In this document: piece by piece, positions 1 to 23,220 of the stretch
Layout of the letters: the number at the start of each line of letters is the position of its first letter
How positions within the stretch are numbered: position 1 is the stretch's first letter
From: a virus
Virus record (IMG/VR): IMGVR_UViG_3300035698_023459
Location: 1-23,220 of that record
Strand: one strand, 5' to 3'
DNA: 23,220 nt
The notes under the pieces: model-generated
The model's input: only the letters and a program-made list of their open reading frames with translations
Told to the model about the DNA's origin: nothing
Databases searched by the model: none
Made by a program: the position numbers and the translations under genes

Positions 1-132
1 AACATCATCCGCATGACTTCTAAATCTCCAAAAATAATAAGTTGTTTGTGCTCTAACCGTCTCGGAAAAGAAAGACAATCCCACAATTACTATCAGAACT
101 AAAATTAAAATTTCGCCTTTCCATTTTTTCAT
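1..132 (-). CDS. Secreted small protein, 3' end outside window
   Basis: A 44-codon open frame begins at an ATG (130-132) and runs off the left edge. An SD of AAAGGAG (141-147) lies eight bases upstream of the start. The first 28 residues form a Sec-type signal peptide: a basic start (MKKWKGE), a hydrophobic core rich in Ile, Leu and Val (residues 8-22), and a VRA/Q signal peptidase I site at residues 26-29. The visible mature part begins QTTYYFWRF and matches no family I recognise. It lies just after an intrinsic terminator whose U-tract is only about 18 bases from the start codon, so expression probably needs readthrough or antitermination. The secretion signal is well supported; function is unknown. 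Confidence 0.7.
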   Translation of the reverse strand, partial: MKKWKGEILILVLIVIVGLSFFSETVRAQTTYYFWRFRSHADDV

Positions 133-149
133 TTCCTATTCTCCTTTAA

Positions 150-193
150 ATAAAAAAACAACTTACTTAACATTAATCATTAAGTAAGTTGTT
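150..193 (-). terminator. Intrinsic terminator in the leader of the secreted-protein gene
   Basis: A perfect 14-bp inverted repeat (157-170 and 180-193, nine-base loop) is followed on the minus strand by a run of seven U residues (151-158 region). It would end transcripts arriving from the genes to the right. It also lies within the untranslated leader of the next gene, directly before its SD. Confidence 0.8.
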
Positions 194-337
194 CAATTTC
201 AGATTCTATACAGGGTGTTCCAAGTTATCCTATAGAGTAACTTGTTACCATTCAGCTGTTAGGAATCGAACATATTAAATTTAATTTTTATTTCATTACT
301 TTATTATAACTTATTTCTTTTCAAACTAAAAGAAAAA
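194..337 (-). other. Gene-free leader with a second hairpin
   Basis: No credible gene is visible in these 144 bases. A 7-bp stem (221-227 with 238-244, ten-base loop) lies upstream of the terminator on the transcribed strand. A short T-loop-like string (TTCGATTC on the minus strand, about 264-271) occurs, but its flanks do not pair, so it is not a tRNA. The stretch could be an attenuator-type leader or simply trailing sequence; I cannot decide. Confidence 0.35.
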
Positions 338-535
338 TTAGGCTCTAACCACAATCACTACAGGCTTCCCCGAGGATTCACTGAGAGTCCAAGCAGTATT
401 CACAATAGCTTCTTTATCTTCTACCCTTGTAAGATGAAGAGTTCCTGCTACTCCTTTTAGGTTCTTTTTTAATTCTCCAAATAATTCTTTAGTCTGAACG
501 TTGTCTCCAACATTTATTCCTAAATCATCTGCCAT
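338..535 (-). CDS. Small hypothetical protein (65 aa)
   Basis: This is a complete 65-residue frame with a good SD (AGAGGAAAATT before ATG). It follows the glycosyltransferase at 548-1402 by 12 bases and is the last gene before the terminator at 150-193, so it probably closes the transcript. The protein has a charged middle (ELFGELKKNLKG) and ends in a beta-like hydrophobic stretch (KPVVIVVRA). There is no signal peptide, membrane segment or motif I recognise. Size and position would fit a small virion or decoration protein, but that is only inference from context. Confidence 0.65.
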   Translation of the reverse strand: MADDLGINVGDNVQTKELFGELKKNLKGVAGTLHLTRVEDKEAIVNTAWTLSESSGKPVVIVVRA

Positions 536-547
536 AATTTTCCTCTC

Positions 548-1402
548 TTATTTATAAACTCTTCCTGCTTCATCTATATGACCGCAATCTATAGAAGTAT
601 CTACAAGAAATGGAAATTCTTTTTTTCCAAACTTTTTAAATTTCTTTACTCCACAGTTTTCAAATACTTTCTCTTTAACCATTCTATCGCACCAAAATAA
701 ATCTTCCGTTCCGTTCTCAGTTTTGAACTGTAAAGCTTCTGGGTCAAACCAAGCCTTTCTTGGAGTTTCAAAAACTCTTCGGATTACCATTGGTCCACTC
801 ATAGATGAGCAAGTATAAGTTTCAGATTTTTCCCATAAGTGCCGTAGAAGTGAACAATGAATAAGAGTACAACCCATTGGTATTCCATCTACCCAAACCT
901 TTTCACCTTTCTTCCATTTATCATAATAGGAATTTCCTTTGCCTCTAAAAAGAAGAGGCTCTGGATGACTGCCTTTACAAGAATATAATCCTGAGACAAC
1001 TGGAATATCTCCTTTTCTCATATACTCGGTAATCTTCAAAAAAGTATCGGGAGGAAGTAATACATCTTGGTCAATAAAAAATAACCATTCGAATCCCATT
1101 TTTAAAGCATAGTCTACGCAAATATTTCTTGCGTCAGCTACTGCCCAACCTAAAGGAGAGAACTGGTCAAAATATTGAAAGACATCTCCGTTACTCCAAT
1201 TACAAGGAATGACTTGACCGAATCTTGCTAGCACCCATTCTATTCTTACATTACCTGTAGTCGGAACTGCTATACAAATTCTCTTCTTCCAGCCTTCCCA
1301 TAAATCCCTTTTAGGAACAAAACATTTTGGTTGCATATACATTTCTAAATTTTTCTTTTTATTCTTACTAACTACTTTTTTCTTTTTAGCCTTGGTTACC
1401 AT
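548..1402 (-). CDS. GT-A fold glycosyltransferase
   Basis: A 284-residue protein when started at the ATG at 1400-1402, which has a GAGGAGCTCAAT SD. A longer in-frame start at 1447 exists, but it has no SD and overlaps the upstream gene more deeply. The first 20 residues are Lys-rich. A nucleotide-sugar-binding region starts with RICIAVPTTG (41-50), is followed by an ARN signature (91-93), and has a metal-binding DxD-type motif, FFIDQDVLLP, with D111-Q-D113. This arrangement is seen in phage and bacterial GT-A transferases that load sugars onto proteins or glycans. The acceptor-side half (about 130-284) is Cys- and Trp-containing and unassigned. The gene overlaps the methyltransferase upstream by 17 bp, so the two are probably translated together. 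Sugar and acceptor cannot be read from the sequence. Confidence 0.8.
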   Translation of the reverse strand: MVTKAKKKKVVSKNKKKNLEMYMQPKCFVPKRDLWEGWKKRICIAVPTTGNVRIEWVLARFGQVIPCNWSNGDVFQYFDQFSPLGWAVADARNICVDYALKMGFEWLFFIDQDVLLPPDTFLKITEYMRKGDIPVVSGLYSCKGSHPEPLLFRGKGNSYYDKWKKGEKVWVDGIPMGCTLIHCSLLRHLWEKSETYTCSSMSGPMVIRRVFETPRKAWFDPEALQFKTENGTEDLFWCDRMVKEKVFENCGVKKFKKFGKKEFPFLVDTSIDCGHIDEAGRVYK

Positions 1403-1982
1403 ATTGAGCTCCTCTAATTTTCTCGGCTTTAAGCCTTTCATCTTCAATTTTCTTACCTTCTTCTATTGTCATTTTAGAAAGGATAACTTCCATGTTACCA
1501 TTTTCCCACCAAGCATTTCTTTCCAGATACCAAGGTTTAGGTTTATAGATAGCATAAAGAAAATCCTTAGGGTCAAAGTAAGTAAAACTTGCTTGATTGT
1601 ATCCCTTAATATGTGTAGGGTCTTGCCAGAAACCAAAACTCCCCGCATAAGGAGTAGAAATTAAGAGCTGTCCACCTGGTTCCATAACTCTCCACCACTC
1701 ATTAAAGATGTCAATTATCAACCATGGTTTCAAATGTTCAATTAAATGTGAGCACAATATTTGGAAACAACAACTATCTGGTAAAGGGTAAGGAACAGAT
1801 TCAACATCGTGTACAATATCTACTCCCTTACACGGTCTTATATCTAAACCAATATAGTTCGGTTGTTTATTGCTTCCACAGCCACAATCCAATTTTATTC
1901 CGTGCCCATTATCCTTTAAGAGTTTCAGAATATCTTTTTTGGATTTGTAAGTTGGAGAAGTTACAATTTTCTTTTTACTCAT
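1386..1982 (-). CDS. Class I SAM-dependent methyltransferase
   Basis: A 198-residue protein from the ATG at 1980-1982, chosen because GGAGGTCGGT lies immediately upstream; an earlier ATG at 2009 falls in a hairpin and lacks an SD. Residues 30-48 hold the SAM-binding loop (KLDCGCGSNKQPNYIGLDI), with a Gly-rich motif I at 31-36 and the acidic ribose-binding D47. The post-motif II region contains CSHLIEHL (77-84), typical of the methyltransferase-11-like group, and GGQLLISTP is motif III. It overlaps the glycosyltransferase downstream by 17 bp. Likely role: O- or N-methylation of a sugar or peptide in the same modification pathway. Substrate is unknown. Confidence 0.82.
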   Translation of the reverse strand: MSKKKIVTSPTYKSKKDILKLLKDNGHGIKLDCGCGSNKQPNYIGLDIRPCKGVDIVHDVESVPYPLPDSCCFQILCSHLIEHLKPWLIIDIFNEWWRVMEPGGQLLISTPYAGSFGFWQDPTHIKGYNQASFTYFDPKDFLYAIYKPKPWYLERNAWWENGNMEVILSKMTIEEGKKIEDERLKAEKIRGAQYGNQG

Positions 1983-2002
1983 ACCGACCTCCATTAAGTA
2001 AA

Positions 2003-2026
2003 GAGGCACTCCATTACGAGTGCCCC
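2003..2026 (-). terminator. Short GC-rich hairpin after the structural-like gene
   Basis: A 7-bp stem (2005-2011 with 2018-2024, six-base loop) lies between the gene at 2049-2513 and the methyltransferase. On the minus strand it is followed by CTCTTTACTT, a poor U-tract, so it may terminate weakly or protect an mRNA end. Confidence 0.4.
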
Positions 2027-2048
2027 TATAATCTTTGCCTTTTACCTC

Positions 2049-2513
2049 TTAGCTAAATCTAAGTTGATAAGTAGCATTAACATTCTGGTTAGAAGCCCAT
2101 TGAGAAGTAGTGTAAGTAGTACCACATAAAATAGTACCAGCAACACTCGTATTCGCAAGAGCGACGTTTTGAATTGTACAAGTTGAACCCATATCAGAAC
2201 CTGCGAATTGACATGTAGCCTGTAAAGTTTTAGAAGCAACAGCAGTATTGGTTGTAGTGACTCTTGTTCCAGTCTCTCCTTCCAAACTTGTTGCGGTAAC
2301 TCCAGGAGCTGTGCCCGTACCGATTGCCATATGAGTAATTTGTTTAGAACCTGCGACAGCACCGAGTGCTCCCACAATGTAATCTTGGAAACCGAGATTA
2401 ACGACCGTGTTCTGTTTCCAGCCACTGTCGCCAACTATTTTTCCAGTCTTTCCGTCAACGATTTGTGTTCTAACAAATCCCTTGACTTTAAAATGTTCAG
2501 TTTTGCGTCCCAC
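2049..2513 (-). CDS. Probable virion structural protein, Thr/Ser-rich beta protein
   Basis: A 154-residue protein with a GTG start and a strong SD (AAAGGAGGTTCTAATA). The N-terminal third (VKGFVRTQIVDGKTGKI, then GWKQNTVVNLGFQDYIVG) and the following THMAIGTGTAPGV resemble small phage structural proteins that join a short conserved head to a beta-rich body. The second half is rich in Thr, Ser, Ala and Asn and ends in alternating hydrophobic strands (ATYQLRFS), as in fibre or decoration subunits. There is no signal peptide or membrane segment. It is the only structural-looking gene inside the glycosyltransferase/methyltransferase island and has a strong SD, so it is a candidate acceptor of the glycan. 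Structural role is moderately supported; acceptor role is inference. Confidence 0.6.
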   Translation of the reverse strand: MGRKTEHFKVKGFVRTQIVDGKTGKIVGDSGWKQNTVVNLGFQDYIVGALGAVAGSKQITHMAIGTGTAPGVTATSLEGETGTRVTTTNTAVASKTLQATCQFAGSDMGSTCTIQNVALANTSVAGTILCGTTYTTSQWASNQNVNATYQLRFS

Positions 2514-2564
2514 TATTAGAACCTCCTTTCAAATAGACGCATAAGAAAAGATTCACCTATCTTA

Positions 2565-2593
2565 ATTATATTCTTTTTTTCATTTTAAATAAA
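2565..2593 (-). promoter_or_regulatory. Possible promoter before the structural-like gene
   Basis: A perfect TATAAT -10 box (minus strand, 2565-2570) lies about 50 bases before the GTG at 2513. At 17-bp spacing the -35 position reads TTTATT, a poor match. In AT-rich DNA such boxes occur by chance, so this is tentative. Confidence 0.25.
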
Positions 2594-3295
2594 GAGCTTT
2601 TCTTCAGCCTTCAATCTTTTCTCTTCATTTATAAATAATGTTCTGTTCAAAAAAGAATCAGTGTATCTTTCCGTCAGCAAGTTATCTCTTTCACTCTGGA
2701 AGACTTCCCATCTTTCTTTTCCAAAAACTTTTATAATGGATTCGCCTCCGTACCATAATACATTTGTATCAGAACAGAAGACAGATAACCACCAGCTATT
2801 CTCTAACCGTATAAGCCAGTCATCATCTCCTCCCGTAAAAAATTTTTTATCAAAATATCCTATCTCATTAAAACATTGTTTCCTAATTAAACAAAATCCC
2901 ATCTTAATAAATTCTTGTTTACCATCTATCTTATTATACACTCTTCCTTCAATAAAACCAATTCTTTTACCTAAAGTGTAATTCCATAATTTATCTAACC
3001 AGAATTTATCTTTAATAATTGTTTCACTATCTAACAAAGCAAACCAATCACATTTACTTGTTCTAATTGCCAGATTCCTTCCGTCAGCAAAACCTTTTGT
3101 CTTTGTATTCAGAATAAGGTGGTCAATCTTATTATCAAGTAACCATTCTTTAGAGCCATCTTTTGAATTTTGGTCAACCACTATAATTTTGTAAGGCTCT
3201 TCCGTATTTTCTTTTATTGATTTAATGCATTCTTCAATATATCCTAAACCGTTACAATTTAAAATAATGATTTCAATTTCGTTTGCTATATTCAT
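2585..3295 (-). CDS. Family 2 glycosyltransferase
   Basis: A 236-residue GT2-like enzyme. The N-terminal strand EIEIIILNCNGLGYI (6-20) and IIVVDQNSKDGS (37-48) form the classic GT2 nucleotide-binding start. NTKTKGFADGRNLAI (63-77) matches the GT2 NxGxAxGRN region, and the metal-binding motif is LDSE (D89-S-E91), a variant of DxD. GFCLIRKQCFNEIGYFD and GGDDDW (155-160) correspond to the acceptor-side ED-type catalytic region. Its ATG overlaps the stop codon of the 54-codon gene upstream (ATGA), and its AGAGG SD lies inside a predicted hairpin (3299-3382). Membrane segments are absent, so it should be cytosolic. Sugar and acceptor are unknown. Confidence 0.85.
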   Translation of the reverse strand: MNIANEIEIIILNCNGLGYIEECIKSIKENTEEPYKIIVVDQNSKDGSKEWLLDNKIDHLILNTKTKGFADGRNLAIRTSKCDWFALLDSETIIKDKFWLDKLWNYTLGKRIGFIEGRVYNKIDGKQEFIKMGFCLIRKQCFNEIGYFDKKFFTGGDDDWLIRLENSWWLSVFCSDTNVLWYGGESIIKVFGKERWEVFQSERDNLLTERYTDSFLNRTLFINEEKRLKAEEKLFI

Positions 3296-3456
3296 GAAGT
3301 GCCTCTGGAGAAAACCTTTTCAATGATTAGAGTTCGGTTTTTAATAAAACCATACGCAAAGTCTCCCTTCTCCCAGAGGCACAATTTTTTTATATATTGC
3401 AGAGCCTGCAAGGCTATTGCATTAATTGTATTCTCTACTCTCTTATACTTCTTCAT
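3292..3456 (-). CDS. Small basic protein (54 aa) coupled to the GT2 gene
   Basis: This 54-codon frame starts at the ATG at 3454-3456 with a good SD (AAGGAAGT). It ends in a TGA that overlaps the ATG of the GT2 gene, so translation is probably coupled. The product is basic and helical at the start (MKKYKRVENTINAIALQALQ), with no motif I can assign. The reading frame passes through both arms of the inverted repeat at 3299-3382, so translating it would open the hairpin that covers the GT2 SD. It could be a true small protein or mainly a leader peptide controlling the GT2 gene. Frame, SD and overlap support it; function is unknown. Confidence 0.55.
   Translation of the reverse strand: MKKYKRVENTINAIALQALQYIKKLCLWEKGDFAYGFIKNRTLIIEKVFSRGTS
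3299..3382 (-). promoter_or_regulatory. Hairpin covering the GT2 ribosome binding site
   Basis: Inverted repeat arms at 3299-3312 and 3368-3382 pair over 14 bp with one bulged G. On the minus-strand mRNA, the arm next to the GT2 start contains its AGAGG SD. Unless the overlapping 54-codon frame is translated, this SD would be hidden. This is a sequence-based inference. Confidence 0.45.
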
Positions 3457-3466
3457 ACTTCCTTCT

Positions 3467-3631
3467 TTATTTTTTGCAACGATGAATACACTTTACACAA
3501 TTCTCTTCGTAAAATATCATCTGATAAACTTTTGAACTATCTCTAAAATTTTCCCAAGTATAACAACGTCCACAATCTTTTAGCATACACCATTTAGGTG
3601 GTTTGTATCTTGGCTTGTCATTTCCTAACAT
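3467..3631 (-). CDS. Small Cys-rich protein (54 aa), possible metal binder
   Basis: From the ATG at 3629-3631 this encodes 54 residues. That ATG overlaps the stop region of the upstream gene and has AGGAATATT nearby; a longer frame to 3694 has no SD. Six cysteines are arranged C-x4-C-x2-C (15, 20, 23) and C-x2-C-x3-C (45, 48, 52) in a basic protein ending CVKCIHRCKK. The spacing suggests a zinc- or iron-sulfur-binding micro-domain, but I cannot assign a family. It lies between a methyltransferase and the GT2-coupled small gene, so it may be an accessory factor of the modification island. Confidence 0.55.
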   Translation of the reverse strand: MLGNDKPRYKPPKWCMLKDCGRCYTWENFRDSSKVYQMIFYEENCVKCIHRCKK

Positions 3632-4203
3632 TTTTGTAATATTCCTATTCCACAAGGATTGGTCTTTCCAAAAATTTCTATATAGCCAGCCCACTCGGGA
3701 TTCTTTTTTATCTCGTTGAATTTTCTAAATGGTCCATTTCCGTGAGGAACTATATCGTGAAGAATAACTAAGCCTCCACTTCTTACATATTTTTTGTATT
3801 CATCAACATCTGAAGAAACATAAAGATAATCGTGTCGACCATCTATAAATAAAATGTCTGCTTGTTTTTCTTCTAAAGCTAATCCAACTTTTGCTATCGT
3901 TCCCATATCAACACTATTACCAATAATAAATTTTATTTCTTTATCCTCTTTGTATTTTTCTTGAAGCTCTGGAATAAATCCTCTATCGTTAAGGTCAACA
4001 CTAATTAATAATCCATTTTTACTTAAAAGAATTTCTCTCCAGAATCTTAAAGTGCCACCTTTGAAAGTTCCTATTTCGATTATGATTCTTGGTTCAGCCA
4101 TACTTAATGCTGTACTTAACATATTATGTAGTTCAAATTTATTTTGAGCTGGTCCATATTTCTGCTGGCTGAATAATTCATCAAACTTTTTTTGTGATAT
4201 CAT
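3625..4203 (-). CDS. Class I methyltransferase, CmcI/methyltransferase-24 type
   Basis: A 192-residue protein with a strong SD (AAGGAGGAAGAAA). The SAM-binding motif is IIIEIGTFKGG (40-50), followed by the acidic strand end LISVDLNDRG (66-75). ADILFIDGRHDY (115-126) and GGLVILHD (143-150) are the Asp/His signature of the group that includes cephalosporin-hydroxylase-like CmcI proteins and sugar O-methyltransferases. The gene overlaps the preceding methyltransferase by 23 bp. It is a distant relative of the gene at 4894-5505, sharing the FIDG(E/R)H and HD landmarks, so the island has two members of one family. Probable role: O-methylation of a sugar hydroxyl; position and substrate unknown. 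Confidence 0.8.
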   Translation of the reverse strand: MISQKKFDELFSQQKYGPAQNKFELHNMLSTALSMAEPRIIIEIGTFKGGTLRFWREILLSKNGLLISVDLNDRGFIPELQEKYKEDKEIKFIIGNSVDMGTIAKVGLALEEKQADILFIDGRHDYLYVSSDVDEYKKYVRSGGLVILHDIVPHGNGPFRKFNEIKKNPEWAGYIEIFGKTNPCGIGILQKC

Positions 4204-4897
4204 TTTCTTCCTCCTTGCGAGAATCTACTAATTTTTTATATCTTGGGATTAATGCTTTATGAAGGTAAATAAATTCAAGAGAGTCAATAATTTTATCTGC
4301 TAGTAAAGGGTATTTTTCCTTTTCACTTTCTCTTAGAAAGAGGAAAAGATTCTGCCCATACCACCATTGCTTAGTACAATATTTTTTTATTCTATCTCTA
4401 ACATCAACACAACCGAATCCTTTAGATTGAAATTTATTAATCCAATAATCAGGGAACTGCTCATTCACATGGTGCCGTCCTCCTTGTAATGAGATTGCCG
4501 CACTAAATAAAATTAAATCTCCGTGAATTGTTAAGTCCTCTATAAAGGTATCAGCTCTTTCTTCGGATAAATGTTCAGCTACTTCTAAACAAAGAACTAA
4601 ATCAAATTTTCTTTCTAAGTCAAATCTTTTTTCTAAATCTTTAACAATAAATTCTTTTTCATAAACCACTAAAGCTTCATCTTCAATCCATTTACCTTCT
4701 AACCCTACAACATCTTCAACTCCTATATCTTTCAAAACTTTTAGCCAAGCACCTATCCCGCAACCTACATCGAGAGCCGATTTCAAAGGAGGAAGTAACA
4801 AGGAAATATTTTCAAGTATTTTTTTTATGACTACAAAATAAGACTCGGGTAAATTGTAATAATCTTTTGCTTTATATTGTTCTCCGATATTATTCAT
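4181..4897 (-). CDS. SAM-dependent methyltransferase
   Basis: A 238-residue protein with motif I ALDVGCGIGA (41-50), an acidic GLEGKW strand end after it, and LVLCLEVAEHLSEE in the post-II position, as in methyltransferase-11/23-type enzymes. HHVNEQFPDYWINKF and the following aromatic stretch fit a substrate-binding C-terminal region found in phage and cell-wall sugar methyltransferases. The start ATG overlaps the stop of the upstream methyltransferase gene (ATGA), with a modest SD, so translation is probably coupled. The last 23 bp overlap the next methyltransferase. Three methyltransferase genes in a row suggest successive methylations of one glycan. That the enzyme is a methyltransferase is well supported; the substrate is not. 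Confidence 0.82.
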   Translation of the reverse strand: MNNIGEQYKAKDYYNLPESYFVVIKKILENISLLLPPLKSALDVGCGIGAWLKVLKDIGVEDVVGLEGKWIEDEALVVYEKEFIVKDLEKRFDLERKFDLVLCLEVAEHLSEERADTFIEDLTIHGDLILFSAAISLQGGRHHVNEQFPDYWINKFQSKGFGCVDVRDRIKKYCTKQWWYGQNLFLFLRESEKEKYPLLADKIIDSLEFIYLHKALIPRYKKLVDSRKEEENDITKKV

Positions 4898-5505
4898 TTC
4901 TTCACCAAGACTTTTATTCCACAGTGTCCTACTGCGTGGTTAAATTCGCAACATACTTTAAAAGGTGATTTAGCCAAATCATATTCAGCTCCATATTTTA
5001 TTCTATCTTTTACTGGAAGAATGATATCATCTACAGCTCGTCTTACATTACCATTTCTTGTAGCATCGTGCCAAACTATTAAACATTCTTCCCCTAAAAA
5101 TTCTTCATACAATTTAAAATCCGAAGTTGCTCTTTCATAGCTATGCTCTCCGTCTATAAAAAGCAAGTCAACCTTTTTTCCATTTAGTAAATTTCTTGTT
5201 TTTGAAACTGTATCTTCTGATTGACTATCTCCGAGGATAAAATTCATTCTCTCATCATATAAATAAAAATCAATAACTTCTTTTACTTTCCCAAATAATC
5301 CTTGCTCTTCATCGTGTAAATTTATATCTATTCCAATATACTTTCCTTCTTTAGATAACCAAGCATTCCAAAACTTAGTGCTTGAGCCTGTTGCTATTCC
5401 TATTTCAATAGCAACATTAAAAATCTTTTTAGTTCCGTAAAGCCATTGTAGAAATAACTGATGTTCTTTTGAAGCCTCTTTAATCATTTGTAATTTTCTT
5501 TCCAT
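4894..5505 (-). CDS. Class I methyltransferase, CmcI/methyltransferase-24 type
   Basis: A 203-residue protein. Residues 32-40 (AIEIGIATG) form motif I and YIGIDINLHDE (56-66) holds the acidic ribose-binding residue. VDLLFIDGEHSYERA (111-125) and CLIVWHDATRNGN (140-152) are the Asp/His pair typical of this O-methyltransferase-like group. It follows the GT2 gene directly (TAAATG junction) and overlaps the next methyltransferase by an ATGA. The C-terminal part (FNHAVGHCGIKVLVKK) resembles the closing strand of the family. Some relatives are annotated as cephalosporin hydroxylases, but the Gly-rich SAM loop argues for methyl transfer. Substrate unknown. Confidence 0.8.
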   Translation of the reverse strand: MERKLQMIKEASKEHQLFLQWLYGTKKIFNVAIEIGIATGSSTKFWNAWLSKEGKYIGIDINLHDEEQGLFGKVKEVIDFYLYDERMNFILGDSQSEDTVSKTRNLLNGKKVDLLFIDGEHSYERATSDFKLYEEFLGEECLIVWHDATRNGNVRRAVDDIILPVKDRIKYGAEYDLAKSPFKVCCEFNHAVGHCGIKVLVKK

Positions 5506-6207
5506 TTATTTCCATCCAGGTGGTAAAGGGTCAAGTTCAACATTATGCTTTTCTTCGTAGTGTTTTTTATCATCATCTAATGCGCTACTTCTTATAACAC
5601 CCTTTTCACTTCCTCGTCTTGTAGTCTCTCCCCACATATGGATTCCTTCGGCTCTCTCTTCTAATTTTGTTTTAAATCCAGATTCTTTTAATCTATGAAT
5701 AAAATCCGAATCGTCCCAAAACATTTTAAAGCCTATATCAAATTCTCCTATCCTTTCAAATACTTCTTTCCTAAGAAGACACATACAGATTCCATTTGAT
5801 ATATCTTTCGAATCCCAATAACTTCTTATCACAGAATAAACTGCTCCAACACTTTTATCGGTAACCATAGAATCAACCATTCTATTTATAGAATCATTTA
5901 AGGTTATGAATACATCGGAATCCATTAAAAGAAAATTAGCATAGTGTCCATCATTCTGATTTTTTATTTCTTTTAAAATTTCATTCCTTCCTCCAGCTAT
6001 TCCTAAATTTTCATTAAGAGCAACCAAAGTATCTTTCTTTATATCCATAGCTGATAAGATTTCATTAGCAGTCCCATCTGTGCTTCCTTGGTCTATGGCT
6101 ATAACATTAAGATTTATTATTGTAGATTTTCTAAGAAAGAAAAACCAAGGTCTAACAAGTTCCCTATTATTCCTAAACATTACACCGACTGTTAAATTGT
6201 AAGCCAT
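5506..6207 (-). CDS. Family 2 glycosyltransferase, copy B of a tandem pair
   Basis: A 233-residue GT2 enzyme with a clear SD (CGGAGAAATAA). It has VIAIDQGSTDGT (35-46), ENLGIAGGRNEIL (66-78), the metal motif MDSDVF (D96-S-D98), and MFWDDSDF (162-169) as the catalytic region. It aligns without gaps to the neighbouring gene at 6224-6922 over the first 170 residues. My hand count is about 93 identities (roughly 55 percent), so the two are tandem duplicates. Differences cluster in residues 41-66 and 101-140, which could change sugar or acceptor choice. No membrane segments. The shared FRNN...VxPWFxFLRKST start is a useful signature of this pair. Confidence 0.87.
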   Translation of the reverse strand: MAYNLTVGVMFRNNRELVRPWFFFLRKSTIINLNVIAIDQGSTDGTANEILSAMDIKKDTLVALNENLGIAGGRNEILKEIKNQNDGHYANFLLMDSDVFITLNDSINRMVDSMVTDKSVGAVYSVIRSYWDSKDISNGICMCLLRKEVFERIGEFDIGFKMFWDDSDFIHRLKESGFKTKLEERAEGIHMWGETTRRGSEKGVIRSSALDDDKKHYEEKHNVELDPLPPGWK

Positions 6208-6223
6208 TTATTTCTCCGTTGCG

Positions 6224-6922
6224 TTAAGTGTCTTCGTGGTATTTTTTCGGTAAAATTTTATTCCACTTCTTTTCAAAATAAGCTATGTCATGCTTCATAG
6301 CTTTTTTCCTAATCTCTCCCGACTCTGAACCGTAATTTGTAGTCTGTCCCCACATATGAACACTTCTAGCAATAGTGAACGCATTTAACATACCCGTTTT
6401 TCCCATCCTGTCCATAAAATCCGTATCGTCCCAAAACATTTTATAATTTTCGTCAAACTCTCCTATTTGTTCAAAGGCTTCTTTCCTAATCAAACAAAAA
6501 GATATTCCTCTACAGACTCTTACAAAAATGTAGTAGCTTCTAATCTCTCCGTAAACTATTCCAGCTTTTGGAAATTGTACTAAACCTTCTACTAATTTTT
6601 CAATCCCTTTTCTTTCAATAATAAAAACATCACTGTCCATTAATAATAAATTTTCATAACCACCTTGATTAAGCTCTTTCACCTTTTTTAAAATTCTATT
6701 CCTGCCTCCTGCTATTCCTAAATTTACTGGCTCTCTTATTATAAAATCTTTTTGAGGGTCAACACATTTAGTTAATTTATTAAATGTATCATCTAAACTT
6801 CCTTGGTCTATGGCTATAATTGAAAGTGGAATGTCGGTTGATTTTCTAAGAAACCAAAACCAAGGCTCTACAAGTTCCTCGTTATTTCTAAATAATACTC
6901 CAACTCTTACTCCATCAAACAT
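6224..6922 (-). CDS. Family 2 glycosyltransferase, copy A of a tandem pair
   Basis: A 232-residue GT2 enzyme. Its ATG lies in the last codons of the upstream GT gene (8-bp overlap) with a GGAGAACTAT SD. It has IIAIDQGSLDDT (35-46), NLGIAGGRNRIL (67-78), the DSD metal motif at 96-98, and MFWDDTDF (162-169). The C-terminus beyond residue 170 diverges from its paralogue in length and sequence, although both keep a HMWGxTT motif near residue 190. The copies lie head to tail with 16 bases between them. They may add two different residues, or the same residue at two positions, of one glycan. Confidence 0.87.
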   Translation of the reverse strand: MFDGVRVGVLFRNNEELVEPWFWFLRKSTDIPLSIIAIDQGSLDDTFNKLTKCVDPQKDFIIREPVNLGIAGGRNRILKKVKELNQGGYENLLLMDSDVFIIERKGIEKLVEGLVQFPKAGIVYGEIRSYYIFVRVCRGISFCLIRKEAFEQIGEFDENYKMFWDDTDFMDRMGKTGMLNAFTIARSVHMWGQTTNYGSESGEIRKKAMKHDIAYFEKKWNKILPKKYHEDT

Positions 6923-7742
6923 ATAGTTCTCCTGCTTTAATCATATTCTCAATTTCAAATCTAACTGTATGAGAAGTTAATTTAAGGAATTGCCAAAACC
7001 TATGAGTATTCATTCTTTGTTCAAACATTTTCCAATAAAACTTATGGTCACTTTCCATTCTAAAAACCGACTCCCATCTTCCAAATACTCGGCTGTGTCC
7101 AAGGTGAAGACCGTGATAAGAAAAGAAACTATGGTCAGGCATTGGTAATCCCGATTCTTCAACCATAACTCTTAAAGCAAACTGATTATCCATTTTATGA
7201 GACTTCTCGTTCCAAAATTCTAATGGCTTTCTTGTTTTCAGTATATTATAATATTTTTCCATCACAGGCTTCATAGCCTTAAAATATTCTTTTGTTTTGA
7301 AAAAGTGAAGACCTGTAAATCTATGTCCTCGAGTTGCCTTTGGGTCTATTCTGTCAGTGTTACTATAACAAGTATTATGGTCTTTAAGAATTTTTTTATG
7401 CTGAGACAATAGAGAAGGCTCTTCAGGCATAATCCAAAGGTCAATATCTCCGACGTAAATATAATCAAATTCTTCCATCTCTGGAAAATATGAAACCCAT
7501 CTCAAAGTTTTTAATATGTCAGCATCGTCAGGAAAATCTTTAAAACTATTTTGTTGTATCGCAAATTTTGGATTTCTAATATAGTAAAGCATATCACTAA
7601 CCGTTTGAGGTAAAAATCCTTTTATAGCTATGAGGGCATAATACTCGGGATATGACATTTCTAAAAAATGTAAGAAAAAAGGGATATGGTGAGCATACTT
7701 TTCATCTACTACGCAATAGACACAAACTTTTTTATTATCCAT
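6915..7742 (-). CDS. GT-A glycosyltransferase (GT8-like)
   Basis: A 275-residue protein from the ATG at 7740-7742, which sits at proper spacing from AAGGAG; a GTG at 7748 lies too close to this SD. CVYCVVDEKYAHHIPFFLHF (7-26) is the donor-binding start. DYIYVGDIDLWIM (93-105) carries a DID metal-binding motif (99-101). RFTGLHFFKTKEYF is the conserved Thr/Gly acceptor loop, and the C-terminal half is rich in Trp, His and Phe. This layout fits cytosolic GT-A transferases related to GT8 or to putative nucleotide-diphosphosugar transferases. It overlaps the next GT2 gene by 8 bp. Donor and acceptor are unknown; GT-A membership is well supported, exact family less so. Confidence 0.75.
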   Translation of the reverse strand: MDNKKVCVYCVVDEKYAHHIPFFLHFLEMSYPEYYALIAIKGFLPQTVSDMLYYIRNPKFAIQQNSFKDFPDDADILKTLRWVSYFPEMEEFDYIYVGDIDLWIMPEEPSLLSQHKKILKDHNTCYSNTDRIDPKATRGHRFTGLHFFKTKEYFKAMKPVMEKYYNILKTRKPLEFWNEKSHKMDNQFALRVMVEESGLPMPDHSFFSYHGLHLGHSRVFGRWESVFRMESDHKFYWKMFEQRMNTHRFWQFLKLTSHTVRFEIENMIKAGELYV

Positions 7743-7751
7743 TTTCACTCC

Positions 7752-7955
7752 TTATCCAATAGTCATAAAATTTATTGCTTTAGGATTTGGTTTAGCAATT
7801 TTATTTTTATTTAATGACTGTAAAACTTCTATAATAGTTTCCAAAGAATCAAAAGCATATTTTAATTCAGGCAAGAATAAATCCTTGCTAATATTCTTTT
7901 TCATATCATTAGCCCATACCAAAGCCAATTCTATTTTAGTTTTTTCCATTTCCAT
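7752..7955 (-). CDS. Small helical protein (67 aa)
   Basis: A 67-residue frame beginning inside the last 20 bases of the GT9-methyltransferase gene (GGAGAAAATAA before ATG). It ends nine bases before the next GT start. The protein is largely alpha-helical, with amphipathic stretches (ELALVWANDMKKNI, then YAFDSLETIIEVLQSLNK). No family, metal motif or membrane segment is visible. Tight packing between two glycosyltransferase genes and the overlapping start suggest it is translated with them, perhaps as a partner or adaptor. Function unknown. Confidence 0.55.
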   Translation of the reverse strand: MEMEKTKIELALVWANDMKKNISKDLFLPELKYAFDSLETIIEVLQSLNKNKIAKPNPKAINFMTIG

Positions 7956-9678
7956 TTATTTTCTCCAGTGTCATTACAATCATATCTTCTTTTCCCTTTC
8001 TCAATATTGTGCTATGACCAATTCCCCATAAATGCATTTTAGTTTCTCTATGTTCATCTCCTATCGGTAAAGACAATATAATTATTCCATCAGGTTTACA
8101 AACTCTTTCGAGTTCCACTAATCCTTTTGCCATACTTGGAATATGCTCTAAGACTTCTCCACACATTACTGTATCAAAACTATTATCTGGAAATGGAAGG
8201 GAATGTATATCTCCGTACATTGCTTTTAAGCCTTTGTCCAACATTCTTTTTAATCTAATTTTACTTATTTCAATAGCAGTTACGTCATAGCCTTGCTTTG
8301 TTAAGACTTCCACACAATAACCATCTCCAGCTCCGACTTCTAAAACAGTTTTACCTTTTACTTTTGCCATCATTGCGTGAACTCTATCCCACTGCCAAGA
8401 CTCTGCTTTATAATGACTTTTCCCGAGAGGAAGTTCAATTGCGAACTTTTCATTAATGTCATCTTTATCATAATCAAGATGAGCAGGAAGAGGTTTCATT
8501 TTCATTATTTTTTCTATCCCTTTTATTACTTGGTCAGATGTAATCGCATTCATACATTTAACAGGATAGGGATAACCTTCAGGGCACTCTCTAAACCAAT
8601 CATCTTTAGTCCACCATTTACCTCTACATTTAAATGGAGTAACTATGTTTACATTTTCTTTGTAACCAAAAAAGTGAGGAGGGGTTGGACCAAATAAAAT
8701 TACACTTCTTGTTCTTACAGCTCGAGCAACGTGAGCCAATCCAGTCTCTCCGTCTAAATGAAATTGAGCTTGGGAAATCAAAGCAGCAGTTTGTTTTACT
8801 GTCGTCCTTCCTGTAAGGTCTACTACTCCCTCAACTAAAGTTTCATGTTTATTTCCTATCTGAATAACTTTTAATTTTTTTGTCTTTAAATATTTTACAA
8901 CCTCACCCCATTTTTCTGCTGTCCAGCTTTTAGTTTGTCTGGAAATATCCGAACCGTTGTGGAGAGTAACATATTTAGTTCCTTCCATCATTAAACCTAA
9001 AGTAAAGTCATTAGGTGTAAGGTTAATGAATAGGTCATCGTCAGAGCCTTGCAAACCTGCTGTCACTAATGAAAGTTCTCTCTCCGTTACTCTAACCTTC
9101 TGAGATAGTTTATGGTTGCTAGAAGGAAATGCATTGTATAAGGTTTGGTAAGGCTTAAATCTTTCATCGGCTTCATTTTGTTCTTTCTCATATTTCTTTT
9201 TATTCTTATAAAAAACTCTAGTCACATATCTATTGTCATAAATTAAATCAAACTCTTCACTCTGTACTCTTGCTAAAAGATTGCTCCATCCTACATTATT
9301 ACAAATCACTACTCTATCGACTGAAGGGTTGTCTTCAATTATTTCTCTTCCAGTTGTATCTCTTATAAAAAGAGTAATGTGACTGTCGGGAAATTTTCTC
9401 TTAACAGCTTTTGCTATTTTAGCAAGTATGAGAGAATCTCCAAGACCTCCAATCCTAATAAGTGCTATTTTAAATCTTTGACTTTTCTGGACTGGTGTAA
9501 GGAGTTCTTTAACAGTCGGTTGGTTTGCGATTTCTTTCAGGAGTTCTTCAGCAACTTTAGTGGTGTGAACTAAATAGTAAGCATCATTATCCGAGACATC
9601 ATAAACGACTCCAGCCACGTAATGTTTTCCTGCCCAACTATGTTCACCTGACTTCCTCAACAAGCGAATCTTTGGCAT
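7936..9678 (-). CDS. GT9-type glycosyltransferase fused to a SAM methyltransferase
   Basis: A 580-residue three-part protein. Residues 1-50 (MPKIRLLRKSGEHSWAG...) form a small beta domain resembling short phage head-region proteins. Residues 69-395 resemble family 9 (heptosyltransferase-like) GT-B enzymes: FKIALIRIGGLGDSL (69-83), a donor-side DGETGLAH (309-316) in place of the usual D-S/T-G-P-x-H, and a three-Cys region (351, 365, 375) with ECPEGYPYPVKC. Residues 430-575 are a class I methyltransferase with VLEVGAGDG (445-453) and GEVLEHIP (507-514). One chain could therefore transfer a sugar and methylate it. It is the first gene after the capsid gene's terminator and leads the modification island. 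GT9 enzymes normally build LPS cores, so use in a phage suggests a different acceptor. Confidence 0.85.
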   Translation of the reverse strand: MPKIRLLRKSGEHSWAGKHYVAGVVYDVSDNDAYYLVHTTKVAEELLKEIANQPTVKELLTPVQKSQRFKIALIRIGGLGDSLILAKIAKAVKRKFPDSHITLFIRDTTGREIIEDNPSVDRVVICNNVGWSNLLARVQSEEFDLIYDNRYVTRVFYKNKKKYEKEQNEADERFKPYQTLYNAFPSSNHKLSQKVRVTERELSLVTAGLQGSDDDLFINLTPNDFTLGLMMEGTKYVTLHNGSDISRQTKSWTAEKWGEVVKYLKTKKLKVIQIGNKHETLVEGVVDLTGRTTVKQTAALISQAQFHLDGETGLAHVARAVRTRSVILFGPTPPHFFGYKENVNIVTPFKCRGKWWTKDDWFRECPEGYPYPVKCMNAITSDQVIKGIEKIMKMKPLPAHLDYDKDDINEKFAIELPLGKSHYKAESWQWDRVHAMMAKVKGKTVLEVGAGDGYCVEVLTKQGYDVTAIEISKIRLKRMLDKGLKAMYGDIHSLPFPDNSFDTVMCGEVLEHIPSMAKGLVELERVCKPDGIIILSLPIGDEHRETKMHLWGIGHSTILRKGKEDMIVMTLEKINGNGKN

Positions 9679-9693
9679 TTTACTTTCTCCATT

Positions 9694-9729
9694 AAGTTTT
9701 TAAAAGGTGGTCTCCGAAGAAACCACCTT
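9694..9729 (-). terminator. Intrinsic terminator after the capsid gene
   Basis: On the minus strand an 11-bp stem (9719-9729 with 9704-9714, one G-U pair) closes a UUCG tetraloop flanked by C and G, a very stable hairpin. It is followed by UUUUAAAAAC. It lies 21 bases after the capsid stop and before the glycosyltransferase island, so it should lower island expression relative to capsid. Confidence 0.85.
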
Positions 9730-9749
9730 CATTTTATATTGCTACATTC

Positions 9750-10706
9750 TTAAGTAGAATGTTTAATATTCAGAATCTCTACAGCTGCTGTCTCTTCTTC
9801 AAGCTGGACATCTAACCGCATTGTCATTGTAACTTCGACAATTCTTTTTCTCGGTTGTCTCATCATTTCATAAGTGATATCCCTATGAACACCAAAAAGG
9901 ATATTCTTAGGATTGATAAGCAAACCTTTAGAGCCATTAACTGTAGGTGTACCAGAAGTAACATCTTCAGTTGTAATAGCTGGAACTTTTCTTACAGTTA
10001 CACCCTGAAAATATGGGTCTCTGTTTTCTATCAGATAACGTGTAAAAGCTTCGTTAACATTTTTATCTGCAAGAGATTTGATATAATCAAGCCTTGCTTT
10101 ATGAGAGACATAAAATCTTACATCATCTTCTATGTCCATAAATTTTCCAGGCATAAGCTTAAGAGCATTAAATAAAATTTCATCGCTCAGAGTTGTTGCT
10201 CCACCTGCGTCATAAGAATAAGTTGATATCTGTTTGAAGACACCATTAAGAATGTCCAGATATGTACTTGTTGCACCACCTGTATCACCGTTAAGAATAA
10301 GCTTATCAAGTTCAAAAGCTATTTCTTTTGCGGTAAGTGCCATAATTGTATTAAAGATTCCAGCACCCTCTATAGAATCTTCCATAGAATCATAACCGAT
10401 ATCAATAGCACAGATGACTTCTTTCGCATCAAGTGTAACTTTTGAAGTAGTCGGTTTTGTAGTAGTCGTTGGAGCTGTGCCAATAGCAGGAGGAGTCTGA
10501 AGAATATCAGAACCATAAGTTATTTTATCAACCTGTTTTTTGTCACCCTTCATAGGTTCTCTACGACACTCAGGAAGTATAACAGACTTGTCTATAATTC
10601 CCTGTACGAATTTTGCAGCCTGAGTAGGCTCTAGCAATCCACCCGACGCCAAATCAGATGACGTAAAAGCAGTTTTCAGTATTTCATCGATTGTAACCTT
10701 AGACAT
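9750..10706 (-). CDS. Major capsid protein, HK97 fold
   Basis: A 318-residue protein with a near-perfect SD (AAAGGAGG), as expected for the most abundant virion protein. Features of HK97-fold capsids are visible: an N-terminal helix-rich arm (to about residue 45), LPECRREPM at the start of the folded core, a Thr-rich loop (IGTAPTTTTKPTTSK, 75-89), a spine-like helix region (AKEIAFELDKLILNGDT), and NPKNILFGVHRDITYEM followed by beta strands near the C-terminus, common in P-domain/A-domain ends. It follows the scaffold gene and has its own terminator. The N-terminal 30-45 residues are short compared with delta-domain capsids, which fits use of a separate scaffold protein. Assembly is into the prohead in the cytosol, with maturation likely aided by the XkdF-type protease. 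Confidence 0.88.
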   Translation of the reverse strand: MSKVTIDEILKTAFTSSDLASGGLLEPTQAAKFVQGIIDKSVILPECRREPMKGDKKQVDKITYGSDILQTPPAIGTAPTTTTKPTTSKVTLDAKEVICAIDIGYDSMEDSIEGAGIFNTIMALTAKEIAFELDKLILNGDTGGATSTYLDILNGVFKQISTYSYDAGGATTLSDEILFNALKLMPGKFMDIEDDVRFYVSHKARLDYIKSLADKNVNEAFTRYLIENRDPYFQGVTVRKVPAITTEDVTSGTPTVNGSKGLLINPKNILFGVHRDITYEMMRQPRKRIVEVTMTMRLDVQLEEETAAVEILNIKHST

Positions 10707-10732
10707 TTAAAATGCCTCCTTTATTGTTTTCT

Positions 10733-10762
10733 GAGTTACCAGATAAAGTCGACAGAGTTACC
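10733..10762 (-). repeat. Direct repeat in the capsid-gene leader
   Basis: The 8-mer GAGTTACC occurs at 10733-10740 and again at 10755-10762, 22 bases apart, in the 72-base gap before the capsid gene. The spacing is about two helical turns, so a protein site is possible, but chance cannot be excluded. Confidence 0.25.
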
Positions 10763-10778
10763 TGCTTACTTGATTAAT

Positions 10779-11273
10779 TTATTTTCGGTTGGAGCGCATT
10801 ACTTCCCCAAACTCATCATTACTTTTTTCTACATTTACATCTTCAGTACTTCCGTCCAGAGATTTTTTTACTCCAAACTTTTTGCCTATTACCTCGAGGA
10901 TTTCTCCCTGAGATTTAATATTATCTTCCATAGATTTTATTCTTGCTTCTGCAACTTCAGCCTCTGCTATAGCTTTCTTTTCTATTTCGGATTTTTCTGT
11001 TTCAGCTTTCTTTAAGGCTTCTGCCTCTTCGGTAGCTTTCTTTTCTGCTTCCACTTTCTCTGCTTCAGCTTTTTTCTCTGCTTCAACTTTTTCTGCCTCT
11101 TCGGCTTTTTTCTCAGCTTCAACTTTTTCAGTTTCAGCTTTTGCTATTTCTTCTTCTGTCATAAGTATTCCCTTTGTTCTTAGAACAGATACAACGTTGT
11201 CCTGAGATTTAGAAAGACTTTCAACAGTAGTGGAGATAGCATTAAGTTTTTCGAGGAGTTCTTTCATCTCCAT
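10779..11273 (-). CDS. Nested scaffold protein from an internal start (164 aa)
   Basis: Within the 424-codon gene, the in-frame ATG at 11271-11273 (M261) is preceded by AAAGGAGGAAGGCAAT, an SD as strong as that of the capsid gene, at ideal spacing. The resulting 164-residue protein is almost entirely the coiled-coil scaffold part. Phage lambda makes its scaffold Nu3 in this way from inside gene C, so nesting is precedented. The SD sequence is seen; use of the start is inferred. Confidence 0.6.
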   Translation of the reverse strand: MEMKELLEKLNAISTTVESLSKSQDNVVSVLRTKGILMTEEEIAKAETEKVEAEKKAEEAEKVEAEKKAEAEKVEAEKKATEEAEALKKAETEKSEIEKKAIAEAEVAEARIKSMEDNIKSQGEILEVIGKKFGVKKSLDGSTEDVNVEKSNDEFGEVMRSNRK

Positions 11274-12053
11274 ATTGCCTTCCTCCTTTCTACTTTTCTT
11301 ATCAGTAGAATATCGCTCATCAGCTTCAGTAATAATTTCATTGATAACTTTCTGAGCCACTCTTAACTTGCTAAGTCTTGCTGTAGATATTATTCTACCA
11401 GCCTTTTCCAAGACATCATGTCTTTTATTCTGTACAATATCTGCACTTACTTTCACTATGAATTTTTTAAAAATATTCACAATTTCTTTTAATGTTTCTT
11501 CAGGCTTCTCTAAAATATGTTGGCTTAGAACTGTATATGCCAGATTGTTTCTGAAATACGCAAAAGCTTCCGAAATTGCAGAAGAAGCAAGCGACTGCTT
11601 GAACCAACCTACAATCTCTTTTTGGGTGAACCTATTTTCTGCTACGTCATTTGAACTGGCTTTATTAGTTTGTACCAGCTTAAGAATTACATCCGTTATC
11701 ACACTTTGAAAGTCAGCAAAAGCTTCATTCATTAAAGCCTTTGTATTCTCCATGTTTAAGTATAGCGCATTCCATATCTCATCTTGTAAAGCATCTACAG
11801 CTGCTTCAGTTGCCTTCAATATAAAAGAGCTATTGAAGTCTGATTGTTTTGAAACTTCTGAAGCTTTTTCGAAGAATTCAATCTCCCTTTTTTCTGTTTC
11901 ATCCAAAGGAATGTTACTCTCTTCGGACTCGACTTTTTCATTATGTCTTTTGAAGACAACGATTTCTGCATCTGGTACGGCAGGTTTATCTACAATAGCA
12001 ATCCTGTCTACTTTAGTCGCATGTAATCTGTATTTCGCTTTTGGAGATACCAT
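10779..12053 (-). CDS. Scaffold-type head protein with protease-family N-terminal motif
   Basis: A 424-residue protein with a GAGGAGGAGC SD. The N-terminus has VDRIAIVDKPAVPDAEIVVF (15-34), a pattern typical of proteins next to XkdF-like prohead proteases. Residues 60-245 are helical. Residues 261-424 form a scaffold-like part: a Gln/Ser-containing helix, then a coiled coil (about 298-380) with three copies of EKVEAEKKA (309-317, 321-329, 332-340), then a short charged tail that could contact the capsid protein. A strong SD before M261 suggests that the scaffold part is also made separately. It sits between protease and capsid genes, the usual scaffold position, and would form the core of the prohead and be removed on maturation. 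Confidence 0.75.
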   Translation of the reverse strand: MVSPKAKYRLHATKVDRIAIVDKPAVPDAEIVVFKRHNEKVESEESNIPLDETEKREIEFFEKASEVSKQSDFNSSFILKATEAAVDALQDEIWNALYLNMENTKALMNEAFADFQSVITDVILKLVQTNKASSNDVAENRFTQKEIVGWFKQSLASSAISEAFAYFRNNLAYTVLSQHILEKPEETLKEIVNIFKKFIVKVSADIVQNKRHDVLEKAGRIISTARLSKLRVAQKVINEIITEADERYSTDKKSRKEEGNMEMKELLEKLNAISTTVESLSKSQDNVVSVLRTKGILMTEEEIAKAETEKVEAEKKAEEAEKVEAEKKAEAEKVEAEKKATEEAEALKKAETEKSEIEKKAIAEAEVAEARIKSMEDNIKSQGEILEVIGKKFGVKKSLDGSTEDVNVEKSNDEFGEVMRSNRK

Positions 12054-12054
12054 G

Positions 12055-13020
12055 TTACTGCTCCTCCTCTATATCCTCTCTCACTCCTGCTATTCGGACT
12101 GAAAAAGCTTTGTATTCTCCGAGAAGAACTTTGTTCCATACATCTCGGTCGTGAATTTTAATCGCTCCGAACCAAGTTCCTTGCGACAATTTTTTACCCT
12201 GATAATCAAGGTCGTCTTCCCAAGCAATAGCACTTTCAACAATATCAGCCTTAATTATATTTTTGTGCATCTCATCTATGGTTCTGTAATCGGCTAAGAA
12301 ACTATGAGCAACTTTTTCTATATCTTCTATACTGATTACATCTCCATCGTGGTCAGCCTTTTCTGGAACTAAGAAAACTCCATACACAATCTGTTTCGTT
12401 TTATCGAATTTTATAATTTCCATAGTTTCCTCGGACTCGACATTACATTTAGTTGCTTTACCAACCATCATCTTTCCGCATTTAGGGCATTCAGTTTCTG
12501 TACAAGGAGTTCCTTTTTTATGACTGGCTGTTGCTCCACAATCGGGGCAAGTACAACTATCAGCTCCTCCATCATTTTGTCTTTCTCCTCCCGTACCTTG
12601 TCCGTCACCTCTGGCTTTGTCCCAAATCCCTTTTCCACTTCCTGTTGTAATATCCTCTATCTCTTTTACGAGAATGAAGGAATCACTCTTTGGAAAATAA
12701 GATTCCGAAGGCATAGCCATAAATTTTTCTAATGTTGAGCTTGCTAAAATTTTTATAAATTCAACTTCTTGGTCAACGTGAACTGGAGTAAATGAATTTA
12801 TTTTTTCTATTTGTTCGCTTACCCATAACATAGATTTATTCAAAGTCCAATTCTTATTCTTAGCAAATAGGTAAGTGATTATGTTTTCACAAGGCAGACA
12901 GTATAAAGCTTTTATACCTTTATCAAGACTAATTGTGATTGTCCTAACCTTATGCAATGTATGTTTTCTTTCCTCTTCAGGAACTGGTATTCGGATATTT
13001 TTATCATTATCTTCAGGCAT
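12055..13020 (-). CDS. XkdF-type prohead serine protease with zinc-finger extension
   Basis: A 321-residue protein with a GGAAGGTGG SD. The C-terminal domain (about 200-315) matches XkdF/S78-type prohead proteases: IVYGVFLVPEKADHDGD (211-227), H252 in IDEMHKNII and S307 in YKAFSVRIAG, which I propose as the catalytic His and Ser. Residues 1-150 form an extra domain that I do not recognise. Residues 156-192 contain seven cysteines (CTCPDC, C173, CPKC, C192), a probable zinc ribbon. A Gly/Asp-rich linker (137-154) precedes it. An SD-like GAGG before M200 (start 12423) could also give the protease domain alone. It lies before the scaffold gene as expected; it should act inside the prohead on scaffold and perhaps capsid. 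Confidence 0.8.
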   Translation of the reverse strand: MPEDNDKNIRIPVPEEERKHTLHKVRTITISLDKGIKALYCLPCENIITYLFAKNKNWTLNKSMLWVSEQIEKINSFTPVHVDQEVEFIKILASSTLEKFMAMPSESYFPKSDSFILVKEIEDITTGSGKGIWDKARGDGQGTGGERQNDGGADSCTCPDCGATASHKKGTPCTETECPKCGKMMVGKATKCNVESEETMEIIKFDKTKQIVYGVFLVPEKADHDGDVISIEDIEKVAHSFLADYRTIDEMHKNIIKADIVESAIAWEDDLDYQGKKLSQGTWFGAIKIHDRDVWNKVLLGEYKAFSVRIAGVREDIEEEQ

Positions 13021-13081
13021 TATTATTCCACCTTCCTTATTCTACTATGGTTTACTATCATATCAGAAGAACTTTTTTTAT

Positions 13082-13246
13082 TTAGGTGTCATCTTTTCTT
13101 CTTCCAATCATCATCGTTACATTCATACTGTCACAATTCGGACACTTTATTCTTTCATATCTTACTCTAATGTGATATAACATAAATTTATAATTACACT
13201 CCAAACATTTATATAAAAACCTTCCAAGGTTTTTCCTTCGTTCCAT
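13082..13246 (-). CDS. Zinc-ribbon micro-protein (54 aa)
   Basis: A complete 54-codon frame with a good SD (GAGGTGACTAA). The protein has two CxxC knuckles, CLEC (14-17) and CPNC (35-38), separated by a basic beta hairpin, the standard plan of a zinc ribbon. It ends with IGRRKDDT. It lies between a 67-residue gene and the protease gene; short zinc-ribbon genes are common in phage head operons. Nucleic acid or protein binding is possible, but nothing shows the partner. About 60 bases with no gene follow before the protease gene. Confidence 0.65.
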   Translation of the reverse strand: MERRKNLGRFLYKCLECNYKFMLYHIRVRYERIKCPNCDSMNVTMMIGRRKDDT

Positions 13247-13270
13247 TTAGTCACCTCATAACGAATACTA

Positions 13271-13474
13271 TTATTGTTCATAAACCAAAACCCTCTCTTC
13301 CCAATAATGGTAAATCCTTATTTCTCGACTCGAGGCTTTGCCTGCTGTTGTTAGTTTTTTATATTTTTCATACTGACTGATTACATAAGCTCCTCGACTT
13401 ATGTCATTCTCTCCGAGATTAATCTCATCAGTTACATTATCTCTGATTTCTATTCCTGTAATTAAATCTTTCAT
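13271..13474 (-). CDS. Small protein (67 aa) downstream of the MuF toxin-like gene
   Basis: This has an AGAGGAATAAATA SD and begins three bases after the preceding gene. The product is acidic at first (RDNVTDEINLGENDIS) and then mixed, ending in an aromatic strand (EIRIYHYWEERVLVYEQ). No family is recognised. Because it directly follows a head protein with effector-like domains, it could be an immunity protein, a chaperone or a small head protein. It is the second of two adjacent unassigned small genes in that position. Confidence 0.6.
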   Translation of the reverse strand: MKDLITGIEIRDNVTDEINLGENDISRGAYVISQYEKYKKLTTAGKASSREIRIYHYWEERVLVYEQ

Positions 13475-13477
13475 TAT

Positions 13478-13759
13478 TTATTCCTCTATTAATTCTGGAA
13501 GTGGGAAACTATATCCCATTTGTACTATTATATTCTGTATAACTAAATCCACAAAATCTTTTTGTCCTGATTTTATTTCCCGAGTGCCTGACCAAAACCT
13601 TCCTTCAGCATCTTCTCCTCCACTCCAGATAGTATGAGTAGAAGAAAAAAGATTTTCAAACTTACTCTTCTCTGGTCCAATAATTTTAATGACGTGAGTA
13701 TTCTTATATTCAACTTTAGCTTTAAACACCTCATCATAATATAACTCTATAGTTTTCAT
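13478..13759 (-). CDS. Small protein (93 aa), candidate immunity protein for the MuF effector
   Basis: The ATG is two bases after the MuF stop codon, with a GAGGAAATAATT SD, so the two genes are almost certainly co-expressed. The 93 residues mix beta strands (MKTIELYYDEVFKAKVEY) with a central Gly/Trp-rich segment (TIWSGGEDAEGRFWSGTREI) and an acidic C-terminus (ELIEE). I recognise no family. In MuF-type polymorphic toxin systems the gene immediately downstream of the toxin often encodes its immunity protein; size and position fit that here. This is inference from context only. Confidence 0.6.
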   Translation of the reverse strand: MKTIELYYDEVFKAKVEYKNTHVIKIIGPEKSKFENLFSSTHTIWSGGEDAEGRFWSGTREIKSGQKDFVDLVIQNIIVQMGYSFPLPELIEE

Positions 13760-13761
13760 AA

Positions 13762-16581
13762 TTATTTCCTCACCGTAGTGATTAATTTAGTTGGAGCATT
13801 AACATAAGCATCTTTTTTAAGAAAATTCTTTTTAATGAAATCTATTTTTTCTTTAATTAATCCTGTATTTAAAAGCTTTTTATTGGGAGCCAACATAAAA
13901 GCAAAGGTCTCAGCAAAATCCTCTTCCCAACTCATCATAGCATAGTCTGAAACATAATTCCCTCTTACAGCAGGGGCAGGACAACCTGCGCCACCTTTAG
14001 ATTGCTTATACAATTCTTTCCATTCTGTAAAAAGTTCTCCCTTGCCTAAATCATCATTCCCAAAAGCACGAAAATGAATATTATGTCCCATCTCGTGAAT
14101 TAAATTTTCATCCACTACTGTTGCCTTCCTTAAAAAAGCTGTATGTGGAAATTCCATTCCTGCGGGAGTGATTGTTAAAAAGGAATCTTCAATTTCAGAA
14201 TACTGAGTGTAAACAGCAGCAAGTCGATTCTTCGGTCTACCCGCATTATAAAATTTATCATATCGAGTGCCTCGAACTATGTCTCCACCCTTTTTAAATC
14301 CTTTTAATTTGAAAGCTTTAAAATCTACATTCGCTTGTACGGTTCCATAGGATAATTTTAATTGTCTCATTCTCATTAAGACATTAAGCTCATTATAAGG
14401 GTGTTTTGTTTTTCCTATATTGCTTATAGCAGGTCTCCACCAACTACTTTTTTTGATATCTGTTCCATATCTTCTCTTTATATTTTTATCATAATCAGAA
14501 AGCAATCTTTTTAAATCATCTTCACTATCAATGTCATAGCCTCTGCTTCGGTAACGTGATTCCATTCTATCTATCGAACCGTATTCACCTTTCACTGGTT
14601 TATAGGTCGGAACTTTTCTTGCTATGTATCCTTCCTTTTTTATATATTTTAAATGGGCTGTTAAAGCATCGGCTTGTTTTATTACTTCTTTTGTCACTTT
14701 CGGATTTACTGGTAAGATTTCTCTTGCTAATTTCTTCGAAGCCATCTTTGTATCAATCTCTTCTAAGACTACAGTAACAGGGTTTGTCTTTTCTCCAGCC
14801 CAAGCTCTATTTGTTTTTATCCTTCCCAAATTTTCTCTCGTATTATTTCCCATCTCAACTCTTTTAACTTTATAAGTTCCTTTTACTATTTCCTCTTTTT
14901 GATTCCAAGGTGAAAAAGGAGAAACATTTATGCCGTGTCTTTTCCCTTCTATCTTATAGACAACACTAATGCCTTCAGTCATATCTCTTTTACTTGCTCC
15001 AGCAATTCTTCCTTCCGCAAATTTATGAGCCTTGTCGAAGTCTCGAGTGAATGAGCTTAGAGGCATAGACATTTTTTCTCCAGCTTTCGGAAGGGAACCA
15101 ACCTTTGGATTTTTCATCCACACTCCTCTAAAGATTTCATTCTCAACTACTACCGAATTTTCAACTGCCGTACTTAAACTTTTTGCCATCTCTTCGGCTT
15201 TAGAAAATGTTAAGCCTTGGTTTGTATAGTCTTTACTAAATGGCATTTTTACATCGGCTGAATTTATAAATCCATCTCTCTTTAATTTTCCATTACGTTG
15301 TTGCTTGGCTAATCTATATGCCGCATTACTACTTCCTGTCCTATCTAAACTAGCAGAGATTGTTCTTATATCTTTATACATTCCTTGAGTATAGTAGGCT
15401 GTAGCATCCATAAGATTTTTTGCTACTGGATTTGATTTATATTCTTGACCCCAACGTTTCTTTACTCTTCCAGTCATTCCTCTTCCAGTCATTCCAGACA
15501 TATCTTTAGAAAAATCAGTCATAGTATCGAGGTCATTATTTGGGTCTGCTCCTCCCGTCCAAGCTTGCGATTCAAGAGGCTTAGAATCTGTTTCAATTAC
15601 AGGAAGCTCAGCACATCTACAATTTATTACTTCCTCGGGTGGCCCAGATGGGTCAAGAGGATGGAGCAATATATTTCCATTTCCCATATCGAAGTATTCA
15701 TCGATTCCAATAGCAGGAGAAGCATCGGCAAATAAATGACTCTCTCTAGTGGCTTCATCTGCTATTGCTAACCATTTTTTCTTTTTAATTTTATTTTTTT
15801 TATATGTTTCATGAGATGTAGAAGATTGGATTGTTCCAGTTTCTGTTCTTGCTATTGTCATACTTCTATTCTTATATGTCTGTTCAAACATTCCCTTTAT
15901 TCTTTTGTTAACTTCATACGGACTCATTCCTTGTTCCATATAAGATTTATACAACACCCTTTTAAAATCTTTTAAGGTCTTGTTACTTATTCCTCCCGTA
16001 ATTTTAACACCTCTGGATTTCATATTAGCAATCATAGCTGGATTTTTTAAATGGAAGGCTAAAGAAAATCCAAGCTTCCTTAATGATTCATTACCTGCTA
16101 TATTTGCCGCAATCGGATAATACTTATCAAAGACTTTTTTCATTTTCTCTGGCTTAACATTTTTATCCCATCCACTAATGTATTCATCTAATAAGTTTTG
16201 TTCTTCGTCAGATATTTTTCTCTTCTCGAATACAAGCTTATTGTCCACAGTAACTTTCAACACGGTTCTCGGTAATGTTAAGCCACACTTGTTACAATTA
16301 AAAACAAATTCTAAATCCTGTATAGGCTCGGCACATATACAAAATTTTCTTTTCTTATCGTACAGGTCTGGATAATGAGACTCACTATACTTAACTAATT
16401 TTTTCGAAATTTTATCGTGATAACTTATTGTTGCTAACTTTTCTCTTTGGAACTCTCGGTAGACTGCTTTCATAAAATTATGAAGTAACTTCTTAGTGGC
16501 AGGTGTATCCTTCTTTAAAAATGTGATACCCTTTGTTGCTTTCTTTCGATATTCGATTACTTGTTTTTTATGTCTTATCAC
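13762..16581 (-). CDS. MuF head protein with ART-like and lethal-factor-like protease domains
   Basis: A 939-residue protein with a GTG start inside the previous small gene. Residues 81-99 hold a four-Cys zinc knuckle (CIC, CNKC). Residues 236-330 are the MuF core, with TIARTETGTIQSS, HPLDPSGPPEE and the closing NCRC (320-323). Residues 390-580 look like an ADP-ribosyltransferase: FRGV with R485, SSFTRD at 509-514 as the S-x-S-like strand, and QKEEIVKGT with Q561-x-E563 as the likely catalytic pair. Residues 790-930 look like an anthrax-lethal-factor-type metalloprotease: HEMGH (829-833), then Y880 and E887 spaced as in lethal factor (DYAMMSWEEDFAETFA). MuF proteins are minor head proteins carried in the capsid, and long ones are known toxin carriers. 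Two different enzymatic domains in one chain is unusual. Confidence 0.85.
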   Translation of the reverse strand: MIRHKKQVIEYRKKATKGITFLKKDTPATKKLLHNFMKAVYREFQREKLATISYHDKISKKLVKYSESHYPDLYDKKRKFCICAEPIQDLEFVFNCNKCGLTLPRTVLKVTVDNKLVFEKRKISDEEQNLLDEYISGWDKNVKPEKMKKVFDKYYPIAANIAGNESLRKLGFSLAFHLKNPAMIANMKSRGVKITGGISNKTLKDFKRVLYKSYMEQGMSPYEVNKRIKGMFEQTYKNRSMTIARTETGTIQSSTSHETYKKNKIKKKKWLAIADEATRESHLFADASPAIGIDEYFDMGNGNILLHPLDPSGPPEEVINCRCAELPVIETDSKPLESQAWTGGADPNNDLDTMTDFSKDMSGMTGRGMTGRVKKRWGQEYKSNPVAKNLMDATAYYTQGMYKDIRTISASLDRTGSSNAAYRLAKQQRNGKLKRDGFINSADVKMPFSKDYTNQGLTFSKAEEMAKSLSTAVENSVVVENEIFRGVWMKNPKVGSLPKAGEKMSMPLSSFTRDFDKAHKFAEGRIAGASKRDMTEGISVVYKIEGKRHGINVSPFSPWNQKEEIVKGTYKVKRVEMGNNTRENLGRIKTNRAWAGEKTNPVTVVLEEIDTKMASKKLAREILPVNPKVTKEVIKQADALTAHLKYIKKEGYIARKVPTYKPVKGEYGSIDRMESRYRSRGYDIDSEDDLKRLLSDYDKNIKRRYGTDIKKSSWWRPAISNIGKTKHPYNELNVLMRMRQLKLSYGTVQANVDFKAFKLKGFKKGGDIVRGTRYDKFYNAGRPKNRLAAVYTQYSEIEDSFLTITPAGMEFPHTAFLRKATVVDENLIHEMGHNIHFRAFGNDDLGKGELFTEWKELYKQSKGGAGCPAPAVRGNYVSDYAMMSWEEDFAETFAFMLAPNKKLLNTGLIKEKIDFIKKNFLKKDAYVNAPTKLITTVRK

Positions 16582-16744
16582 TTTTTTCCAGTTCCTTTAT
16601 TCTTTCCTTAAGTTCCGAAATTCTAGTGTTCATTTTCGTAAAAACTTCACTAATATGTTTAGCCATTCGGACTATCTCATATTCATCTTCGCCTTTCGGA
16701 AAAACTAATATATGTACATCGTCTGATTCGTATTCTCCACTCAT
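16568..16744 (-). CDS. Small coiled-coil protein (58 aa) between portal and MuF
   Basis: The ATG overlaps the portal stop codon (TAATG) and is served by AGAGGTG. The stop lies 14 bp inside the MuF gene. The 58 residues start acidic and beta-like (DDVHILVFPKGEDEY) and end in a heptad-like helix (TRISELKERIKELEKS), probably a dimer or trimer coil. No family is recognised. Its double overlap suggests translational coupling of portal, this protein and MuF, perhaps to balance amounts in the capsid vertex. It is real by SD and packing; function unknown. Confidence 0.65.
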   Translation of the reverse strand: MSGEYESDDVHILVFPKGEDEYEIVRMAKHISEVFTKMNTRISELKERIKELEKSDKT

Positions 16745-18231
16745 TAATTGTTCACCTCTTCGGCTTCGGCTTCTTTCATAGCTTTGCCTTCTTCTTCTCC
16801 AGCCTTTCTTTCTTCCTCGGAAATATCTTCCATAATCGTTGACCTATCTAAATCAATCCCTTCTTGAGAAACTCCAATAGGTGTCATACCTGTTGGGACA
16901 TAGAGAATATCTCCTCCAGCATATGGGTCACGACCATTCTCTTTTCTAATCTCATTAGCAGACATTGCTCCCATCTTAAATTGCTTTTCCCAAATCTCAG
17001 TATTTTTCTTTTGGTCATTTATATTTATGTCCTCGAAAGAAAAAACCCAACCATTTATTCCGAATCCTTTTTTAATTATCAACTCGTTAATGACCCATTC
17101 AAACTGTTCCTGTCTCGGATTAATAACAGAATCTAAATAAATCCTGTCTGTATCCTCAGCTACACTTCCACCTAGTGCTCCACTTTCAATAATTCCTACT
17201 CGGTAAGGTGGGACGTGATGGGCTGTAAGGATTTCATCTCTGTTATCTTTTCGATACATTCTAAAAGATGCTTCCTGAGAAGTAACATTAAGCTTCTCAA
17301 ATTTTATTGTAGTTCCTTTAGGAGAATTTAATGTTAATGTTTTATGGTTACTTCCTTTTAGTTCCGTTTCAAAATATTTTACAATCGCTTCTTTATCTTC
17401 CTTTAACATTGTTCCACCTTCGATTAATACAGCATAAGCTGGAATACCAAAGTTGATAAAAAAGTCAAGGTTGTATTCTCTTTCTTTTTGGTCTCCGAAC
17501 ATTGCGTACAAAGCTGGTAGCCATTCAGGTAGACCGTACATTACTGATTTCCAAGTATACTGGTTAAGAGCAATAATGCTATTGGCTTCATCTTCAGGAT
17601 GAGTAAGACTTTTAACAAACACTCCCGATTTTTTATTTAAAATCCTATCATCACCAAACACTTTAAAATAACAATAGTTCTCGCCAACTTTTTGAACTAA
17701 CCTTTGCTTGTCTTTCATCCAACGTATTGTAGTAGAATTAATATGCCATATTCCTGCTACCAATCCCTTTACGTCAGTTCCCAGTTCTATGTAACCGTTG
17801 CCGTTGCCTTCAAAATCCAAAAAGACTTTTTTCAATAGTGATACTATATTTTCTTTTCCATTTACAAGACCGAAAAAATTCATTAAGGTTTTGTAATTCG
17901 TATCACTCTCAGTCTTTGGGACTTCCTCTCCCTCGGCTAATAAATCTGTATCATAAGTCAGCTCATATCCGATTCCTACTGAATCTTGTTGCTTAACTCT
18001 TACACAACTATTGTGATATACTGAAATCTCTAACCAGCTCATTAGCAGAGCAAGATTATGCGGTGGCTCTAAGACATTCGGTGTCCAAACTACATCATCG
18101 ATTTGCTTAGATTGCACGCCTACTTCATATTTTTCCAATACATCTTTAGCTACGAGCCTACCATTACTTGTTATTACTCCGTAATCTGCAAACTCTTTTT
18201 TCTCTTTAACAACTTTTTTCTTCGCTACCAT
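16744..18231 (-). CDS. Portal protein, PBSX type
   Basis: A 495-residue protein with an AGAGGTGATAAA SD. NLALLMSWLEISVYHNSCVR near the start, then the core with GNGYIELGTDVKGLVAGIWH, FFINFGIPAYAVLIEGG and FRMYRKDNRDEILTAHHVPP, and RQEQFEWVINELI leading to a helical crown region, match PBSX/HK97-like portal proteins. The C-terminal tail is Glu- and Ala-rich. Twelve copies normally form the DNA entry vertex and bind TerL during packaging. Its length is usual for the family, and the order TerL-portal-MuF is standard. MSANEIRKENGRDPY is the conserved closing motif of the family. Confidence 0.9.
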   Translation of the reverse strand: MVAKKKVVKEKKEFADYGVITSNGRLVAKDVLEKYEVGVQSKQIDDVVWTPNVLEPPHNLALLMSWLEISVYHNSCVRVKQQDSVGIGYELTYDTDLLAEGEEVPKTESDTNYKTLMNFFGLVNGKENIVSLLKKVFLDFEGNGNGYIELGTDVKGLVAGIWHINSTTIRWMKDKQRLVQKVGENYCYFKVFGDDRILNKKSGVFVKSLTHPEDEANSIIALNQYTWKSVMYGLPEWLPALYAMFGDQKEREYNLDFFINFGIPAYAVLIEGGTMLKEDKEAIVKYFETELKGSNHKTLTLNSPKGTTIKFEKLNVTSQEASFRMYRKDNRDEILTAHHVPPYRVGIIESGALGGSVAEDTDRIYLDSVINPRQEQFEWVINELIIKKGFGINGWVFSFEDININDQKKNTEIWEKQFKMGAMSANEIRKENGRDPYAGGDILYVPTGMTPIGVSQEGIDLDRSTIMEDISEEERKAGEEEGKAMKEAEAEEVNN

Positions 18232-18242
18232 TTTATCACCTC

Positions 18243-20036
18243 TTATAAGATTGATACTGATACTGCTCCATAATAACTATTGTTCTCAACTATATTGTGT
18301 ACCATACCTGCGACTGCGTCACTAACATCCTTCGTTCCTTTAGGTGGATGGTCAACCTTTCTTCCCTCTATTTCTTCTAAGTGCATACATTCTTTTACAA
18401 ACCATTCGGACGCACTCTTTTTTTCTCCATGACTCTTAACACAATAATAATCTAATCTGTCTTCATTAATTGCTTCTTTCAAACTATAATATGGAATTGT
18501 ATTTCTATCGACCGATAAAACCTTACACACATATCCTTTCTTTTCTAATATTTGAATTGTATCTATACTTTGGAATCCATCGAATGTAACCACTTGTATA
18601 TTAAATCCCATCTCTTTCAACTGATACACATATTCTCTTAGCTTAGCAATTTGTACTGGAGCCTTAGCACTACCCTGAAGCCGAATGAGACAGTCCACAT
18701 AAATATTACAACCACCCTCAGGAGTGTAACCACTAAGGTGTCCCATAGCTAATCCGCAAGCATCTCCTGTTATGCCTAAATCTACGTGGATGGCATGGAA
18801 GGCTCTTTTATCTAAAGGTTCAAACCATTCTTTAAAAGTTCCATCTTCATTCATTGGGTCTTCGGTTCTATCCTGATTTATTTTATCAAGGACAACTCTT
18901 GGTCTTTCAAAAAAGCTGTCTAGTGTAGCACTCGGTCTTGCTCCAAAGTCTCGATAGGCTTTTGTAATGTTCGCATTAAAGGCTTTCACTAAGAATGAAA
19001 CTGCTGGAATCTTATCAATATCTTTTCCCTTCACTTGATTTTTATGTTCTTCGGCTGTCGAATATCTTTTGTTAACTCGGTCTACATAAAAAAATTCACC
19101 TTCCCATTCATTATATTTTGCTTTCCATAATGGACGTCTCACACTCAGGACTCGGTTATGTAATTCTTCGCCTTCCATTATCTTTCCCTCAAGGAAGTCA
19201 TTCTCATATAGAGGAGAACCTGCAACGACTATGGCACCTTTATTCTCAAACCGACTACCTAACCGACGTTGGAGAGATAAATAAATGTCCTCGGCTTGGT
19301 CTTGGTTATCCGTACTTCGATATGCTCCAGCCTCATCTATTACTCCGACTATAATATTGTACCCAACAGCTGTACGCCAAGAAGAACTGCCTGGAATTAT
19401 GAACGTATTATTTTTAAATCTTAATTCACTTGTACATATTGGGTCTGGGCATCTTGCGTCGTCTCGACTCCAAGGTCTTTCTTGGAACCATTTACTTAAT
19501 TTTATTTTACTACTGATTTCTGAAAATATGACTTTTCTCGCATTACGTTCAGAGATGGACATATTCATTATTGCTATCTTCGAGGATTCATCTATGTGGA
19601 AGTATCGTTGAGGACTCCGAAGGCATAACAGTAGGTGCTGAAAATATGTAGAGATAATACTTGTCTTAAATGATTTACCACTACCGATTCCTTCACAGAA
19701 GATTGCTTCATCGTATTTTCTATGCCACGGATTGACGTCTCCCTCTACTCTTTCAAAGAACCTTACACAGTCTTCTAAAACCGAGGCTCTAATCACTTCA
19801 CCTAAATTCAAATACTTTTCCCCAAGAATCCATTCATCGATTGTCGCAGGAACCCATCGCCATTGATTAAAATTATATCCTTTACTTTCAACCAGCATAA
19901 GATTTCTTATTTCATCAGTGAACGCATCGGTACAAACAAACTCAGATGTGTCTAAATCCCCATCTTGCTCGATTGGGGTGAGCTGTTCTACTAACTCGGC
20001 TACTGTTCTGTTTTCTTCATGTTCAAACAAACTCAC
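18243..20036 (-). CDS. Terminase large subunit
   Basis: A 597-residue motor and nuclease with a GTG start and an AAAGGATAT SD. The ATPase domain has Walker A GIGSGKS (116-122) and Walker B IIVGVIDEAG (228-237) with D234-E235. A coupling motif is likely at VVAGSP (270-275). The RNase H-like nuclease domain has acidic residues at D419 (IHVDLGITGD), D486 (VTFDGFQS) and D573 (DVSDAVAGM), the usual three-Asp set. It docks on the portal and packages DNA into the prohead. It lies upstream of the portal gene with 12 bases between and is preceded by the repeat region discussed below. Length and motif order are normal for the family. Confidence 0.93.
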   Translation of the reverse strand: MSLFEHEENRTVAELVEQLTPIEQDGDLDTSEFVCTDAFTDEIRNLMLVESKGYNFNQWRWVPATIDEWILGEKYLNLGEVIRASVLEDCVRFFERVEGDVNPWHRKYDEAIFCEGIGSGKSFKTSIISTYFQHLLLCLRSPQRYFHIDESSKIAIMNMSISERNARKVIFSEISSKIKLSKWFQERPWSRDDARCPDPICTSELRFKNNTFIIPGSSSWRTAVGYNIIVGVIDEAGAYRSTDNQDQAEDIYLSLQRRLGSRFENKGAIVVAGSPLYENDFLEGKIMEGEELHNRVLSVRRPLWKAKYNEWEGEFFYVDRVNKRYSTAEEHKNQVKGKDIDKIPAVSFLVKAFNANITKAYRDFGARPSATLDSFFERPRVVLDKINQDRTEDPMNEDGTFKEWFEPLDKRAFHAIHVDLGITGDACGLAMGHLSGYTPEGGCNIYVDCLIRLQGSAKAPVQIAKLREYVYQLKEMGFNIQVVTFDGFQSIDTIQILEKKGYVCKVLSVDRNTIPYYSLKEAINEDRLDYYCVKSHGEKKSASEWFVKECMHLEEIEGRKVDHPPKGTKDVSDAVAGMVHNIVENNSYYGAVSVSIL

Positions 20037-20103
20037 GGTCTATATCCTTTAAGTGTTCAGTTTTATGCTCAGTTTGTTCCAGCTTTTCTGTCGTTCATTA
20101 TGT

Positions 20104-20253
20104 TCATTCATCTTCCTCAGTAAAGTCTCTCCACTCCTCGTTAAGATATTTTTCACTAGGAGATAACCACCCAAGTAAAACAACCACTCCTATCTCTACC
20201 ACGATTGTAACCATAATCCCAATAAAAATCCCTTTTACCAATATTATATTCAT
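20104..20253 (-). CDS. Single-pass membrane micro-protein (49 aa)
   Basis: A 49-codon frame between the TerS-like gene and TerL. Residues 2-30 (NIILVKGIFIGIMVTIVVE...) form one clear transmembrane helix. The remaining 19 residues are acidic (EKYLNEEWRDFTEEDE) and probably cytosolic or periplasmic. The SD is weak (AAAAGG, 11 bases away), but its ATG overlaps the stop of a preceding seven-codon frame, so it may be reached by reinitiation. A 20-codon frame (20049-20111) begins inside its end and stops at the TerL SD. Possible roles include a small holin-like or superinfection protein, but nothing in the sequence decides. No family recognised. Confidence 0.5.
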   Translation of the reverse strand: MNIILVKGIFIGIMVTIVVEIGVVVLLGWLSPSEKYLNEEWRDFTEEDE

Positions 20254-20281
20254 ATACTCACGAGCCTTTTCATCGTTTCAT

Positions 20282-20341
20282 ATTTACATTCATAAATCCA
20301 CCAACACATTCATCTACCCATCAACACATTCATCTACCCAT
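20282..20341 (-). repeat. 20-bp tandem repeats between TerS and TerL
   Basis: Two perfect 20-bp copies (20302-20321 and 20322-20341) and at least one diverged copy (20282-20301) lie in tandem. On the minus strand ATGA occurs exactly every 20 bases, with ATGs ending at 20333, 20313, 20293, 20273 and 20253. Each of the first four opens a seven-codon frame whose TGA overlaps the next ATG. The array could be a TerS-binding packaging site, a translation-coupling device, or both. Confidence 0.7.
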
Positions 20342-20344
20342 CTA

Positions 20345-21256
20345 TCAATTATCTGCCCCATCTAAATCCTCGAGGCTATTGAATCCGTCAAAGCTTATTT
20401 CATTCACGAGCCTCGCAAATACTTTCTTTCGACTATCTTGGTCTTTCACTTCGCTCTTAACTATCCGAATAAGTTTCACAACCATAGACTTAACCTCTTT
20501 CACCTTTACATCTATGTCGACTCCTCCCGTCATAATAATCTTTATAGCATCATCACCAGTGAGTCCAAACTTTTCCCATATCTGTAGCATACTGGCTGTC
20601 TGGGTTCTTAATAGGTTTAGATAATTTTGTTGAGTAGAATGAATCTGAAATAAACTCTTAGCTGTTTCTGGAAGTGATATTAATACACTCGTTGGAACAT
20701 CTACTCCTCTTTTAAATCTATCTCTCACAGTTCTAATGATATCTTGTATATTCCTTACATCATCTTCTAATTGCATATATTTATCCCACGTCATTCGGGT
20801 TTGTTGGTCTATCTGTAGCATAAGGTCTATCATATGCTCTAACAATTTTTTATTCGTTCTTAAATCCCTTTTTAAATTTCTGAGGATGCTACGTCTAATC
20901 ACATTCACATCATTATGTACTTGACTTACTACTACTCCAAAAGCTTTCGCAATCTCTCTCATACTTTTTCTCATAACGAAATAATACTTTGCTACCAGCT
21001 CTCTTCTTTTATCTATATTGTTAGTGGCTCTCGATTCTATCTCGATTAATTCATCAGCTGTTACACTTACTTGCGCATCTATATCAACCGAGGACATTAG
21101 CTGAACTGGAATAACCATATGCTTCCAAGTTTTTATTTCGTCTAAATGAATTATGGAATCACTTACGTTTACATTCAGTGGTACAAGCTCTACCACCTTT
21201 TCAAAGCCTTCCTCGGCTCTTATATTATCCTCTACTCTAATATTACAATCTTCCAT
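20345..21256 (-). CDS. Probable terminase small subunit (HTH protein)
   Basis: A 303-residue protein with an AGAGAGGAATGT SD. A helix-turn-helix lies at about 96-125 (KSMREIAKAFGVVVSQVHND, then VIRRSI), as in small terminase subunits and some sigma-like DNA-binding proteins. The middle (130-240) is a long helical region, and the end is charged (DFN-type SLEDLDGADN). It precedes TerL in the operon, the usual TerS place, and is followed by tandem repeats that TerS could bind. TerS normally forms a ring that selects the viral DNA and recruits TerL. The N-terminal 80 residues do not match a family I know. Alternative: a late transcription regulator with a sigma-like HTH. Confidence 0.65.
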   Translation of the reverse strand: MEDCNIRVEDNIRAEEGFEKVVELVPLNVNVSDSIIHLDEIKTWKHMVIPVQLMSSVDIDAQVSVTADELIEIESRATNNIDKRRELVAKYYFVMRKSMREIAKAFGVVVSQVHNDVNVIRRSILRNLKRDLRTNKKLLEHMIDLMLQIDQQTRMTWDKYMQLEDDVRNIQDIIRTVRDRFKRGVDVPTSVLISLPETAKSLFQIHSTQQNYLNLLRTQTASMLQIWEKFGLTGDDAIKIIMTGGVDIDVKVKEVKSMVVKLIRIVKSEVKDQDSRKKVFARLVNEISFDGFNSLEDLDGADN

Positions 21257-21477
21257 TACATTCCTCTCTTAAGATTTTCAATCATTCTCTCAGCTTTCCC
21301 AATACTCTTTTCTTGTAAGTAAACGAGGTCATCAAGCTTAGTATTTTCTACTAGCAAAAATTCTATGGTCATATTGTTAAGCCTTTTCATCGTTTTATAC
21401 TGCTTAAGCCGATTAAAGCATATCAATTTATTCTTTTCGTAATCAATCACATTATTTTTCTTTATAGTCAAAGTCAC
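21256..21477 (-). CDS. Small protein (73 aa) before the TerS-like gene
   Basis: The frame starts with GTG at 21475-21477, overlapping the preceding gene by 26 bp. The nearest SD (AAAGG) is only three bases away, so a downstream start is possible. The stop overlaps the next ATG (TAATG). The protein is basic and helical (DYEKNKLICFNRLKQYKTMK, then VYLQEKSIGKAERMIENLKR). No motif is recognised. Tight packing supports it; the start is uncertain. Confidence 0.5.
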   Translation of the reverse strand: MTLTIKKNNVIDYEKNKLICFNRLKQYKTMKRLNNMTIEFLLVENTKLDDLVYLQEKSIGKAERMIENLKRGM

Positions 21478-21706
21478 TATCCTTTTCTATTTCGGCTATA
21501 CTCATTTCAACTTCCTCTTTATTATCAAGGATATCATCTTCACTAAAAGGGTCATCCAATATTATTTCCATTAGGTCTATTCCACAATCTTCAATTACTA
21601 TATCCTTTATTACTTTTACTATTTCTTTGACCTGAGCAATATTCACTTCTTCTTTCTTACCTTCTCTTTTCATTATCTCTGAAATAAATGTTTTATAATC
21701 TTTCAT
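21452..21706 (-). CDS. Acidic small protein (84 aa)
   Basis: I place the start at the ATG at 21704-21706, which has a strong SD (GAGGAGAGGGAAATT). An in-frame ATG at 21760 would add 18 basic residues but runs through that SD. The product is helical and very acidic in its last third (DDPFSEDDILDNKEEVEMSI). No family recognised. It is the first gene after the gene-free structured stretch (21761-22063), so it may be the first gene of the packaging operon. Confidence 0.6.
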   Translation of the reverse strand: MKDYKTFISEIMKREGKKEEVNIAQVKEIVKVIKDIVIEDCGIDLMEIILDDPFSEDDILDNKEEVEMSIAEIEKDSDFDYKEK

Positions 21707-21760
21707 AATTTCCCTCTCCTCTCTACGTTTTTTATTTTCTGTCTTGATGGTGTTTTCCAA

Positions 21761-22063
21761 TCAGTCTTAGACAGAAAAGCTTACACATGAAACTGTTGTA
21801 TATTAATCAGAGCAGGGAAGTTATGTGAACTCCCATTAAAGGAAGGGTGAATTTAGTGACATCCCAAATCTTATAATCACTTAATTTATTATAACTGAAG
21901 AATGTGGAATAAAAAAGGAAAAGTTTTTCTTTAAAGGCAACGGGAACAAAGTATTCAGTAATGGTTTTGTTTTCCTTTACTGAATAAATCTACTTTGGGA
22001 GATGGATTATATTTGCTCCCGTTCCTTCTTTCCCTGCTCTGGGAAATTCATTATTAATCTAAT
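21761..22063 (-). other. Gene-free stretch rich in inverted repeats
   Basis: No credible gene lies here on either strand. A perfect 12-bp inverted repeat (21808-21819 with 22030-22041) brackets about 210 bases. Inside are a perfect 10-bp hairpin (21952-21961 with 21977-21986, 15-base loop), pairing of 21862-21868 with 21994-22000, and pairing of 21939-21944 with 22018-22023; the last two cross each other, so they may be alternatives or a pseudoknot. A 6-bp hairpin lies at 22029-22046. A TATAAT box (minus strand, 21888-21893) lacks a good -35. It could be a structured RNA leader or a packaging or replication site next to the terminase genes. Confidence 0.45.
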
Positions 22064-22285
22064 CTATCCATATTTTACCTGCCTCATCATATATAAATTC
22101 TTAACTGCTCTTTCAAAATCTTCAGGAGTTACTCCATGGGTAAAAGCTCCTGAAATTCTAGCAGGTTCATTTTCTCCTGAAAAATGGTATTCCCAGCAAT
22201 CTATTCTATATTCATATTCCCAATCTAGCTTTGCTAATAAAGCTATATTCTTTTTATAATTTAATGTTCTTCTTTTCCTGTCCAT
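22064..22285 (-). CDS. Small hypothetical protein (73 aa)
   Basis: An AAGAGGTAATAG SD precedes the ATG, and the start overlaps the preceding gene by 32 bp. The product begins basic (MDRKRRTLNYKKN), has an aromatic middle (LDWEYEYRIDCWEYHFSGE) and ends in an amphipathic helix (PEDFERAVKNLYMMRQVKYG). No family recognised. It is the last gene before the structured gap and probably ends its transcript there. Confidence 0.6.
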   Translation of the reverse strand: MDRKRRTLNYKKNIALLAKLDWEYEYRIDCWEYHFSGENEPARISGAFTHGVTPEDFERAVKNLYMMRQVKYG

Positions 22286-22460
22286 CTATTACCTCTTGCT
22301 TAATTTGTCTAGTCACATTCGTAAATATTACTCCCATACTTTCCATATCCTTTCTAACTTCTTTTCGGGATTCCAACATCAATTCTTTTAATATAATTTT
22401 CTTCATTTGAGGATATGATAATTTTAAGCTTAATAAGGCTCTTCTATGTTTAGCTTTCAT
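22254..22460 (-). CDS. Small basic protein (68 aa)
   Basis: A 68-codon frame overlapping the next gene by 32 bp. It starts a few bases after the end of the disrupted gene at 22465-22664 and has no clear SD, so it may depend on translation of that gene. The product is basic and helical (MKAKHRRALLSLKLSYPQMK, then RKEVRKDMESMGVIF). No family or membrane segment is visible. Basic charge would fit nucleic-acid binding, but that is speculation. Confidence 0.5.
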   Translation of the reverse strand: MKAKHRRALLSLKLSYPQMKKIILKELMLESRKEVRKDMESMGVIFTNVTRQIKQEVIDGQEKKNIKL

Positions 22461-22464
22461 AGTA

Positions 22465-22664
22465 TTAGATTATGTCCAGACGTTCACCCATGCTTATTGC
22501 TCTTTCATAAATACACAATATCTTATCAGGTTCATATTTACAATCGTACATACTCCTAACAGCTTCTTTAAAAAAGTCTATCCGAGAATGAAGGTGAGCG
22601 ACATGCTCTTTGTTCGTTTTTTTCTCCGAGGCTCTAAGTTCCTGAAGCTGGAGATTGTTCTCAT
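22465..22664 (-). pseudogene. Small gene split across two frames at or before an A7 run
   Basis: The ATG at 22662-22664 has a strong SD (AAAGGAG, seven bases away), but its frame stops after 28 codons (22578). In the -1 frame a better protein-like sequence (helical, ending YERAISMGERLDII) runs to a TAA at 22465 and has no start codon of its own upstream of an internal ATG. The two frames are joined by a -1 shift at AAAAAAA (22617-22623), which fits an A-AAA-AAA slippery heptamer. A single missing base right after the ATG would equally restore it, and that alternative gives a more natural N-terminus. It may be a mutation, a sequencing error or programmed frameshifting. Confidence 0.5.
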
Positions 22665-22674
22665 GGGGTCTCCT

Positions 22675-22854
22675 TTAAACTTCTGGTAAGTTGTTAAATT
22701 CTTTATCTGTCATATCTATTCTCTTAAATAATATTTCCGTATCTTCCCCTTCATCCAGATTATCAGTACCGATAATACAATCTAACTGGTCTGGACAAGG
22801 TACAAATGCATCAACAGCATCTTCATAATAAAATAATCTTGGTATCTTTTTCAT
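22675..22854 (-). CDS. Small acidic protein (59 aa)
   Basis: The ATG at 22852-22854 has a GGAGGGGTGGGGT SD. The stop overlaps the SD region of the next gene. The 59 residues are acidic (GTDNLDEGEDTEILF) with two Cys (20, 26) in VPCPDQLDCIIG. No family recognised. SD and packing make it a real gene; role unknown. Confidence 0.65.
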   Translation of the reverse strand: MKKIPRLFYYEDAVDAFVPCPDQLDCIIGTDNLDEGEDTEILFKRIDMTDKEFNNLPEV

Positions 22855-22866
22855 ACCCCACCCCTC

Positions 22867-23065
22867 CTATTCGGTTCCCTCATCTGATAACCATTTTTTA
22901 ATTTCAATAAACATAAGTCGTAAACTCCATTCTGCATAAGAACCCAAAACATAAGTTGGATGTTTCCAAAAACCAATACTTTTTTTTAAGATTAAAATAA
23001 TTACCAGTTAAAAATAATATCTGATATTTTCCAAGTGGATATTTTTTACTTTTAAATAACATCAT
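22867..23065 (-). pseudogene. Small gene frameshifted at an A8 run
   Basis: A GGAGGGTATT SD leads into two successive ATGs at 23060-23065. The frame begins MMLFKSKKYPLGKYQILFLT and reaches a run of eight A (22980-22987 on the plus strand as T). Reading on gives 53 codons with an unlikely tail. Dropping one A joins a 65-codon frame ending SLRLMFIEIKKWLSDEGTE at a TAG (22867), which is followed by the next gene's SD. This looks like one gene with a single-base expansion, either a sequencing error, a real mutation, or a case of transcriptional slippage on A8. Confidence 0.6.
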
Positions 23066-23074
23066 AATACCCTC

Positions 23075-23220
23075 CTATTCGTTGCGTTCATGTACTGAAT
23101 ATTTGTTAATGATTGCTTCGGCTTCTGATTCAATTATTGTATCGTTAGACCAATAATCTTTTAAATTATATCTTAGCCAATTTTTCTTTATCACTTTAAT
23201 TAAATCTTCTTTAGACACAG
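23075..23220 (-). CDS. Small protein, 5' end outside or at window edge
   Basis: An open frame enters from the right edge and ends at a TAG at 23075, overlapping the SD of the next gene. At least 47 residues are visible (from a possible GTG at 23216-23218: KEDLIKVIKKNWLRYNLKDY, then an acidic and helical end, SVHERNE). No family recognised. The true start may lie beyond the window. Confidence 0.5.
   Translation of the reverse strand, partial: VSKEDLIKVIKKNWLRYNLKDYWSNDTIIESEAEAIINKYSVHERNE

Follow-up and report, generated by a model that had tools for sequence, protein, structure and literature searches.

The 23.2-kb window analyzed here (the whole stretch of DNA, which is the entire IMG/VR record and a genome fragment of an uncultivated tailed phage) carries a locus that is likely to serve virion glycosylation: a triad encoding a fibre-type protein (S), a methyltransferase (M), and a glycosyltransferase (G) would modify the fibre-type protein, and a variable island of further glycosyltransferases (GTs) and methyltransferases (MTases) would elaborate an O-methylated glycan. 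Methylated sugars are thus probably attached by phages with this locus to their own particles, and the sugars on the particles of some relatives are possibly sulfated. The initial annotation of this DNA had recognized the enzymes of the island, but its gene list omitted S and some small ORFs, and the two-part structure—that is, a constant S-M-G unit and a variable insert—was missed (Table 1).

Table 1. Genes of the locus and its capsid border, listed from the capsid gene onward.
Feature	Coordinates	Strand	Evidence or remark
Major capsid protein	9750..10706	(-)	PF05065 2e-9; PHROG 1623 2.2e-66; upstream border of the island
GT9-methyltransferase fusion	7936..9678	(-)	Glyco_transf_9 1.4e-15 and Methyltransf_11 1.7e-20; first gene past the capsid gene
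Small ORF, 67 aa, no family	7752..7955	(-)	window only
Probable GT-A glycosyltransferase, no known family	6915..7748	(-)	conserved motifs in 5 members
GT2 glycosyltransferase	6224..6922	(-)	PF00535 1.4e-7
GT2 glycosyltransferase	5506..6207	(-)	PF00535 3.6e-11
Methyltransferase, Methyltransf_24 / rhamnosyl-O-MTase-like	4894..5505	(-)	PF13578 1.1e-15; PF04989 1.5e-7
Methyltransferase, Methyltransf_23	4181..4897	(-)	PF13489 4.9e-9
Methyltransferase, Methyltransf_24 / rhamnosyl-O-MTase-like	3625..4203	(-)	PF13578 8.7e-13; PF04989 5.7e-12
Small Cys-rich ORF	3467..3694	(-)	same place in L006 and L008
GT2 glycosyltransferase adjoining S	2585..3295	(-)	PF00535 3.6e-18
S, 154-aa fibre/neck-type virion protein (predicted), first triad gene	2049..2513	(-)	AlphaFold model
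M, SAM-dependent methyltransferase, second triad gene	1386..2009	(-)	Methyltransf_11 1.7e-4, barely over cut-off
G, GT-A-type glycosyltransferase, third triad gene	548..1447	(-)	PHROG 1574 2.6e-6; GT2 sub-threshold
65-aa ORF	338..535	(-)	follows G in most close relatives

All of the island genes lie on the minus strand downstream of the major capsid gene, in agreement with the co-directional arrangement described initially. The proposal that the enzymes were inserted after the capsid gene is likewise borne out by gene order in relatives: head-completion genes occupy the place directly after the capsid gene in the nearest cultured capsid relatives, and the insert between capsid gene and S, which ranges from 0 to about 12 genes among relatives, is empty in three contigs (L014, L027, and L028), where a gap of 163–219 bp contains no gene. 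The island is therefore regarded as an insertion. In one related contig, the head-completion genes were found far downstream, past giant fibre-like proteins. The same gene order was to be sought in related phages according to the initial annotation, and the order GT9–GT-A–GT2–MTases–GT2–S–M–G indeed recurs in similar form in the majority of those close relatives whose islands are long; scans with the capsid protein alone or with the GT9-MTase alignment each yielded one relative.

Four of the six GTs proposed initially are certain (one GT9 and three GT2), so that the phage-encoded GTs of virion-glycosylation systems are represented by four significant matches in the island. The GT9-methyltransferase fusion is 64% identical to its counterpart in L005, the GT2 gene at 6224–6922 is a tandem duplicate of the next gene (51% identity), and the third GT2 gene adjoins S, or lies one gene off, in most close relatives. 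The assignment of G is supported: although its score lies below the Pfam GT2 gathering threshold (19.2 vs 23.3 bits), as do those of its relatives, a close relative weakly matches GT2/Anp1, and D128, D249, and H290 are invariant in 13 aligned members. The sixth protein (6915–7748) has no family match in Pfam, PHROGs, NCBIfam, or PDB, and is a probable GT-A enzyme called solely from its motifs, namely an invariant G-D-[IV]-D together with conserved TGLHF and DNQ; GLHLGHSR is also conserved in the five members. Dehydrogenase matches of its profile in the PDB were attributable to chance only. The five proposed SAM-methyltransferase domains all stand on Pfam matches, the fifth being the C-terminal half of the GT9 fusion, and several of the MTases match sugar O-MTase families. 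The LDxGCG motif of M is invariant in 13 aligned members.

S shows 35–86% identity across 38 relatives. An AlphaFold model built on 39 homologues (pLDDT 81.8), superseding a poor one from 14 sequences (pLDDT 64), matched phage neck, baseplate-arm, and fibre-adaptor proteins at Z 8–12, with the first unrelated fold at Z 5.2. The matches, from Z 12.0 to 8.1, comprise the HFTV1 tail (9h4p_BD), the phi812 baseplate arm (9fko/9euf), the Bas63 connector (9mt4), A511 gp105, the Sf14 neck (9c39), and the GP4 fibre-tail adaptor (8jou). In a profile search of PDB sequences, S was related to none of the solved neck, arm, or adaptor members. Of the viral matches that bear a name, most are fibre proteins of the tail or tail collar. 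Thus, on its predicted fold, S appears to be a small beta-rich particle protein of the neck, arm, or fibre type. A resemblance by eye of the ~103-aa ORF before S to the baseplate BppU N-domain was unsupported by a PDB profile search.

The linkage of S, M, and G was observed from both ends of the triad in two independent scans; G has about 166 relatives in all. With S alone as the query, 39 of 41 non-redundant contigs had M after S (a contig end accounts for one of the two exceptions), and G comes next after S-M wherever the flank suffices, L014 excepted. With G alone as the query, S and M were found upstream in all 57 non-redundant loci with 3.5 kb of upstream flank, and in 60 of 61 at 1.5 kb. 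In L014, neither M nor G accompanies a conserved S over the 3 kb left on the contig, which suggests that S may do without them; comparison of this S, which has no adjacent enzymes in those 3 kb, revealed no lost residue marking an acceptor site. The triad occurs on contigs with a siphovirus tail tip J (G003, G006, and G012), a myovirus baseplate wedge (G013, G051, and G007), or a podovirus head-tail connector (G023 and G048), and is essentially absent from cultured phages. Homing endonucleases are present in the S-M gap.

The content of the islands suggests which sugars may be used. No nucleotide-sugar synthesis genes were seen within the window, consistent with the initial view that host donors would be used, but this view does not extend to some relatives, in which RmlA-like, RmlB-like, and epimerase genes occur, one of them within the island. 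The RmlA/RmlB-like genes indicate that the sugars added in such relatives are probably 6-deoxyhexoses. An APS kinase gene adjoins a sulfotransferase gene, as expected for PAPS-dependent sulfation, in the island of L005 (APS_kinase 3.7e-21; Sulfotransfer_1 1.3e-4, at the cut-off with 21.9 vs 22 bits) and downstream in L028 (APS_kinase 9e-32; Sulfotransfer_3 4e-7); no sequence in the PDB matched the sulfotransferase of L005. A literature search on sulfated or methylated phage virions returned nothing relevant, and to our knowledge there is no precedent for sulfated virions.

From the gene content, gene order, linkage, selection, and predicted fold established here, we infer the acceptor, sugar, order of reactions, and benefit as follows. 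The obligate linkage suggests that G most likely adds a sugar to S or to an S-bearing appendage, and that M most likely O-methylates the sugar placed by G. The GT9-methyltransferase fusion and the GT-A and GT2 enzymes of the insert would lengthen or branch the glycan, and the rhamnosyl-O-methyltransferase-like enzymes would cap it with methyl groups, with relatives gaining or dropping insert genes, such as the nucleotide-sugar enzymes in some and the APS kinase and sulfotransferase in L005. Synthesis of the glycan would take place inside the host cell, either ahead of particle assembly or in the course of it, and the product would shield the particle or tune adsorption. More tentatively, S-M-G could be a self-contained, transferable cassette for a glycosylated appendage across sipho-, myo-, and podoviruses, possibly aided by the homing endonucleases located between S and M; the island would then be an add-on that enriches the glycan with methyl groups, deoxysugars, and, in some phages, sulfate.

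The initial annotation had left the target as either the virion or host surface sugars. Remodeling of the glycans on the host's surface, whether in infection or in lysogeny, as in superinfection exclusion or O-antigen-like conversion, would suit GT9, a heptosyltransferase family, as well as the GT2/MTase sets typical of surface-polysaccharide loci and the nucleotide-sugar genes of some relatives, but it is improbable because an MTase and a GT are near-obligately tied to a fibre-type protein in three morphotypes, the rest of the island lies among head genes, and just one of the 23 related contigs, which are fragments, has an integrase. Moreover, no prophage carrier appeared in two pattern scans of 84,980 genomes with S and capsid queries, which are weak negatives. 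Flippase and polymerase families were absent from the scanned island proteins, which had no Pfam match to a GtrA/GtrB-type flippase or bactoprenol GT, the scan covering few of the small ORFs. Modification of phage DNA bases is the least probable explanation; phage GTs acting on hypermodified bases are established for T4-type phages, but the GT2 and GT9 families act on glycans, several of the MTases match sugar O-MTase families, and no thymidylate-synthase/hydroxymethylase-family gene (PF00303) was found in the 23 related contigs, which are fragments; other routes to base hypermodification exist. Chance accumulation of cargo with no common pathway is also very improbable: content does vary among relatives, whose islands include proteases, a radical-SAM protein, and homing endonucleases, but most of the close relatives that have a long island keep a similar gene order, and purifying selection acts on all, with dN/dS well below 1 in all tested pairs (about 0.03–0.25 for island enzymes where dS is unsaturated), indicating that the island enzymes are working genes.

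It is possible, though rather unlikely, that the virion is glycosylated on another protein, in which case S may be just a structural neighbor of the true acceptor. The capsid gene is the immediate neighbor of the variable insert, giant proteins of 1.9–2.0 kaa (LamG-bearing in L016) come after the triad in relatives, and mycobacteriophage acceptors are capsid and tail-tube proteins (PMC12363180), all of which would fit the major capsid, tail tube, or adjacent giant fibre proteins. However, M and G follow S even beside unrelated capsid genes or in a baseplate neighborhood (L029), and thus the linkage points to S.

Few phages have documented virion glycosylation. In the present set, dozens of unrelated, uncultivated phages with three types of tail share a nearly inseparable unit of fibre-type protein, methyltransferase, and GT. 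Because the triad is common in uncultivated phages and almost missing from cultured collections, an apparently widespread mode of dressing the particle has gone unstudied. The triad is a small, testable three-gene system and may serve as a metagenome marker for glycosylated, possibly sulfated, virions.

Among known systems, phage GTs glycosylate virion proteins in the mycobacteriophages Che8, Corndog, and Myrna, (Freeman et al., 2023, as described in PMC12363180 and PMC11256854). Like the island, these systems have several phage-encoded GTs per genome, and their targets are particle proteins, as is proposed for the island. Che8 gp108 also appears, on reading its sequence by eye, to combine a GT2 with a TylF/Methyltransf_24-type domain. 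They differ in having no protein S, far fewer enzymes, and no sulfation genes among those listed. The mycobacteriophage analogy drawn initially thus holds as a functional likeness, but not as close homology: comparison of the island GTs with Che8 gp108-110 gave no convincing blastp match and weak GT2/GT-A profile scores of 10–16 bits, G showed a weak GT-A similarity to gp110, and the Che8 GT genes are located at the right genome end, whereas those of the window lie beside the capsid gene. The sole PDB sequence to surface against the G profile, across the DxD region, was STIV A197, a protein of GT-A type from an archaeal virus whose capsid is glycosylated; with an E-value of 0.17, an hhalign probability of 37%, and a different virus realm, it is a lead and not a relationship. 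In the podovirus ctKR88 (Manatee Spring), several genes for GTs and methyltransferases lie close to structural genes, as in the window, but it is a different phage in which a methyltransferase alone is detectably related to M and no S was recognized by protein search. Similarly, Caudoviricetes sp. vir323 (Methanobacteriales host), in which no S was recognized, encodes among its structural genes a PHROG 1574 protein that is shorter than G and weakly related to it (32% over 87 aa). Phage neck, baseplate-arm, and fibre-adaptor proteins share the predicted fold of S without sequence similarity; S differs from them in its genetic linkage to methyltransferase and GT genes. Overall, virion glycosylation by phage GTs is already known from mycobacteriophages, and the present locus would be a variant of it.

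The triad formed by open reading frame (ORF) S, methyltransferase gene M, and GT-A-like glycosyltransferase (GT) gene G was sought by two scans, with S and with G as query, each blind to the other triad genes and reaching close and medium relatives only, with all of the related contigs being metagenomic fragments; the results agree. The scan with S yielded 51 contigs. M lies downstream of S in 39 of 41 non-redundant contigs—missing from L027, which ends 319 bp further on, and L014 (L, contigs or loci of relatives)—and G comes next after M on every contig that extends far enough. The scan with G yielded 67 non-redundant loci, and M and S were present in the same order in all 57 with 3.5 kb upstream; S was found in 60 of the 61 loci with 1.5 kb upstream. 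The motif LDxGCG is invariant in M, as are D128, D249, and H290 in G. The linkage is nearly obligate, which shows that the three genes act jointly.

By its predicted fold, S is a virion-type protein at the centre of the locus. An AlphaFold model from 39 sequences (pLDDT 81.8) matched the HFTV1 tail (Z 12.0), phi812 arm (10.3/10.0), Bas63 connector (10.0), A511 gp105 (9.9), Sf14 neck (9.7), and GP4 fibre-tail adaptor (8.1), the strong matches all being phage particle proteins of the neck, baseplate arm, or fibre junction, with the best unrelated fold reaching only Z 5.2. Of the BFVD matches with informative names, most were fibre proteins of the tail or tail collar. Among the close relatives compared first, S identity is 75–86%, against 56–80% for their capsids.

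The triad was found alongside a lambda-J-like protein (related contigs G003, G006, and G012; weakly G032), a myovirus baseplate wedge protein (G013, G051, G007), or a T7-type head-tail connector (G023, 1e-124; G048), directly downstream of baseplate genes (L029), and behind a capsid gene of another family, where S has a GT4-like neighbour (L021). Among 50,697 phage records searched, there was one weak match to S, a weak pair for G, and eight partial matches to M; a genome scan with S gave no match. At 12 of 87 non-redundant loci, the gap between S and M is precisely where HNH homing-endonuclease genes of one family are found, with none between M and G in these 87; they may help to move the cassette. 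An ORF of ~103 aa, possibly another appendage part, lies directly upstream of S in most close relatives (L008–L013, L015, and L023–L026), whereas L031, L032, and L036 have it a long way downstream of G; it is absent from the window. Giant proteins (1.9–2.0 kaa) encoded shortly downstream of the triad are probably fibres or adhesins.

The window, a genome fragment (complete 23,220-base IMG/VR record; GC ~34%), carries on the minus strand terminase small-subunit-like, terminase large, portal, MuF, XkdF-type protease, scaffold, and major capsid genes, and then the island. From there to the contig end, family matches bear out the five methyltransferase domains initially annotated; of the six GT candidates, four are firm, G is a sub-threshold GT2, and one with no family match is called solely from GT-A-like motifs invariant in five homologues. 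In relatives, dN/dS is well below 1 for each island gene where computable. The MuF protein is very long, its extra C-terminal domains giving a weak metallopeptidase-like match and, by eye, an ADP-ribosyltransferase-like stretch that L005 shows more clearly; it resembles a MuF-linked effector that would act inside the bacterial host.

Coordinates of window features and of features in related loci
Source	Position (strand)	Feature
Window	548-1447 (-)	G
Window	1386-2009 (-)	M
Window	2049-2513 (-)	S
Window	3467-3694 (-)	Small Cys-rich ORF (CMLKDCGRCY...CVKCIHRC) before the GT2 adjoining S; kept in L006 and L008
Window	6915-7748	GT candidate called from motifs
Window	9750-10706 (-)	Major capsid
Window	13762-16581 (-)	MuF protein, 939 aa
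L005	1-1464	Terminase large subunit, in-frame insertion resembling an intein with endonuclease region
L005	3088-5622	MuF counterpart
L008	4985-6233	Unusual island cargo: two papain-like cysteine peptidases
L008	9619-9930	~103-aa ORF
L008	10597-11178	HNH
L010	14029-19788	Giant protein
L013	4347-4991, 6427-7401	Unusual island cargo: uridine-kinase-like and radical-SAM/SPASM proteins
L013	10513-11259	HNH
L015, L016, L018, L028, L044, L047, L053, L087, L096, L106		HNH
L016	14498-20407	Giant protein, LamG/DUF2341 domains
L062 (contig G003)	17743-18810	Further GT9-like protein (7e-6), after tail genes

The island is an insertion after the capsid gene, as initially proposed. Among the nearest cultured capsid relatives (identity ~32% and less), Vibrio phage V-YDF132 and Streptomyces phage Braelyn have head-completion adaptor or tail genes soon after the capsid gene, and the 69-kb contig G003 keeps two head-tail adaptors, a neck protein, a tape measure, and a lambda-J-like tail protein downstream, but only beyond the island, the triad, and two giant proteins (1919 and 1280 aa). 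The capsid–S gap is just 163–219 bp in L014, L027, and L028, a single clade in the capsid tree (support 95/92); intermediate islands hold one GT2 (L016) or a GT9 and a GT2 (L009, L015), and long gene sets are found in the window, L005, L008, L012, L023, and L026. Since two adjoining GT2 genes of the window are 51% identical to each other, the island has grown partly by tandem duplication.

Read through family knowledge, the gene content suggests a glycan that is O-methylated and probably deoxyhexose-containing, with sulfation in a few phages. Of the methyltransferases in the window, two match rhamnosyl-O-methyltransferase/CmcI, with TylF-like ones in relatives; an NDP-sugar epimerase/dehydratase is encoded shortly upstream of S in L023, and RmlB-like and/or RmlA-like genes are present on G005, G006, and G010. 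The island of L005 includes genes for a sulfotransferase, a GT4, and a fusion of APS kinase with an NMNAT-like domain; L028 encodes, after the triad, an APS kinase and sulfotransferase plus a TauE-type exporter.

Most likely, G would put a sugar on S or on its appendage, M would methylate that sugar, and the variable insert would extend and cap the glycan. S as the substrate is the weakest step of this explanation, since the linkage shows cooperation of S with M and G but does not make S the substrate. The acceptor could instead be capsid, tail, or giant fibre proteins, which we regard as less likely but plausible. Action of the island enzymes on the host surface is less favoured because the triad is strictly tied to a virion-type protein; integrases are nearly absent from the related contigs, though these are fragments. 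For DNA modification, no support was found among these same fragmentary contigs.

Three mycobacteriophages, Che8, Corndog, and Myrna, use GTs of their own to add sugars to capsid and tail-tube proteins (PMC12363180, PMC11256854, citing Freeman et al., 2023). The present locus would work alike, and the mycobacteriophage parallel drawn initially stands as a functional likeness; however, the GTs of the present locus are without close homology to those of Che8, whose GT genes are placed elsewhere, and the present locus is tied to S.

Follow-up and report, generated by a model that had tools for sequence, protein, structure and literature searches.

The bar minigene of phage lambda is a very short, ATG-started frame that acts on translation. 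Minigenes such as lambda bar and axe-txe are not known to be set out as overlapping tandem ladders. The axe-txe minigene is described as a very short ATG-started frame acting on translation (PMC8708949). That translation can terminate and reinitiate at ATGA overlaps is established (PMC6728339, 2019; PMC10666635, 2023). According to the sections of these reports that deal with it, reinitiation in reporters breaks down across gaps of some 20-38 nt and the upstream gene need contribute no more than its last 15 nt (PMC10666635), and removal of the ribosome-binding site cut or abolished reinitiation in four out of five E. coli gene pairs (PMC6728339). The SPP1/SF6 pac site, as outlined in the cited part of PMC4737164, has direct repeats near a TerS gene whose product carries a helix-turn-helix (HTH).

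A locus that resembles each of these in part was found in IMG/VR record IMGVR_UViG_3300035698_023459, virus DNA of an uncultured tailed phage. The whole stretch analysed (positions 1-23,220, hereafter the window) is a linear fragment without mapped ends. Like the lambda bar and axe-txe minigenes, the frames of its ladder are very short and start with ATG. Like the coupled genes, they are co-directed and joined by ATGA overlaps, with coupling possible without strong ribosome-binding sites; the coupled cases in the cited sections consist of two real genes, whereas here five non-conserved frames of 3-7 codons stand in a row and their translation is putative. No such ladder was found among the best matches in open-licence PMC papers, which does not establish its absence from print. 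The features of the locus are as follows:

20345 to 21256, minus strand: TerS, small terminase subunit of 303 aa with an HTH-like segment, adjoining TerL
20037 to 20344, minus strand: junction insert of 308 nt from the TerS stop to the TerL start, missing in relatives
20241 to 20340, minus strand: degenerate tandem array of 20-bp period; its five units keep register, and about 2.8 copies (20286-20342) form a clear core
20330 to 20341, minus strand: frame MGR, three codons, starting 3 nt past the TerS stop
20310 to 20333, minus strand: ladder frame 1, MNVLMGR, TGA overlapping the following ATG
20290 to 20313, minus strand: ladder frame 2, MNVLVDL, TGA overlapping the following ATG
20270 to 20293, minus strand: ladder frame 3, MNVNMKR, TGA overlapping the following ATG
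20250 to 20273, minus strand: ladder frame 4, MKRLVSI, TGA overlapping the micro49 start; unit 4 is a doubtful member of the repeat
20104 to 20253, minus strand: micro49, an ORF of 49 aa with an acidic tail and, by eye, one membrane helix; searches gave no relative
20049 to 20111, minus strand: 20-codon frame with its end at the TerL ribosome-binding site, unlikely to be a gene
20045 to 20050, minus strand: AAAGGA, probable TerL ribosome-binding site (sequence; duplex energy -5.4 kcal/mol)
18243 to 20036, minus strand: TerL, large terminase subunit of 597 aa with a GTG start

TerL matches the PHROG terminase large subunit (E 5.5e-10) and is 55-63% identical to its relatives. TerS is 35-39% identical to the gene upstream of TerL in five relatives and has a sub-threshold Pfam match to a SpoIIID-type HTH (E 2.8e-5), the HTH-like segment being at about residues 80-132; its AlphaFold2 model is mainly helical, at low confidence (pLDDT 51.8). 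The G+C content of the insert, 0.357, resembles that of TerS (0.356) and TerL (0.380).

The geometry is as the preliminary description had it. ATGs on the minus strand start at 20341, 20333, 20313, 20293, 20273, and 20253 (sequence and chain search), with chain steps of 8, 20, 20, 20, 20, and 146 nt. Five of them, from 20333 to 20253, lie 20 nt apart; the first four open seven-codon frames, each with a TGA overlapping the next ATG, and the last starts the membrane-protein-like ORF of 49 codons. The first ATG (20341) follows the TerS stop at +3 nt and each further ladder step is -4, as in the stop/start pairs of coupled genes. The TGA of micro49 (20253-20104) overlaps an ATG at 20107, and the 20-codon frame (20111-20049) has its TAA inside AAAGGA (20050-20045), 12 nt upstream of the TerL start. 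The sense strand is free of C for 79 nt from 20354. The chain exceeds chance expectation: of 300 second-order Markov versions of the strand, 2 had a longest ATGA chain, at any spacing, of length 1, 154 of length 2, 111 of length 3, 27 of length 4, and 6 of length 5, and none reached 6.

In all 11 related records, representing eight lineages, TerS directly adjoins or overlaps TerL, which leaves no space for the 308-nt insert. Counted were records with both terminase genes and a TerL 55-63% identical (L063, L003, L068, L077, L087, L072, L078, L082, L094, L096, and L070). L087, L072, L078, and L082 share at least 99.5% identity in their overlaps and were taken as one lineage, to which L094 is 79% identical; L003 and L063 share 76% DNA identity over their aligned parts. 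In L094 and L096 the junction was judged by how closely the first aligned TerL residue follows the TerS stop, not by the TerL start codon. Records in which tblastn, at the limit used, matched TerL but not TerS were left out, since the junction cannot be defined in them (L065, L066, L067, L069, L073, L075, L079, L080, L084, L085, and L088, as well as their extra copies L097-L104), and duplicate locus ids were counted once (L064, L083, L086, L089-L093, and L095). TRF found no array at this junction in any of the relatives scanned. In L068 repeats occur at other places, upstream of TerS and within its start; the upstream one is (ATGG)n, ATG-rich and C-free, and incapable of forming this ladder. 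The preliminary description had named relatives without any repeats as an observation that would refute it, and these 11 records, with neither array nor insert, are such relatives. ATGA and the period modulo 3 are not kept in relatives, as no relative has the array; ATGA is conserved within the array only. A 16-mer of the array, searched in viral contigs, hit 59 stretches; none has a TerL or TerS match or an equal-spaced ladder of more than two links, and they are therefore regarded as chance matches. No other equal-spaced ATGA run of more than two links was found in the window and the collected loci.

The junction is somewhat more probably a lineage-specific insert in which a small gene stands behind a degenerate minisatellite, with the ladder largely a by-product; the preliminary description had offered this as its second option, and it fits best. 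The 308-nt insert would have been gained in this lineage rather than lost from all relatives. It would bring micro49, probably a gene for a small membrane protein. Slippage or tandem duplication would have produced the 20-bp minisatellite, short, decayed, and C-free, that flanks this gene on its 5' side, and the ladder would have no selected role. A period of 20 leaves a remainder of 2 on division by 3 and the unit contains ATGA, so each unit's frame closes on the next ATG; because this closing follows from the arithmetic of the repeat, the ladder can largely be regarded as its by-product. TRF reports 2.8 copies at 20286-20342 with 89% matches and a score of 86, and the array holds two exact 19-nt copies, which appeared in none of 100 shuffles. 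These are head-to-tail copies of fixed period above chance, as in a minisatellite, and the clear tandem repeat comprises only about three units. Outside the ATGA core, units 3 and 5 each agree with unit 1 at 9/16 sites (p 0.017 each) and unit 4 at 6/16 sites (p 0.28), which is chance level.

Similar arrays exist in cellular genomes. ATGA repeats with a 20-nt period were found in 6/384 genomes of one bacterial phylum, as minisatellite-like arrays of 4 to 30 ATGA copies, mostly near-identical, whose frames are likewise open when read by eye. They share with the phage array head-to-tail units with ATGA and a seven-codon ladder that is open on paper; the phage array differs in being short and decayed, and it lies exactly between the stop of a phage gene and the start of an ORF. 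Should the by-product reading, judged the more likely, be right, the locus is a caution that a repeat of period 3n+2 with ATGA and no other in-frame stop mimics a designed ladder.

The codon score of micro49 is 0.187, when the in-frame range is 0.05 to 0.47 and the 95% point of off-frame pieces is -0.01; the ORF is coding-like, and its expression is a prediction from sequence. Homology searches found no homologues of it. The mini-frames of the ladder, with a pooled codon score of -0.167, are not coding-like, and their peptide sequences differ between units and are not conserved. The 20-codon frame (-0.388) is not coding-like either, sits inside a TTG-started ORF, and is probably not a gene.

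Several observations stand against the by-product reading. If units 2-5 had diverged from unit 1 at random positions, ATGA would survive in all five units with p ~7e-4 (1.1% for any contiguous 4-base block under the same model), so the ATGA core is non-randomly kept while the remainder has diverged; a kept core would look alike if it were the core of a DNA site. On this strand 62 of the 595 ATGs are ATGA-linked, and the product of this base rate would put the two links beyond the clear array at about 1% of cases. The ladder begins 3 nt past TerS and stops exactly at a coding-like ORF. In the bacterial control, the out-of-phase ATGA periods of 19 and 22 nt (3/384 and 1/384 genomes) were rarer than period 20, which is the direction of a phase preference, although the numbers are small.

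A working translational ladder is an unlikely alternative. Ribosomes leaving TerS would reinitiate at 20341 and descend the ATGA overlaps across the 91-nt gap, micro49 synthesis would keep pace with that of TerS at a fraction of the amount, and what is preserved in the repeat would be its phase and ATGA rather than the peptides. The unbroken chain to micro49 and the kept core suit this, as does a coding-like micro49 without a strong ribosome-binding site (-3.2). The array is C-free, and folding of the region does not exceed that of shuffles (z -0.61). As reinitiation collapses over about 20-38 nt in the reporters, short hops would be a way across 91 nt within the limits given in the cited part of PMC10666635. 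Against it, the ladder is conserved in no relative, losses would multiply over six hops, and its ATGs lack the ribosome-binding sites needed in four of the five E. coli pairs covered by the cited section of PMC6728339. Their ribosome-binding energies are -2.6, -2.3, -4.9, +0.4, and -3.2, the last being the weak micro49 start, when the median of all 595 strand ATGs is -2.4 and TerL has -5.4 kcal/mol; TerL has a probable ribosome-binding site of its own and the ladder ATGs have none. Stepping-stone paths from TerS to micro49 (steps of -4 to +3 nt) arose in 195/2000 dinucleotide shuffles of the 91-nt spacer and in 52/3000 genome-like spacers; if only overlapping steps (-4 to -1) are allowed the path is incomplete, as it opens with a step of +3. 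No Rfam match was found in the window, and promoter and terminator signals in the region show no excess over shuffles.

The passage of ribosomes all the way from TerS to TerL, as first proposed, is not supported: TerL would be translated from its own site, the last frame, which is not coding-like, ends 12 nt before the TerL start, and none of the 11 related records has the array or the insert. A ladder leading from TerS to micro49 only is possible, and under the by-product reading, too, micro49 with its weak site may receive some ribosomes by reinitiation from TerS. Quite unlikely is the stronger version, in which a duplicated 20-nt start/stop unit keeps TerS coupled to a new membrane-protein gene via five mini-frames; it would be a phage means of splicing small genes into a tightly overlapped terminase operon. 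If the ladder worked, a string of tiny overlapping frames would carry ribosomes over a gap far longer than ordinary reinitiation allows, and a simple repeat would supply this novel form of translational coupling at no cost.

Improbable is the reading of the array as a DNA site with iterons that TerS (pac or cos-like) or a regulator would bind, ATGAA plus TG forming the core and the codons being incidental. The core TG-N5-ATGAA is invariant in five units at 20-bp spacing, about two helical turns, and TerS has its HTH-like segment, as at SPP1 pac with its direct repeats near TerS (PMC4737164). The SPP1 repeats, however, span the TerS start, whereas here they lie downstream of TerS at a junction empty in relatives, and the DNA-binding domain of SF6 has little specificity for pac repeats in the part of that report cited (PMC4737164). 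The units are not palindromic (by eye), and the window has no further copy of the motif with up to 3 mismatches. A pac or cos site would be expected near the terminase genes of relatives with a homologous TerS (35-39% identical), but in 11/11 of the records the junction lacks the array, and the proposal of TerS-binding iterons thus finds no support; a site moved elsewhere in the relatives is possible. That the entire insert, micro49 included, is decaying DNA with neither product nor site is very improbable, since micro49, for all its weak ribosome-binding site, its lack of homologues in the searches, and the non-coding-like frames around it, scores as real gene pieces do, exceeds 95% of the off-frame ones, and reads by eye as a well-formed membrane helix with an acidic tail.

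Possible sources of the insert were tried and rejected. As a relocated small gene of relatives, micro49 scored 39 with the best of 348 small ORFs, and one of 300 shuffles equalled this, which with 348 tests makes the match not convincing; that ORF is a fragment of TerS in L096. For a duplicated TerS tail, 199/200 shuffles align as well or better, and for a duplicated TerL head 125/200. EKYLN, common to micro49 and TerL, is not significant (304/500 shuffles). The window also holds 27-bp and other weak TRF repeats.

The virus record is 23,220 bases long and classed as linear, and all genes named in this report lie on its minus strand. The features at the terminase junction are:

18243-20036, minus strand, large terminase TerL (PHROG terminase match, E 5.5e-10)
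20111-20049, minus strand, 20-codon frame, its stop overlapped by the TerL ribosome-binding site
20253-20104, minus strand, micro49, a membrane-protein-like ORF
20345-21256, minus strand, small terminase TerS (by position, an HTH-like segment just under the Pfam cut-off, and homology to the gene preceding TerL in relatives)

The predicted structure of TerS is mainly helical and too uncertain for use. The portal, head and major head genes come after TerL. Immediately downstream of the major head gene lies a 580-aa ORF (7936-9678) whose C-terminal part has matches to methyltransferase families.

The ladder of overlapping stop and start codons described earlier was recovered as a chain of six ATGs on the minus strand, with starts at 20341, 20333, 20313, 20293, 20273, and 20253. 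Frames 1-5 each end with a TGA that overlaps the following start as ATGA. The final ATG opens the 49 codons of micro49, whose own TGA overlaps a further ATG at 20107. Among 300 second-order Markov versions of the strand, none had a chain of six; six of them reached five, the maximum. No equally spaced run of more than two links was found elsewhere in 1.75 million strand-bases of the window and other loci, and a three-ATGA version of the 20-nt pattern was present in 0 of the 36 virus records searched.

More probably, the junction holds an ordinary insert with a by-product repeat. A small gene would have entered between TerS and TerL, which appear to overlap there in relatives; a slippage-prone stretch of A, G, and T only before this gene may have produced a short 20-bp array, presumably now decaying, and the ladder would be chiefly a consequence of the repeat period. 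The sense strand at the array has a C-free run of 79 nt, the longest on the strand, and TRF reports 2.8 copies at 20286-20342. Of the 16 sites outside ATGA, 15 in unit 2, 9 in unit 3, 6 in unit 4, and 9 in unit 5 agree with unit 1, which makes unit 4 a doubtful member. ATGA is retained in all five units while other positions drift (p about 7e-4 for this core; 1.1% for any four-base block retained in all units). This shows that the core is constrained or recent, and is compatible with codons or DNA binding as the reason. A 16-nt exact match links the neighbourhood of unit 4 (20263-20282) with a stretch inside the 73-codon gene upstream (21380-21399, the identity being near 21380-21395); blastn gives E 0.002 for the 20-nt match.

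Of 2000 dinucleotide shuffles of the spacer, 195 contained a stepping-stone path from TerS to micro49 (steps of -4 to +3 nt), as did 52 of 3000 genome-like spacers; such a link is therefore uncommon, not extraordinary. In 384 genomes from a single bacterial phylum, runs of four ATGA spaced 20 nt apart occurred in 6, 19 nt apart in 3, and 22 nt apart in 1; the backwards control gave 3, 0, and 3, respectively. That period 20 outnumbers 19 and 22 points toward a phase preference, though the genomes are few. The six bacterial 20-nt arrays have 4 to 30 ATGA copies (the 30 span two matches about 500 nt apart, of uncertain continuity), and each matched unit, judged by eye, is an open seven-codon frame. 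Such a ladder thus comes free with an ATGA repeat whose period leaves remainder 2 and which has no other in-frame stop.

Searches with TerL and TerS gave 11 records of 8 lineages holding both genes. In nine of them, the first aligned TerL residue is at most 70 nt past the TerS stop or even ahead of it, and TerS itself contains an in-frame candidate start codon for TerL. The gap so measured is about 20 nt in locus L094 and about 32 nt in L096, in contrast to about 400 nt in the window; therefore neither the insert nor the 20-nt array, whose conservation the preliminary description had left to be checked, occurs in any of the 11. TRF likewise found no junction array in related loci L063, L003, L068, L077, L090, L078, L082, L094, L070, and L096. 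The micro49 was found in 0 of 20 related records, and no relative was detectable in Pfam, phage records, or viral contigs, an empty answer that is weak for so short a query. A TerL 33% identical is coded on one bacterial contig (MAG titled Candidatus Omnitrophica).

That ribosomes step down the ladder from TerS to micro49 is unlikely. Its strongest argument is the retained ATGA core together with the published reach of reinitiation (PMC10666635), which breaks down at distances of about 20-38 nt and succeeds at very short ones; short hops would then be the way for TerS ribosomes to cover the 91 nt between TerS and micro49. What speaks most against it is that no relative keeps the ladder, taken with E. 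coli data (PMC6728339) where removing the ribosome-binding site usually cut reinitiation. Anti-SD duplex energy is -4.8 at 20341 and -2.6, -2.3, -4.9, +0.4, and -3.2 at the ATGs from 20333 to 20253, against a median of -2.4 for all 595 strand ATGs; TerS has -8.3. The codon score of micro49 is 0.187 (real-gene pieces 0.05 to 0.47 at the 5%-95% points; off-frame 95% point -0.01), that of the pooled mini-frames -0.167, and that of the 20-codon frame -0.388; the score is a guide only, as the upstream 73-codon gene is also poor (-0.099). The alternative of a pac-like DNA site, with a precedent in SPP1 (PMC4737164), fails the conservation test at the TerS/TerL junction. Passage of ribosomes from TerS as far as TerL, also proposed before, is not supported, since TerL has its own ribosome-binding site (-5.4).

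Some related loci have features of their own. In L068, a C-free (ATGG)n run with more ATGs (6776-6848) lies between an upstream small gene and TerS, whose start codon is apparently within the tail of the run; ATG-rich simple repeats thus occur at a gene junction in this group, though not in ladder form. The TerL genes of L070 (1868-2908, about 1.04 kb, near residue 121) and L096 (817-1899, about 1.08 kb, near residue 156-162), of separate lineages, have intron- or intein-like interruptions, neither matching an Rfam family at threshold. Three to four operator-like 22-bp repeats with palindromic ATACAAT/ATTGTAT core are present in L090 (1285-1375), just before a 47-aa membrane-like ORF that lies about 2 kb upstream of TerS.
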